From an uncultured Planctomycetaceae bacterium (GTDB lineage Bacteria; Planctomycetota; Planctomycetia; Pirellulales; UBA1268): 64,000 bases of DNA. The position numbers and the translations under genes are program-made. Shown here in pieces: positions 1-64,000 of the stretch (position 1 is its first letter; each line of letters opens with the position of its first letter). The DNA is taken from positions 1 through 64,000 of the forward strand of contig CAISJI010000022.1 in NCBI GenBank assembly GCA_903885565.1, read 5' to 3'. Below the pieces are notes generated by a model that was not told the origin of the DNA, made no database searches, and worked only from the letters and a program-made list of their open reading frames with translations.

Positions 1-110
1 CGCTCACTCGAAAGTCGGCTGCGCTTCGCCTTCCTTGGCTCCGCTGGCCGCCTACGCCGGCTCCTGGGGCACGGGCAGCCCCTCCCCGCACATCGATCAG
101 GACGGGGGAC

Positions 111-142
111 GAGGCGGAGGGATCGGCGAACGCTCGACGAGC
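111..142 (-). repeat. Copy of a dispersed intergenic repeat (inverted relative to the copies at 34.35 and 34.53 kb)
   Basis: Reverse complement gctcgtcgagcgttcgccgatccctccgcctc matches the 34.4/34.5 kb repeat core with one mismatch over 32 nt. Confidence 0.8.
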
Positions 143-478
143 ACCGAGTAGCTGCGGTCAAGTGACGAAACCAGTGCCGTCCCGCAGCCGGCGATGCGTC
201 CTAGCCGGCCCGAAAAAGCGCCGGCTCCCCCCCGAGCCGGGACTTTTCTCCGGTTTTTGTGCATACTGAACCGGCGGCTTCTGGGGACGTTGGCTGGGGG
301 CTGTCAGGAGCCGCGAACAACTGCCCCGGGAATCGCCCCGGTGGGTAGGTATTCTCCTGTGCGCAGTGCCCCGGTTTCGGCAAAATAGGCTCCCAGCCTC
401 CAGACGCTGCCAGCGGAATTGGCTGGGAGCGTGGCCCGTCTGTCCTTCCCGTTCCAGTCTTCCAGCAGGTGTATTCAG

Positions 479-2038
479 ATGAGCACGGCCGCCCCCTCCC
501 CGCTCGCCGCCCATATCGACAAGCTCCTCAAGGTGGCGCTCGATAACCAAGCCACCGAGCTGCGGCTCTCCGGCGGCAAGCCGCCGATGCTGCGGATCAA
601 CGACAAGCTCCGCGAACTGAAAACCAATCCCGTCACAGCCGAGGATGTGATCGGATTGGCGACGGCGATCACCCCTCCGGGAGCCGATCCGAAGAAGTTT
701 CAGTTTCAGTCGGCGCTCGGGCGGTATGCCGGCGCACTGCTCGATATCTCCGGCACCAAAGTGCTGATGCTGTCGCCTGCCACCGGCCCCGAGGAGAGTC
801 CCGCCGCCGATGAATTCGCTCCGCTGGAGTTGGATGTCAGTGCCGCTGCCCCCACCGCTGCTGCTGCGGCCACCCCCGGGGAACCTGCTGCGGCCTTTGC
901 GATGCCAAAGACAGCCGTCGGCACCATCCAGATCGACAAGCTCCTTACGGCGGCGGTGAAGAATGGCGTGAGCGATATCCACATCACAGCCGGCCTGCCG
1001 CCGGTCTTCCGCATTGACGGCGGCATGCGGCCGCAGCCCACCAAGGTGCTCACCGGCGACGACACCAACGGTCTGATGAAGGCGATCACGCCAGAACGCT
1101 GCCAGGCAGAGCTGGCGGAAAAGGGGGGCTGCGACTTCGGCTTCGCGTTCGGCGATATGGCCCGCTTCCGAGTGAGCGTGTTCAAGCAGCGTGGCACGAT
1201 CGCCATGGTGCTCCGGCAGATTCCCAACAAAATGCTGACGCCGGAGCAGCTCGGCGTGCCCGAGATCTGCAAGAAGCTCGCCTGCCGGCCACGCGGGCTG
1301 TTTCTGGTGACCGGCCCAACGGGCTCGGGGAAAAGCACCACGCTCGCCAGCCTCATCAACTACATCAACGAAACCCACGACCACCACATCATCACGATCG
1401 AAGATCCGATCGAGTTTTACCACCAGTCGAAGAAGAGCACGGTCAACCAGCGGGAAATCGGCACCGACGTGACCAGTTTTTCCGAGGCCCTCAGGCGGGC
1501 CCTGCGCCAGGATCCAGACGTCATCCTCGTCGGCGAGTTGCGCGATCTGGAAACGATCGAGGCGGCGATCTCCGCGGCCGAAACCGGCCACGTCGTCTTC
1601 GGCACGCTCCACACCACCGGGGCCCAGGGCACGGTCAACCGCATCATCGACGCCTTCCCCACCAACCAGCAGGAGCAGGTGCGCACGCAGCTCTCCACGG
1701 CAATCATTGGGGTGGTGTCGCAGGCCCTGCTCCCCAAGATCGGCGGCGGTCGCGTGGCGGCCTATGAGATCCTCGTCTGCACTCCCGCCATCGGCAATCT
1801 GATCCGGGAAAACAAAACCTTCCGCATCAACTCCGCCATCCAAACCGGCTCCAAGCTCGGCATGCAGTTGCTCGACGACCACCTCTTCAGGCTCTGGCGG
1901 GAGGGGAAGGTGGCCGAGGAACACGTGCTGGCCAAGTCGCAGGCCCCCGATGATCTGGCACTGCGGATCGAGAAGGCCAAGTCGGGAATTTTCGACGACG
2001 AGGAAGATATCTCCCGCAAAGCCAAAACGAGCCATTGA
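479..2038 (+). CDS. PilT-like twitching motility / secretion ATPase with a duplicated N-terminal domain
   Basis: Walker A GPTGSGKSTT, Walker B DPDVILVGELRD, HVVFGTLHT; ORF start moved to ATG at 479 (MSTAAPSPLAAHIDKLL). Confidence 0.92.
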   Translation: MSTAAPSPLAAHIDKLLKVALDNQATELRLSGGKPPMLRINDKLRELKTNPVTAEDVIGLATAITPPGADPKKFQFQSALGRYAGALLDISGTKVLMLSPATGPEESPAADEFAPLELDVSAAAPTAAAAATPGEPAAAFAMPKTAVGTIQIDKLLTAAVKNGVSDIHITAGLPPVFRIDGGMRPQPTKVLTGDDTNGLMKAITPERCQAELAEKGGCDFGFAFGDMARFRVSVFKQRGTIAMVLRQIPNKMLTPEQLGVPEICKKLACRPRGLFLVTGPTGSGKSTTLASLINYINETHDHHIITIEDPIEFYHQSKKSTVNQREIGTDVTSFSEALRRALRQDPDVILVGELRDLETIEAAISAAETGHVVFGTLHTTGAQGTVNRIIDAFPTNQQEQVRTQLSTAIIGVVSQALLPKIGGGRVAAYEILVCTPAIGNLIRENKTFRINSAIQTGSKLGMQLLDDHLFRLWREGKVAEEHVLAKSQAPDDLALRIEKAKSGIFDDEEDISRKAKTSH

Positions 2039-2129
2039 GCCGCCGCTTTTTTCCGGTCCAGTCGGTTCCGGTCCATAGCCCTGACGCCCCTCCCAGCCCG
2101 ACAGCAGCCCACAGGCACTCCACCACACC

Positions 2130-3848
2130 ATGGCACTCAAACGCATTGGACAGGTTCTGATCGATCTCGGCCTCATTGATGAGGGGCAGCTCGCGGCCAT
2201 GCTCGAGGAGCAGACGACGCGGGGGGGAGAATTGCTTGGCAAAGTTGGGTTGTCGCTCGGGTTTTTCTCTGAGGATCAGCTCGGCGAAGCGTTGGCCGAG
2301 CAGTGGGGCACGACATTCGTCACCCTCTACGACCGGGCGATTCCACCGGAGGTGCAGAAGCTCATCAGCGAGCCGATGGCGCAGCTCTACCGCGTGATCC
2401 CCCTGAGCCTGCAGGACAACCGGCTTACGGTGGCCACTTCCGAGCCGCAGAAAATCCAGATCGCCGACGAGCTGCGCACGTTTCTCGGCTACGACATCGT
2501 CAACTGCGTCGCCACCGAGGCGGAGATCCAGAAGGCGATCGACAAATACTATTCGGCCGACACCGAGAGCGTGGAATCGATCGTCGAATCGATGGAAGCC
2601 GATTCCGAGTTGGCGCTTGCCGCCGCCGCGGCCACCAGGGAGGGCCCCACCGATCTCACAAGCGTGGAGGCTCTGGCCGAGAGCGCGCCTGTGCGCAAGC
2701 TCCTCAACATGGTGCTGCTGCTGGCGATCCGCGACGGTGCCAGCGACATCCACTTTGAGCCCTTTGAGCAGGAATTCCGGATCCGGCTCAAGTCGGAGGG
2801 GGTGCTGCAGGAGATGGTGCCGCCGCCGAAGCATCTGGCCTTCGCGATCACGACGCGCATCAAGGTGATGGCGAATCTCGATATCGCGGAGCGGCGTCTG
2901 CCGCAGGACGGCCGCATCGAGCTCAACGTCGGCGGGCATCCGGTCGATCTGCGCGTCAGCGTGCTGCCAACGCTGTTTGGCGAGAGCGTGGTGATGCGGG
3001 TGCTCGACCGCGGCGTGGTGTCGCTCGATCTCAACAAGGTGGGAATGGGCCAGGCGATGCTGCGGCAATTCCGCGAGGTGATCCAGCGGCCCAACGGCAT
3101 CGTGCTGGTGACCGGCCCCACCGGATCGGGAAAAACCACCACGCTCTATTCCGCCCTCTCCGAGCTCAACGACGTTGAAGACAAGCTGATCACGACCGAA
3201 GATCCGGTGGAATACGACATCGACGGCATCGTGCAGGTGCCGATCGACGCCTCGATCGGCAACACGTTCGCCGCCTGCCTGCGGGCGATCCTGCGGCAGG
3301 ATCCCGACCGGATTCTGGTGGGGGAGATCCGCGACGTGGAAACGGCCGACATTGCCATTCAGGCCTCGCTCACCGGCCACATGGTCTTCAGCACGCTCCA
3401 CACCAACGACGCTCCCGCCACCGTGACGCGGCTGCGCGACATGGGGGTGCAGCCGTTTTTGATCACCGCCACGGTGGAGGCGATCCTGGCGCAGCGGCTG
3501 GTGCGGCGGATCTGTGCCGGCTGCCGCGAGGAGGTGATTCCGGGGGCCGATATCGTGGCCGATCTGGAGCTCACCTCCGATCAGCTCGCCACCAAGAAAT
3601 TCTACCGGGGCAAGGGCTGTGACAAGTGCAACCGCACCGGCTACAAGGGGCGGCTGGGCCTCTACGAACTGCTGATCATGAACGACGAGATGCGCGACCT
3701 GATCGTTCGCAATGCCTCCACCGAGGAACTGCGGGAAACAGCCCGTAAACATGGGATGGTCACGCTCCGCGATTCTGGCATGCTGGCCGTGTTTGACGGG
3801 CAAACCACTGCCGAGGAGGTGATCCGTGAAACGATCCTGGAGGCCTGA
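2130..3848 (+). CDS. gspE: GspE/PilB-type secretion ATPase
   Basis: N-terminal MshEN-like region, Walker A GPTGSGKTTTLY, DRILVGEIRD, tetracysteine CAGC...CDKC, GRLGLYELL. Confidence 0.95.
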   Translation: MALKRIGQVLIDLGLIDEGQLAAMLEEQTTRGGELLGKVGLSLGFFSEDQLGEALAEQWGTTFVTLYDRAIPPEVQKLISEPMAQLYRVIPLSLQDNRLTVATSEPQKIQIADELRTFLGYDIVNCVATEAEIQKAIDKYYSADTESVESIVESMEADSELALAAAAATREGPTDLTSVEALAESAPVRKLLNMVLLLAIRDGASDIHFEPFEQEFRIRLKSEGVLQEMVPPPKHLAFAITTRIKVMANLDIAERRLPQDGRIELNVGGHPVDLRVSVLPTLFGESVVMRVLDRGVVSLDLNKVGMGQAMLRQFREVIQRPNGIVLVTGPTGSGKTTTLYSALSELNDVEDKLITTEDPVEYDIDGIVQVPIDASIGNTFAACLRAILRQDPDRILVGEIRDVETADIAIQASLTGHMVFSTLHTNDAPATVTRLRDMGVQPFLITATVEAILAQRLVRRICAGCREEVIPGADIVADLELTSDQLATKKFYRGKGCDKCNRTGYKGRLGLYELLIMNDEMRDLIVRNASTEELRETARKHGMVTLRDSGMLAVFDGQTTAEEVIRETILEA

Positions 3849-4070
3849 GCCTGCCGTGGCAGCCCTGTGGGGGGGCGGTTTGGCCGCTTTCGCCACAAAA
3901 ACCACCGGTTTTCAGACCCAAATGCCCCTGCCGAACGTATCCTATTCAGAGTCTTTTTCCGGTTCCTCCCGGCCCGTGGTCTGCTTGGCCGATTAATCAG
4001 GTAGCCCATCTCCGGTTTTCATCCCTTTCCCCTGCCATCCGGGGCCTGCTCGTGAGCGGGCCAGACTCCC

Positions 4071-5399
4071 ATGCCAACGTTCCAGTACGAAGCGATCGAC
4101 GCCGCAACAGGCAAGGAAATCCGCGATGCCGTGGAGGCCCCCACGGAGGCGGAAGCCCAGGCCACAATCCGCGCCATGGGCTACATGGTGACGAAGCTGA
4201 AGGCCCAGAAGCCGAAGGCTGCCGCCTCCTCCGGCAACAAGCAGAAAGCCGGGCGGACGTTCGCGATGGGGAAGGTGAAGGGGAAGGAGCTCACGCTCTT
4301 CACCCGTCAGCTCTCCATTCTGCAGGATGCCGGCCTGCCGATCCTGCGCAGCCTGAAGGTGCTCGCCCAGATGCAGAAGCCGGGACGGCTGCGCAACTCG
4401 CTGCTCGACACCTGCGATGAGATCGAGGGTGGCTCGACGCTTTCGGAGGCGATGTCGAAGAGCCCCAAGGCGTTTGACCGCCTCTACTGCAACATGATCC
4501 GGGCCGGCGAGGCGGGGGGTGCGCTCGAAGTGATCCTGCGGCGCCTCTCCGAATTCATGGAGCGGAGCGAGGCGCTCAAGCGGAAGGTGAAAGGGGCGAT
4601 GGTCTACCCGATCGTGGTGGTGAGCGTTGCCGTCGGCATCCTCTCCTTCATCATGATGACGATCGTTCCGCAGTTCAAAAAGATCTTCGACGATTTCGGT
4701 AGCACGCTGCCGCCGATGACCGAAACGCTGATCAGCATCTCCAACTTTGTCGTGAACTACTGGTATCTGATCCCGGCGATCCCCTTCGGCTTCAACATGA
4801 TCATCAAGGGGATCAAGATGATCCCCTACGGCCGGTTCGGCTGGGATCTCTTCACGCTCAAGGCGCCGATCTTCGGGCAGCTGGTGGAGAAGAACATCAT
4901 GTCGCGTTCCTGCCGCACGCTCGGCACGCTCCTCTCCTCGGGCGTGCCGATTCTGGAGGCGCTCAACATCACCAAGGAAACCTCGGGCAACATGATGTTC
5001 GAGAAGCTGTTTCAGAAGGTTTCTGATTCGATCCGCGATGGAAATGCGATCGCCAAGCCGCTCAAGGAATTTTCGATACCGCCGTTTAATGTGGTGGCCT
5101 GGCTCTTCTGGACAATCTTCTGCCCCGGCATCGGCGCCCTGCTCTATCTCACGAAATACAAGCTGCCGGTGGTGGACGACCTTGTGGTGAACATGGTCGA
5201 CGTGGGGGAGGAGTCGGGCGAGCTCGACACGATGCTCTACAAGGTGGCCGACACCTACGACGAGGAGGTGGCGGTTTTGACAGAGAGTCTTACGAGCCTG
5301 ATGGAGCCGCTGCTGATCATTTTCCTCGGCGGTGCGGTCGGCTTCATCGTGATTGCCCTGTTCCTGCCGTTGATCAAGCTCATCACCGATCTGTCTTAA
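4071..5399 (+). CDS. gspF: Type II secretion/type IV pilus inner membrane protein GspF/PilC
   Basis: LFTRQLSILQDAGLPILRSL, MIRAGEAGGALEVIL and VGEESGELDTML repeated T2SSF motifs; hydrophobic segments. Confidence 0.95.
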   Translation: MPTFQYEAIDAATGKEIRDAVEAPTEAEAQATIRAMGYMVTKLKAQKPKAAASSGNKQKAGRTFAMGKVKGKELTLFTRQLSILQDAGLPILRSLKVLAQMQKPGRLRNSLLDTCDEIEGGSTLSEAMSKSPKAFDRLYCNMIRAGEAGGALEVILRRLSEFMERSEALKRKVKGAMVYPIVVVSVAVGILSFIMMTIVPQFKKIFDDFGSTLPPMTETLISISNFVVNYWYLIPAIPFGFNMIIKGIKMIPYGRFGWDLFTLKAPIFGQLVEKNIMSRSCRTLGTLLSSGVPILEALNITKETSGNMMFEKLFQKVSDSIRDGNAIAKPLKEFSIPPFNVVAWLFWTIFCPGIGALLYLTKYKLPVVDDLVVNMVDVGEESGELDTMLYKVADTYDEEVAVLTESLTSLMEPLLIIFLGGAVGFIVIALFLPLIKLITDLS

Positions 5400-5411
5400 A
5401 GGGGATTTTCC

Positions 5412-6134
5412 ATGTCGGGCCGGATCTCACACGCTCAAGCGCCCCGCCGGGGCTTCACGCTGGTGGAGCTGCTGGTGGTGATCATCATCATCTCGGTGCT
5501 GGCGGCGATTGCCGTTCCGGCGGTGATGCGCACGATTACGAGTGCCCGCAACGCGGCGATCAAGTCGGAGATCGACCTGCTCCACATGGCGATCATGAAC
5601 TACAAGAATGAGTATGGGAGCTTTCCGCCGTGCGTCGATGTGAGCCCAAGCACATCCGGCAACCCGGCTCAGAAGCACGTGGCACGGCTGTTTGCCCGTA
5701 GCAATCCCTCGACGCAATTCGGCTGGCTTTCCGCATTGAGTCCGCTCAATGCCATTACGGTTTGGTTGAGCGGCTACACCACAGACCCCACCAGTCCGCT
5801 GCTGCCCCTCACTTCGCGGAAGAAGCTTTTTGACTTTGACATGTCGCGTGTCAATCAGACGACCGGTGCCTATACGGCTTCCGGAAAACCGAACAGCCCC
5901 TACATCTACATCAACTCGCCCTACTATGGCTCGACAGGGAGCCCTACGACATTCTCCGATGGAATAAACACGTACTCTGCCCAGGTTTTGCCGCCATTAG
6001 GCACGTCATTCCAGAACGCCGACACATTTCAGATCCTCTCGGCCGGTCGCGACGAGATCTACGGCAACGAAGACGACCTCTCCAACTTCTGGCCCGGCAC
6101 CCGCAAGGACTATCTCGACAGCCTCAGCAATTGA
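5412..6134 (+). CDS. GspG-like pseudopilin
   Basis: [27 protein letters not shown] prepilin N-terminus; C-terminal ILSAGRDEIYGNEDD typical of GspG-like proteins. Confidence 0.9.
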   Translation: MSGRISHAQAPRRGFTLVELLVVIIIISVLAAIAVPAVMRTITSARNAAIKSEIDLLHMAIMNYKNEYGSFPPCVDVSPSTSGNPAQKHVARLFARSNPSTQFGWLSALSPLNAITVWLSGYTTDPTSPLLPLTSRKKLFDFDMSRVNQTTGAYTASGKPNSPYIYINSPYYGSTGSPTTFSDGINTYSAQVLPPLGTSFQNADTFQILSAGRDEIYGNEDDLSNFWPGTRKDYLDSLSN

Positions 6135-6140
6135 TCGCTG

Positions 6141-7124
6141 GTGACCGCCATGAACTTTTCCCCATCCCGCTCCGCTGCCATCTTTGAATCGGCCCGTTCG
6201 GCCGATCGGGGCGCAGCGCAGGCAAAAAGGATGCGGCGAGGCTTCACGCTCGTTGAGCTGATGGTCGTCTTTGTGATCGTTACGATCCTCGCCGGCCTCT
6301 CGCTGGCGGGACTCGCCGGGAGCCGCCAGCGGGCCAGGTTCGACAAGACGCGAACGACGATCCGCAAGATCAGCGAGGCGATCGGACCGACGTACGAGAG
6401 CTATTTCCGGCGGCGAGTCACGTTAACCCAAAACATCCCGAACCGCCGAGCCCTCGCCTCACAAAAGCTTTCTGCAATCCGAACGCAGATGGCATATGAA
6501 ATGCCCGATACATGGGCGGACATTTTCAACAATGGCGCATCGGGCGTGGTCGGCTCGGTCCTGGCATTAAACGCTGCCAGGGCCACAACCGGCCCGATCG
6601 TTGTCCCCACGGCTTCCATGCTTGCGTACGCTGACTACAAAAAGAATGCAGTGACTTGGGCGAAATCGAATCCACTCTTCGACAGCGCTGAATGTCTCTA
6701 TATGAACCTCGCCCGCTCGGGGTTGCAGCCCGACATCATGGAGCAATTCCATAGTGCTGAAATCGGCGACAAGGACGGCGATGGGGCTCCGGAATTCTGG
6801 GACGGCTGGGAAAATCCGATTTCATTTCTGCGCTGGGCTCCCGGCTTTTCAAGCCCGGTTCAGAATTCAACAACGCCCGATCCGATGGATCCACAGAAAG
6901 CTGATCCCAACGGCAGCTATGCCCTGATCCCGCTGATTGTTTCTTCTGGACCGGATGGCCTTCTTGGTCTAGCCACAATCGATACGGTTTCTTCGACCGG
7001 CTGGATTGGTCTGGGTGTGAACCAGCTCTTCTCTGCTCAGGGAAAAGGGGTCGGCACTCCGGATTCAGTTCCTGCGCAGGACTCTCTCGACAACGTCACC
7101 AACCACGATCTGATCACGAAGTAG
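6141..7124 (+). CDS. Pseudopilin (GspG/H-like) with prepilin N-terminal motif
   Basis: RRGFTLVELMVVFVIVTILAGLSLAGL; lies in the pseudopilin operon. Confidence 0.88.
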   Translation: MTAMNFSPSRSAAIFESARSADRGAAQAKRMRRGFTLVELMVVFVIVTILAGLSLAGLAGSRQRARFDKTRTTIRKISEAIGPTYESYFRRRVTLTQNIPNRRALASQKLSAIRTQMAYEMPDTWADIFNNGASGVVGSVLALNAARATTGPIVVPTASMLAYADYKKNAVTWAKSNPLFDSAECLYMNLARSGLQPDIMEQFHSAEIGDKDGDGAPEFWDGWENPISFLRWAPGFSSPVQNSTTPDPMDPQKADPNGSYALIPLIVSSGPDGLLGLATIDTVSSTGWIGLGVNQLFSAQGKGVGTPDSVPAQDSLDNVTNHDLITK

Positions 7125-7131
7125 CCCAGCC

Positions 7132-8169
7132 ATGCGCCGCACTCTCCCCATCCGCCGTGCCGGCATGACGCTTGTGGAACTGTTGGTCGTGATCACGATT
7201 CTCGGCCTCTTGGCAGTGACCGTTCTGCCGTCGCTGGCCACCTCGGCCGAGTCGCGGCGCACCCGCGAAACAACACGGATGGTATCGAGCTTTATCTCCA
7301 AGGCGCAGGGGCGGGCGATCGGCCGGCAGGAGTGGTCAGGCCTGAAGTTGGTGGCCACGAATACGACAACATCTCTGGCCGCGATCGACATCTTTCTGGC
7401 TGACGTGCCCGACGCCTACCGGGGCGACACGACCTCTGCGGCGTTGACGATTGCGACCGCCCCAATCAGCACTTCAGCCACAGCCGTTCCGGCGAGCGCT
7501 GGTGACATTTCTACTATCGTCACGCCCGTCGGCATTCAGGCAGGCGACCCGATCCGGTTCGATGGCCGCGGCACGCTCTACGAGGTTACTGCCCCTATCG
7601 CGACTACGGCGATCAAGTTTCGCCTCCGGGAAAATCTCAACGGCAAGGAAGACATGGGGCAGACGCTTCACAACACTTTCTGGCCCGCGCTGAACGTGCC
7701 TCACACGTTTGAAATCTACCGGCAGCCACAGCCGAGCGGCCTGCCGCTCACGCTGGCCAGCGGACGGGCGGTCGATCTCTCGTGGTCGGGATTCGGTCCA
7801 CCGCAGGCAAACGGCATCGCCAACACATACCAAACGTTTTCCACACTCGGCGGGCCCGGTATTTCCACCAGCATTCTCTTTGACAGCACCGGCCGCCTGC
7901 GGCAGGTTGTGATCGGTGCAGGGCGGTATGCGGTGACGGGGCCGGTGTTCCTGCTTGTTGGCCGGGCCGATCGGGCCGGACAGGTGTATGGAGTGCTGAA
8001 TACCAACGATGATTCGCTCGGCGCCAACTGGCAGTATCCCGATTCCTACTGGATCGCGATCGATCCGCTGACGGGCCTCGTGCGTACTTCCGAATGCACT
8101 CCAAACGCCACGACTGTGCTCGAATCACAGGCCTGGATCCGCCAAGCCCTGCTGGCAGGTGGCACATGA
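7132..8169 (+). CDS. GspH-like pseudopilin
   Basis: [29 protein letters not shown] followed by TRETTRMVSSFISKAQGRAIGRQ. Confidence 0.88.
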   Translation: MRRTLPIRRAGMTLVELLVVITILGLLAVTVLPSLATSAESRRTRETTRMVSSFISKAQGRAIGRQEWSGLKLVATNTTTSLAAIDIFLADVPDAYRGDTTSAALTIATAPISTSATAVPASAGDISTIVTPVGIQAGDPIRFDGRGTLYEVTAPIATTAIKFRLRENLNGKEDMGQTLHNTFWPALNVPHTFEIYRQPQPSGLPLTLASGRAVDLSWSGFGPPQANGIANTYQTFSTLGGPGISTSILFDSTGRLRQVVIGAGRYAVTGPVFLLVGRADRAGQVYGVLNTNDDSLGANWQYPDSYWIAIDPLTGLVRTSECTPNATTVLESQAWIRQALLAGGT

Positions 8170-9065
8170 ACATGCGCTCCAATATCAATGCAGGGCATCC
8201 AACCAACCGCCGCGGCATCACACTGCTGGAGGTGCTGATCGCCATCGGCATTTTGGCGATCGGTCTGACAAGTGTCGTGGCTCTGGTGCCGGCCGGCAAA
8301 TCGCAGGCAGCACGCGCTGTGGTGCTCGACCGGGCCAGCGTGCTGGCGGCCAATGCCCTCGCCGATGCGGCAACCTTTGGTCTGCTGCGCGGGGATGTGC
8401 TCACCACGATTTCCACTGGCACCAGGCTGTCGGTGGTCGATCCGAGCTTTTCCTCCGGGACAATCCTGACTGATTGGGGCGGGAACGCGATTGGCACCAA
8501 CGCAAAGCTGAGGTCGACGGGCGTGTTTGCCACCGCCTCCGACGGCGCCCCCACCGATACCGCTGCCGGCCCGGTCCTCCGTCTCTTCACACAATCCCGC
8601 GACGACGTCCTGATAACCCCGGGAGCGACCGAGGATGATCTCCCCTCCAACAGCTTTGTGGACGGGGCCCGGGCATTTACCGGCCGGATGTCCTGTTTCT
8701 ATTGGATCAATGAAAAACTTTCGACCATCGCCGTCGTGGTGTTTCACAATCGCGACCCGGGGTTCCTGCAGGTTTCCGGCACGATCTTGAACGGCAGCAC
8801 GCTCGTGATTGACCCCGTTGCGCTCGGCGACCGCAAGCCGCGAGACGTGGTGAAGCCTGGCGTGGTGCTGTTTGCCAATGGGCAGTTCCACCAGGCTCTG
8901 TCTGCCACGTTCAACCCAACAGACGCCTACGCCTACCTGACACTCTCCACCGGAACGGCAGTAATCTCATTTCCCCCCGCCTGTCCCGTCGTTATCTACC
9001 CGGATTCCGTCGGCATGGCACAGAAGACATTCAAAGCCGAAACTCCGGGCCCCTACACCCAGTGA
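8166..9065 (+). CDS. GspI-like pseudopilin
   Basis: RRGITLLEVLIAIGILAIGLTSVVALVPAG; ATGA overlap with the upstream stop. Confidence 0.85.
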   Translation: MNMRSNINAGHPTNRRGITLLEVLIAIGILAIGLTSVVALVPAGKSQAARAVVLDRASVLAANALADAATFGLLRGDVLTTISTGTRLSVVDPSFSSGTILTDWGGNAIGTNAKLRSTGVFATASDGAPTDTAAGPVLRLFTQSRDDVLITPGATEDDLPSNSFVDGARAFTGRMSCFYWINEKLSTIAVVVFHNRDPGFLQVSGTILNGSTLVIDPVALGDRKPRDVVKPGVVLFANGQFHQALSATFNPTDAYAYLTLSTGTAVISFPPACPVVIYPDSVGMAQKTFKAETPGPYTQ

Positions 9066-12000
9066 TCCGTCCACCAGAAACAGCAGCTTTTCCAATGGCA
9101 GGCCAATCAACACATCGGCGCAATGCTGCTCCCTGCGGGGCCAGATTGCCGTGCGCACAGCGCCGCGGCGTGCTGCTCTTGGTTGTGCTCAGCATGCTGA
9201 CGCTCTTCCTGATGCTTGGCGTGGCCTATCTCGTCACGGCCACCCGGGCCCGGGAAACGGCCCGGGCCTATGCACGGCTGGTGACCGGCGGGGACGACGC
9301 CCGTGTTCCGCATGCGCAGCTGCTCGATCGGATCATGCTCAAAACGCTACGGGGAGGAGGACAGGCTCCTACAGCCCCTGGAGCCGCGTTGCCCTCCGGC
9401 GGAATCGTGTTTGAATCGCTTCTTGCCGACAAGTATGGCTACAACACCTCCTCCGCCACCGTCGGCACCATCAGCGCCACGGCATCGGGCGTGAGCATCT
9501 CGGGGCCAATCGTCATCTGTTCAATCACCGGCACGGCATCTCTTGCCCCTACCGATCTCAATGGCCGGGTGCTGACGTTCGTGCAACCGGGCCGCGCCGC
9601 CACCTCCCACCGCATCATCCGGGCGCAAGCGACCAGCGGAACGACCAATGCTCCGACAACGAGCTTTGCGCTGGCTCTCGACAAGCCGTTTCAGACTGGC
9701 CCATTCACAATCCCGACCGCCGGGCGGGTGATTATCAATGGCCGGGAATTCGCTGGCGACAAGGCCTCGAACCCACTCACCGACAATTCCAACGAAGCCT
9801 GGGATGGATTTGACGATCACAACCGGTTTTTGGCTCAGGTCACCGGAACCAACACATCTTCGTCGCTGGTGACACGGGGCACCTACATTTCGGGATCGAA
9901 TGCCGTCGCCCTCACCGGCACCACTGACTACGACGGCGACCTGATCCCCGATGATGCCGACAACGATAACGACGGTGTCAACGACGGCGTCTTCCTCGAC
10001 TTCAGCATTCCCGATGCCAGCGATGCTAACGGCGGGCCAGTGCAGCTTAGAGCCTCGGTTCTGATCGTCGACCTTGACAGCCGGTACAACGTCAATGCGC
10101 ATGACAGCCTGTCGCGGATTGTTAACAGCACCACAAGCAACTATTTTCCATCGACAAAGGTTATCAACGCTTGGGGCCTTGCAACAAACCTCCCAAGTTT
10201 CATGCCAAATCCCTCCGGCGTTCCTGTCGGCAGCGGCTATGGACCGGCGGAGATCAGCGGCGGACAAAACAAGATTTTCACGGGAACCGCGACCTACCAG
10301 CCCACAGAGGATCCAGCGACATTTACGCTAGCGGGTGGAAGCACCGCCCGCGAAGTCGGAAAACGGCCAACCGGCAGCAGATATTCCATTTACTCGAGCG
10401 GTTCTTCCCTGAACCCCACTCCGCAACTTGATTCTCTCGAAGGGCGGTATGGCTCGGAGAAACGGTATGACGTTACACGCACCGACATTAGCAAAACCCC
10501 TTGGACCGGATTGGCCAGATCCCTTACGTATGGGTCTACAGCGACGACATCAACCACTGCCTTCTTCCAATTTGCTCGGCCGGGACAGGCTCTTGTGGAT
10601 GATGCCGCAAGCCAACTGACGGACAGGCGAACGGCGGCCACCGCAGGCACCAGCTACGGCATCCCGCCGCAATGGTGGGCGGCTGAAACCAACTACTCAA
10701 TTGTCGCTACGTTTCCCCAAACGCTGGACTGGAGTACGGCATATTCATCTGCTCCCACAACTCCACGGGGGGTTTTCAATTCCCCTCCCGACCTTCACGG
10801 CCGGATGAAAACATCGACCAAAACTACCGGAACGGCACCGGTGCCCCAACTGGTGTTCGCCAAGCCTGAGTGGGGCAGCGACACACTGAACGATCTTGAG
10901 ACCCGCGACGACCCTTATGAAACCTGCCTCGACACTCGCGACGGCAGGGGAGGTTTACTGCACGATCCGGCGACAAACGGTACTGGCGCAGCCACTATAG
11001 TCACCTTGACAGCCGTCGATAATCTCTACTCGCCAGCCGAAATTGAGCCAGTTCTCCGCCCATATGATCGCGACACAAACATCCTGCCCCCGCGGCTTGT
11101 CACAATGCTGGGATCAGCCGCCGAAGAGGCTCGGTTCAAAGTCACGACCGACAGCTGGGATTCCACGGCGATCGCCGGCGGCGATGCGACATCTGGCGCA
11201 GCAGCAAAAGTTTTCAACTGGCTGAGTGGATCTGCGACGAGCGGCAGTCTCTACGGCGCCACGCCGCTCGACGGCATCATCGGCGGCGAAATCGCCAAAG
11301 GGGAGCGATTTGATCTCAATCGCGCTCTGCTGGAGTCGGGCACGGCCAACAGCGGCACCTACACCCCAACCGTTTCCACCAATCTCTACTACAGACAGCG
11401 GCAGGCCTATTTCAAGGACTTGTACACGCTGCTGGTTGCTCTCAATCCGGGGGCCGATCGCGGCACGCTGGCCCAGTGGGCCGCCAACGCTGTTGAATTC
11501 CGCGATGCCGATTCGGTGATGACGCCATTTGAATACGACACCAACCCCGCCAACGGTTGGTCCCCAGATGGCGACATGCAAACCAGCGAGACTGAAAGGG
11601 CTGTTGTATTTGGCACCGAGCGTCCTGAAATCCTGATTCAGGAAGCATTCGCTTGGAGAAACACTGCCAGCGGTACAGCGGGCATGGCAATCACACTCCA
11701 TCGGCCTTGGAATGCGAAGGCAATCTCGCCGGGTTGGTATTCGGCCACCACAGTCGCTGGCGTTCCTGCCGGCATCATCGACGCCGAACCCTGCGATATC
11801 AGTCTCGACACGCGTGTCAGCGGCACCAGCGGCCGGCCGCTCAATCAGATCGATCTCGGCAAGAAGGCGGGCCCGAACGTAAGCAACAGCACCAATGCTG
11901 CCTACAACGACGTCAGCGGTACGACCTACCCAATCTGGCGGCTGCGAATCGTTGATAGCACCGGCTCGACAACACTCCAAACAGTGCGATTCGACACCGA

Positions 12001-13282
12001 CACCGCCGGTGCAAACGAAGTGGTCGACTCATCGGTGAAAACCACGAAAACGGGCGACTCCAAGGCCAAGCTGGCCGCCGATTCCACGCTCACGCTCCTC
12101 TCCGGCACGACGATCACAACCGGCATCCCAGCCACGCCAACCGCCGGAACGGCCACGATCTCGGTCACCGGTTCGACCCGAACATTCAGCGGCCTGAGCC
12201 TGCCCGGTACCGCCACTTCGGGAACCGTTCTGCTGGAGCGGCTTTCGATTCCCTCGATCGCCCTGACAAGCTCAAACGCCGCGCAATCCGCCATCTGGAA
12301 CTCCGTGGCCCTCTCTGCCACTGGAACATCCCCAGCCGTCTGGGTCACGGTCGATTCCTGTTCGGTCACGGTCACCGAGACACAAACCGTGCTATCCCCA
12401 GCGGCCTTCTCTGCCACCAGCACAGCCCGCACTCCAGGCTCACTCTTCTGGAAACCGTCCACTGCGTCACCGACTCTCACTGGCGCCACCGTGACCATCC
12501 CCTCCACCGTCGCCACCAGCGGCGCGACAGCCTGGTTCCCCTGGCCCAACCGGCCGTTTGTCAGCAGTGCCGAACTGATGCTCGTGCCCCGCGGCACGCC
12601 ACTGGAGATGCTGCAAAACTACTCTGCACTGCCTGCCGCCGTGGCCAGCTATGGCATCCCCGTCACGCCGCTCGACCTTCTCTTCGATACCGTCCATGTG
12701 CCAACCCGGTTCTCCAAGATCCACACCACCACGACGGTCAACACTTCCGCCAACACCGGCATCGACACCAACTTCACCACCGTCAACCAGCTTTCCTCGT
12801 TCCGCGAGCCGGGCCGGGTGAATCTCAACACAGTCATGTCAGACGAAGTCTGGAATGCCGTTGTGCTGGGTCCATTGACCGGCAGCACGGGTATGAGTGG
12901 ATCGACCGGCTTGCCGACCAGAACTGAGGCACAATTCTCCGGCACCTCCCCCGCTCCGGCGAAAAGCCTCGTAAAAATGCTCTCGCTGATGAGCACCGGC
13001 TCCCAACCGGTCAACGACAAAAACCAGCCGGACGTTCTGCCGACTACGCTTAACCCGCTCCACTCGCTCTACACAGCCACGAGGCTGGCAAACACTGTCA
13101 CGCCCCGATCAAACGTCTTTGCCGTCTGGATCACGCTGCGGGAATCGGTGAAGAACGATCCCGATTCGGTGAAATACCATCGGGCTTTTTACATCATCGA
13201 TCGCTCGATTCCGGTCGGCTTTGAGGATGGGGCCGACTACAACGTGCTCAACTGCGTGCGCCTGCGGAGGATCATCGAATGA
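9062..13282 (+). CDS. Very large GspK-like minor pseudopilin / secretion protein (about 1400 aa)
   Basis: RRGVLLLVVLSMLTLFLMLGVAYLVTATRARETARAY N-terminus, GspK position in operon, Asp-rich DYDGDLIPDDADNDNDGVNDGVFLDF motif; GTGA overlap with upstream gene. Confidence 0.8.
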   Translation: MIRPPETAAFPMAGQSTHRRNAAPCGARLPCAQRRGVLLLVVLSMLTLFLMLGVAYLVTATRARETARAYARLVTGGDDARVPHAQLLDRIMLKTLRGGGQAPTAPGAALPSGGIVFESLLADKYGYNTSSATVGTISATASGVSISGPIVICSITGTASLAPTDLNGRVLTFVQPGRAATSHRIIRAQATSGTTNAPTTSFALALDKPFQTGPFTIPTAGRVIINGREFAGDKASNPLTDNSNEAWDGFDDHNRFLAQVTGTNTSSSLVTRGTYISGSNAVALTGTTDYDGDLIPDDADNDNDGVNDGVFLDFSIPDASDANGGPVQLRASVLIVDLDSRYNVNAHDSLSRIVNSTTSNYFPSTKVINAWGLATNLPSFMPNPSGVPVGSGYGPAEISGGQNKIFTGTATYQPTEDPATFTLAGGSTAREVGKRPTGSRYSIYSSGSSLNPTPQLDSLEGRYGSEKRYDVTRTDISKTPWTGLARSLTYGSTATTSTTAFFQFARPGQALVDDAASQLTDRRTAATAGTSYGIPPQWWAAETNYSIVATFPQTLDWSTAYSSAPTTPRGVFNSPPDLHGRMKTSTKTTGTAPVPQLVFAKPEWGSDTLNDLETRDDPYETCLDTRDGRGGLLHDPATNGTGAATIVTLTAVDNLYSPAEIEPVLRPYDRDTNILPPRLVTMLGSAAEEARFKVTTDSWDSTAIAGGDATSGAAAKVFNWLSGSATSGSLYGATPLDGIIGGEIAKGERFDLNRALLESGTANSGTYTPTVSTNLYYRQRQAYFKDLYTLLVALNPGADRGTLAQWAANAVEFRDADSVMTPFEYDTNPANGWSPDGDMQTSETERAVVFGTERPEILIQEAFAWRNTASGTAGMAITLHRPWNAKAISPGWYSATTVAGVPAGIIDAEPCDISLDTRVSGTSGRPLNQIDLGKKAGPNVSNSTNAAYNDVSGTTYPIWRLRIVDSTGSTTLQTVRFDTDTAGANEVVDSSVKTTKTGDSKAKLAADSTLTLLSGTTITTGIPATPTAGTATISVTGSTRTFSGLSLPGTATSGTVLLERLSIPSIALTSSNAAQSAIWNSVALSATGTSPAVWVTVDSCSVTVTETQTVLSPAAFSATSTARTPGSLFWKPSTASPTLTGATVTIPSTVATSGATAWFPWPNRPFVSSAELMLVPRGTPLEMLQNYSALPAAVASYGIPVTPLDLLFDTVHVPTRFSKIHTTTTVNTSANTGIDTNFTTVNQLSSFREPGRVNLNTVMSDEVWNAVVLGPLTGSTGMSGSTGLPTRTEAQFSGTSPAPAKSLVKMLSLMSTGSQPVNDKNQPDVLPTTLNPLHSLYTATRLANTVTPRSNVFAVWITLRESVKNDPDSVKYHRAFYIIDRSIPVGFEDGADYNVLNCVRLRRIIE

Positions 13283-14694
13283 ATCGCCGCGGCATGACAT
13301 TGATCGAGATGCTGGTGGCGATGACCGCCACGCTGATCCTGATGGGCGCCATCGCCCGGGTCTTTTCGGTGTTTGGCACCGCCATCACCAATAGCCGGGC
13401 CGTGCTCGCCACCGACGCGCAACTGCGCACCGCCGCCTGGCGGCTGCGGAGCGATCTCTCCGGCATCACCTGCCGCACGCTCCCTCCCCGCGGCCCCGAC
13501 GCCGGCGAAGGCTATTTTGAACTGATTGAGGGACCGGCCAAAGATGCCGACGCCTCCGATGCCACAACCATTGGCCCTGCCGACCATGACGATGTGCTCC
13601 TTTTCACCACGCGCTCGGCCGACACGCCATTTGTAGGGCGGGCACCATCGCTGACGGGCACAACTGCCGGCGGCCAAAACGATCTCTTTGAAAGCTCCGT
13701 GGCGGAGGTGGCCTGGTTTGCCCGGCCGACGCTCCCCGCCACCAATCCGCCGACATACACGCTCTACCGCAAGCAACTGCTGGTGATGGGATATGTCGGC
13801 GCTGATCCGTTCTATCAAGGCACTGGCGCCAGTACGAACAACTCCCTTCCTTGGACCACCGGCAACAGCACCTGGGCTAGCTACTACAACCTCCCCTGTG
13901 ATGTGTCGGTGCGTTGGGAACGGGGCACCACGCTCTATCCCAACACGCTCGCCGATCTCACCCGGCGGGAGAATCGGTTCATGCACAATGTCACCGGTGC
14001 CTCCGCCGCCTTTCCGTTTCCCTTCGTGGCTCATCAGTTCGGCTCCAATAACACCAGCTATGAAGACTTGGCAGGAACAGCCGTCAACGGCCTGATCTTC
14101 GACAACAACAGCGCTCGAAAGGGAGAGGATGTTGTGCTGATAAATGTCCTCTCGTTCGATGTGCGGGTGTTCGATCCCGCCGCGCCGGTCGCCCTCTCTG
14201 CCAACGGCAACACAGCCCTGGTGCCGGGGGATCCTCTCTATCCGCCCGCAATCGTCAATGGCGGCCCCGTCGCCTCGGGTGCCTATGTCGATCTTGGTGT
14301 GGGCATATTCTCCAACAGCCTCCTCTCCGGCAGCCAGATCTATCCGCGGTTTGCCGGCTACGGCCACCCCAAGAGCCAACTGGTCGGGTCGGCCGGCACC
14401 CGCCGGACGTACGACACCTGGAGCACCCACTACGAGGCCAATGGCCGCGACGAGGATAGCAGCGGCACCGCCGATGAGGGCACCGATGGCATCGATAACA
14501 ATTCCGACGGCCAGATCGACGAAGTGCCTGTCGACACCAACGGCGATGGCGTCCCCGACATTGCCGGCGAACTCGAAACCTCCCCTCCCTATCCCTTTCC
14601 GCTCCGAGGTGTCGAGGTGCGGATCCGCTGCTACGAACCCTCCAGCGGGCAGGTGCGGCAGATGACGGTGCGGCATTCGTTCGTGCCCCACTGA
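13279..14694 (+). CDS. GspJ/PulJ-like pseudopilin with C-terminal Ca-binding-like acidic motif
   Basis: RRGMTLIEMLVAMTATLILMGAIARVF; DEDSSGTADEGTDGIDNNSDGQIDEVPVDTNGDGVPDI. Confidence 0.85.
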   Translation: MNRRGMTLIEMLVAMTATLILMGAIARVFSVFGTAITNSRAVLATDAQLRTAAWRLRSDLSGITCRTLPPRGPDAGEGYFELIEGPAKDADASDATTIGPADHDDVLLFTTRSADTPFVGRAPSLTGTTAGGQNDLFESSVAEVAWFARPTLPATNPPTYTLYRKQLLVMGYVGADPFYQGTGASTNNSLPWTTGNSTWASYYNLPCDVSVRWERGTTLYPNTLADLTRRENRFMHNVTGASAAFPFPFVAHQFGSNNTSYEDLAGTAVNGLIFDNNSARKGEDVVLINVLSFDVRVFDPAAPVALSANGNTALVPGDPLYPPAIVNGGPVASGAYVDLGVGIFSNSLLSGSQIYPRFAGYGHPKSQLVGSAGTRRTYDTWSTHYEANGRDEDSSGTADEGTDGIDNNSDGQIDEVPVDTNGDGVPDIAGELETSPPYPFPLRGVEVRIRCYEPSSGQVRQMTVRHSFVPH

Positions 14695-14938
14695 TCGCTG
14701 GCCGACCGCGCGGTAATCGACCGCAGCGAAAATCTGAGGCATGCCAGCCACCCTGCGCTGGACAATTCCCCCACAGCACCCGAAAATAGAAGTGCAGGGG
14801 CAACGGCACAGGCCGGACGCGCCGTGAACTCATCCCGACCAGACGGCGATGGATTCGGGCGCGGTCCGGCCGCCGAATCTGCAGTACCGCTCAGTTCTTC
14901 CACCCTTCACCAGAGCCAATCGCTCTTAGGGGATTTTT

Positions 14939-15988
14939 ATGTGTCATTTCGCCCCCCCGCGCCGCGCCCGTCGCAGCGGTTTCACGCTTGTGGAACTGCT
15001 CGTCGTGATCGGCATCATCGCCACACTCGTCGGCCTCCTCCTCCCCGCCGTTCAAGCGGCCCGTGAGTCTGGCCGGAGGAATACATGCCAGAACAACCTT
15101 GGCCAGTTGGCCAAAGCCGTGATGGCCTTCGACTCGCAGAAGCAGTTCATCCCCGGCTGGCGGAATCCGCATCCTAGCGCAGCGGTTTCCAAAGACGTGA
15201 CACTCGCAGACGCGATTGTTGCTGGAGCAGTGTCTTGGACGGTGCCACTGCTACCAAACCTGGAACGCAAAGACGCCTACAACCTGTGGAGCAATACTGG
15301 ATCAATGGGAGCTCTTTTGTCCAGCAATCCGGCACCAACGATGGCCATTTTGAAGTGCCCCACGGCTCCCGCAGAGAACGACAGCCAGCCCACACTTGCC
15401 TACGGCGGCAATATGGGCATCGGCGTGGTGGCTAACAAACAGTATAAGAATGACGGCGTGATGATGGACACTCTGGGCAGCGGCAGCTATGCACCGTCCA
15501 AGACGAGCATCGACTTCGTCAGCGCGGGCGATGGAGCAACAATGACGCTGCTCTTTGCTGAGAAGTCTGGACCGCTCTATACGCCGCAGGCCTTCTATGA
15601 CGTTGCCCCTCGCTCTTTCGGCCTTCTTTCGGGGGCGTCATTCGGACCGAATTCCAGCCCTTGGGTTGCCCCTGGCCAACTCGCCGGCCCGATTCCTGGC
15701 TTTGGTGTTTTGGATGCCACGCTGACAACTCCGATGTTCAACAGCAAATTGACGGCTGCCAATGGTATGTATGGCAGGCCATCGTCTGCCCACTCCGGTG
15801 TTGTTGTCGTCGCCTTCTGCGATGGGCACGTTGTATCCATGAGCGATGCGATTAGCCCGCAGACGTACTGCCAGCTGATCACGTCAAATTCTCAGGCTTC
15901 TGGCACCAACCCCTCGGCCATGCAAACCTTGGTGGGGGCAGGCACATTTCAGTCTTCAGTTCCCCCCTCTGAAGCTGACTTCCAGTAA
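14939..15988 (+). CDS. DUF1559 (SBP_bac_10-like) prepilin-type protein
   Basis: [47 protein letters not shown]-terminal [21 protein letters not shown]. Confidence 0.95.
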
Positions 15989-16024
15989 CCGACCGACTAT
16001 CGGCATCTGGCCCGGCGACAAACG

Positions 16025-16057
16025 AAACCGCCCGCGGGCAACCGCGGGCGGTTTTTT
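16025..16057 (+). terminator. Rho-independent terminator after the DUF1559 gene
   Basis: aaaccgcccgcgg-gcaa-ccgcgggcggtttttt: GC-rich perfect hairpin followed by T tract. Confidence 0.9.
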
Positions 16058-16117
16058 GCTGCGCTCGCCTCGCTCTCCAACCCCCCAAAACTCTCCCCGC
16101 GCCAGCCCAAGCCCACC

Positions 16118-16154
16118 CTCGATTGACTTGCCTAAAAACATCTGCAGACTGTGA
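16118..16154 (+). promoter_or_regulatory. Conserved upstream element copy 1 (CTCGATTGACTTGCC-N15-ACTGTGA)
   Basis: Identical blocks with identical 15-nt spacing recur upstream of the next paralogue (17513..17549). Confidence 0.7.
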
Positions 16155-16279
16155 GGCGGTAGGGCTTTATGGGGGTTGATAGAGCACTCGCTCAACGGGT
16201 AAGTTTTTTTAGCAAGACGCTTGCACAGCCTGAAAAAAGCCTCTGTTCTCGCCATACCCTTTGCCCGAACCGAGCCCCC

Positions 16280-17329
16280 ATGAATCGGCCTGCCTCCAGC
16301 AAGCCACCTCGCGACCGCTCTGGCATCACGCGGGTGGAACTGCTCACTATCATCGGTGTTTGCCTGGCTGCTGTGGGAGTGGCCGTCCCGACGCTCCTCT
16401 CTTCCCGGGAAACGAGCCGGCGCACCACCTGCCTGGCCAATCTCGGCCAACTCAGCCGGGCCGTGATCGCCTTTGATCAGCAGAAACTGTTCATTCCCGG
16501 CCTCCGCAACGCCCATCCCAACCCGAGCGTCTTCAACTCGGGTGACTCACGGCCCAAGGGAGCGGTTTCCTGGCCCGTGCTGATCCTGCCCAATATCGAA
16601 TGCCAGGAGATCTTCACGCTCTGGTCGAAGAGTTCCGACTCCAACAGCGGGGCGGTACCGAATTCCAACCCGGCCCCGGCGATTGCCATTTTCAACTGCC
16701 CAGCCTCTCCCGGCGAATTCGATACCCAGCCGACACTCGCCTATGCCGGGAATGGCGGGGTGGGGGTGATCGCCAAAGCCCAGTCGAAGAACGACAGCGT
16801 GATGCTCGATACGCTCGGTGTATTGGGTGGCTACGAAGCTGCCCGAAGCAGTGTCGAATTCATCAACTCCGCAGATGGCGGGGCCAACACGCTGCTGTTG
16901 GCGGAGAAATGTGGGCCTCTCTACAGCCCGCTGGCGTTTTACGATATGGCCCCTCGGTCGCTCGCCGCGCCGACCGCCTCCACCTTCAGCCCTGGCATCT
17001 GGTTTTCCCCAGGCCAGCCCAACACGCCCGTACCCGCCTTTGGCGTTTTCGATGGCTTGGGAGCCACGCTCACCTCGCCAATGCTCAATAGCCAAAACCC
17101 GACCACAACCCTCGACAGCGCCGCGACGCGCCCCTCTTCCCGGCACCCGGGCGGTGTTCTGGTGGCCTTCGTGGATGGCCACTGCCGGGCCCTGTCAGAG
17201 GGCATCAGCCCCCAAACCTACGGACAGTTGCTCACCCCCAACTCCCGCAGCGGCGAAGGACGAATGGCCTTCACCGCGGGGGGAGTGGAATTTCTGCCCG
17301 CCGAACCGCTCGCGGAGTCTGCTCTGTAG
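16280..17329 (+). CDS. Divergent DUF1559-type protein with altered prepilin motif (G/ITRVELL)
   Basis: RSGITRVELLTIIGVCLAAVGVAVPTLLSSRETSRRTTCLANLGQL; FVDGHCRALSEGISPQTYGQLLTPNS. Confidence 0.88.
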   Translation: MNRPASSKPPRDRSGITRVELLTIIGVCLAAVGVAVPTLLSSRETSRRTTCLANLGQLSRAVIAFDQQKLFIPGLRNAHPNPSVFNSGDSRPKGAVSWPVLILPNIECQEIFTLWSKSSDSNSGAVPNSNPAPAIAIFNCPASPGEFDTQPTLAYAGNGGVGVIAKAQSKNDSVMLDTLGVLGGYEAARSSVEFINSADGGANTLLLAEKCGPLYSPLAFYDMAPRSLAAPTASTFSPGIWFSPGQPNTPVPAFGVFDGLGATLTSPMLNSQNPTTTLDSAATRPSSRHPGGVLVAFVDGHCRALSEGISPQTYGQLLTPNSRSGEGRMAFTAGGVEFLPAEPLAESAL

Positions 17330-17512
17330 CTGTCGGCAGAGATTCTTAAGGCTAGCCGTTTTCTGCGAACAGCCAGAATCGCCGCCGCGAAGCGGAGGCG
17401 ACTTGGCTGGGCCGGTCCCAATGAGCCAGAATCAGCCTCAAAAACCCTCTGCAGAACAGATCTCGAGGGGCATCGGGCCCCTCCAGCACCGCGCCACTGT
17501 GCCCACAGCCTG

Positions 17513-17549
17513 CTCGATTGACTTGCCCGATGCCATGCGCACACTGTGA
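17513..17549 (+). promoter_or_regulatory. Conserved upstream element copy 2 (CTCGATTGACTTGCC-N15-ACTGTGA)
   Basis: Same two blocks and spacing as 16118..16154. Confidence 0.7.
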
Positions 17550-17673
17550 ACAGGCGACGCTTCAATTGAGGCTGATCCAAAACCCTTCCGATGGGGAAGA
17601 TCCGATACACCCCCCGAGCGCCCCTTGAAGAGCCTCCGCTCTTGCGAGCCCTCTGCCCCGAGTCGAGCCCCTC

Positions 17674-18729
17674 ATGAATCGGTCTGCTTCCGTCGCTTGC
17701 GGTCCGCGTGGCCGCCCCGGTCTCACGCGGGTCGAATTGCTCGCCATCCTCGGCGTCTGCCTGGCGGTTGTGGGCATGGCCACCCCGATTCTCCTCTCCT
17801 ACCGGGAGACGAGCCGCCGCACCGCCTGCCTGGCCAATCAGGGAACACTCGCCCAAGCCCTGATCGCCTTCGACGGCCAGAAACAGTTTCTCCCCGGGAT
17901 CCGCAATCCCCATCCGTTAGGCGAGGTCACCGCGGAAGCCTTTCAGTCGGTTTCCTGGCCCGTTGCGATCCTCCCCCAGATCGATCGCAACGATGTCTAC
18001 AGCCTCTGGACTTCTGCCGACCCCAGCGGCAAAATCGCCACCCCTGCTCCCCTGATCGCCACGTTTGTCTGCCCCGCGGCCCCGGCCTCAGCCGTGCCGC
18101 TGCATCCTTCGTTGAGCTACGCGGGCAACGCCGGCATCGGCGTGGTTCGCGTCAACAACATCAACAAGCAGTTCAAACATGACGGCGTGATGATGGACAC
18201 CCTCGGCATCCGCGGCGAAGGCAGCTATACCCCGATGCGCACCAGCATCGAATTCATCCAGAGTGGGGATGGCACGCAATCGACTCTGCTGCTCAGCGAA
18301 AAGGCCTCGTTCCGCTATGCCCCCACGGCCAGCTACGACGTCTCCCCCGGTTCGCTCCTCAATCCCGATGCCTACCGCCCCAGTCTTGAGGCCTGGAAGG
18401 AGCAGGGCCCCGTACCGGCACCGGGATTTGGCGTGTTTCCCGCCGATCCGACCAACCGGGAATTCCCGTACATCACCTCCAATAAAATGCTCAACAGCGA
18501 CATCGCCAGCAACGATGGCTTCTACGGACGCCCTTCATCCGACCATGCCGGGGTGGCCATTGCCGCGTTTGCCGACGGCCACTGCGTGGCGATCAGCGAT
18601 AAGATCGATGCCCAAACCTACTGCCAGCTGATCACCTCGAATTCGAAGGGCGGCTTTGGACAGCTGGAACGCAATGTCTGGCTGAAGTTTCAGCCGGAGA
18701 AGCCTCCCGCCGGATCCTCCTACCGCTGA
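17674..18729 (+). CDS. Divergent DUF1559-type protein with altered prepilin motif (G/LTRVELL)
   Basis: [72 protein letters not shown]. Confidence 0.88.
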   Translation: MNRSASVACGPRGRPGLTRVELLAILGVCLAVVGMATPILLSYRETSRRTACLANQGTLAQALIAFDGQKQFLPGIRNPHPLGEVTAEAFQSVSWPVAILPQIDRNDVYSLWTSADPSGKIATPAPLIATFVCPAAPASAVPLHPSLSYAGNAGIGVVRVNNINKQFKHDGVMMDTLGIRGEGSYTPMRTSIEFIQSGDGTQSTLLLSEKASFRYAPTASYDVSPGSLLNPDAYRPSLEAWKEQGPVPAPGFGVFPADPTNREFPYITSNKMLNSDIASNDGFYGRPSSDHAGVAIAAFADGHCVAISDKIDAQTYCQLITSNSKGGFGQLERNVWLKFQPEKPPAGSSYR

Positions 18730-18843
18730 GATTGGTGCTGGCTATCGGTCGCTTTCCACAGCTTGACCATGAAGGGAACAGCCGTACACTGATTGGCTGT
18801 GGCCCCGCATGGCACCGGCCCACCGTCACTCCGAGGTGTTCCC

Positions 18844-19089
18844 ATGACGACCGAGCAGTTTCGCGCAGCACTGAAAAGAGAGCCCTTTGCGCCGTTCGCC
18901 GTCCATCTCGCCGACGGTCGATCGGTCGGAGTGAAACATCCCGAACAGGTCGCCATGAGCCAGGGCGGCCGCACCGTTGTTGTCGTTCAGCCGGACGATT
19001 CCTGGAACGCCATCGACCTTCTGCTCGTCACCGACATCGAGTTTTTCGGGAGCGGCGATCGGGAGTTCCCCGATCGTCGTTCTGCCTGA
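18844..19089 (+). CDS. Small conserved hypothetical protein
   Basis: MTTEQFRAALKREPFAPFAVHLADGRSVGVKHPEQVAMSQGGRTVVVVQPDDSWNAIDLLLVTDIEFF; compact ORF in an otherwise free interval. Confidence 0.7.
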   Translation: MTTEQFRAALKREPFAPFAVHLADGRSVGVKHPEQVAMSQGGRTVVVVQPDDSWNAIDLLLVTDIEFFGSGDREFPDRRSA

Positions 19090-19141
19090 CCGCGGCCACC
19101 ATCCAGCCGATGTCGTGGCCCCCCACCGCCACCAAAAGCCA

Positions 19142-19175
19142 CGGGCCCCGCCAGCGTGGTCGCCAGCGGGGCCCG
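19142..19175. terminator. GC hairpin between convergent genes, possible bidirectional terminator
   Basis: cgggccccgc / gcggggcccg perfect 10-bp inverted repeat just past the fusA stop; no clear T tract. Confidence 0.5.
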
Positions 19176-19213
19176 GGAGTTTGGATTCAGAGCACGATAG
19201 CGTGCCGAGAGGA

Positions 19214-21304
<2,091 letters not shown>

Positions 21305-21473
21305 GAGACCGGTACACCTGAAGGAGGAGAAAAAAGGGGAATGGCGCGGAAAAACGCGGGGGTCAACCCGCGCAGCCAAGCGGGCAATATACTCTTCGGC
21401 TGATAGTCGCGACAGGCGAGGTCTCTTTCCGCCCAATTCAGCCTCCGGCCCCCCCTCCTGCCCGAGCCCAGCC

Positions 21474-22229
21474 ATGCACTCCCTCCCCGCCGAAACGCCC
21501 CCCTCCCCCGGCACTCCAGCCCCCAATGCCGGCCCGGCCAACCCCTGGCAAACCTGCGTCGTGCCGCTGGTGGTCTTTCTGGCAGCCGGGGCTCTCGACC
21601 CCACCCCCTCCGGCGGCGGTCTGGCTGGCTGGCTGGGGATTCCCTATTCGGCCTATCCGGTGCTCTATGCCGTCCGACTCGCCCTCACGATCGCCGCGAT
21701 TGCCTTCGCCTGGCCGGCCCTGCGCCCCTGGCTGGGCCGTGCCTCCTGGTGGCCGGCGCTCCTGGGCCTGGCGTTGGTCGTGCCCTGGGTGGCACTGGCC
21801 ATCCTGCAGCGCGATGCCGGCTGGGCAACTGCCGGCCTGGAACGCACCGCCTTCAACCCCTTCGCCCAGTTTGCCGACTCCCCAGCCCTGGCCTGGGGGT
21901 TTTTATGCCTGCGGTTGGTGGGGCTGGTGGTGGTCGTGCCGATCGCCGAGGAACTGTTTCTCCGCGGATTCCTCATGCGGTATGTCGTGAACGAAGATTT
22001 CTGGCAGGTTCCCTTCGGCACGCTCACCGCCGCCGCTGCCGGAGCCTGCGCGGCCTATGCCGTGGCCACCCACCCGGCCGAGGCGGTGGCCGCTCTTGGC
22101 TGGTTTGCGATTGTCAGTGGCATCGCCGCCTCCACCCGTCAGCCGATCGACACGATCCTCGCCCACGCCGCCACCAATCTGGCCCTCGGGGCCTATGTGC
22201 TGGCGACGGGAGCCTGGTGGCTGATGTAA
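21474..22229 (+). CDS. CPBP-family membrane protease (CAAX prenyl protease-related)
   Basis: EELFLRGFLMRYV motif, multiple hydrophobic segments, conserved C-terminal HAATNLALGAYVLATGAWWLM. Confidence 0.85.
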   Translation: MHSLPAETPPSPGTPAPNAGPANPWQTCVVPLVVFLAAGALDPTPSGGGLAGWLGIPYSAYPVLYAVRLALTIAAIAFAWPALRPWLGRASWWPALLGLALVVPWVALAILQRDAGWATAGLERTAFNPFAQFADSPALAWGFLCLRLVGLVVVVPIAEELFLRGFLMRYVVNEDFWQVPFGTLTAAAAGACAAYAVATHPAEAVAALGWFAIVSGIAASTRQPIDTILAHAATNLALGAYVLATGAWWLM

Positions 22230-22286
22230 GCTGAAGGGCGAAAAATTCGCTTTGGTGAGCGAACGATCTCCCTACCCACAGCCTCT

Positions 22287-23135
22287 ATGCCTGCCCGCGG
22301 TCGCCTCGCTCCAACCCCCACCGGCCTGCTCCATGTGGGGCACGCCCGCACGTTCGCCCGGGCAGCGGCCCGCGGCGCCGGCCGCGGTCTGGTGCTCCGC
22401 ATCGAAGATCTCGACAGCCCCCGCTGCCGGGAGGAATGGGTCTTGAGTTGCGTGCGCGATCTCCACTGGCTGGGGCTCGATTGGTCGGAGGGCCCCGACC
22501 GCGGTGGTCCCCACGGCCCCTACCGGCAAAGCAAGCGCACGAGCCTCTATCTCGATATCTGGCGGCAGCTGGCCCAGGCCGGGGCGATCTATCCCAGCCC
22601 TCATTCCCGCCGCGATGTCGAAGAAGCCGCCTTGGCCCCGCAGCAGAGCTTGCCACCGGAGGCTGAATCGATTTTTCCGCCGAGCCTGCGCCCTCCCGCG
22701 GGCAGATCCAGCGCCAGCGAGCCGGGGAGCGTGGCTTGGCGCTTTCGCGTGCCCGACGGTCGAACGCTTGAATTCCGAGACGGCGAGGCGGGCCTTGTGC
22801 GCCGCACCGCCGGAGAGGATTTCGGCGACTTCGTCGTTTGGCGGCGCGACCAACTGGCCGCCTACGAACTGGCGGTGGTGGCGGACGATCATGCCATGGA
22901 GATCGAGGAGGTGGTGCGGGGGGAGGATCTGCTCACCAGCACCGCCCGGCAACTGCTCCTCTACGAGGCGCTCGGCTGGCACCCGCCAGCCTTTTGCCAT
23001 CTGCCGCTGGTGCGCGATCCGGCTGGAATCCGCCTCGCCAAACGCACCGCCGGCCTCTCGATCGCCGCCCTGCGCGAGCGGGGCTTTTCACCCCGCGACG
23101 TCCTGGAGGCCCCGCTCGAAAGCCTGTGGGGCTAG
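22287..23135 (+). CDS. gluQ: Glutamyl-Q tRNA(Asp) synthetase
   Basis: GRLAPTPTGLLHVGHARTFARA, RIEDLDSPRC, RLAKRTAGLSIAALR; lacks the C-terminal anticodon-binding domain. Confidence 0.93.
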   Translation: MPARGRLAPTPTGLLHVGHARTFARAAARGAGRGLVLRIEDLDSPRCREEWVLSCVRDLHWLGLDWSEGPDRGGPHGPYRQSKRTSLYLDIWRQLAQAGAIYPSPHSRRDVEEAALAPQQSLPPEAESIFPPSLRPPAGRSSASEPGSVAWRFRVPDGRTLEFRDGEAGLVRRTAGEDFGDFVVWRRDQLAAYELAVVADDHAMEIEEVVRGEDLLTSTARQLLLYEALGWHPPAFCHLPLVRDPAGIRLAKRTAGLSIAALRERGFSPRDVLEAPLESLWG

Positions 23136-24772
23136 CTGGCTGGGAAACCATCCGTCGCAGGGGACACCTTGCGTCTGCGCTGCGCCAGATCGGTCTCGAT
23201 TTGGCGCAGCAGCGGCTCGCCGATGTCGTACACCACCAGGCAGCCCGCAGCAGCAAACAGGAAGACAGCCGGAATCACGCTCATCATCATGCGCAGTCCA
23301 AACAGCGTGAAATCCCCCTGCGTCTGCTCCACGCCGGCGGCGGGAACGGTGTACTGGAAGTAGTCGAGGGCGAAGCCCGTCATGGCCGATCCCACCGCAC
23401 AGCCCATTTTCTGGGCAAAGGTCGCCGCCGAAAAAATCAGTCCCGTGGCCCGCCGACGGTTTTTCCACTCCGAGTGATCGGCGGTGTCGGCATACATCGC
23501 CCACAGCACGACCGGCGTTGGCCCGCTGATCAGCGCTGCCGCCACGTGGAAGGCAAACATCCAGCCAATCTGCTCGGGCTGCAGGAGAAAGAAACCTGCC
23601 GTCAGGATCGCCACGCCGACGTTCATGAGGATCATCAGCTGCTTTTTACCGAGGAGGCTGACGGCATACTTCGTGAACAGCATGCCGACGATCGCCGCGA
23701 CGCTGCCGGCGACAAGAAACGTCGATGCCAATTCCGGACGATGGCAGAAATATTTGAAGTAGTAGAGTATCGCACCGCCCCGGATGAAGAGCGCCGTCAG
23801 TTGCATCAGCCCAAACCCAAACAGGGCCAGCCAGGGCCGGTTTGAGAGCAGATCGTTGAAATCCTGCTCAAGCGTCGACGGCCCGGCCTCTCCTCCACGG
23901 CGCAACTCCCGGGCCCGCATCAGGATGGCAATCACAGTCGCCACCGCGTAGGTGCCCAGAATCCAGGGCATGAAGCCGAGGGAAAAACCGGTCGCCAACA
24001 GGCACAACAGCGCGATTCCGCCGAGCACGATCTGGTGCAGCCGGGCGTTGGTCTGCAGAAACCTCAGGTCTGCCCCATACGTCGAGCCTTCCTCCTGCTC
24101 TGGCTCAACACGCTCGCGAGTTGTCAGGAAGGTGATGAAAAAGAGAACCACCGCCACCACGGCGTAGAGCGCCATCGTCCAGAAGAAACCAACCTTCTCC
24201 CCCCCCGGCCCATCTCCTCCGAAAAACCGCACCAGATGGAGGGTCGAATACTGCACGACGATGCCGCCCATAAACGCCGCCACGAACCGGTAGGTCGACA
24301 CGCTCGTCCGCTCCAGCGAACTCGGCGAAATCACCCCCATCAACGCTCCATACGGGATATTGATGGCGGTGTAGGCCATCATCACGAGTGTGTAGGTGAC
24401 GTATGCGTACACAAGCTTGCCGGCGTCGGAGATGTCAGGGGTGTAGAAGGTCAGCACGCCGGTGACAGCCAGAGGGACGGCCATCCAGAGCAGGTAGGGC
24501 CGGAAGCGGCCCCATGCCGTCTTTGTGCGGTCGGCAAGGTAGCCGAGCATCGGGTCATTGATGGCGTCCCAGATGCGCGTGATCAGCAACATTGTGCCGG
24601 CCGATCTGGCCGTGATGCCGAACACGTCGGTATAGAAATACATCAGGAAGAACTCGAACATCTTCCAAAAGAGATTCGAGGCCGCATCTCCCAGCGCATA
24701 CCCGACCTTCTCGCCGACCGAGAGCTTCTCTTCGCCGGATGAATGCGCGACCTGCTCCGTAGCAATAGCCAT
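23132..24772 (-). CDS. MFS sugar:cation symporter (GPH / MelB-like)
   Basis: KVGYALGDAASNLFWKMFEFFLMYFYTDVFGI, DAINDPMLGYLADRTKTAWGRFRPYLLW. Confidence 0.92.
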   Translation of the reverse strand: MAIATEQVAHSSGEEKLSVGEKVGYALGDAASNLFWKMFEFFLMYFYTDVFGITARSAGTMLLITRIWDAINDPMLGYLADRTKTAWGRFRPYLLWMAVPLAVTGVLTFYTPDISDAGKLVYAYVTYTLVMMAYTAINIPYGALMGVISPSSLERTSVSTYRFVAAFMGGIVVQYSTLHLVRFFGGDGPGGEKVGFFWTMALYAVVAVVLFFITFLTTRERVEPEQEEGSTYGADLRFLQTNARLHQIVLGGIALLCLLATGFSLGFMPWILGTYAVATVIAILMRARELRRGGEAGPSTLEQDFNDLLSNRPWLALFGFGLMQLTALFIRGGAILYYFKYFCHRPELASTFLVAGSVAAIVGMLFTKYAVSLLGKKQLMILMNVGVAILTAGFFLLQPEQIGWMFAFHVAAALISGPTPVVLWAMYADTADHSEWKNRRRATGLIFSAATFAQKMGCAVGSAMTGFALDYFQYTVPAAGVEQTQGDFTLFGLRMMMSVIPAVFLFAAAGCLVVYDIGEPLLRQIETDLAQRRRKVSPATDGFPAS

Positions 24773-24798
24773 AATGGACGTTCCCCAAGAAGACGAAC

Positions 24799-24812
24799 TG
24801 AAACCGTTCCCA
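24799..24812. promoter_or_regulatory. LacI-family operator-like site
   Basis: TGAAACCGTTCCCA, 12/14 to TGAAANCGNTTTCA; upstream of the MFS gene. Confidence 0.5.
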
Positions 24813-24861
24813 AATACCCCAAAAAAACCGCCTTGAATTATAGATAATCTTATGGCTAACG

Positions 24862-24875
24862 CGAAACCGGTTTCT
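24862..24875. promoter_or_regulatory. LacI-family operator-like site
   Basis: CGAAACCGGTTTCT containing palindrome GAAACCGGTTTC, between divergent MFS and lacI-type gene. Confidence 0.7.
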
Positions 24876-24955
24876 TGCTACGCTGTGAGCAGGCCTCGCG
24901 GTAGCTGCTGGGGCCCTGCCGCCTTGAATCCCCCCACCCCGAGCCAGCACTTGCT

Positions 24956-25963
24956 GTGAACACGCCCCAGTCCACGATCGAAGACATCGCCGCGCGGGCG
25001 GGTGTCTCAAAAAGCACGGTTTCGCGGGTGCTCAACGAGAGCGCCACGGTTTCCCGCCCCAAGAAGGAAGCCGTGCTGGAGGCGATGAAGGCCCTGGGTT
25101 ACCAGCCAAATGTGTTCGCGCGAACGCTGGCGGGCGGGCGGTCGATGACCGTCGGCATCGTGACGCAGTACATCGGGAGCCCGTTCTACGACGGAATCGC
25201 ACAGGGGGCAATCGAGGGATTGGGGGGAACCGGTGTCACGCCGATTTTCGTCGATGGGCGCTGGGAGCAGGGCACGGAACAGGAGGTCATCCGCACCCTT
25301 CTGGGCCGCAAAGTGGACGGCATGCTGCTCATCGGGGGCGACGTGCCTGTTGAAGAACTGAACGACCTGAAAGAGCGGCTCCCGACTGTGGTGGCGGCCA
25401 GAAGGCTCCCGGGGTGGGATCACCAGTGCATTTCCATCGACAATGTCGATGCCGGCTATCGCGCCTCCAACTACCTGATCCGGCATGGGCATCGCCAGAT
25501 CGTCTGCATCCGCGGCAATAAGGATCATCAGGATGCCATCGACCGCTACCGGGGTTACGTCAAGGCCTTGGAAGAAGCGGGGATCCCCGTCAACCGCAAG
25601 CTGGTCTTTCAGGGGGATTTCACCGGCCAGGCCGGCATGATGGCAGTCAATTCTCTCGTGGCACGCGGCGTTCACTTCAGCGCCATCGTGGCCGCCAGCG
25701 ACGCCGTCGCGTTTGGTGCCCGTCTCGCGCTGCATCGGCATGGCTACCGGGTTCCCGACGATGTGTCGCTCATTGGATTCGACGATCAGGAGGAAGCAGC
25801 CTGGATGACGCCTCCCCTCACTACGATGCGACAGCCAGCCCAGGAAATGGGCGCCGCGGCAGCGCGGGCTTTGCTCTGCCTGATTGCCGGCAAGGATCCC
25901 CCTGAGCCTCCGCAGATGTCAGCAGAACTGCAGGTTCGGGAGACGGTCTCACGGCATGGGTGA
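24956..25963 (+). CDS. LacI-family transcriptional regulator
   Basis: STIEDIAARAGVSKSTVSRVLNESATVSRPKKEAVLEAMKALGYQPNVFARTLAGGRS; periplasmic-binding-like sensor domain. Confidence 0.95.
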   Translation: MNTPQSTIEDIAARAGVSKSTVSRVLNESATVSRPKKEAVLEAMKALGYQPNVFARTLAGGRSMTVGIVTQYIGSPFYDGIAQGAIEGLGGTGVTPIFVDGRWEQGTEQEVIRTLLGRKVDGMLLIGGDVPVEELNDLKERLPTVVAARRLPGWDHQCISIDNVDAGYRASNYLIRHGHRQIVCIRGNKDHQDAIDRYRGYVKALEEAGIPVNRKLVFQGDFTGQAGMMAVNSLVARGVHFSAIVAASDAVAFGARLALHRHGYRVPDDVSLIGFDDQEEAAWMTPPLTTMRQPAQEMGAAAARALLCLIAGKDPPEPPQMSAELQVRETVSRHG

Positions 25964-25988
25964 ACGTCTTCGTGTCGCCGCTGCCAGC

Positions 25989-27839
25989 CTACTCCACGCG
26001 AATATCGTCAAAGAAAAACGTCATCGGCTTACCCTTCGCGGCGACAACCCAAAAGAAGGGCGTTTTGATCCGGCGCAGATCGGCGCCTTCGAGGGGGATT
26101 GAGATCTGCTTCCATTCAGCCCCCAGCTCAAACTCCTGTTCTTTCTTGGTCGTGTCGAAAAACTGTTTTTCGCGCCCCAGCAGGCCGAGTCCGATCTTCA
26201 GTTTCTCCCCCCCTTCGGCCCCCCGAGCCCAAAAACTCAGGCGCGTCGCCCCCGAGAAATTTTTGCCGCCCGGCCGGCTGCCCCAGTCCCCCTCGGGATT
26301 CTGCCATGCGACTCCACCCCAGCCTCCGGTGGCTCGATACTCGCATTTGATGCATGTCGATCCCGAGTGAGGCTGCTCCTTCCAGTCGAGCACCAGCCCC
26401 ATCGCCCCGTTATTTCCCATCCACCCTGAGGGAATGAAGTCGAGGGCACCGCTGGCCTCTTCGTACACTACATACGGCAGTGCGGTCGGAGGATCGACAT
26501 CCATCGCCCCGCCATTGACGCGCAGCGGAATATTCGCTGTCGCTGCCCCGTTGCCATCACTGATTTCCACGTAGAGGCGATAGAGGCCTGGTTCAGGGGG
26601 CATCTCGACCGTACAGCCGTCGGCGTCCCGGCGAAGGAGTGCCTGGGGAAAATCGGCCGGGCGCTGCTGGAAATCCCCCCCCGTCACATAGCGATCCGCC
26701 TCCCTCATCAGTGTCCACGAGGCCTTCAGGGGCGTCCCCTCCGGGTCGCTGGCTGTGAGCCTCGCCTCCACTTTCGATCCGGGCTCCACCTCGTCAGATC
26801 CCACGATCTCAAAACGGCCGATTTCGGGAACGCGGTTGGCGACGGGGCGACCTGTCCATGCCTCCGTCATCACGTCAACAGCTGCCGTCTTTTGGCCATC
26901 GGGAAGCAGCATGCCAAACCACGTGGCGGTCCCTTCCTGCTTGTTTCCCCAGAGGAAGGCATACGATCCCAGGCACAGCGGGGCCTCGTTGTTGGTCGCG
27001 AGATAGCTTTCCCGGTATTGCCGCGCCTTTTCTGCGTTGGTCGGCTCAAGGATTGCATCGATGCTGTTCTTCGGAACTTCCCAGGTGCCCACAGGGCCGA
27101 ACTCGGTCACGATAAATGGCTTCGTGGCTCCCGCCTCGCGGTAGCGTTTCGGCAACGATGTGCAGCCACCGTAGGAATTGATCCCGACAATGTCGAGGCT
27201 CGGGCAATGAGCCTCAATCGCAGCCACCTTGGCAGGGGTGATTTCCGCCACCACCGACATCGTCGGGTGAAGCGGATCAACCTTCTTGACGGCCTGAGCA
27301 AGGGACTCGATGTACTTCCAGACGGCCGGACTGGCCCCCTCCTCATACCCTTCCATCTCGTTTCCCAAACCCCATACAAGAACGGCAGGATGGTTCTTCA
27401 AATCTCTGACTGCCTGAAGCACCCTCTCGGTCTGGCTTGCCGCCTTGCGAGGATCGGAATAATCAAAGCCTTTTTGCGAATGTTCCAGCCAGATGCCCAC
27501 AGCCACCGTCAGTCCATTGGCATGCGCTTCATCGAGCCGTTGCCGCGTTCCCTTATCGATGCCCCATGTTCGTGCTGAATTGCCACCGCTGGCCCCCAGC
27601 AAAGTGAGCGGCCCCTCGCCTCCCGCCCCCCGCACGCGATAGGGCTGGCCGCTTCGCATCAGCGTCCATTGACCGTCCTCCATTTTTGCAAGGGAAACAG
27701 GCACGGGTTGGCCCTGTTCAGACTGCTGGGCATTCGCCTCGCCACGACCGGCTACCAATGGAGTCGTTCGGTTGCAGGCCACGATTCCCACGCCCAACAC
27801 AACGACCAAAACCCAACACACTCGTGCACTCATCGACAT
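25989..27839 (-). CDS. Secreted/lipoprotein glycoside hydrolase-like protein (GH2/GH5-type TIM barrel plus C-terminal beta domain)
   Basis: NHPAVLVWGLGNEMEG (acid/base Asn-Glu), FIVTEFGPVGTW (nucleophile-like Glu), signal/lipobox-like VVLGVGIVACN. Confidence 0.8.
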   Translation of the reverse strand: MSMSARVCWVLVVVLGVGIVACNRTTPLVAGRGEANAQQSEQGQPVPVSLAKMEDGQWTLMRSGQPYRVRGAGGEGPLTLLGASGGNSARTWGIDKGTRQRLDEAHANGLTVAVGIWLEHSQKGFDYSDPRKAASQTERVLQAVRDLKNHPAVLVWGLGNEMEGYEEGASPAVWKYIESLAQAVKKVDPLHPTMSVVAEITPAKVAAIEAHCPSLDIVGINSYGGCTSLPKRYREAGATKPFIVTEFGPVGTWEVPKNSIDAILEPTNAEKARQYRESYLATNNEAPLCLGSYAFLWGNKQEGTATWFGMLLPDGQKTAAVDVMTEAWTGRPVANRVPEIGRFEIVGSDEVEPGSKVEARLTASDPEGTPLKASWTLMREADRYVTGGDFQQRPADFPQALLRRDADGCTVEMPPEPGLYRLYVEISDGNGAATANIPLRVNGGAMDVDPPTALPYVVYEEASGALDFIPSGWMGNNGAMGLVLDWKEQPHSGSTCIKCEYRATGGWGGVAWQNPEGDWGSRPGGKNFSGATRLSFWARGAEGGEKLKIGLGLLGREKQFFDTTKKEQEFELGAEWKQISIPLEGADLRRIKTPFFWVVAAKGKPMTFFFDDIRVE

Positions 27840-30800
27840 GGCCCCACTGTGACATCGATCCGGCAAATGCTGCCTGACCGGAGGAAAACCGACTGTGATT
27901 CATCAAATGTCAGCTCAGCCACATCGCGGCTGCGAATTTCGCCTGTCGCCATCTGAATCCGCAGCGCAGGGCCACCGGGGGCGCGGCTGTATACGACCGG
28001 CACATTGCAGATCGTGAACGCGAGCGAACCCGCTGGCAGCGCGAGGGCTTCGGAGTTGCCCGCATCGGAAAAGGAACGAAACTCACCTGGCGTCTCCAGA
28101 AACTCGTCGTCGCGAAGGAACCCCGGCGCAAAGCGGATGCGGCCGGCGGCGGTTCGCACGCCAAGCTCCAGAAACCGCGTGAGGATGTCTTCCTTGACCT
28201 GGCCGGTCATCCCAGGTTGCTGGGCCCCCGCGTGGGCAGGCGTATGGGAATAGGGATCGGTGGGGAAGGCACCGTAGGCCTCCGGTGTTTTCTCCAGCCA
28301 CATCCCCTCGTTGATGTCTCGAAACTGATCGACCAACCGCCTCCACACGGGGGCGCCCGCTTCGTGCGCGGAAACACACTCCCGTGCCACGGCATAGGCC
28401 AGCTTCGACACCATATGCCAATACACGCTGCCAAGCCCCTCATATCCGAAAAAGCGTGTCGCTCTTCCCGTGAATCTTCGATGCTGAAACGTCTCCTCCC
28501 ACAGCCTGCAGAGTTCGGCACGTTCTTCCTCACTGAGCGCTTCTGCGATGTGCCCGTCGTTCCACCGATCAACGGCGGCATTCAGGTCGGCAACATTCCG
28601 CAGCCTGCCGGCAAAATGCAGGTCGTCTCCGACATCTCTCAGCAGCACGTCCTGATCAGGATTGCGCGCAAACCTCATCACGGCCGGATATGCCTCCGCA
28701 GCCCGCGCGGAAATCCGATTCTTCTCGTCGAACCGCGGCAAATCGCGGTCTGGATAGAGCAGATAACTCCTTTGATCCGGCCGGTAGAGGCTGCTCGCTC
28801 GCAACGCGGCCAACAGCTCACTGGCCTCCGCCGGCGTGAGAATGCCCGACTCGAGGATCGCCACCTGCCCCTCGAGCATTTCCTCGAGGTTCTCGACGGA
28901 GACAACACCCTCACCAAACTCCAGCACGTTGAATGAGTGATAGAGCCCGTCGGCACGCCGGCTGCGGCGGAGGGTGTTGGTGAGGCATTCGATCGCATCG
29001 GTCAGGCACTTGGAAATCTGACTGCGCGAGATGCTCAAGCGTGCGCCGCTGAAACCCTGGTAGACCGCCCGGCGATGGGCCTCGGCGACCCCCTGCAACT
29101 GCTCGACGACGCGATACCGCCAGCGCTGCGGCGCGTTGCCATCCCGCTCCCGAGCGCTGTCGGCCAGCACTCGGCTTATTCCGGCCACAAGGGCCGTGAC
29201 TTCTTCCGACAACGAGACGTTTTCGGCGGGGATACGGTCGACCCACCGCCGCAGGAACACGAGATACCGCCGCAGGTATGACGTTGTCACCAGAGAGGCG
29301 CCCAGCCCCGCCAGCGCGTTCTGCGCGTCGTTCCACTCCGGCCGTTGGGTGTTTAACCAGATGCCGGCATCGGGCACGAAATTGGCAAGTTTTACGCACC
29401 CGGAGACAAGCAGTTTTTCCAACAGGGAAACATGATGAATCGCTCCTGATCGATCCCTGGCGAGTTGCCCATCCGAGCCCTCCAAGGCAACCCTTTGCCC
29501 GATCGCCCGATCGGCCGAGAAGTCGTAGTCGATTGTGGCCCGCGGTTTCCGAACGATTTCGGCAAATCCATGGATGCGGTAGGGCAGGTCGGCGTAGACG
29601 CACCCCGTTTCATCACGGAACAACGCCTCCACCCGATCGGGCAGAGCGGCCTCCGCCTGCTCAAGCAGTTTGAGCAGATAGACGATCTGATGGTCACCCC
29701 AGTAGCCGTAGTTCGACCAGGCGTCGGCGGCATCGGGCCGCTCCCAATCGAACCCCTCCTCCGAGATGCGGTAGGGGTTGTAGCCATCTGCCGTCGACGC
29801 ATTGACAAAGCGCAGGATCATCGCGGGCAGCAGGTGCGGATAGGAAAAGCCGAGGGCTTCCCAGTTCTGAAAGATGTCGCGCCAGTTTCCCTCGAATCCG
29901 ACGCGGCGCTGGCCCAGAGGAGTTCGCGTCCGGATGTCGAAGAAGTTCCACGGCCGTGTCGGATCACCATGCCGTCGGCTGAGAGTCAGGGGCAGATACT
30001 CGGCTGCGAGGCGGCTGAGATCGGCGTCCCCCGTCGCAGAACATGCCGCCACAAGGCCATGCATATCGGCTGCCTGTGGCAGTGCCCTGAGCATTTCGGC
30101 ATGCCTGGCATGAACAGCCCGATTCCTCACGAAAAGATGATCGACAAACCTTTCTCCGTCGATGGCGTAGGCGGAAAGAGGCACGCCCCCCCGCATCATG
30201 TTGAACAGCACGTTTGCAACATGCCGGCCTGCCCTCCGCCCCTGCCGGCACATCTGCACGCCGTCCGCCTGCGCCGCATACCACAGCAGCGCCTCCTCTC
30301 CCTGCTTGACGTCCTCATCGAGCAGATCATCGATGTCGGGTGCCGTCTCCAGCGTCTTCGCCAAAGAGACCAGATCGCCGGCTTCCTGATGAACGTCAGC
30401 CACCAGTTTCCACGACCGATGCCCATGGCCGGGAAGAGTGGCCGTCGCCGTGACGAAGTAATGCCCCTTGCGGCCGCGCAGATCGACCTCGTGGCCCATC
30501 TGCCTCCCGTTCCGGAAGGCGTTGAACTGCCGATCGCTGAGCAGAACCGTCGCCTCTCCCAGCCCGGTCGACCATGCCACGGATGCCAGCAAGCCTTCGC
30601 TCGGCTCGGCACGGTCTGTGGGGATCGAACTCAGATAATAGACGCCAATCCTGTGGGCCCCGCTCACTTCGCTCTTCTTGTATGCGTCGAGGAGATTGCT
30701 GAACCGCAACTGAAATTGTGAATCAACTCCGCCGGGAACGATGTTCTGAAATCCGTCCAGGACTTCAACGATTTTTTCCTGAGCATTGAGGTTTTGCAGA

Positions 30801-31309
30801 TGGGCGGTCCGAACGAAGCCGAAGCGCCGCCCCATCGCCCACTGGTATCGGAACGTCAACCCGAGATGATGGTGGCATTCCTCAAAGATGAGCCTGGTTC
30901 CCAGACTGTTCTTATAGAGATGCCGATCAATGGCCTCTCCCTGGAGCCGACCGCTGAAGGGCTCCCAGAGCGTCCACTCCACTCCATCCCAGACGCGAAA
31001 GATGGTCTTGGGGCCGGTCGACTCGCGGAGATCGAGGAGTTTGTCGGACGAATAATAGGGGAACAGGCTGCGCTGCGGATTCCTGCGACCACATGACAGG
31101 GCGCCGTTGCTCGCCACAAACATCCAGTGATCGTCGCTGCTCAGCAGCGACATGAAGAACGGCTCGATGCGATCGACATGGGGGATCCGGAAATAGTCGT
31201 CGCCGTCGATAACGCAGGTTTCAGAAAACCCGGGTACGATCGGCATCCGCCCGGCCGTGATGCCGTTATCGCCGTGTTGATGATGAATGCCTGGGCTGAC
31301 AATGCTCAT
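27830..31309 (-). CDS. Large (alpha/alpha)6-type glycosidase/phosphorylase-like enzyme (GH94-related architecture, provisional)
   Basis: VGFEGNWRDIFQNWEALGFSYPHLLPAMILRFVNASTADGYNPYRISEEGFDWERPDAADAWSNYGYWGDHQIVYLLKLLE; overlaps the downstream GH gene start. Confidence 0.6.
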   Translation of the reverse strand: MSIVSPGIHHQHGDNGITAGRMPIVPGFSETCVIDGDDYFRIPHVDRIEPFFMSLLSSDDHWMFVASNGALSCGRRNPQRSLFPYYSSDKLLDLRESTGPKTIFRVWDGVEWTLWEPFSGRLQGEAIDRHLYKNSLGTRLIFEECHHHLGLTFRYQWAMGRRFGFVRTAHLQNLNAQEKIVEVLDGFQNIVPGGVDSQFQLRFSNLLDAYKKSEVSGAHRIGVYYLSSIPTDRAEPSEGLLASVAWSTGLGEATVLLSDRQFNAFRNGRQMGHEVDLRGRKGHYFVTATATLPGHGHRSWKLVADVHQEAGDLVSLAKTLETAPDIDDLLDEDVKQGEEALLWYAAQADGVQMCRQGRRAGRHVANVLFNMMRGGVPLSAYAIDGERFVDHLFVRNRAVHARHAEMLRALPQAADMHGLVAACSATGDADLSRLAAEYLPLTLSRRHGDPTRPWNFFDIRTRTPLGQRRVGFEGNWRDIFQNWEALGFSYPHLLPAMILRFVNASTADGYNPYRISEEGFDWERPDAADAWSNYGYWGDHQIVYLLKLLEQAEAALPDRVEALFRDETGCVYADLPYRIHGFAEIVRKPRATIDYDFSADRAIGQRVALEGSDGQLARDRSGAIHHVSLLEKLLVSGCVKLANFVPDAGIWLNTQRPEWNDAQNALAGLGASLVTTSYLRRYLVFLRRWVDRIPAENVSLSEEVTALVAGISRVLADSARERDGNAPQRWRYRVVEQLQGVAEAHRRAVYQGFSGARLSISRSQISKCLTDAIECLTNTLRRSRRADGLYHSFNVLEFGEGVVSVENLEEMLEGQVAILESGILTPAEASELLAALRASSLYRPDQRSYLLYPDRDLPRFDEKNRISARAAEAYPAVMRFARNPDQDVLLRDVGDDLHFAGRLRNVADLNAAVDRWNDGHIAEALSEEERAELCRLWEETFQHRRFTGRATRFFGYEGLGSVYWHMVSKLAYAVARECVSAHEAGAPVWRRLVDQFRDINEGMWLEKTPEAYGAFPTDPYSHTPAHAGAQQPGMTGQVKEDILTRFLELGVRTAAGRIRFAPGFLRDDEFLETPGEFRSFSDAGNSEALALPAGSLAFTICNVPVVYSRAPGGPALRIQMATGEIRSRDVAELTFDESQSVFLRSGSICRIDVTVGPCR

Positions 31310-31383
31310 AGGATTATCCAGAGAATAACCGGGTGTTTTGCCCACCGAGAGCCACGGCCACGACCCGCCACCAGAACAGGACG

Positions 31384-31896
31384 CTACTCGTTCTTTGCGA
31401 TCCCACCGCTATCGATGCTCTTCACGGCACGAGTGCCGAGAAACCCGGCCTGCCGCACACCATTGACACCTGCGGTTTCCAAGACAACCGCCACCTCCGG
31501 CACTGCGCCGCCGCCTCCCTGGGTCTGACTGCGACCATCCGGCTTTTTCTGGCCGTACTTGATCTCGAAAGGCTGCGAGTCGCGCTCGCTCACAAACAGC
31601 GAATCGAGCGCCGCACCATCGATCCCCATCCGCTCCAGTCGTTCCGGCGACAGCTTGGAGACGAAACCACGAAACTGCTTCTCGTCCTTCGGCCCCACTC
31701 CCCGATTCTGGTCTGCAAAAGCGGAGTACAGATTCGTGAGCCGGTGAATATTGCTGCGATTCGCCGCCTTGATCAGATCCTCATCGCCGAGCGGTCCCCG
31801 ACCGCACCCGGCCAAGGCGACCACCGCCACGACAAGGACATCCCGCCATCTCCACGCCATTTCCCGATTCACAATTTTCTCCTTGTGAAAGAGCAC
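31384..31896 (-). CDS. Small lipoprotein-like protein
   Basis: WRDVLVVAVVALAGCGRGPLGDEDLIKAANRSNIHRLTNLYSAFADQNRGVGPKDEKQFRGFV; directly downstream of a DUF1559 gene. Confidence 0.75.
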   Translation of the reverse strand: MLFHKEKIVNREMAWRWRDVLVVAVVALAGCGRGPLGDEDLIKAANRSNIHRLTNLYSAFADQNRGVGPKDEKQFRGFVSKLSPERLERMGIDGAALDSLFVSERDSQPFEIKYGQKKPDGRSQTQGGGGAVPEVAVVLETAGVNGVRQAGFLGTRAVKSIDSGGIAKNE

Positions 31897-31955
31897 AGAA
31901 AATGCGGCCGGGACGGCCCCCCAAGGGTCAGGAGCACCGTCCCGGCCCCGGAAAA

Positions 31956-32993
31956 CTAGAGACTATCGGGATCAGCAGACACGCCATCTGCGCGCCGGCC
32001 GAGGCTCAGCAACACTGAAGGGGTGGCCGTGAGGGGAATCGACTTCACCGATCCGTCGCCCATCACCGCGGAAAACGCCCCTGGGTGGGCCGAACCGAAG
32101 CCCAGCTCCATCGACCGGGCGGAATTGGCCCCGGGGCTGCCCACGAACATCCAGCCGAGCCGATCGTCGGTGTCTGCCCGCACCTTCCAGTTGCTCGTGC
32201 CAAACTGCCGCATCGACCCCCAGTCGGATGGCGCAAAACGGCCCGGATCCTCCCACCACATTTCTCCGCCGCCGGTCATTTGGTAGTTACCAAATTTTCC
32301 CTGTGCCGATTTTTCGGCGAGCATGATTGTCTTGGTTGAACCGTCGGCGATGTCCTTGAACCCGCAGAGGGCATACTTCGTGACCAGCGGATTCGGAGCA
32401 GTGTTCCAGTCGTGGTGGTAGCTCTTCTTGATGATGCCTGTCCACGCCTTGCTTTCCTCGTTGGGATCGTTGGGCTTCCAACTCTCGAAGACCTTCACCC
32501 ACCCCGACGTGTCTTCCTCGCTGTTGATCACACCGGCATAGTCGGTGAGATGAAAAACGTCAGCGCCATTGTCGGCAGTCCGCAGCCCCCGGGTGGGGCA
32601 GGTATGGGCCGGAATCGGAGCCGCCAGAAGCGTTGGGCTTCCACCCTGATAGCCCTGGGAAAGACGCTGGTTCATGATGTTTTGGCCGTCCATGTGTGGC
32701 AGAATCTGGTAGGCCCAGCTGAGATTCTCCCGCCCATACTTCGGCTTGTTGATCTCACCCGTCTCCCAGAACGTTCCCAGGTTCCCACCCGCCGTGGGAA
32801 AACTCTTTTGGGCAGACTCGTAATTCAAGCAGGCCAAACCGATCTGCTTCATGTTGTTGAGGCAGCCCATACGACGAGCCGACTCACGAGCTGATTGAAC
32901 CGCGGGAAGCAACAGCCCCACCAAGGTTCCGATAATGGCAATAACAACCAAGAGTTCCACAAGCGTGAAACCCTTTCTGGGAATCCTGTGCAT
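31956..32993 (-). CDS. DUF1559 prepilin-type protein, first gene of the LacI-linked operon
   Basis: [61 protein letters not shown]. Confidence 0.95.
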   Translation of the reverse strand: MHRIPRKGFTLVELLVVIAIIGTLVGLLLPAVQSARESARRMGCLNNMKQIGLACLNYESAQKSFPTAGGNLGTFWETGEINKPKYGRENLSWAYQILPHMDGQNIMNQRLSQGYQGGSPTLLAAPIPAHTCPTRGLRTADNGADVFHLTDYAGVINSEEDTSGWVKVFESWKPNDPNEESKAWTGIIKKSYHHDWNTAPNPLVTKYALCGFKDIADGSTKTIMLAEKSAQGKFGNYQMTGGGEMWWEDPGRFAPSDWGSMRQFGTSNWKVRADTDDRLGWMFVGSPGANSARSMELGFGSAHPGAFSAVMGDGSVKSIPLTATPSVLLSLGRRADGVSADPDSL

Positions 32994-33114
32994 GTCAGAC
33001 TCCTATCCGTGATAAAGAAAAAGATGGAAAAAAAGGACGGCAGATGGAGCAGTTCCCGGCCAGCCTCACGCTTCAGGGCTACCGAAAGTACCCCTCCCCT
33101 CCCCCCGAACCGAC

Positions 33115-33132
33115 AATGAAAGCGGTTTCACG
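33115..33132. promoter_or_regulatory. LacI-family operator, distal copy
   Basis: aatgaaagcggtttcacg containing TGAAAGCGGTTTCA; perfect 18-bp inverted repeat with 33156..33173. Confidence 0.85.
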
Positions 33133-33155
33133 AAACCCCCAAAAGAACCAGATAA

Positions 33156-33173
33156 CGTGAAACCGCTTTCATT
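33156..33173. promoter_or_regulatory. LacI-family operator, proximal copy of the pair
   Basis: cgtgaaaccgctttcatt containing TGAAACCGCTTTCA; exact reverse complement of 33115..33132. Confidence 0.85.
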
Positions 33174-33701
33174 CTTAATCGTCGGCTTTGCCTGTGTCAA
33201 GCAGGTGGTCGAAATTTTTTAACGCCGCCGTAAAGGCTTTCTGTGGGGCCTCTTTCCCGGGCTTCACGCACTGCCGGAACGGCCATCGGCGTTGGCTTGG
33301 CGGGGCTCCCGACTGGTCGCGGGCCTGGAAAAAATTCCATCTCCATGACACGCCGACACACGCTGTCCGCGGGAACATTCGGCCCTGACCTGTTCCTGCC
33401 GCAACACCCTCAAAAACCAAGGCTGGCCGGAGAAACAACCGCCGCTGCGGGCGGCAGATGACTTTTCCGCAGAAAACCGGCCATGACCCCGCCGCCGCAG
33501 CCTGCTACGATCCCCCTCGATTGGGAAACCATCTGAGCCGCGACCGCTCGCAAGGTCGGCACCGCCAGTAGGGAAATGGCGGCCGGACCGGGGCACCTGT
33601 TCTTGCCCCGCGTTCGAGAATCCGGTTTTCAAGCCCTGTTGCCTGTGGCATCCGGGCCTGCCTCGTGGCTTCCCAACTCTTCTTCGGTCAGGTACGAGAC
33701 C

Positions 33702-34265
33702 ATGGTGTTTTTTCTGCAGATGGTAGGGCTATTCGCCGCTCTGGTCGTGCTGATGTCGCTGATCGAGCATCAGGTGCACAGCCGCTTGATGCACAAAAAG
33801 CCGCGATTCTCACTGTTTCGCGGTTCTCCCGCGCGGCTGAAAATCTTCACGCAGCATGCTGTCGTTCACCACCGCCAGTATTTCAAGGCGTTTCACGATG
33901 CGCCGGTGCCGCACGGCGAGGATCGGGGGATCCGCCTGAATCTGCGGGAAGGACTGATGGAATCGCTCCCGGTGAGCCTCGTGCTCGTGTTTTTCTCAAC
34001 CCCCGCGGCGATCATGTTTCCCGTGGTTGTCTGCCTCCACCATCTGATGTGGAATCAGATCCACCTGGAGATGCACAAGCCGGAGGACCGGTTCTTCGCC
34101 AAGTGGCCGTTCTATAAATTGCTCGCCCGACACCATTATCTCCACCACCGGCATCCCGACAAAAACTTCAACGTCGCTCTTCCAGTGGGCGATCTGATCT
34201 TTGGCACACTCGCCAAAGCCGATGAGGCCGACAGGCAGGGAATGATTGCCGAGGGAATCGGCTAG
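33702..34265 (+). CDS. Fatty acid hydroxylase / sterol desaturase-like membrane protein
   Basis: Histidine clusters EHQVHSRLMH, HAVVHHRQYFKAFH, HHYLHHRHPDKNF and hydrophobic segments. Confidence 0.7.
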   Translation: MVFFLQMVGLFAALVVLMSLIEHQVHSRLMHKKPRFSLFRGSPARLKIFTQHAVVHHRQYFKAFHDAPVPHGEDRGIRLNLREGLMESLPVSLVLVFFSTPAAIMFPVVVCLHHLMWNQIHLEMHKPEDRFFAKWPFYKLLARHHYLHHRHPDKNFNVALPVGDLIFGTLAKADEADRQGMIAEGIG

Positions 34266-34351
34266 GCTTTGTCTGTAGCCGGCTGCGATGCCCGTCGGCT
34301 AGGGAAACTCTCGGGCTTTGTCCGCGTGCAAACAGTGAGCCGGCTGCGGGA

Positions 34352-34407
34352 CGGCAAAAGTCTCGTCGCATGCGCTCCTCGAGCGTTCGCCGATCCCTCC
34401 GCCTCCG
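34352..34407 (+). repeat. Direct repeat copy A (56 bp)
   Basis: cggcaaaagtctcgtcgcatgcgctcctcgagcgttcgccgatccctccgcctccg, identical to 34529..34584. Confidence 0.95.
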
Positions 34408-34528
34408 ACTTTCGGTGGACCAAGGCATCGCCGGATGCGATGCCGTCGGCACGGGAAACCCTTGGCGTTTCCCTCGGCCGACCTTAGCGGACAAAGGCCA
34501 TGGATGGCGTTGTCCGCGTATCCTAAGC

Positions 34529-34584
34529 CGGCAAAAGTCTCGTCGCATGCGCTCCTCGAGCGTTCGCCGATCCCTCCGCCTCCG
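34529..34584 (+). repeat. Direct repeat copy B (56 bp)
   Basis: Identical to 34352..34407, offset 177 bp. Confidence 0.95.
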
Positions 34585-34622
34585 TCGCTCGATAAGTTGG
34601 AGTGGCTATGGCTTCGCGTGCG

Positions 34623-36257
34623 CTATTTGGCACGCCGGGCCCGGTAGCGGCGGATGAGGGCGTTGGTGGAGCTGTCGTGCTTGAGCTTTGGCTCCGTGGG
34701 CGACTCCAGCTCACAGATGATCTTCTGGGCGAGCTGCTTGCCGAGCTCGACGCCCCATTGGTCAAAGCAATTGATGCCCCACACCGCTCCCTGTGTGAAC
34801 ACAGCATGCTCGTAGAGCGCGACCAGCGCTCCGAGCGTGGCGGGATCGAGAATGTCGGCCATGATCACGTTCGACGGCCGGTTGCCCGCAAACACCCTAT
34901 GCGGCACGAGCCACTCCGGTGTGCCCTCAGCCCGCACCTCCTCGGCCGACTTCCCGAAGGCAAGCGCCTCGGCTTGGGCAAACACATTCGAGATCAGATA
35001 GTCGTGATGGCGGCCGAGCTGGTTGTGCGAGCGGTTGAAGCCGAGAAAATCACAGGGGATCAGGTGCGTGCCCTGATGGATCAGCTGATAGAAGGAGTGC
35101 TGGCCGTTGGTGCCCGGCTCGCCCCAGTAGACAGGCCCTGTGCTGCAGGTGACCGGCTGGCCGTCGAGCCGTACCGACTTGCCGTTGCTCTCCATCGTGA
35201 GCTGCTGCAGGTAGGCCGGAAACCGCTTCAGATACTGCTCATAGGGGAGCACGGCGATGCTCTGGGCCCCGAAAAAGTCGGTATACAAAACCGCCAACAG
35301 CCCCATCAGCACGGGGAGATTCTGCTCCAGCGGTGCGGTACGGAAGTGTTCGTCCATGGCCCGAAAGCCGCCGAGCAGGCTCGCGAAATTCTGCGGCCCA
35401 ATCGCGATCATCGTGGAGAGCCCGATCGCTGAATCGAGCGAATAGCGGCCGCCGACCCAGTCCCAGAAGCCAAACATATTTGCCGTGTCGATGCCGAACT
35501 CGGCCACCTTGGCGGCGTTGGTCGACACGGCCACGAAGTGCCGGGCCACCACGGCAGCGTCGCCCCCCATGCCGGCCAGAATCCAGGCCCGGGCAGTCTG
35601 GGCATTGGCCATGGTCTCGAGCGTGGTGAACGTCTTGGAGGAGATGATGAAGAGCGTTTCGGCAGGATCGAGATCGACCACAGCCTCGGCGAAGTCGGTG
35701 CCGTCGACATTGGAGACGAAGCGGCAGGTCAGCGAGCGGTCGGAATAGTGCCGCAGCGCCTCATAGGCCATGACGGGCCCCAGATCAGAGCCGCCGATTC
35801 CGATATTCACGATTGTTTTGATCCGCTTGCCGCTGGCGCCCCGCCAGGCGCCGCTGCGCACTGTGTCAGCGAAGGCGCCCATCGCCTTGAGCACCGCGTG
35901 CACCGCCGGCACAACATTCTCCCCATCGACGTTGATCGTCGCCCCCTCAGGCGCCCGCAGCGCCACATGGAGCACCGCCCGATTTTCAGTGAGGTTGATC
36001 TTTTCGCCGCTGAACATCGCCTCGCGGCGGGCCTCCAGGCCCGTCTCGCGGGCCAGCGTCACCAGCAGCCTGAGCGTCTCGTCGGTAACGCGGTTCTTGG
36101 AGTAGTCAAGAAAGAGCCCGGCTCCCTCGGCATGCATCCGCTCACCGCGGGTGGCATCGGCGGCGAAGAGATCGCCGATCGTGGTCGCAGCGATCCGCTC
36201 GCGGTGGGCGGCAAGCGCCTTCCAGGCGGGAAGGTCGGTGGGGGCTGGGAGACTCAT
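34623..36257 (-). CDS. pgi: Glucose-6-phosphate isomerase
   Basis: [66 protein letters not shown]; start at 36257 ([13 protein letters not shown]). Confidence 0.97.
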
Positions 36258-36381
36258 GGCAGGTTCCTGCGGTCGCAATGGTGGGTGAAGTTCGGCCCGA
36301 TTAGACTGTAGGCGATCGGTTGGCGGGAAGTGCCGGCCGGGGCCCGCCTGCCGGGCAACCGCTCTCCGGGAAAATAGCCAG

Positions 36382-37077
36382 ATGAAAAACCCGCTCGCCA
36401 TCGATATCGGAGGCTCTCGCGTCAAGCTCCGCATTCCGGGGGTGCCGGAGAAGCGTCACTTTGAAAGCGGCCCCACCCTCACCCCCGGCCAGATGGTGGA
36501 GGGAGTGAAAAGGCTGACGGGCGACTGGGATTTTGACTCCGTCTCGATCGGCCTGCCGGCACCGATCCGCAACAACCACCCGGCACGCCAACCAGCCAAT
36601 CTGGGGCCCGGATGGGTGGAATTTGACTACGACGACGATTTCGGCCTGCCAGTCAAGCTGATCAACGATGCCGCCATGCAGGCGGTGGGGAGCTACCGCG
36701 AGGGACGCATGCTCTTTCTGGGACTGGGTACGGGGCTCGGCTCCTGCCTGATCGTCAATCACAGCATCATGCCACTGGAACTGGCCCACCTCCCCTACCG
36801 CAAAGGGAAATCGTTCGAGAACTATCTGGGAGACCGCAGCCTCAAGCACCTCGGCAAGAAACGCTGGCGCCGGCATGTGGCTGATGTGTGCGCCATTTTT
36901 TACGCGGCGCTGTTGCCAGACGAGATCGTGATCGGCGGTGGCAACGTGGCGAATCTTGCGGAGATGCCGGAGCATTGTCGGGCCGGCGACAACTCCCACG
37001 CCTTCGAAGGGGGCTTTCGCCTCTGGCAGCCGGAGTGGGCCGCCGCCGTGCCGGTCTATGACGACCGCCCGACGTAA
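36382..37077 (+). CDS. ROK-family kinase (glucokinase-like)
   Basis: [47 protein letters not shown]; divergent from pgi. Confidence 0.8.
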
Positions 37078-37182
37078 CAGGCTGCCAAAGCCAAGCGCCG
37101 CAAGGAAGACGGGAACGTGTCGATTGAGCAGACGCTCGATTTGAATCGACGATCATGGGTCACCCGCCCCCCATCCCCCTTT

Positions 37183-38826
37183 TCACCCGAACAGTTTTCC
37201 AGCCTGCTGGATCGTTATCCACAGGCCCCAGCCCAGCGGCAGGCTCACCAGCAACCAGAACAGCAGGAGCTTTAGGCCACCACCGGCAGGTGCGGGGAGG
37301 TGAACTGCACCGCCGGCTGCACGCTCGGCAGTCGATCGATTGCTCGGCTGCAAGCCGGCGGTAAATAGGCTCGGGGGAACCGGCCGCACCGCGAGGTTGC
37401 AGCAGAATCCCACCGCCAGCAGGGTAGCGAGAAGATACATCGTCTGATCATAGGCGGCGCTTCGCGGCACCCCGGAGCGGACCTGAAATTCGTTGAGATA
37501 ATTGACCAGCACGGGCCCCAGAATGCCGGCCACGCTCCACGCGGTCAGCAACCGGCCATGGATGGCCCCCACCTGCTGGGTGCCGAACAGGTCGGCCAGA
37601 TAGGCGGGTATCGTCGCGAAGCCGCCGCCATACATCGTCAGAATCAAACAGAAAAGAGCGCAGAACAGAGCCACGTTTCCCCGCTGACCGGCCCACGGCA
37701 CCAGGGCATAGAGCAGTCCTCCGAGCAGAAAAAAAATGCCATACGTGATGCGCCTGCCGAGCAGATCCGACAGCGAAGCCCAGAAAAATCTGCCGGCGAT
37801 GTTGAACAGACTCAGCAGGCCGGTGAAGCCAGCCCCGATCGCCGCCACCTGCGCCAGCTGGCTCGCATCGAGAGCATCGAATTCGACGCCCCTCCCCAGA
37901 AGCCTCCCGCCGAAAATCTCCTGGAGCATCGGAGAGGCCATGCCGATCACTCCGATGCCGGCCGACACATTCAGACAGAGCACCAACCACAACAGCCAGA
38001 ACTGCGGAGTTTGGCAGGCCCGGTTCACAGGCACGTACTGCCCCGCATCGACCCCGAGCTGGCCTTCTCTTGCGCCGCCTGCCGGCTGCCAGCCCGGCGG
38101 CGTCCATCCGGCGGGGGGCACGCGGTAGGCAAAGGCTCCCAGCAGCATGAACAGAAAGTAGATGGCTGCCAGCACCAGAAACGTCTGCCACACGCCCACC
38201 GATTCAGGGGTGGCAAAATGCCTCATCAGCCGGTCGGCCAAGGGGGAGCCGATCATGGCCCCGCCGCCGAATCCCATGATCGCCATGCCCGTCGCCATCC
38301 CCCTCCGATCGGGAAACCATTTGATCAGCGTCGATACCGGAGAGATGTACCCCAATCCCAATCCGATCCCGCCAATCACGCCCGCCCCCAGCCAGACCAG
38401 CCACAATTGGTGCCAGTAGACACCGGCCGCAGAGATCACCAGCCCCCCGCACCAACAGAAGGCCGACACGACCCCCGCCTTGCGCGGGCCGGCTTTTTCC
38501 AGCCAGGCGCCAAAGATCGCAGCACTGGAACCGAGAAACACAAAAAAAAGCGTGTAGATCCAACCCAGCAGCGGTTTATCCCAGTCGCACGTCGTGGTGA
38601 CGAGCTTCCCAAGGAGCCCCATGCCAGCAGGGGAGGGTATCGGCGAGGTGATCCCCACGGCCTTGGTCAGCGGCAGCCAGAACACGGAGAAGCCGTAGGC
38701 CATGCCGATGCACAGATGGATGCACAGGGCTGCCGGCGGCACGAACCACCGGTTGAACCCGGGCCCGGCAATCGTCGCTTCCCTCGCCAACAGGCTGCTG
38801 ACGCGTCCCACAATCGTGCCGGGCAT
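37183..38826 (-). CDS. MFS transporter, OFA (oxalate/formate antiporter-like) family
   Basis: HLCIGMAYGFSVFWLPL, LIKWFPDRRGMATGMAIMGFGGGAMIGSPLADRLM, GRFFWASLSDLLGRR. Confidence 0.88.
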   Translation of the reverse strand: MPGTIVGRVSSLLAREATIAGPGFNRWFVPPAALCIHLCIGMAYGFSVFWLPLTKAVGITSPIPSPAGMGLLGKLVTTTCDWDKPLLGWIYTLFFVFLGSSAAIFGAWLEKAGPRKAGVVSAFCWCGGLVISAAGVYWHQLWLVWLGAGVIGGIGLGLGYISPVSTLIKWFPDRRGMATGMAIMGFGGGAMIGSPLADRLMRHFATPESVGVWQTFLVLAAIYFLFMLLGAFAYRVPPAGWTPPGWQPAGGAREGQLGVDAGQYVPVNRACQTPQFWLLWLVLCLNVSAGIGVIGMASPMLQEIFGGRLLGRGVEFDALDASQLAQVAAIGAGFTGLLSLFNIAGRFFWASLSDLLGRRITYGIFFLLGGLLYALVPWAGQRGNVALFCALFCLILTMYGGGFATIPAYLADLFGTQQVGAIHGRLLTAWSVAGILGPVLVNYLNEFQVRSGVPRSAAYDQTMYLLATLLAVGFCCNLAVRPVPPSLFTAGLQPSNRSTAERAAGGAVHLPAPAGGGLKLLLFWLLVSLPLGWGLWITIQQAGKLFG

Positions 38827-39036
38827 TGTATTCCTTCCTCGCTTCACTCAAGCCCGCAGCCAGCGGCGCACAAGCGAGGCTGCTCTCCTCTGGAGGCAGG
38901 TTCTTTCTGTCCGTCGGCAGGGGAGATGGTTCCCAACCGTATCGAGCCCGCAGCGAAGAGGATACAATTTTTGCGGCGAAGCCACCTCCCAGTTTCCCCT
39001 GAGCAGACTCCCACTCCAGCCAGGTTTCCGCCGGGG

Positions 39037-40185
39037 ATGCCACACATCATGCACAATCTCCCCGATCCCTTTCGCGAGAAGCGGCAGACCGACGGGGTTC
39101 TCTCCTGCCCGTATGGCAGCGAGGAGATCCTCATGATCCTGCGCCACGAAGATGTGCGGCGGGCTGCGAAGGACTGGAAAACCTTCAGCTCCGATGCGCC
39201 GTTTCGCGTGCCGGTGCCCTCGGAAGAGGATCTCCGCACGATGCGGCAACTGCCGATCGAGGTCGATCCCCCGGAGCACACCGACTACCGAAAGCTGGTC
39301 GATCCCTTTTTTCTGCGGGCCAGGGAGCCGGCATTCCAGGCCCGCATCGAAACGCTCGTCCACGACATGCTCCGCGAGGCGTTTGCCTGCGATGCGCTCG
39401 AGGTAGTCAATGGTTTTGCACTGCCATTGCAATCGCGGGCGTTGGCGGTGCTGCTCAATCTGCCGCAGTCGGAAGCCGAAATCTGGATCGGCTGGGGAAT
39501 CCATGTCTTCCACGGCGCCGGCGGGAATCAGGGGGCGGGCCTCGAGGCCTATCATCAAGCCCAGTTCGACAGGGCAGAAGCCAATCCTGGCGATGATTTC
39601 TTCAGCCTCCTGACGCAGGCGACCTACCGCGGACGCCCACTGACCCGCGCGGAGATGATGGGGTTTGCCAATCTCACGTTCGCCGGTGGCCGCGACACGA
39701 TCATCCACACCGTCGCCTGCGTCATCCACCATCTGGCAACGCACCCCGAGGCGCTCGAATTTCTCCGCGAAGATCCCGGCCGGATCATCCATGCCAGCGA
39801 GGAATTTTTCCGCGTGTTCATGCCACTGACGCACATTGGGCGGGTCTGCCCGGTGGAAACTCAGGTGCATGGCGTGAATGTGGCGGCGGGCCACCGCGTT
39901 TCCCTTGGATGGGCATCGGCCAATCTCGATGAACAGGCATTTGAGGCGCCTGAGGAAATCCGCCTCGATCGCAAGCCGAATCCCCACGTCTCGTTTGGAT
40001 TCGGGGCGCATCTTTGCCTCGGAGCGGCCCACTCGCGCACGGTGGTGCGAGCACTCCTTGCACTCTGCTGCCAGCGCGTGAGGAAGATTCGGGTGCTTGA
40101 GGCACACCCGCGCATAGAACGCACCGCCGCCTACGATCGCCCACTGGGATTCGAGTCGCTCACTGTCGCCATCGAAGCGCTCTGA
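39037..40185 (+). CDS. Cytochrome P450
   Basis: Heme motif FGFGAHLCLGAAHSR, I-helix FAGGRDTIIHT, IEVDPPEHTDYRKLVDPFF; the 875-aa ORF N-terminal part is antisense to the MFS gene. Confidence 0.92.
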   Translation: MPHIMHNLPDPFREKRQTDGVLSCPYGSEEILMILRHEDVRRAAKDWKTFSSDAPFRVPVPSEEDLRTMRQLPIEVDPPEHTDYRKLVDPFFLRAREPAFQARIETLVHDMLREAFACDALEVVNGFALPLQSRALAVLLNLPQSEAEIWIGWGIHVFHGAGGNQGAGLEAYHQAQFDRAEANPGDDFFSLLTQATYRGRPLTRAEMMGFANLTFAGGRDTIIHTVACVIHHLATHPEALEFLREDPGRIIHASEEFFRVFMPLTHIGRVCPVETQVHGVNVAAGHRVSLGWASANLDEQAFEAPEEIRLDRKPNPHVSFGFGAHLCLGAAHSRTVVRALLALCCQRVRKIRVLEAHPRIERTAAYDRPLGFESLTVAIEAL

Positions 40186-40226
40186 CGTTCGGGGATTTTT
40201 GAGGAATTTGAGGAAAGGGATCTGCT

Positions 40227-41318
40227 ATGGAGTTTTCACGCCGCAGGCTGCTGGAAACCAGCGGCACCACGCTGGCCTATTCCCTCCTCGCGCCCGCCTG
40301 GGCGCAGCAGGTGGACGCCCCGCCGGCCCCCAAGGCGAAGCCTGATCCCTATGCCGATGGCGTGCTGGTTGCCGGGGAACCGCCCCTGCCGATCCCAGGT
40401 GCCTTCACCTTCGCAGTGCTGCCCGACACGCAGTTTTACGCCGAGAATTTTCCCCAAACATTCACCGCCCAAACGAATTGGATCGCCACCAACCGGCAGC
40501 AGCGGCGGATCGCCGGCGTGTTTCATCTCGGCGACATCACCAACAACAACACCGCTCAAGAGTGGGAAAACGCTCAAGCTTCGATGCGGGTGCTCACTGC
40601 GGCCAAGATTCCCTGCTGCATGGTGCCGGGCAACCACGACTACGGCCCCGGTGGAAAGGGGAGCGACCGCACAACACGCCTCAACGACTATTTCTCGATC
40701 GCCGATCTGCGGCGGCGGAAAGAGTGGGGAGGCAGCTACGACCGCGAGCCCGACCGGCTGGAGAACACGTATCAGTTGCTCGAGGCGGAGGGGCGGAAGT
40801 TTCTCATCCTCGGCCTTGAGTTCGGCCCCCGGGCCGATGTCGTGCGCTGGGCGAATGAGGTGGCGGGGGCTCACCGGGGGCACGAGATCGTGCTGCTGAC
40901 GCATGCCTTTGTCTACCACGACAACACGCGCTACGACTGGAGGCAGTTCGGCTCCCTGCAGTCGTCCAATCCACACTCCTATAAGATGGCCAAAACCAGT
41001 GGCCAGGATGTGTCTGACGGCGAGGATCTGTGGCGGAATCTGGTGTCGCGCCACGGAAACTTCATCCTTACCATCAACGGGCATGTGGGGCCTGATGGCC
41101 TCGGTCGCCTCACCTCCCCTGCCGCCGACGGCCGCGGCATTCCGCAGACGCTCGTCAACTTTCAGTTTCGGCCGCAGGGGGGCGACGGCTGGCTGCGGCT
41201 GATCGAAATGCGTCCCGACGGCACCGCGCAAACCTACGACTACTCCCCCACCCGCGGCCAGCGGAATGAATCGGATCAGAATCAGTTCCTGCTCAAGCTT
41301 CCGCCGATCCACGGCTGA
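40227..41318 (+). CDS. Exported calcineurin-like metallophosphoesterase
   Basis: Tat-like MEFSRRRLLETSGTTLAYSLLAPAWAQ; HLGDITNNN, PGNHDYG, LTHAFVYHD, INGHVG. Confidence 0.88.
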   Translation: MEFSRRRLLETSGTTLAYSLLAPAWAQQVDAPPAPKAKPDPYADGVLVAGEPPLPIPGAFTFAVLPDTQFYAENFPQTFTAQTNWIATNRQQRRIAGVFHLGDITNNNTAQEWENAQASMRVLTAAKIPCCMVPGNHDYGPGGKGSDRTTRLNDYFSIADLRRRKEWGGSYDREPDRLENTYQLLEAEGRKFLILGLEFGPRADVVRWANEVAGAHRGHEIVLLTHAFVYHDNTRYDWRQFGSLQSSNPHSYKMAKTSGQDVSDGEDLWRNLVSRHGNFILTINGHVGPDGLGRLTSPAADGRGIPQTLVNFQFRPQGGDGWLRLIEMRPDGTAQTYDYSPTRGQRNESDQNQFLLKLPPIHG

Positions 41319-41375
41319 CCACTTGTTCCACAGCCTGCTCATAAAAGTCCCCTTCCGGCCTCGGGAACGCAACGG

Positions 41376-42047
41376 ATGCCATCTCGCTCAATCGACCGCC
41401 CCCGGCTGGAACTGATCCAACTGTGGGTCGATCTCGTCAGCAAGGTGCTCGGAGGCAGCGCCCTGCTGGTGGCCGCCTGGTGGACCTACACCAACTTCAC
41501 GGTGGAACGCACGCACGATCCCACGATGGTGGTGACGATTTCGCCGAGCGTACATCCGCTGCGGGAAGGAAAGGTTCTGCTCAACGTCGATGTCTTCATG
41601 CAGAACATCGGCAAGGTGGCGATCAGGCCGAAGTTTCCCCGGCAATCGGCCGACCACGATCTGGGGCTCGAGATCTCGATCGTGGAGATCCGGCCCCTGG
41701 AGCGGAGCCCTGCCGCAGTCGCACCTCCGGCCACGGCGGAAGCGGATCCTCAAGCCGATCCAGCGGTTCCCTGGTTTGACTGGACGGCCGGCGACGGCAA
41801 CCCCACCACGCTCCTGCAGAAGCGCAATCTGCTGGCCACGAGCGAGGATTTCCAGCAGGGACGCTACCAGCTCAATCCGGGTGTGAAATACCGCGAACCC
41901 TTCGCCTGTGTTGTCGACCACAACAAGCTCTACGCGATCCGGGCCCGCTTCTGGACAGACGAGGGCTCAGTCGCCGATCTTGTGTATATCGATACCTTTC
42001 AGCCGGGGGAGAAGCCTGCCGTTCCCGCCCCCCACACTTTCCCGTGA
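41376..42047 (+). CDS. Hypothetical membrane-anchored protein
   Basis: Single N-terminal hydrophobic segment VLGGSALLVAAWWTYTNFTVE; GTGA overlap with next gene. Confidence 0.65.
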   Translation: MPSRSIDRPRLELIQLWVDLVSKVLGGSALLVAAWWTYTNFTVERTHDPTMVVTISPSVHPLREGKVLLNVDVFMQNIGKVAIRPKFPRQSADHDLGLEISIVEIRPLERSPAAVAPPATAEADPQADPAVPWFDWTAGDGNPTTLLQKRNLLATSEDFQQGRYQLNPGVKYREPFACVVDHNKLYAIRARFWTDEGSVADLVYIDTFQPGEKPAVPAPHTFP

Positions 42048-43549
42048 AAGCCCCCCTTCACGCATTGCAAACCCTCGGAGAAAACTCCGCGATGACGCGT
42101 TCCGCCCCGCAACCACCAGCGCACACCGCCGTTCCACTGGAAAACGCCACGCTCGCCGGCAATGAGTTGATCCAGACGCCGATCGGAGAGATCGCACTTG
42201 CCGACAGCTATTTCAGCGACGCCGACTCCCGACGGCTGTTTGACGAGATGGATTACCAGCGTGCCGTGCAATCGTATATGTGGTGCCATCCGCTGGTGAG
42301 TATGGCCACGTGGCGGGATCGCCAGAGAGCGGCCTTCAGCGCCACCGGGGCGAACGATTTCGTGGTGCTGCGATCGCTGAAAGAGAAGCGGGGCATCGTC
42401 ACGGGGAATCTCACCACGCCCTACATCCTCTGCTTTTCGAGCTTGCGGGATGGACCGCTAGTGGTGGAATACCCGGCCGGCAAAACGGCCGGTGGCTTCC
42501 TCGATTTCTGGCAGCGTCCTCTGACTGACGCTGGCCTGACCGGCCCCGATCAGGGGCAGGGGGGAACGTTTATTTTCGTCGGACCCGAGGAGGATCCGGC
42601 GAAATACCAGCAGCCCGGTGCGTATGTCTTTCAGTCACCCACCAACAACGTCCTGATCGGACTGCGGATTCTCGACCCCGATCCCGAGTTCTATGCGCAG
42701 TTCACTTCCAGCCTGAAGATGGGTCGCCACGGCGGCCCACTCACTTCCTGTCGGTTCATCGAAGACCGCGATCTGGAATGGAGCGCCACCTGCCCGCGGG
42801 GCATTGACTACTGGAAAATTCTGGCCGACGTTCTGCAGGAAGAGCCTGTCCGCCCGGTCGACAAAGCCTGGATGGCCCTGCTGTTGCCGCTGGGCATTGC
42901 CAAAGGAAAGGGATTTGCTCCCGACGCTCGCCAGCGGCAGATTCTGCTGCGGGGAGGGGCAATGGGGGAACTGATGGCCCGCAACCTGCAGGTGAACCCG
43001 CGCTATGCGGAGCCCTTCTGGCCCGGTACCCAGTGGTACAAGAGCTTCGATTTCACGATCCCGCAGGAGACCGCCACGCGGGTAGAACTCGACGAGCGTA
43101 CCACCTGGTTTTACGAGGCGGTGACCAGCAGCGAGGGGATGGTCAATCCAAAGATCGGTGCCGGGCAGATCTACATGACCACCAAGCGCGACAGCGAGGG
43201 GCGGACGCTGCGGGCAGACGCCACCTACACGCTGCGCGTTCCGCGGGACGTGCCGGTGGGCCAATTTTGGGCCCTGACGCTCTACAGCGAGAACACCCGT
43301 CGTCCCTACGATAATGGCGGCACAGAGATCCGCAGCGTCAATCTCGACAGCCGCCTGACCGACCTGCAGCGCAACAGCGACGGCACCATCGATCTCTACG
43401 TCGGCGCCACCCCTCCGGCCGGACTCGAGAGCAACTTTCTGAGAACAGTGAACGAAGACGGCTGGTTTGTCTACTTCCGGCTCTATGCGCCTCTTGAGGC
43501 CTTCTTCGCCAAAACCTTTTCGCTGCCCGACTTCGAGCGGATCGACTGA
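42044..43549 (+). CDS. DUF1254/DUF1214 domain protein
   Basis: YQRAVQSYMWCHPLVSMATWRD and C-terminal PVGQFWALTLYSENTRRPYDNGG...NFLRTVNEDGWFVYFRLYAPLEAFF. Confidence 0.88.
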   Translation: MKAPLHALQTLGENSAMTRSAPQPPAHTAVPLENATLAGNELIQTPIGEIALADSYFSDADSRRLFDEMDYQRAVQSYMWCHPLVSMATWRDRQRAAFSATGANDFVVLRSLKEKRGIVTGNLTTPYILCFSSLRDGPLVVEYPAGKTAGGFLDFWQRPLTDAGLTGPDQGQGGTFIFVGPEEDPAKYQQPGAYVFQSPTNNVLIGLRILDPDPEFYAQFTSSLKMGRHGGPLTSCRFIEDRDLEWSATCPRGIDYWKILADVLQEEPVRPVDKAWMALLLPLGIAKGKGFAPDARQRQILLRGGAMGELMARNLQVNPRYAEPFWPGTQWYKSFDFTIPQETATRVELDERTTWFYEAVTSSEGMVNPKIGAGQIYMTTKRDSEGRTLRADATYTLRVPRDVPVGQFWALTLYSENTRRPYDNGGTEIRSVNLDSRLTDLQRNSDGTIDLYVGATPPAGLESNFLRTVNEDGWFVYFRLYAPLEAFFAKTFSLPDFERID

Positions 43550-43605
43550 GGGGCCAGCCCCCACAGCCCGCGGCTGAAGCCGCCAGGGCGTTTCCCATCG
43601 GGCTT

Positions 43606-45855
43606 TTGCCGGGTGAATTGCCGGTTTTTCTCTCTCCCTGCAAATCGGCACATCCGACCCCCTCGGAAGACCAATTCCATTTGCTCGAATTCGCTGTACT
43701 CTTTCGCCGTCGATTCCTATCCAAAACCTTACGCGAAACACAGCTTCCGAACTGCGACCTCCTCACACATCCCGTGGTCTGGGGTCCTTTTGAAGCCCTG
43801 GCGACAGGTTCTCCGGAGACGTTCGTGGCCAAGACTGCCTACCGTTCCGACATCGACGGGCTCCGTGCCTTGGCCGTCTTGGTGATTGTTTTTTTTCACA
43901 CGGGCTGGGGATTTCCCGGCGGCTTTGTCGGAGTCGATGTTTTTTTTGTCATTTCCGGATTCCTGATCACGCGGCTCATTGCCGCAGATCTGGATAGCGG
44001 AAAATTCTCTTTGGCTGCTTTTTGGGACCGCCGAATCAGGCGGATCTTACCCGCGGCGCTCGTCACCACTGCCGTTACTCTCGCCATTGGCTGGAGGACG
44101 CTTCTGCCGGCCGACCTGAACGAGCTCGGAGCAAACGCCGCCGCGCAAGTCCTCATGGTGGCCAACATCCGGGCCTGGAGAAACGGCGCCGATTACTTCG
44201 GCACTGAATCGGAGTTCAATCCGCTGCTCCATATGTGGTCCCTCGCGGTGGAGGAACAGTTTTACATCTTCCTGCCTCTGGTGATGATGCTCGTGTGGCC
44301 GCTGGGCTCCAGATGGCGTGTGGGGGTGCTGTCGGCACTGGGGCTGGCGAGCTTCCTGGCAAGTCTGTTCTTCATCCAGCACTACCGCATGGCGGTTTTC
44401 TTTCTGCTGCCATTCCGTGCCTGGGAACTGCTCTTGGGTGCAATTCTGGCGCTCTCCCCACAGCTGCTTCCGCAGGGCCAAAAAAGCCGGCAAACTCTTG
44501 GGCTGGCGGGCCTACTCATGATCGCGCACTCCTGTTTTTTCTATAATCACCGCACGCTGTTCCCCGGTCTGAATGCGATCGCACCGTGCCTTGGAGCGGC
44601 AGCCGTGATCGCCGCCGGTGGAGGAACCGGATCGACCATCAGCCGCTGGCTCGAGGCCCCTGTGCTGAACATCATCGGCCGGATGTCCTACTCCATCTAT
44701 CTGTGGCATTGGCCCCTGCTCGTTCTGCTCCGCTACAGCGTGGGCCCCACCTTGACGCCGCCACTGGCCGCGGCGGCGATGGCATCACTGGCGGTGATCT
44801 CCTATCTTTCCTATCGCTGGATCGAGGGGCCCTGCCGCGCCGCGGTCACACCGCTGGCGCGGAGGCGGATCGTGTGGTCAGCCATCCTCGCCTCCCTTGC
44901 GATACTCGGGTGCTTCGGGCTGATCCGGCGCTACGGCGGATTTCCCAGCCGTTTTCCGCGCAGGGTTCTGGAGCCGCTGCACGCGGAACAGTTCCCGCTC
45001 AACTGGGAATGGAAGCCGTCCGGCTCATCCGCCGAGGGGTTTGCTCTGCAGGCGATCGGGGCCAAAGATGCCACCTCCCCAGACAGCTTTCTGCTCTTCG
45101 GTGATAGCCATGGCATGGCTCTCAGTTCCGTTGTCGACTTCGAGGCGAGCCAACTCGGACTGTCGGGCAAAGCGGCATTGAGGCGTACCACGCTCCCCCT
45201 GCCTGGCCATCTGGAGGCGGTCAAGCAGAACACCACAGCCCATTCCGACTGGTATGACAGCGTCGCCGCCTGGGTGAAACAACACCGACCAAAGCAGATC
45301 CTTCTCTGCGCTCGCTGGTCGCGATACATGCCTGATTTCATTCCGGACGATTCTCGCGATCTCCCCTTCCAGGCGTCGGGGAGCACTGCAGACTCCCTCA
45401 ATACGCAGGCGATCGCCGCGATTCGGACGGATGTGGAGGAGGTGGTTCGGCTCTGTGAACAGACCGATGCAACGCTGTGGGTGTTGCTGGAGGTGCCCTA
45501 TCAGCCGCAGACCCCCCGCGAACGCACGATTGCGGCCTACTGGTCAGGGGAAAATCCTTCTGTGCTCGGCATCGACCGGGCGACTCACGACCGCCGAATG
45601 CATTCGTTTCACGAGGCGATCGCTGGATTGAATTCTCCCCGGCTTCACATCGTGGATCTGTCATTGCCCTTTTTCAACGGCGAGGATCGCTCCCGGGTCG
45701 GCCGAGCAGGACTGCTCTGGTACTTCGACGACGATCATCTCAATCCCAAGGGGGCCCGCGAGGTGCTGGGACCGACGATTCGCGCGATTCTCGAAGGCCA
45801 GGTTGGCGAAAGCGGGAATCTCCCGCCGCTTCCACCACCACCGCCAGCCGGGTAA
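43606..45855 (+). CDS. Acyltransferase (OafA/YrhL type) with C-terminal SGNH domain
   Basis: YRSDIDGLRALAVLVIVFFHTGWGFPGGFVGVDVFFVISGFLITRLI; SGNH-like LLFGDSHGMALS; real start probably near 43827. Confidence 0.9.
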   Translation: MPGELPVFLSPCKSAHPTPSEDQFHLLEFAVLFRRRFLSKTLRETQLPNCDLLTHPVVWGPFEALATGSPETFVAKTAYRSDIDGLRALAVLVIVFFHTGWGFPGGFVGVDVFFVISGFLITRLIAADLDSGKFSLAAFWDRRIRRILPAALVTTAVTLAIGWRTLLPADLNELGANAAAQVLMVANIRAWRNGADYFGTESEFNPLLHMWSLAVEEQFYIFLPLVMMLVWPLGSRWRVGVLSALGLASFLASLFFIQHYRMAVFFLLPFRAWELLLGAILALSPQLLPQGQKSRQTLGLAGLLMIAHSCFFYNHRTLFPGLNAIAPCLGAAAVIAAGGGTGSTISRWLEAPVLNIIGRMSYSIYLWHWPLLVLLRYSVGPTLTPPLAAAAMASLAVISYLSYRWIEGPCRAAVTPLARRRIVWSAILASLAILGCFGLIRRYGGFPSRFPRRVLEPLHAEQFPLNWEWKPSGSSAEGFALQAIGAKDATSPDSFLLFGDSHGMALSSVVDFEASQLGLSGKAALRRTTLPLPGHLEAVKQNTTAHSDWYDSVAAWVKQHRPKQILLCARWSRYMPDFIPDDSRDLPFQASGSTADSLNTQAIAAIRTDVEEVVRLCEQTDATLWVLLEVPYQPQTPRERTIAAYWSGENPSVLGIDRATHDRRMHSFHEAIAGLNSPRLHIVDLSLPFFNGEDRSRVGRAGLLWYFDDDHLNPKGAREVLGPTIRAILEGQVGESGNLPPLPPPPPAG

Positions 45856-45912
45856 GCGCCACGCGCAGAGACCTCCGCTCAGTCAGCCGAAAGGTGGCGG
45901 GAAACGCGGCCA

Positions 45913-47373
45913 TCATGGCGTTCCAGGGTGGAGCGTGGTGGGCTCGCCGTCTGCGAGCGGGCTGCTGGAAGAGGCTGGCAAGCTGGTCGTAAGCCATGCC
46001 TTGTAGCCCCCCACCAGGTCGTGCACGTCTTGGCGGCCGAGCTGCTGGAGGAGGCTGGCGGCAATCGCGGAGCGGTAACCACCCTCACAGTGAACCGCCA
46101 CCGGTCTGTCGGCGGGGATCTCACCGAACCGCGCGGCCAGATGCGTCAGCGGGATATTGCTGCTGCCGGCGATGTGGCCACCGGCATACTCCGCCTCACT
46201 CCGCACGTCGACCACGGTCGGGGCATGCCCAATATCGCGGCGCGTGCCTGAGAGCCATTCGGCCAGTGCCGGTGCCGTGATCCGGGGGGTGCGTTCGACG
46301 AGATCATCGCGATTCGACAGGGCGCTCATGCCCCCGGTCAGATAACCACCGACATTGTCAAAACCGATCCGTCCGAGCCGCATCACCGCTTCCTCCTCCC
46401 CACCTTCCTCGGCGATCACCACGATCGGCCGGTCGCGGGAGAGCATCGATCCGGCCCAGGTGGCGTACTTCCCGTTGAGAGCAATATTGAGGGCGCCCTT
46501 GAGGTGGCCCCCTTCGAAATCGAGGCCATCGCGAACATCCAGAATCTGCGCACCGGAGGCCTGCAGGGAGAGCACGTCAGCAAGCGTGAGGCCCTTGAAG
46601 CTTGTGGCCATCGACTCGGCCAGCGAGGCCCGCTCCTGGCGGTTGAGGATTGCGTCGTGCACGAAGTATTCGGGGGCCTCGGGTTGGTCGGCTGTGACGA
46701 TTTTTTTGAACGCCGCCCGGCTCATCGGCTGAAGCGCGTAGTTGAATTTTTTCTGCTCGCCGATCGTGGAGACGGTTTCCTTGGACAGACTTTTGCCACA
46801 CATGCTGCCGGCGCCGTGGGCGGGGTAGACGAGCGTGGCCTCGGGCAGCTTCACCAGTTTTTCGGTGATGCTGTCGTAGAGCATGTCGGCCAGTTCGTCG
46901 GCCGTCACGCCGATGCTCGCCAGCAGATCGGGCCGGCCCACGTCGCCGATGAAGAGCGTGTCGCCGGTGAGCACCGCCAGCGGGGTTGTGCTGCTGGTGG
47001 CCAGATCGTAGACCAGGATCGAGATGCCTTCGGGGGTGTGCCCGGGAGTTTCGAGAATCTCCAGCCGCACGTCGCCAAACTCAACCGTGTCCCCCTCCTT
47101 CATATGGACGCAGGCGAATTCGGCCTGAGCCCGGTTGCCGAGATGGATCGTGGCCCCGGCCTTGTCGCGAAGCTCGATGTGGCCGGCGATGAAGTCGGCA
47201 TGGAAATGGGTCAGAAAAACGTGCTTGATCGTGTAGCCACCCGCTTTGGCGTCGGCAAGATACTGATCGATGTCGCGTTGCGGATCGACCACCGCGGCGG
47301 TCTTCGACTTCTCGTCGGTGATCATGTATGAGGCGTGGGAGAGGCAGGCGAGATAATACTGCTGAATCTTCAT
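45913..47373 (-). CDS. MBL-fold persulfide dioxygenase-like hydrolase with two C-terminal rhodanese domains
   Basis: THFHADFIAGH, TPGHTPEGIS, TGDTLFIGDVGRPD, PAHGAGSMCG; rhodanese VVDVRSEAEYAGGHI with VHCEGGYRS. Confidence 0.93.
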   Translation of the reverse strand: MKIQQYYLACLSHASYMITDEKSKTAAVVDPQRDIDQYLADAKAGGYTIKHVFLTHFHADFIAGHIELRDKAGATIHLGNRAQAEFACVHMKEGDTVEFGDVRLEILETPGHTPEGISILVYDLATSSTTPLAVLTGDTLFIGDVGRPDLLASIGVTADELADMLYDSITEKLVKLPEATLVYPAHGAGSMCGKSLSKETVSTIGEQKKFNYALQPMSRAAFKKIVTADQPEAPEYFVHDAILNRQERASLAESMATSFKGLTLADVLSLQASGAQILDVRDGLDFEGGHLKGALNIALNGKYATWAGSMLSRDRPIVVIAEEGGEEEAVMRLGRIGFDNVGGYLTGGMSALSNRDDLVERTPRITAPALAEWLSGTRRDIGHAPTVVDVRSEAEYAGGHIAGSSNIPLTHLAARFGEIPADRPVAVHCEGGYRSAIAASLLQQLGRQDVHDLVGGYKAWLTTSLPASSSSPLADGEPTTLHPGTP

Positions 47374-47443
47374 GACGTGGATTCCGGATGGGTGTTCGCG
47401 GGCTGTGGATGACTTTTCACACGGAGAGTTGGCAGGAAAGGCG

Positions 47444-48385
47444 TCACTTACCGATGACGGATGGAAAGCCCGCCTTCACCAATTGCGGATAGCCGGACCG
47501 CAGCGCCCGGACGTCGTACCCGAGCGGCTGAAGAATCGCGGCTGCCTCCATGCAGCGGCCACCGGCGAGACAGTAGCAGTAGATGATTTTGTTTTTCGGC
47601 AGAACCTGGGCGTACGCCTGCAGGGTTCCCCCCTTTTCCAGCACGCTCAACGGCAGGAGGCCCGCTCCGGCGAGATGACCGGCCTGCCACTCCTCCAGCT
47701 CGCGCACATCGAGCATCACGGCCTGCTGCTGGGCCAGAGCCTGCTTGACGGTATCGAGCGAATCCTGCGTATGTTCGGCGCGGGCGGCGCCGGAGAGGGC
47801 CCCCAGCAGGAGCCCGAGGAACAGTGCCCGCGCACAGGTGGCGGCCGACCGGCTGACCTGGTTCCAAGGCATTTTGGCAATCAGCATCCCCATCCCGCAG
47901 GTGTCGGTGATCCCGGCGAACACCAGCCCGCATCCCACGAAGCCGGCCAGTCCTGCTCCAATCCTTTGCCACATCGGATCGGGACTCAAACCCGCCAGCG
48001 CCGCGCCAACTGCCACCAGTGCCCCGGCGGCGATCCGCACCTGCCGTTCCAGCGCCATCACTTTCCGTCCCCGCACAACAGGCAGCCCGGCAGCTTCGCA
48101 GGCGGCAGTTCCTCCATCGACGCTGATCACATTCCTGACACCTGCTGCCAGAAGCATGTCGCACGCCTTCTGGCTGCGCCCCCCTGACTTGCAGACGAAG
48201 TAAACGGGACCGCCGGCGGCTGCGGTGGTGATCTCCTGCGGGTTGAGCCGATCGAGCGGGATGTTATGGGCAAAGTCGACATGCACCTCGCCGAATTCGG
48301 CGGGGGTGCGCACATCGATCAGCGTCACTTTCCCACCATTGCGGCGGAGTTCGTTGAGAGCTGTGGGAGAGATCGTGGCGGGCAT
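47444..48385 (-). CDS. Rhodanese-DUF2892-rhodanese fusion protein
   Basis: LIDVRTPAEFGEVH...FVCKSGGRSQKA; CGLVFAGITDTCGMGMLIAKMPWN DUF2892-like; LDVRELEEWQAGHL...YCYCLAGGRC. Confidence 0.88.
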   Translation of the reverse strand: MPATISPTALNELRRNGGKVTLIDVRTPAEFGEVHVDFAHNIPLDRLNPQEITTAAAGGPVYFVCKSGGRSQKACDMLLAAGVRNVISVDGGTAACEAAGLPVVRGRKVMALERQVRIAAGALVAVGAALAGLSPDPMWQRIGAGLAGFVGCGLVFAGITDTCGMGMLIAKMPWNQVSRSAATCARALFLGLLLGALSGAARAEHTQDSLDTVKQALAQQQAVMLDVRELEEWQAGHLAGAGLLPLSVLEKGGTLQAYAQVLPKNKIIYCYCLAGGRCMEAAAILQPLGYDVRALRSGYPQLVKAGFPSVIGK

Positions 48386-48504
48386 GGGGAAGTCCTCCGG
48401 AGGAAAAAGGAAATCGGGGTACTACTCGTAGTGTCGTGATAGGTCGATATGTGAGGAACGAACGTGGGGAATGGGGTGGCGTTATTCGCTGGGGCTGGGG
48501 AATC

Positions 48505-48858
48505 CTACGGTGGTGCTGCGGCAGAGGCTGTCTTCGCACCACCGAATCGCGCCTCAATGCAGCTCATGATGCTCGCCAGATGAGGCTCTGCGATCGTGTA
48601 GTACGCGTAGCGACCGTGCTTCTCCGCGTCGAGAAATCCGCACCGCTGCATCAACCGCAGGTGCTCCGAGGCCATGTGGCTGGGGATTTCGCAGGCGTCG
48701 GCAAGTTCGCCCACCGTGTAGCGGCCGCTGAGGAGCATCTGCACGATCCGGAGGCGGTGCGGGTGGGCGAGCGTTCGCAGGCATTCGGCCGCCTGACCGA
48801 GGCTTTCCAAGCTCGTGAGCTGGGGAGCCCGCCGCTTTTTCCGCTGTGCATCGATCAT
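48505..48858 (-). CDS. ArsR-family regulator, cysteine-containing (BigR/SqrR-like context)
   Basis: AECLRTLAHPHRLRIVQMLLSGRYTVGELADACEIPSHMASEHLRLMQRCGFLDAEKHGRYAYYTI; four Cys. Confidence 0.9.
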   Translation of the reverse strand: MIDAQRKKRRAPQLTSLESLGQAAECLRTLAHPHRLRIVQMLLSGRYTVGELADACEIPSHMASEHLRLMQRCGFLDAEKHGRYAYYTIAEPHLASIMSCIEARFGGAKTASAAAPP

Positions 48859-48920
48859 GATCAGGGTGCTCCTGCGGGCAGTGTGGCCGGCACGGCTGCT
48901 GACCACCCTAATCATATCGT

Positions 48921-48942
48921 CTTATTCCGACATGTCGATAAG
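48921..48942. promoter_or_regulatory. Candidate ArsR operator
   Basis: cttattccgacatgtcgataag: palindrome CGACATGTCG flanked by CTTAT/ATAAG arms upstream of the arsR-type gene. Confidence 0.55.
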
Positions 48943-49016
48943 TATTTTTTTTGTCGCCGTGGTGGGCGAAACTGTGACCGCGGCTGAAAACGCCCCGCGA
49001 ACCCCGCGGCGGGTGG

Positions 49017-51719
49017 CTACGGCTGATCTGGTTTCCCAACGATTGAGATGCTCGTCCCCTCAATGCGGAGCCTCACCTTGGTGGGCGTTACGGCGGCGAC
49101 CACAAGCCGCGTGGGGGGTTGGTCGTTGATGACAAGGTCGTGCTCGCCCTCCGGGAGGCCGGCGAGGCGCAGGTCGATCTCCCACGGGGAATCGTACGGT
49201 ACAGGGAGCGCGGCCAATGAATTCTCCAGCGACACCCGCAGCGTTCCGGCCTCAAGCTCCACCCGCCTCACGACAACGCCATCCACGCCCACGGCGATGC
49301 CGCGTTCCACATCGATGGTGGCCCCCTCCAGCCGGTCGAGCAGCTGGGCCGCACCCGCGAGGCCACCGACGGCCCCCCAACTCGGCCCCGAACTGAGCGG
49401 CCGCTGCGGAAACCCCTCGTGATCGACGTTCTCGGGCCCAAGGCCTGTGGGAAAGTCGGTGTGCGTGTAGATGTCGTTGGCGCGGTGCCGGGGGTGACTC
49501 GTGAGCGTTAGCGACGACCGAGCCGCGGCCACGCCGCGCTCCACGAGGTCGTTTCGCCCCATCAACAGCCCGATCCGCACAAACGGGTCGGCAAAGCGGT
49601 GGGCCCGCTGGTCGAGCCAGTCAGCGTCGCCGAGTTGTGACGAGACGCCTCCAAATGGATAGGCCGTGACCACGAAATCCGGAGCCCACACCGCCTGAAA
49701 CAGCGACGCGAAGTCGGCAACCGATTCAGCGGCCTCGAGAAACCGTCGCTCACCTGTCGCCTCGTGCAGGGCGAGGAAGCCCTGAAGTGCCCACGACATC
49801 GACATCGTGTTGCAGGGCCCCTGCCCCGTGCGCTCATCGTGGAATGTTTCCGGTTTGATGGCACACGAATACAGGGTCTCGAAGTCGGTCCAGCGCCGTT
49901 GCGGCAGCACCTCGCGTTCCAGATACGCGGCCGCCCGTCTGGCGGCGGTCAGGTAGCGATTGTCCCGCGTGGCCATGAACAGTTCCGCCAGCACCCAGGC
50001 GTGGCTGCCGCCATCGGCGTTTTTCGCCAGGCTCGGCAGCGGCTGGCAGCTGGCGTCGAACCAGGCTGGCACGCAACCATCCTCGCCCATCGCCGCTACG
50101 AGGAAGTCGCCGTAACGACTCACAAAGGGGAGGATCCGCGGGTCGTTCTCGCAGCTGCGGCGATAGTGCATCAGGTAGCCAGCCGTGACACTGGCTGCGG
50201 CCGTCTGGTAGGCAGCGGTTTCAGTCCAATTCCAGTATGCGTCGCGGCGGCTGGGGTCGTAGCCATCGCGCGGCGGCGCCCACAGGCTCCGGATCCAACG
50301 TTTTCCGCGGAGGTCGTAGATCCCTGGAAAGATTCCGCCTTTCTGTGGCGCCGAGACGGCGAGGCTCACGATGCGCCGCGCCTTGTCAACGAGCCCGGGG
50401 TCGTTGGTTCGAGTTCCCCAGATGTGCAGCCCGGTCGCGTCGCAGGCGTTGTTCCACCAGCCGAGATAGGCGATGAAGTCGAACCACTGCGGGGCATGCA
50501 GCCTGAAACCGCCCACGGGCGTGCCATCTGCCTCCCATTCCTGCCAGCAGCGCAATTCCGAATGCTGCGGGAGATCGCGATGCCGCAGGGTCTCGCCCAC
50601 CACTTCGTAGCCCTGATAGGCGGCATGCGCCGGATAGCATTCTGCCGCATATTCAGCCAGCGGCAGGGCCTGCGGCCGGGGCCGCATGAAGGTGTCGTGC
50701 CCGAATCGCTTCCAGAGATGGCGGGCGGCTGCCTCGTGGCCGCGGAACCGGGGGGCGTCGGCGTCGAGGAGCAGGTCGAGCCCGATCACCAAGGTTTTGC
50801 TCGAGAGTTCACGAACCATCGCCCCTGGCGTCTGCGGATGCTCGAACCAGACGTGCTGGTGCACGATTGAGTCGATGAGGCCGAAGCCAATGATCGGACT
50901 CCCTGTTGCGGTCTGTGGCAGGAGCAGCGAAAGCCCTGTGGGCATCGTCACCTGCCCCGGATCGACGACCACCGGAAAGGAGTTTGAATCGGGATGCTGC
51001 CGCGCCCCGGCGGCAAACACCGCGTATCGGTTGGCAAGCTCCACGTCGGGCACAACTCCCACAAAGAGCGACTCCTGCTGGACGGATGCCAGAGGCGAGA
51101 AGAACACCCGGTCGCCGACGATGCTGTTCGCCGTCGGCTGGTAGGAGGGCGCGTGGCTGCTCTCAGGCCGCCCGACAATGGCTGCGACAATTGGTAGCAG
51201 CAGATATTCGAGTCGGGGCGGCGTTGCCTCAAGCGTGGCCCGGGCGGAAATGTGTATCGAGCGTTCGCCAGAGCGGATCTCGACCGTCTGCTCTACTGTC
51301 GTGTCGCCACGCTGGCCCCGGAGCATGACGGTCGACCGCCCCTGCTCCTTGTCTTCTATAGCGACTTCGTCGAGACACTCGCTGACGAGCACCCGGTGGT
51401 CTGGATCGACCGCGGTGTCGTACAGCGGCGGGATGCCGTTGCTTGAGTCTCCGCCGATCGACCGCTTCGCTGGCCTGTATGCCTTGGCCGCCAGCACCCA
51501 GTCGCTGCCGCGGCGGGCATCGTATTCCTGCTCAACGCCGTCTGCTGTGGAAGTGAACCGGCCCCGCACAAGGCCGTTATCGATTTCGACTGTGTTCCCA
51601 ATTCTCCTCACCCGCACGGGGTCGGCGGCTTCAGCCGCCTGAGATGCCAAACCCCAGGCCGGGAGACAGACCAGCGCGCATGCCAAGCCCCAAACGACCG
51701 TAATCTGTCCGCATGGCAT
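49017..51719 (-). CDS. Exported protein of unknown function, likely carbohydrate-active (alpha/alpha)6 barrel
   Basis: Signal-peptide-like GLACALVCLPAWGLASQAAEA; Trp/His/Asn-rich helical region, e.g. WFDIACQ..., GPCNTMSMSWALQGFLALHEATGERRFLEAAES. Confidence 0.65.
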   Translation of the reverse strand: MPCGQITVVWGLACALVCLPAWGLASQAAEAADPVRVRRIGNTVEIDNGLVRGRFTSTADGVEQEYDARRGSDWVLAAKAYRPAKRSIGGDSSNGIPPLYDTAVDPDHRVLVSECLDEVAIEDKEQGRSTVMLRGQRGDTTVEQTVEIRSGERSIHISARATLEATPPRLEYLLLPIVAAIVGRPESSHAPSYQPTANSIVGDRVFFSPLASVQQESLFVGVVPDVELANRYAVFAAGARQHPDSNSFPVVVDPGQVTMPTGLSLLLPQTATGSPIIGFGLIDSIVHQHVWFEHPQTPGAMVRELSSKTLVIGLDLLLDADAPRFRGHEAAARHLWKRFGHDTFMRPRPQALPLAEYAAECYPAHAAYQGYEVVGETLRHRDLPQHSELRCWQEWEADGTPVGGFRLHAPQWFDFIAYLGWWNNACDATGLHIWGTRTNDPGLVDKARRIVSLAVSAPQKGGIFPGIYDLRGKRWIRSLWAPPRDGYDPSRRDAYWNWTETAAYQTAAASVTAGYLMHYRRSCENDPRILPFVSRYGDFLVAAMGEDGCVPAWFDASCQPLPSLAKNADGGSHAWVLAELFMATRDNRYLTAARRAAAYLEREVLPQRRWTDFETLYSCAIKPETFHDERTGQGPCNTMSMSWALQGFLALHEATGERRFLEAAESVADFASLFQAVWAPDFVVTAYPFGGVSSQLGDADWLDQRAHRFADPFVRIGLLMGRNDLVERGVAAARSSLTLTSHPRHRANDIYTHTDFPTGLGPENVDHEGFPQRPLSSGPSWGAVGGLAGAAQLLDRLEGATIDVERGIAVGVDGVVVRRVELEAGTLRVSLENSLAALPVPYDSPWEIDLRLAGLPEGEHDLVINDQPPTRLVVAAVTPTKVRLRIEGTSISIVGKPDQP

Positions 51720-52111
51720 GGTGTGATTCCCTCGAGGTGCTCCGTCTTCCTGATTCTCGCTCTCGAAGTGAGGCTGCGCAAGGGGGCAGGGCACCTCCGT
51801 TCCATTCCTTCAGCGTGGTCCCAACCTCCTCGCGGTCAGCTCGTCGATGGCCACCCGATCAAGTGAAAAGTTCCAGGCCAGCGCGTGCGCCAGATCTTGG
51901 CCGTTTGATCCTCAGTGAACCTTGACGCCCGCGACCACGTGGAAGAGCATGCGAACCCTGGCCGACCATCGCACATCGTCTTGCGTGTCAGCATTACCGC
52001 CAGGCCCATGCCGAACTCAACTGGATGGCGACACATGGCTCGACATGATCGTCAGAGGAATGGTGGTCCCAGTCGCCGTTGGTTGGCGGGCATGAGTCTT
52101 CAGTGGCTGAT

Positions 52112-53074
52112 TCAGCCGAAACATTGTGCGTCAGTTGAACGAAACCAGTCCACAAACTCGCGGATCCCCTGCTCGAACGGCACCCGGGCCTCGTATCCGA
52201 GCACGGCCTGGGATTTGTCAGGATCGGCGAATGTGAGCGGCACGTCGCCGGGCTGCGGGGGCAGGTGCTCGATCACCGCCCGACGGCCCATCGCCTCCTC
52301 GATGCTGCGAATCAGGTCAATCGTGGCGATGGTGCGGCCGCTGCCGATGTTGAACACATCCCACGGGCTTGCATGGTCTAAGGCGGCGAGAATGCCGCGG
52401 ACGGTGTCCGAGACATGCGTGTAGTCGCGGGCCGCCGAACCGTCGCCGTAGAGAGGCACGGGCCGGCCGGCGGCAATGCTCGAGGTGAATGTCGACACAG
52501 CCAGGTCTGGCCGTTGCCTGGGGCCATACACCGTGAACAACCTCACGCACTGCACCTGCAATCCATGCAGCGAGTGAAAGAGGTGGCACATGTCCTCCGC
52601 GGCCGCCTTGGTGCCCGCGTATGGAGATTCCGGCCGGGGGAGTGGATCGTCCTCTCGGAACGGCACCCGGTTGCTGGCTCCATAGACAGAACTCGACGAT
52701 GCGAAAACGACCTTGTGCACCTGGGCCATTCTCGCCGCCTCCAGGACATTGATCGTTCCACCAATGTTCACGGCACAATACAGTGAGGGCGACTGGATGG
52801 AGGCTCGCACTCCGGGGCGGGCGGCCAAGTGAACGACAGCGTCGGGCCTCGACCTCAGAAAGATCTCCGTGAGCCGCTCCGCGTCGCAGATGTCGGCTTC
52901 GATAAACTCCGCAGCCCCATGCCGCAGGACCTCCTGAAGATTCTTCTCCTTCAGTTCTCTGGGGTAGAACGGATCGAGGCTGTCGAGACAGCAGACCTGG
53001 TCTCCCCGCAGTTGGATGCTCTCGCTGAGATGCGAGCCGATGAACCCCGCGGCGCCGGTGACCAGAACTTTCAT
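52112..53074 (-). CDS. NAD-dependent epimerase/dehydratase (UDP-glucuronate 4-epimerase-like)
   Basis: MKVLVTGAAGFIGSHLSESI, VVHLAARPGVRASI, SPYAGTKAAAE, FTVYGPRQRPD. Confidence 0.93.
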   Translation of the reverse strand: MKVLVTGAAGFIGSHLSESIQLRGDQVCCLDSLDPFYPRELKEKNLQEVLRHGAAEFIEADICDAERLTEIFLRSRPDAVVHLAARPGVRASIQSPSLYCAVNIGGTINVLEAARMAQVHKVVFASSSSVYGASNRVPFREDDPLPRPESPYAGTKAAAEDMCHLFHSLHGLQVQCVRLFTVYGPRQRPDLAVSTFTSSIAAGRPVPLYGDGSAARDYTHVSDTVRGILAALDHASPWDVFNIGSGRTIATIDLIRSIEEAMGRRAVIEHLPPQPGDVPLTFADPDKSQAVLGYEARVPFEQGIREFVDWFRSTDAQCFG

Positions 53075-53231
53075 AAAATGTCTGGCCGGACTTGCGGAGT
53101 GTTTGGCGGTGGTCGATGCTGGTGCCTGCCCGGCACTCATCGAAAGTGTAATGTGGCCGCGGCGAGACACCAGACTCCGGGCCAGCGGGGATCCTCTGGT
53201 TGAGCATCAGCAGCAGGAAGCGGTCAACGTC

Positions 53232-53852
53232 ATGTGCGGAATCTGCGGCTTGGTCTGGTTTGACCCCGCCAAGCCGGTGGACGCCTGCATGGTGGACCGG
53301 ATGATGTCCACGCTGGTGCACCGGGGGCCCAACCGCCTGTGGCCGTCGCAGTCGCTCAGAAAGCTGCGGCTGCCGGCCTGGCTCCTGATGGCATCGCTGC
53401 GAGATCAACTCTTCGACGACTCGGTCTACGCCACGATCGAACCAGACTTCAGGGCTTCACGCGAGGCGCTGCTCGCCACCTACGACCGGCTACGACCGCA
53501 ACTGGAGCCTTTGTCGCCGATCAATGCCTACTTCGCGGGGCTCGCGGCCAGCATCCCGCCCTATCTCCGGTGCGCCGGCGGCACGCCAAAGCATATCTTC
53601 CGTGAGGAGATTCGGGGGAAACTGCCGCCTTTCATCATGGCGCACCCCAAACGCGGCTTCGGCATGCCACCCTCCTACCACAACGTCCAATCGTGGCACG
53701 ATGCCATCGCCCGGTTACGCCGGGAGAACCCGCTGCTGGAGAGCATGATCGACTTCGGCGGCCAGTCGTGCTGGAGCGGCGGCCTCAGCTGGCATGTTCT
53801 CTATCTGGGCACGTGGTTGGCTCACCGATCCGGAGCGTCGTTGCCATGCTGA
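53232..53852 (+). pseudogene. asnB: Internally deleted asparagine synthase (glutamine-hydrolysing)
   Basis: MCGICGLVWFD...TLVHRGPN directly joined to C-terminal-like KHIFREEIRGKLPPFIMAHPKRGFGMPP; 206 aa versus roughly 600 for the family. Confidence 0.8.
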
Positions 53853-54991
53853 TGACGGGCAGTTCCATGCAGAACCAGAATGCCAAGGCAGAGCGACGAC
53901 CGCTGATCTATGTCTATCAACTGCCTCCCCATCTGAACGTGGAGACAGTGCAACGCCATCCCTCGCAGAGTCTCGACTTCTGGTATGTGGAGCATCTGTT
54001 TCACCAGAATGTGCTGACGAGCGATTTCGTAACCCTTGATCCGGAAGACGCCGATTTCTTTCTCATCCCGTTCTATCCCGCCTGCTACTTTGCGGCCTTT
54101 GCCTACGATCGCGGGATCAATCCTGCGCGATGGACGCGTCTCCAGCGGTATCGCTCCGAACTGCACGTTCATCTTGGATTTCGCGAGATGATGCGGATCG
54201 TGCGGTCACAGCCGACGTGGAAAAGGCTGGAGGGGCGGCGCCACCTGCTCGTCTTTGGGCAGGGGCGTGGGGCGAACAGCGGGTATTTCTGGCGGTGGTA
54301 CGGTCCGCAGGTGCGTCGCTGCACGTTCCTTGGAGTGGAGGCGCGTCCTTGGGGAGACCCGACCTCCTTTCGGATCGGTCATGACGCAGTGATTCCGGGA
54401 TACACCCCCTGGCAGGACGTCATCGACGAATTGACTGCTGAAAACCTGCCGCGGGACATCCTCATCCACTTTCGGGGCCGGTCGTGGGGAGCGGTACGAC
54501 CGGAAATTTTCCGGCATCTCCGGCCGGCGCCGGAGATCGTGCTGGACGAGGCAGTACGGTTCGCCCTTGGCGGAGAGAATCGCCGCGCATCGCGGGCGGA
54601 TGCCGTGGAGTATTTCCGCGAACTCCATCGCAGCGTGTTCTGTCTGTGCCCGGCCGGGTGGACGCCATGGAGCAAGCGGATCTACGAGACGATTCTGTGC
54701 GGCGCGATCCCCGTATTCATTCCTGGCTCGTTCGTTCCACCATTCCCCGGGCAGATCGATTTTGAGAGGTTTTCCGTGACGGTGACGATGGACCAACTGC
54801 CCCATCTCGAGCAGATCCTGCGGTCCATTCCCGCCGAGCGAGTGAAGGAAATGCTCGCGGAGGTTGGCCGTGTCCGACGGCACTTCATCTGGCACGCGCA
54901 GACGCTTCCGGGCGACGCCTTCGACACCGTCGTGCGGGGCCTCTCTGGTGGCCCGGCGGCGAACATGCAGGACGGGCCGCGCTTGCAATGA
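53846..54991 (+). CDS. Exostosin-family glycosyltransferase
   Basis: PLIYVYQLPPHLN, ADFFLIPFYPACYF, FCLCPAGWTPWSKRIYETILCGAIPVFIPGSFVPPF. Confidence 0.88.
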   Translation: MLMTGSSMQNQNAKAERRPLIYVYQLPPHLNVETVQRHPSQSLDFWYVEHLFHQNVLTSDFVTLDPEDADFFLIPFYPACYFAAFAYDRGINPARWTRLQRYRSELHVHLGFREMMRIVRSQPTWKRLEGRRHLLVFGQGRGANSGYFWRWYGPQVRRCTFLGVEARPWGDPTSFRIGHDAVIPGYTPWQDVIDELTAENLPRDILIHFRGRSWGAVRPEIFRHLRPAPEIVLDEAVRFALGGENRRASRADAVEYFRELHRSVFCLCPAGWTPWSKRIYETILCGAIPVFIPGSFVPPFPGQIDFERFSVTVTMDQLPHLEQILRSIPAERVKEMLAEVGRVRRHFIWHAQTLPGDAFDTVVRGLSGGPAANMQDGPRLQ

Positions 54992-55065
54992 GTCTGCACG
55001 AGACCTTGGAGCTGAAATTGATCGATATCCCGCAGCTCGTCGACAAGATCGTTTCATGCCGTTAG
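54988..55065 (+). other. 25-codon mini-ORF overlapping the exostosin stop and the next glycosyltransferase start
   Basis: MSLHETLELKLIDIPQLVDKIVSCR*; ATGA overlap at 54988..54991; next ATG at 55056. Confidence 0.4.
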
Positions 55066-56104
55066 ACCGACCACTCCGGTTGCTGAAAGTTGTGCCCTAT
55101 CCGGTGATTCCTGACAGCGCCGGGGGGAAGATCCGGGGCGTGCAATTGTCGCGGGCGCTGGCCCGCGCCGGCGTCGATGTCACGATCCTCACCCCGTGGC
55201 ATCCGCGGCAGAAACCGTCTCTTTACGAGCATGAGCCGTTTCGGCTGCGGCAGGTGCCCTATCCCTTTGTCCTGCCACTGCTTTTCACCGACCGGCCGCT
55301 GCCCTACCAGTATTTGTCGTCGTTTCATCCAGGGCTGGGCTGGCTGGCCGCCTCTTCACTGCGCGGATGCGACATCTATCACTTCGAGCATCCCCAGTTT
55401 GCGTCGCTGGCCCGCCGGCTGCCGGCAGCCGCGAACGTCATGTACGGCTCGCATATTTTCGAGCATGACTACGTGGTGCAGGAGTGCCGGAGCGAATGGG
55501 CGGCGCGGGTGGCGAAAGCCCGCGTGTTTACGTTGGAGAGGTCGCTTCTCGAGCGAAGTCAGCACGTCTTCGCCGTGTCGCAGGCGGACAAAGAACGGTT
55601 CGCGGAGTTGTATCCGGTGGACGCGGGGAAGATCACCGTGGCTCCCAATGGGATTGCCGATCTGCGGCCGTTGGGCACCGATCAGACGCGGGTCCTGTAA
55701 CGATTTCCGCAGATCGCGTCCTATGCATCCCGGGCGGTCTGTAGCGGCAGCGACGTGGAGCACAATCGCGCCGCCGTGAGGTTTATCCTCGATGAACTGG
55801 CCCCACTCCGGCCCGACGCCGCTTTCGTCGTCCACGGCTCCTGCGGTCGGCAGTTCACCGGCATCGGCCTGGCGCCGAACGTGTTCGTCGACACAGATCC
55901 GTTCCGGTTCGATGACTATGCGGTGACCGGATTCGTGGGCATCAACCCGGTGACAACGGGCGGCGGCACGAACCTGAAGGTGCAGCACTCCCTGAGCCGT
56001 GGCCTGCCGGTGGTATCGACGCCGTTCGGCATGCGCGGGCACGAAGACTTCCGGCGTGCGGTGACCGTGTGCGAACTGGCGGATTTCTCTGACGCACTGA
56101 AAAA
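55056..56104 (+). pseudogene. Glycosyltransferase family 4 gene with in-frame TAA (55698..55700)
   Basis: PYPVIPDSAGGKIRGVQLSRALARAGVDVTIL ... VAPNGIADLRP..., stop, then same frame RFPQIASYASRAVCSGSDVEHNRAAVRFILDELAP...TTGGGTNLKVQHSLSRGLPVVSTPFGMRG. Confidence 0.85.
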
Positions 56105-56250
56105 CCCTGTGGCGAGACTGATGCCCGCGCAGCTGAAAGAGCTGATGCGGCACGAGTCGATCGAGACGACTCTCCGCTTCTACGTGGGCACCGACGCTCA
56201 AACGAAAGCCGACGCGGCTTGGGCTGCATATGAGCGGGCCACAGCGCCAG
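56105..56250 (+). pseudogene. C-terminal remnant of a tyrosine recombinase/integrase
   Basis: LMPAQLKELMRHESIETTLRFYVGTDAQTKADAAWAAYE resembles integrase C-terminus (H-I-TT-YY region); no upstream catalytic domain. Confidence 0.7.
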
Positions 56251-56362
56251 CATTTTTGGGCGGTCTACCTAACAGTTCGTCTCACAGTGGCCGATCTGAG
56301 CCTTCGAGCGCGAGTGGTTCGACTGCTCGTAAGTCCAAGCGGCAACAGGGGGTTACGAAAAA

Positions 56363-56436
56363 TGGGGCTGCTGGGACTCGAACCCAGGACCAACGGATTA
56401 AAAGTCCGATGCTCTAACCAACTGAGCTACAGCCCC
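56363..56436 (-). tRNA. tRNA-Lys (TTT)
   Basis: GGGGCTG acceptor pairs with CAGCCCC; GCTC-AGTTGGTTA-GAGC D arm; CTTTTAA anticodon loop; CTGGG-TTCGAGT-CCCAG T arm. Confidence 0.97.
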
Positions 56437-56772
56437 GAGACCCTATCCTACCGTAGGCCAGCCCGCCAGCAACCGGGGCCTTTGCCGGCCGTGAAACCCA
56501 CAAAACAGGCTTGAAAAACAGTGTTTCGGCTTGGGTTGATCGAACCCAGAAAATGCTGATCTGTGCCCCTCTCACTCTCCGTGGAAAAAGTCATCCCTGC
56601 CCCTCTGAACTGAAAGCCAGTTCACTTTGCCGACCGGTGGAAACGCCGAAGATTTCCCCGGTCGGCAGGCATCGCCTCCAGCGATGTGGCACTTTATCCA
56701 GGGCCTGCCAGGGGGATGAGGAACTGAGTCATAGTCCGCGCCGGCCTCCCGGGACCTGCGTAGAAATCATCT

Positions 56773-57666
56773 ATGAAACTTTTCTACTCACCCGATTACG
56801 TCGCCAGCGGTGTCTCGTTCGAAACGCTGCAGAAACCAGCCTGGATTGCGGAGTCTCTCAGCCGCTCTCCGATTGATGGAGTGGCAATTGAGGAGCCTGA
56901 GTCGCTTTCCATCGGCACCGTTGAAGAGACGCACGATCCGATCTACGTCAGCGCCATTGAGGCCGGTGAGCCGGGGTGTCTGGCAGAGTCGCAGGGCTTC
57001 CGCTGGGACGCATCGCTGCTGGCGGCGGTTCTGGCCAGCAACGGCGGCGTCGTGGCGGCAGCGAAGCAGGCCCTGCAGACCGGACGCAACGCTGGATGCC
57101 TCTCCAGCGGGCTGCACCATGCTCGCCGGGAAAAGGGCTGCGGTTTCTGCACATTCAACGGACTTGTCATCGCCGCCCGTGAGGCACTTCATGCCGGTGC
57201 GGAACGGGTGCTGATTCTCGACTTCGACGCCCACTGCGGCGGCGGAACGGCGTCGCTCATCAAAGGCGATCCACGCCTCGTGCAGCGGGATGTTTCGGTC
57301 GACCGTTTCGACCACTACGCTCCGCAGGCGAACGCACATCTTCAGGTAGTGACGCAGGCGGCCGACTGGCTCCCGGCAATCTGCCGACAATTGGACGAGT
57401 CAGGAGACTTTGACCTCTGCCTCTACAACGCTGGGGTCGATCCGTTTGAGGACGATGAGGGGGGCGGACTGCGGGGGATCACCCGCGAACACCTGATCAA
57501 GCGGGAGGCACTCGTATTCGACTGGGCCAGATCGCGCACGCTGCCGGTGGCGTTCGTGATGGCAGGCGGATACCTCAGCAAAAAGAACGACCGAGCACAG
57601 TTGGTGGCACTCCACAGAATCACAGTCCGCGTGGCGGCGGTGACGAGTCAGGCATCACATACTTGA
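56773..57666 (+). CDS. Histone deacetylase-superfamily (acetoin utilisation/acetylpolyamine amidohydrolase-like) protein
   Basis: GLHHARREKGCGFCTFNGL, LDFDAHCGGGTASL, YNAGVDPFEDDEGGGL, FVMAGGYLS. Confidence 0.88.
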   Translation: MKLFYSPDYVASGVSFETLQKPAWIAESLSRSPIDGVAIEEPESLSIGTVEETHDPIYVSAIEAGEPGCLAESQGFRWDASLLAAVLASNGGVVAAAKQALQTGRNAGCLSSGLHHARREKGCGFCTFNGLVIAAREALHAGAERVLILDFDAHCGGGTASLIKGDPRLVQRDVSVDRFDHYAPQANAHLQVVTQAADWLPAICRQLDESGDFDLCLYNAGVDPFEDDEGGGLRGITREHLIKREALVFDWARSRTLPVAFVMAGGYLSKKNDRAQLVALHRITVRVAAVTSQASHT

Positions 57667-57675
57667 GAGGAACAG

Positions 57676-58176
57676 ATGATCCATTTCACTCTGTCAGTTG
57701 AGAACCTTCCCTGCGTCTGCCGTGCCACGACCGCCGACATTGAGCGGGCCATCGAAAGCCTGCGATCGCCGACGGGGCCGACCTACATCAACCTCACCGG
57801 CCCAGATGGGTCGTATGCTCAGGCGGGAGGAACCAACGGCCGCTACGTGATCGAGTCGCGCGACGTGTACGGCGAGGGATTCCTGCACTGGCGGGCGGGC
57901 GTGCCGTCCGACAGTCAGGAGAAGACCTCCGTCTACTTCTACGCCAAATGCAGCCGTGGCCTTCACCGGCCGCGGAGCTGCCCCTATAAGATCGACGCAG
58001 CAGACGTGCTGGGCTGGGAGAACGTGAAGGAAGCCCTGCTGCATTACGCCGCTACTGGCGAGCGGCATCGAGGGTATTCGTGGAGAGATGTGTCGAGCGA
58101 GTATCCGTGTACAGCGAAGCACGATTCTATCAAAGAGTTTGTTCCGGCAAGCAGACAGGCGACTGACGCAAGATGA
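57676..58176 (+). CDS. Uncharacterised protein, paralogue 1 (166 aa)
   Basis: Shares GPTY/F..L, RDVYGEGF.HW.AG, CP, YPW/YSWRDVS with the next gene; 10 bp after the HDAC-like stop. Confidence 0.8.
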   Translation: MIHFTLSVENLPCVCRATTADIERAIESLRSPTGPTYINLTGPDGSYAQAGGTNGRYVIESRDVYGEGFLHWRAGVPSDSQEKTSVYFYAKCSRGLHRPRSCPYKIDAADVLGWENVKEALLHYAATGERHRGYSWRDVSSEYPCTAKHDSIKEFVPASRQATDAR

Positions 58177-58293
58177 TAATCATGATTGGAAAACCGGGCG
58201 ATGCGTTTGCAGATTTCCCCAGCCTGCCAACCACGACGGCAGACGGTGGCAAACCAGCCGCGCCCACACTTATTTCTGATACGGAGACCTCAC

Positions 58294-58794
58294 ATGCCCG
58301 GTTTCACGCTCGAACTTGAAGAATGCCCTCATCAGCTATTCGCAACCGCAGCCGACGTCGAACGAGCATTACGCATGATGGCCAAGCCTCGGGGGCCGAC
58401 GTTCGTCATGCTCAAAAAGCCATGTGGTGGATTGGCGAAGGCGTGTGGTTTCAACGACCGCTTTTGCGTCGAGACTCGTGATGTTTATGGCGAGGGTTTC
58501 AGGCACTGGCTTGCTGGTTTGCCCAACGTGAAGGACAGGTCTGATGTGGTGATGCACTTTCGCAACCATTGCGCTGTCCACGGTAAGCGGCGGTGCCCAC
58601 TTCCGGCATGGGGGGAAAACGTGCTCACCCTTTCTGACGTGCGGGCTATCCTGCTGTTTTACCAAGCCTCAGGCGAACGCCTCGGCAGCTATCCTTGGGA
58701 GGATGTATCTCAGTACTGCCTTGACGCCGCGCTCAAAGGAGACAGCAGATTCATTCGGGAAATTCGGCCGCAGGGGGCTGATCGGCGCCGCTGA
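58294..58794 (+). CDS. Uncharacterised protein, paralogue 2 (166 aa)
   Basis: MPGFTLELEECPHQLFATAADVERALRMMAKPRGPTFVMLKKP...VETRDVYGEGFRHWLAGLP...SGERLGSYPWEDVSQYC. Confidence 0.8.
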   Translation: MPGFTLELEECPHQLFATAADVERALRMMAKPRGPTFVMLKKPCGGLAKACGFNDRFCVETRDVYGEGFRHWLAGLPNVKDRSDVVMHFRNHCAVHGKRRCPLPAWGENVLTLSDVRAILLFYQASGERLGSYPWEDVSQYCLDAALKGDSRFIREIRPQGADRRR

Positions 58795-59045
58795 GAGCGG
58801 AATAACGCGGCAGCCCTGCCATCTCGACCAGCGGCACATGCCAGCCTGCCACATCTCCAGTTTCCACGTTTTCCGGAGGGCTTTTGCCACCCCCGATGCA
58901 TCTGCCATCAACCCAAAAACCTGCAGCGGTTGATGCGGCACCGGAGCATTCCTTCGATGACAGGCCCCCCGCCAGCGGCCAGCAACCGGGGCGACTGGCG
59001 GCCCAAAGAGCACCGCAACCGGGCCGAATTCGCTAGAAAAGAAAC

Positions 59046-59073
59046 TTGACCGCTAAAACGGGATGCCTATAAT
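59046..59073 (+). promoter_or_regulatory. Sigma70-type promoter
   Basis: TTGACC - 16 bp - TATAAT. Confidence 0.8.
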
Positions 59074-59084
59074 GAGATTCTATT

Positions 59085-59097
59085 GATAATGATTCTC
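59085..59097. promoter_or_regulatory. Fur-box-like site
   Basis: GATAATGATTCTC (reverse GAGAATCATTATC): 6-1-6 arrangement matching GATAAT-N-ATTATC at 11/12 positions, just downstream of the -10. Confidence 0.7.
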
Positions 59098-59129
59098 TGT
59101 CTCAATAAGCCAGAAGAGGGTCTCCTTCG

Positions 59130-60197
59130 ATGATCTGCTCGCTGAACAGGCGCCTCCGACTTTGTTTCCGATCCCGATCCACAGTCCGCGCCGTGACTCG
59201 CCCCGCCGGATTCACGCTCGTGGAATTGCTGGTGGTGATCGCGATCATCGGCACGCTCGTCGGCCTGCTGCTCCCCGCAGTGCAGGCAGCTCGTGAATCC
59301 GCCCGGCGAATCTCCTGCCAGAATAACCTGCGGCAGCTGGGAATCGGCCTCCACAACTTCGAAACTGCCAACACATATTTCCCTCCCTCGTCGTGGGCGG
59401 TCTCGACTGCATCGGAACCCTGGTCCGGACAAGCACGGCTCCTTCCGTATGCCGAGGGAGATGCGCTCTTCCAAAGAATCGATTTCTCGAAGACCTATGC
59501 AGATAAGGTGAACAAGGACCTTTTTCCCCCCAACGGCGTGGCGGCGATGAAGGTCGAAGTTCTTATCTGCCCAAACGAGATCAACAGCCGATCCAGACTC
59601 GATTCAGCCGGCGTGGCTCAGCACTTTCCGCTCTCGTACGGCCTGTGTACAGGCATTTTTAAGGTGTACGACCCGGCGACCAAAACAGACGGTGGCACGG
59701 CCTTCGCACCGTTTGCGAAACTCGCTGCAAAAGCCTTTTCCGACGGACTCGGGAAGACGCTGGCGATCTCCGAAATCAAGGCGTTCAACCCCAGATCGCA
59801 GGACATCGCAAACCTTTCCGACCCGCCACCAGATTCACCGGCGACAGCAACAGCCCTTGTCAATCCGGCCAAGTTTGCCGAGACGGGACATACCGAATGG
59901 TGCTGTGGACGCACGCTCCAGACTGGCTTCACGACCGCGTTTCCACCAAACACCTTCGTTCCCTATCAACACTCCGACGGCGTCACATACGACATCGACA
60001 TCTGTGGCAGCCGCGAGGGACTGAGCACCACAACCGCGACCTACGCCGCCGTTACGTCGCGCAGCTATCACGCCGGCATTGTGTCGTCGGCCTTCATGGA
60101 CGGCAGCGTCCGCTCCATCGCCAACGGCATTGATGGCAGCCTGTGGAAATCGCTCTCGACTCGTGCCGGGGGCGAAAATCTGCCGGGCGATTACTGA
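59130..60197 (+). CDS. DUF1559 prepilin-type protein, Fur-box associated
   Basis: [83 protein letters not shown]. Confidence 0.95.
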
Positions 60198-60455
60198 GCG
60201 AGCCACGCGGCCCATACTCCAAGCGACATCGCCTGGATCCGCGGCAAATCGACCAGCGTGGCACTGGCAGGCTGAGAACAAGGTGCCCGATAGCTGCCTG
60301 CGACGGGGCTGGCAGAGAGCGTTGCAAAAGCTCGCAAGCACCAGCCAGCAGCCACCGGGGAGGCACCTCCGGGAACGCCGCCCGAATCAGCCAGATGGAG
60401 CCGCCGCAACAACCGGCCACCCAGCCGGGGGAAAGAGTTGCCGGCCAAACAGAAA

Positions 60456-60539
60456 TGCCCGAGAGAGGACTTGAACCTCCACCCAGTTACCTGGACAAGA
60501 ACCTGAATCTTGCGCGTCTGCCAATTCCGCCACTCGGGC
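60456..60539 (-). tRNA. tRNA-Leu (CAG)
   Basis: GCCCGAG/CTCGGGC acceptor, TTCAGGT anticodon loop in CAAGA/TCTTG stem, long variable arm, GGTTCAAGTCC T arm. Confidence 0.95.
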
Positions 60540-60663
60540 GAGTGGACCGCTCAAAGCGGCGCGAGAAAATAGCCTACCAGCCCCACCGGCCGACGCAAGA
60601 CTGGCCCCTGTTTTATCGGATATGCCGGGCTGGCTTCATCTGCCGCAGGCGGGCAGAAATCCC

Positions 60664-62553
60664 CTATTCCACCGTCACGCTCTTGGCCAGATTGCGCGGC
60701 TTGTCGACATCGCAGCCCCGCAGCACGGCAATGTGGTAGGCGAGCAGTTGCAGCGGGATCGCCGCCACAATTGGCTGCAGAAAATCGACCGTCTGGGGAA
60801 TCTCGATCACATCATCAGCCAGGTCCAGCACCCGGCGGTCGCCGGGGCTCGCCACCGCAATCACCGGCCCGCTGCGTGCCTTGATCTCCTCGAGATTGAG
60901 GATCACCTTGTCGTAGACAGCTCCCTGCGGAATGATGAACACGCTCGGCGTGGCGGAATCGACCAGCGCGATCGGACCATGCTTCATCTCGGCCGCCGGA
61001 TAGCCCTCGGCATGGATGTAGCTGATCTCTTTCAGCTTGAGAGCCCCCTCAAGGGCCACCGGGAAGTTGTATTGCCGGCCCAGATAGAGAAACGTGCTCG
61101 CATCGCGATACTTGGCCGCAATCCTCTGGATCGCCGCATCGGCCTTGAGCGCCTCCGACACAATATCGGGCAACTGCTCCAGGGCCCGAATCACTTCAAT
61201 ACCCTTTTCGTAGCTCATGTGCCGCAGGCGACCGAAATAGAGCGCCAACAGCGCCAGCACCACGCACTGACTGGTAAAAGCCTTCGTGCTCGCCACGCCA
61301 ATTTCGGGACCGGCATGAAGATAGATGCCCCCGTCGGCGGCCTTGGCAATGGTGCTGCCGACGACATTGCAGATTGCCAGCGTCGGATGCCCCTTCCGCT
61401 TGATCTCGCGCAAGGCCGCCAGCGTGTCGGCCGTTTCGCCCGACTGCGTGATGGCAAACAGCAGCGTGCCTTCGTCGATCGGCGGATTGCGGTAGCGCAG
61501 TTCGCTGGCGTATTCGACCTCCACCGGCAGCCGGGCGAATTCCTCGATCAAGTATTCTCCGACCAGCGCCGCATGCCAGCTTGTGCCGCAGCCGGTGAGC
61601 ACGATCCGATTGATGCGTTGCAACTGCGTGGGGGTGAGGTTGAGACCGCCAAACACAGCAGTGGCGTCGTCAAGCGATAGCCGGCCGCGCATCGCCGCTC
61701 GGATCGTTTCCGGCTGTTCGTGAATCTCCTTGAGCATGAAATGGGCATAGTCGCCCATCGAAACATCAGACGCCGCCATGTCGAGATTGAATACCGCCGG
61801 CTCCACCCGGCCGGAATCACGGTGGATCACACGCAGCGACTGGGGCGTGATCACTGCCAGTTCGTTGTCGGCCAAATAGACGATCCTGTCGGCATGCCCC
61901 GCCAACGGGCTGGCATCGCTGGCCACGAAATATTCGCCGTCCCCCACGCCCACCACCAGCGGGCTGCCCAGTCGGGCGGCCACCAGCAGTTCGGGCTGAT
62001 CGCGAAACAGCACAAGCAGACCATACGTGCCGCGCAGATGCGGCAGCGCCTCGCGCACCGCCATCACATAGGGGCCATCGACCGCTTCGTCTGTCACCAC
62101 CGAGGCGCAGGCCAGAGCCCGTTGCAGGCAACTGTCGATGAGATGGGCGATCACCTCCGAATCGGTTTCGGAGCGAAAGACGTAGCCCTCGGATTCCAGC
62201 CGTGTTTTGAGCGAGCGGTAATTTTCGATCACGCCGTTGTGAACCACGGCCACCGACTCCCCCGCAGCCCTCACACTGCCTCCCAGATGGGGATGTGCGT
62301 TGCCATCGGTGGGGGGGCCGTGGGTGGCCCAGCGGGTGTGGCCGATCCCGATTGAACTGTCGGGCACGCCGCTTTTCACCAGCGACTCCAGCCGCGACAG
62401 CCGCCCCGCCGCCTTCCACACGCTTAAAGTGCCGTCATCCTCCAAAACCGCCAAGCCGGCTGAGTCGTAGCCCCGGTATTCCAGCCGCCGCAGCCCCTCC
62501 ACGATCAGCCCGGAGGCGCGACGAAAACCGACGTAGCCGACGATGCCACACAC
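60664..62553 (-). CDS. glmS: Glutamine-fructose-6-phosphate aminotransferase (isomerising)
   Basis: MCGIVGYVGFRRA, GHTRWATHGPPTDGNAHPH, SQSGETADTLAALREIKRKG, C-terminal DKPRNLAKSVTVE. Confidence 0.98.
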   Translation of the reverse strand: MCGIVGYVGFRRASGLIVEGLRRLEYRGYDSAGLAVLEDDGTLSVWKAAGRLSRLESLVKSGVPDSSIGIGHTRWATHGPPTDGNAHPHLGGSVRAAGESVAVVHNGVIENYRSLKTRLESEGYVFRSETDSEVIAHLIDSCLQRALACASVVTDEAVDGPYVMAVREALPHLRGTYGLLVLFRDQPELLVAARLGSPLVVGVGDGEYFVASDASPLAGHADRIVYLADNELAVITPQSLRVIHRDSGRVEPAVFNLDMAASDVSMGDYAHFMLKEIHEQPETIRAAMRGRLSLDDATAVFGGLNLTPTQLQRINRIVLTGCGTSWHAALVGEYLIEEFARLPVEVEYASELRYRNPPIDEGTLLFAITQSGETADTLAALREIKRKGHPTLAICNVVGSTIAKAADGGIYLHAGPEIGVASTKAFTSQCVVLALLALYFGRLRHMSYEKGIEVIRALEQLPDIVSEALKADAAIQRIAAKYRDASTFLYLGRQYNFPVALEGALKLKEISYIHAEGYPAAEMKHGPIALVDSATPSVFIIPQGAVYDKVILNLEEIKARSGPVIAVASPGDRRVLDLADDVIEIPQTVDFLQPIVAAIPLQLLAYHIAVLRGCDVDKPRNLAKSVTVE

Positions 62554-62698
62554 GATTTAAAAACTCCCTGAAAGACTGCCATGGCCACTTGATCGACAAC
62601 CTTTCAGTATAGCTGGTGACTCCCGGTGGCCCGCTGAAATCATGCCCCTGCTTGAGACACACGTTCTCGTCATTCCTTCTCCTCGGAAGATCGCTCCC

Positions 62699-63505
62699 AT
62701 GACAGCCTCATCGTCTCAGTCGCCTCAGGCTCTGATCGTCATCCCCGCACGACTGGCCAGCCAGCGACTGCCCGGCAAGATGCTTCTGGCGCAGACCGGC
62801 CGCACGCTCATCGAACACACCTGGCGAGCAGCCACGCGGGCCACGCAGGCTGCGGCTGTGGTGGTGGCCACCGACAGTCCCGAGATAGCTGCCGCTGTAG
62901 CTGCCTTTGGGGGCCGGGCCGTGATGACCTCGCCGGCGGCTCCCAGCGGCACCGCCCGCATCGTGGAGGCCCTGCCTCACCTTCCCCACACCGAAATCAT
63001 CGTCAACGTGCAGGGGGACGAACCGGAACTGGCAGCCTCGTGCATCGACGCCGCCATCGACCTGCTCAGAGCCTGCCCCACCGCCCAAGTGGCCACGCTC
63101 GTGACCCCCCTGCGATCCCGCGACGACCTCCACGATCCCTCAGCAGTCAAGGCGGTGCTCACTCCCTGGCGGGAAGGCACACAAGCGGTGGCAGGGGCTT
63201 GGCGGGCCCTCTACTTCAGCCGCGCTGCCGTGCCCGCCGCGCGGGAATGGCACGACTCACTGCTCACCTCCACACCACCGCTCTACTGGCAGCACGTCGG
63301 CCTCTACGCCTACCGCCGTGGCGTGCTGGAGGGCTGGCATAGCCTCCCTGAATCGCGGCTGGCAGACCTGGAAAGCCTGGAACAGTTGCGCTGCATCGAA
63401 GCCGGCCTGCCAATTGTGGCGGGAGCGATCGACCATGCCGCCCGGGGCATCGACACCCCGAAAGACTACGCCGCCTTCGTGGCCCGCATGGCGGCCCAGG
63501 GATAG
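62699..63505 (+). CDS. kdsB: 3-deoxy-manno-octulosonate cytidylyltransferase
   Basis: IVIPARLASQRLPGKMLL, TDSPEI, VNVQGDEPEL, HVGLYAYRRGVLEGW, GIDTPKDY. Confidence 0.95.
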   Translation: MTASSSQSPQALIVIPARLASQRLPGKMLLAQTGRTLIEHTWRAATRATQAAAVVVATDSPEIAAAVAAFGGRAVMTSPAAPSGTARIVEALPHLPHTEIIVNVQGDEPELAASCIDAAIDLLRACPTAQVATLVTPLRSRDDLHDPSAVKAVLTPWREGTQAVAGAWRALYFSRAAVPAAREWHDSLLTSTPPLYWQHVGLYAYRRGVLEGWHSLPESRLADLESLEQLRCIEAGLPIVAGAIDHAARGIDTPKDYAAFVARMAAQG

Positions 63506-63550
63506 CCGGCAACCGGAGCCATGCTCAGGACACTCACTTCGTGACAGCGG

Positions 63551-63898
63551 TTACGCAGCGAGGAGTTGCCGAGCCAAGCGCGGGAGATCTGCGAGCCGCT
63601 CTTCGAGGATGCGCCGGAGGATACCGATCTGCAGCTGTTGGTATTCGTGGATGGCTATGTTCCGAAAACCAACCATCAGATTCATGCGATCCGCCAATTC
63701 GCGGTCGATCACCCGCTCAACGGCCCACAACTCAAAGGCACTGCGGGCGTCTTGGGGAACCCCGAGCCGCCGCTTGGCCACAACATGCATGGCCATGTCG
63801 ATGGCTGCCTCGCAGGCCCGCTGCACGTTGAGCACGATCGAGTCTTGAACCGCGAAATTCTCCAGCCCTGCGGGTTGTCCCTGATATTCCTCCGCCAC
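63551..63898 (-). CDS. HepT-like (DUF86/HEPN) protein, N-terminus possibly missing
   Basis: DSIVLNVQRACEAAIDMAMHVVAKRRLGVPQ, MVGFRNIAIHEYQQL (Rx4HxY HEPN motif). Confidence 0.82.
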   Translation of the reverse strand: MAEEYQGQPAGLENFAVQDSIVLNVQRACEAAIDMAMHVVAKRRLGVPQDARSAFELWAVERVIDRELADRMNLMVGFRNIAIHEYQQLQIGILRRILEERLADLPRLARQLLAA

Positions 63899-63949
63899 AC
63901 GCCGCAGGCAGCGTTCGATAATGGCGCGTTTATTGAGGGAAGGGGTGGC

Positions 63950-64000
63950 CTACTTCTTCTCCACCGGAACCAGCAGCACGCTGGCGTGGGAGTGGGTCAG
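63950..64000 (-). CDS. C-terminal end of a truncated ORF, possibly universal-stress-protein-like
   Basis: LTHSHASVLLVPVEKK* running in from the window edge; only 16 residues visible. Confidence 0.3.
   Translation of the reverse strand: MTHSHASVLLVPVEKK

What the first reader, a model, noticed from the sequence alone, without database searches (positions are those of the whole stretch)
56773..58794. HDAC-like deacetylase followed by two equal-length paralogues of an unrecognised family beside tRNA-Lys
The HDAC-superfamily gene keeps its His-His, D-x-H and GGY motifs. Ten bp later starts a 166-aa protein, followed by a second 166-aa protein. They align through GPT(Y/F)..L, (V)ES/ETRDVYGEGF.HW.AG, RxCP and (S)GER..(S)Y.W(R/E)DVS but are strongly diverged. 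They have many conserved Cys/His/Trp positions. Location next to a tRNA with an integrase remnant points to an accessory module. Inference: possible enzyme plus immunity/modifier or sensor pair, a candidate undescribed system.
Basis: partly seen in the sequence, partly recalled or inferred. Interest (0 to 1): 0.62.

Follow-up and report, generated by a model that had tools for sequence, protein, structure and literature searches.

The report
Orphan immunity-like pair beside phage-type deacetylase
In a freshwater planctomycete genome, two sister genes that probably make antidote proteins against toxins from rival bacteria lie next to a deacetylase enzyme of a type otherwise seen mainly in phages; the two parts appear to be neighbours by chance, not one new system.

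Summary
The three genes are real and exactly where reported. The "unrecognised" pair is recognisable. Paralogue A gives a weak, below-cut-off match to Pfam Imm1 (E 0.0079), and four of ten family members do so independently. AlphaFold models of both paralogues (pLDDT about 84) have one confident PDB match each: DddI, the immunity protein of the DNA-deaminase toxin DddA (6u08; TM 0.73-0.75 over DddI). I read them as orphan, Imm1/DddI-fold immunity-type proteins of a planctomycete subfamily carrying an extra C-x(2-4)-H-x4-C-P hairpin. The family is patchy (7 of 72 genomes of the bacterial family) with variable neighbours; one distant relative is an integron cassette. Paralogue B is under purifying selection (dN/dS about 0.2).

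The deacetylase keeps its zinc-site motifs but belongs to a separate HDAC subfamily found in 52 viral contigs and only sporadically in planctomycetes (7 of 397 genomes of the order). None of its eight other planctomycete copies or the viral copies has an Imm1-like gene in the flanks I could read, so the proposed deacetylase-plus-immunity system is not supported. The integrase remnant lies on the far side of tRNA-Lys. No cognate toxin was found; the immunity function is inferred, not shown.

The parts
56773..57666 (+). HDAC-fold deacetylase/amidohydrolase, 297 aa, phage-type subfamily (signature D-x-D-A-H-C-G-G-G-T)
   Evidence: Pfam PF00850 E 1.6e-29; closest phage homologue Rhodococcus phage E3 gp202, 51.6%; tree groups it with 51 viral proteins, 100/100, away from the common planctomycete HDAC
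57115..57120 (+). active-site His-His (H115-H116)
   Evidence: motif LHHA at 114; aligned with bacterial HDAC 9gkv
57220..57246 (+). D150-F-D152-A-H154-C-G-G-G: zinc-ligand motif and subfamily signature
   Evidence: same motif in all 7 near planctomycete and 51 viral homologues (the viral set was fetched partly with this motif)
57439..57441 (+). D223, predicted third zinc ligand
   Evidence: AGVD at 220-223, aligned with AGVD of 9gkv
57565..57573 (+). GGY 265-267, predicted catalytic Tyr loop
57676..58176 (+). paralogue A, 166 aa, Imm1/DddI-fold orphan immunity-type protein
   Evidence: AlphaFold pLDDT 83.9; top PDB match DddI 6u08, E 8e-4, prob 1.00; Pfam Imm1 E 0.0079, below cut-off
57949..57984 (+). 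C92-x4-H97-x4-C102-P103 hairpin of paralogue A, absent from the distant homologues
   Evidence: alignments A1 and A2
58294..58794 (+). paralogue B, 166 aa, same family
   Evidence: 40% identical to A; AlphaFold pLDDT 84.6; top PDB match DddI 6u08, TMt 0.75, prob 1.00, E 0.016; dN/dS about 0.2 against its G010 homologue
58570..58599 (+). C93-x2-H96-x4-C101-P102 hairpin of paralogue B
   Evidence: alignment and the DNA
56363..56436 (-). tRNA-Lys(TTT); its 3' end faces away from the three genes
   Evidence: ARAGORN
56106..56240 (+). 45-residue integrase-like tail (H-x-S-I-E-T-T...Y), probable remnant
   Evidence: motif read by eye; no Pfam match; no similar sequence in other loci

Best explanation
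The two 166-aa proteins are orphan immunity-type proteins with the Imm1/DddI fold. Each is expected to bind one variant of a toxin injected or secreted by competing bacteria, most likely a deaminase- or nuclease-type toxin tip, and block its active site. The tandem copies have diverged to cover different toxin variants, as in polyimmunity loci. The upstream gene is a separate, horizontally spread HDAC-fold amidohydrolase of a subfamily common in phages. It probably removes acyl groups from a small amine or a lysine and may share a transcript with paralogue A, but is not part of the same mechanism. Shown here: ORFs, homology between the pair, fold match, distribution, lack of conserved linkage, and purifying selection on B. 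Inferred: toxin binding, the kind of toxin, co-transcription, and the substrate of the deacetylase.
For: Two AlphaFold models, one per paralogue, both pick DddI of 6u08 as the top PDB match with probability 1.00, and unrelated matches are far weaker. Pfam Imm1 is matched weakly, over nearly its full length, by paralogue A and by four of ten members. Sporadic distribution: 7 of 72 genomes of the bacterial family and 9 of 397 of the order. Changing neighbours: HD-domain gene in G025, nitroreductase-like gene in G010, penicillin-acylase-like gene in G029 and G030. A distant relative is a cassette between attC-like sites in an integron. A plasmid relative in Agrobacterium carries the domain as the C-terminal half of a 288-aa two-part protein. 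Purifying selection on B. The HDAC is linked to neither paralogue elsewhere.
Against: No toxin gene is adjacent. A DddA-like (PF14428) search of nine genomes found nothing, but its controls were silent too. The Rhs toxin cluster of the same genome carries no Imm1-like gene. Pfam Imm1 is never reached above its cut-off. The conserved Cys/His hairpin is not a listed Imm1 feature and could mean another role. The two AlphaFold models share one alignment, so they are not fully independent. Purifying selection on B is less typical of fast-evolving immunity proteins, though only one pair could be measured.
Confidence: 0.62

Rival explanations
1. The pair has the Imm1/DddI fold but a different job, for example a small metal-binding regulator or ligand sensor using the conserved Cys-His-Cys hairpin.
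For: C-x(2-4)-H-x4-C-P is kept in all eight closer members and is missing in the distant ones. Conserved G, E and W positions could form a binding site. No toxin partner found.
Against: The closest known structure is an immunity protein, and patchy, mobile distribution fits immunity genes.
Confidence: 0.22
2. Deacetylase plus two partners is one functional system (for example enzyme with immunity/modifier or a defence module).
For: 9-bp gap, same strand, likely shared transcript. Both gene types are sporadic accessory genes.
Against: None of eight other planctomycete deacetylase loci and none of 52 viral loci has an Imm1-like gene in the flanks held. G029 has both gene types on different contigs. 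No PADLOC match.
Confidence: 0.07
3. The three genes are cargo left by a phage or satellite inserted near tRNA-Lys; the pair would be phage cargo genes.
For: The deacetylase groups with phage proteins; integrase-like tail next to the tRNA.
Against: No Imm1-like gene in viral contigs, no viral structural match, no repeat of the tRNA end in the window, and the integrase tail is on the other side of the tRNA.
Confidence: 0.09

Closest known systems
Imm1 immunity family (Pfam PF14430; Zhang et al. 2012, PMC3482391)
   Same: alpha+beta small protein, conserved aromatic/W near the C-terminus, weak near-full-length profile match, known in planctomycetes
   Different: score below the family cut-off; extra Cys-His-Cys hairpin; no neighbouring deaminase toxin
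DddI, immunity protein of the dsDNA cytidine deaminase DddA (PDB 6u08)
   Same: top structural match for both paralogues, TM 0.73-0.75 normalised to DddI
   Different: only 9-12% sequence identity; orphan, tandem, longer by about 40 residues
Homogeneous polyimmunity loci (PMC3482391)
   Same: tandem diverged paralogues of one immunity-type protein without a toxin
   Different: only two copies; most other genomes have one copy
Rhodococcus phage E3 gp202, putative histone deacetylase
   Same: 51.6% identical to the window deacetylase, same subfamily in the tree (L084)
   Different: phage genome near tail-fibre genes; no Imm1-like neighbour
Bacterial HDAC 9gkv and viral acetylpolyamine amidohydrolases (PMC9992855)
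   Same: HDAC fold and zinc-site motifs
   Different: only partial similarity (best solved relative E 2.4e-31); the paper's viral enzymes are from giant viruses, not phages

Membership tests
Imm1 (PF14430) | profile score above the curated cut-off (22.4 bits) | tested here: not met
   17.4 bits for paralogue A, none for B; best of ten members E 0.0022; no genome match over cut-off
Imm1 (PF14430) | alpha+beta fold of a solved relative (DddI) | tested here: met
   Foldseek top hit 6u08 immunity chains for both models, prob 1.00
Imm1 (PF14430) | aromatic residue and W near the C-terminus | tested here: met
   W136 of A nearly invariant; feature as listed in PMC3482391
Imm1 (PF14430) | gene next to a deaminase (SCP1.201/DddA-like) toxin | tested here: not met
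   none adjacent in the window; PF14428 found in none of nine genomes, but controls silent
Imm1 (PF14430) | neutralises a toxin by binding it | not testable with these tools
   needs binding and rescue assays
HDAC superfamily (PF00850) | profile score above cut-off and zinc-site residues | tested here: met
   103.7 bits against 27.9; HH, DxH, D and GGY kept
Enzyme-plus-immunity system of deacetylase and pair | conserved gene linkage | tested here: not met
   0 of 8 other planctomycete and 0 of 52 viral deacetylase loci, within the flanks held
Known anti-phage defence system | PADLOC model match | tested here: not met
   no match for any of the three
Integron gene cassette | attC site flanking the gene | tested here: not met
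   no attC-like site between the window genes, while the same scan recovers sites in four integron loci; the distant G188 relative does meet it

The most novel reading that the evidence does not exclude
A planctomycete branch of the DddI/Imm1 fold, marked by a C-x(2-4)-H-x4-C-P hairpin, spreads as toxin-less immunity genes and protects aquatic bacteria against a toxin type not yet described; next to it, a phage-type HDAC subfamily (D-x-D-A-H-C-G-G-G-T) acts on an unknown substrate during infection or in hosts that captured it.
Probability: 0.3. Interest if true: 0.5.

Novelty: new variant of a known kind. Interest (0 to 1): 0.34.

Why it matters
It puts a fold-level name on proteins that sequence searches leave blank, and suggests that freshwater planctomycetes carry toxin-less antidote genes, in one relative as an integron cassette. 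The deacetylase leads to a subfamily in dozens of phage contigs with a fixed active-site signature and no known substrate, which is directly testable.

Tried and rejected
Integron-cassette origin of the window genes: the pattern scan recovers sites in known arrays but none at the window genes; a first scan with strict core-site motifs found nothing even in true arrays and was replaced. Viral origin of the pair: no relatives in IMG/VR or among viral structures. Known defence or phage family: none. PDB sequence-profile search for the pair: no match. Toxin search: PF14428 absent, uninformative because controls were silent. Rhs cluster in the own genome: no Imm1-like gene. First single-protein scan of the genome collection found no relatives; a second with a close alignment found three contigs already known from whole-genome searches. 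Island bracketed by a tRNA repeat: no copy of the tRNA end in the window.

Full report
Observation. The three open reading frames are present exactly as reported: a 297-aa protein at 56773-57666, and two 166-aa proteins at 57676-58176 and 58294-58794. The first is an HDAC-superfamily protein (Pfam Hist_deacetyl, E 1.6e-29). The two small proteins share 40% identity over their whole length (E 2e-38), so they are true paralogues; the own genome holds no third copy. The window lies in a 4.46-Mb, 279-contig genome; the nearest titled relatives of the pair are uncultured Planctomycetaceae genomes. tRNA-Lys lies upstream on the minus strand at 56363-56436.

What the pair is. Pfam gives paralogue A a weak match to Imm1, the immunity family linked to SCP1.201/DddA-type deaminase toxins (17.4 bits against a cut-off of 22.4, E 0.0079, over nearly the whole profile; family description). 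I collected relatives from 72 genomes of the bacterial family (7 with a hit) and 397 of the order (9 with a hit), read their true frames and aligned them. Four of ten members match Imm1 on their own. AlphaFold models, one per paralogue, reach mean pLDDT 83.9 and 84.6. Foldseek against the PDB puts the immunity chains of 6u08, the DddA-DddI complex, on top for both, with probability 1.00 and TM-scores of 0.73-0.75 normalised to DddI. The E-value is modest for B (0.016), and sequence identity is only 9-12%, so this is a fold-level assignment. The core family adds a C-x(2-4)-H-x4-C-P hairpin, kept in all eight closer members and missing in the two distant ones.

Distribution and context. Relatives are scattered, and neighbours change: an HD-domain gene in G025 (Pfam HD_4), and, named from their sequence by eye, a nitroreductase-like gene in G010 and a penicillin-acylase-like gene in G029 and G030; G044 has a DUF6538-like integrase arm fragment. 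Paralogue B has a 72-76% identical counterpart in another genus, without A or the deacetylase on its 5.6-kb contig, with dN/dS about 0.2, so it is a maintained protein gene and not tied to A. A distant relative in G188 sits in an integron array: 91-94-base hairpin sites with AAC...GTT core ends follow the genes, an IntI integrase lies at the end of another contig that shares the same repeats, and the gene ends inside such a site. The same scan finds no such site at the window genes. A plasmid of Agrobacterium rubi encodes the domain as the C-terminal half of a larger protein.

The deacetylase. Its best hit in a named phage is Rhodococcus phage E3 gp202 at 51.6% identity, and 52 IMG/VR contigs carry relatives. 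A maximum-likelihood tree separates the window protein, six planctomycete relatives and 51 viral proteins from the common planctomycete HDAC by a long, fully supported branch (100/100); cellular relatives outside planctomycetes were not sampled. All of these carry D-[FL]-D-A-H-C-G-G-G-T, while the one common planctomycete HDAC that the motif search could read has D-L-D-V-H-Q-G-N-G-T. The viral set was fetched with patterns that include this motif, so its fixation there is partly built in, but the planctomycete set was found by whole-protein search. In many of the viral contigs the gene lies among what look like primase, single-strand-binding, helicase or ribonucleotide-reductase genes (read by eye). 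In planctomycetes it is rare: 7 of 397 genomes of the order and 3 of 392 sampled over the phylum, the window genome counted in both. Zinc-site residues are intact. The substrate is unknown; a survey of viral polyamine enzymes found acetylpolyamine amidohydrolases only in giant viruses (PMC9992855).

Are they one system? Of eight other planctomycete loci of this deacetylase subfamily and 52 viral loci, none has an Imm1-like gene in the flanking DNA held. Several flanks are short because contigs are short, but G205 gives 14 kb. G029 has both gene types, on different contigs. The 9-bp spacing may still mean a shared transcript here. The integrase tail (56106-56240) lies on the 3' side of tRNA-Lys, the usual side of insertion, while the three genes lie on its 5' side, and no repeat of the tRNA end was found in the window, so it does not mark them as one island.

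Mechanism. The best reading is that A and B are orphan immunity-type proteins that bind an incoming toxin and cover its active site, as immunity proteins commonly do (general description in PMC7901873). Tandem duplication followed by divergence would broaden the set of toxins covered, as proposed for polyimmunity loci (PMC3482391). Binding, toxin identity and protection are inferred. No DddA-like domain was found in nine genomes, but the controls were silent too, so absence is not shown. The own genome has an Rhs cluster with three cores, so polymorphic toxins probably exist there, but without an Imm1-like gene beside them.

Verdict. Real genes, a recognisable fold for the supposedly unknown pair, no support for a deacetylase-linked system. 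By rule the pair is not filed as Imm1, since the profile cut-off is not met; it most likely works like Imm1/DddI. Moderate-to-low interest, raised a little by the hairpin subfamily and the phage-type deacetylase.

Noticed in passing
window 56773-57666; L084-L135: A phage-associated HDAC-like subfamily with D-x-D-A-H-C-G-G-G-T signature, in dozens of viral contigs among replication and nucleotide genes; substrate unknown.
   Followed up: partly
L053, L056, L057 (own genome contig C137), L018/L052: Integron arrays with clear attC-like sites in several planctomycete relatives and in the window's own genome, where IntI seems reduced to a fragment.
   Followed up: partly
window 54864-56117: A glycosyltransferase split into two frames (family-4 N-terminal half, then a C-terminal half) that runs into the integrase-like tail; looks like a broken gene.
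   Followed up: no
window 53016-53852: ORF containing MCGICGLV (asparagine-synthetase-like amidotransferase start) joined to what looks like its far C-terminal part; probably an internally deleted remnant.
   Followed up: no
L080 (own genome contig C52): Rhs-type polymorphic toxin cluster with three cores and different tips, one lipase-like by eye.
   Followed up: partly
L060 522-1004 and L011 2494-2769: Similar integrase N-terminal arm fragments (DUF6538-like) beside a deacetylase of the same subfamily in G020 and beside an Imm1-like gene in G044.
   Followed up: partly
L090, L102, L116, L118, L120, L123, L124, L127, L131-L133: A dual-specificity-phosphatase-like gene recurs near the viral deacetylase, in ten of these eleven loci about 0.5 kb upstream.
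   Followed up: no
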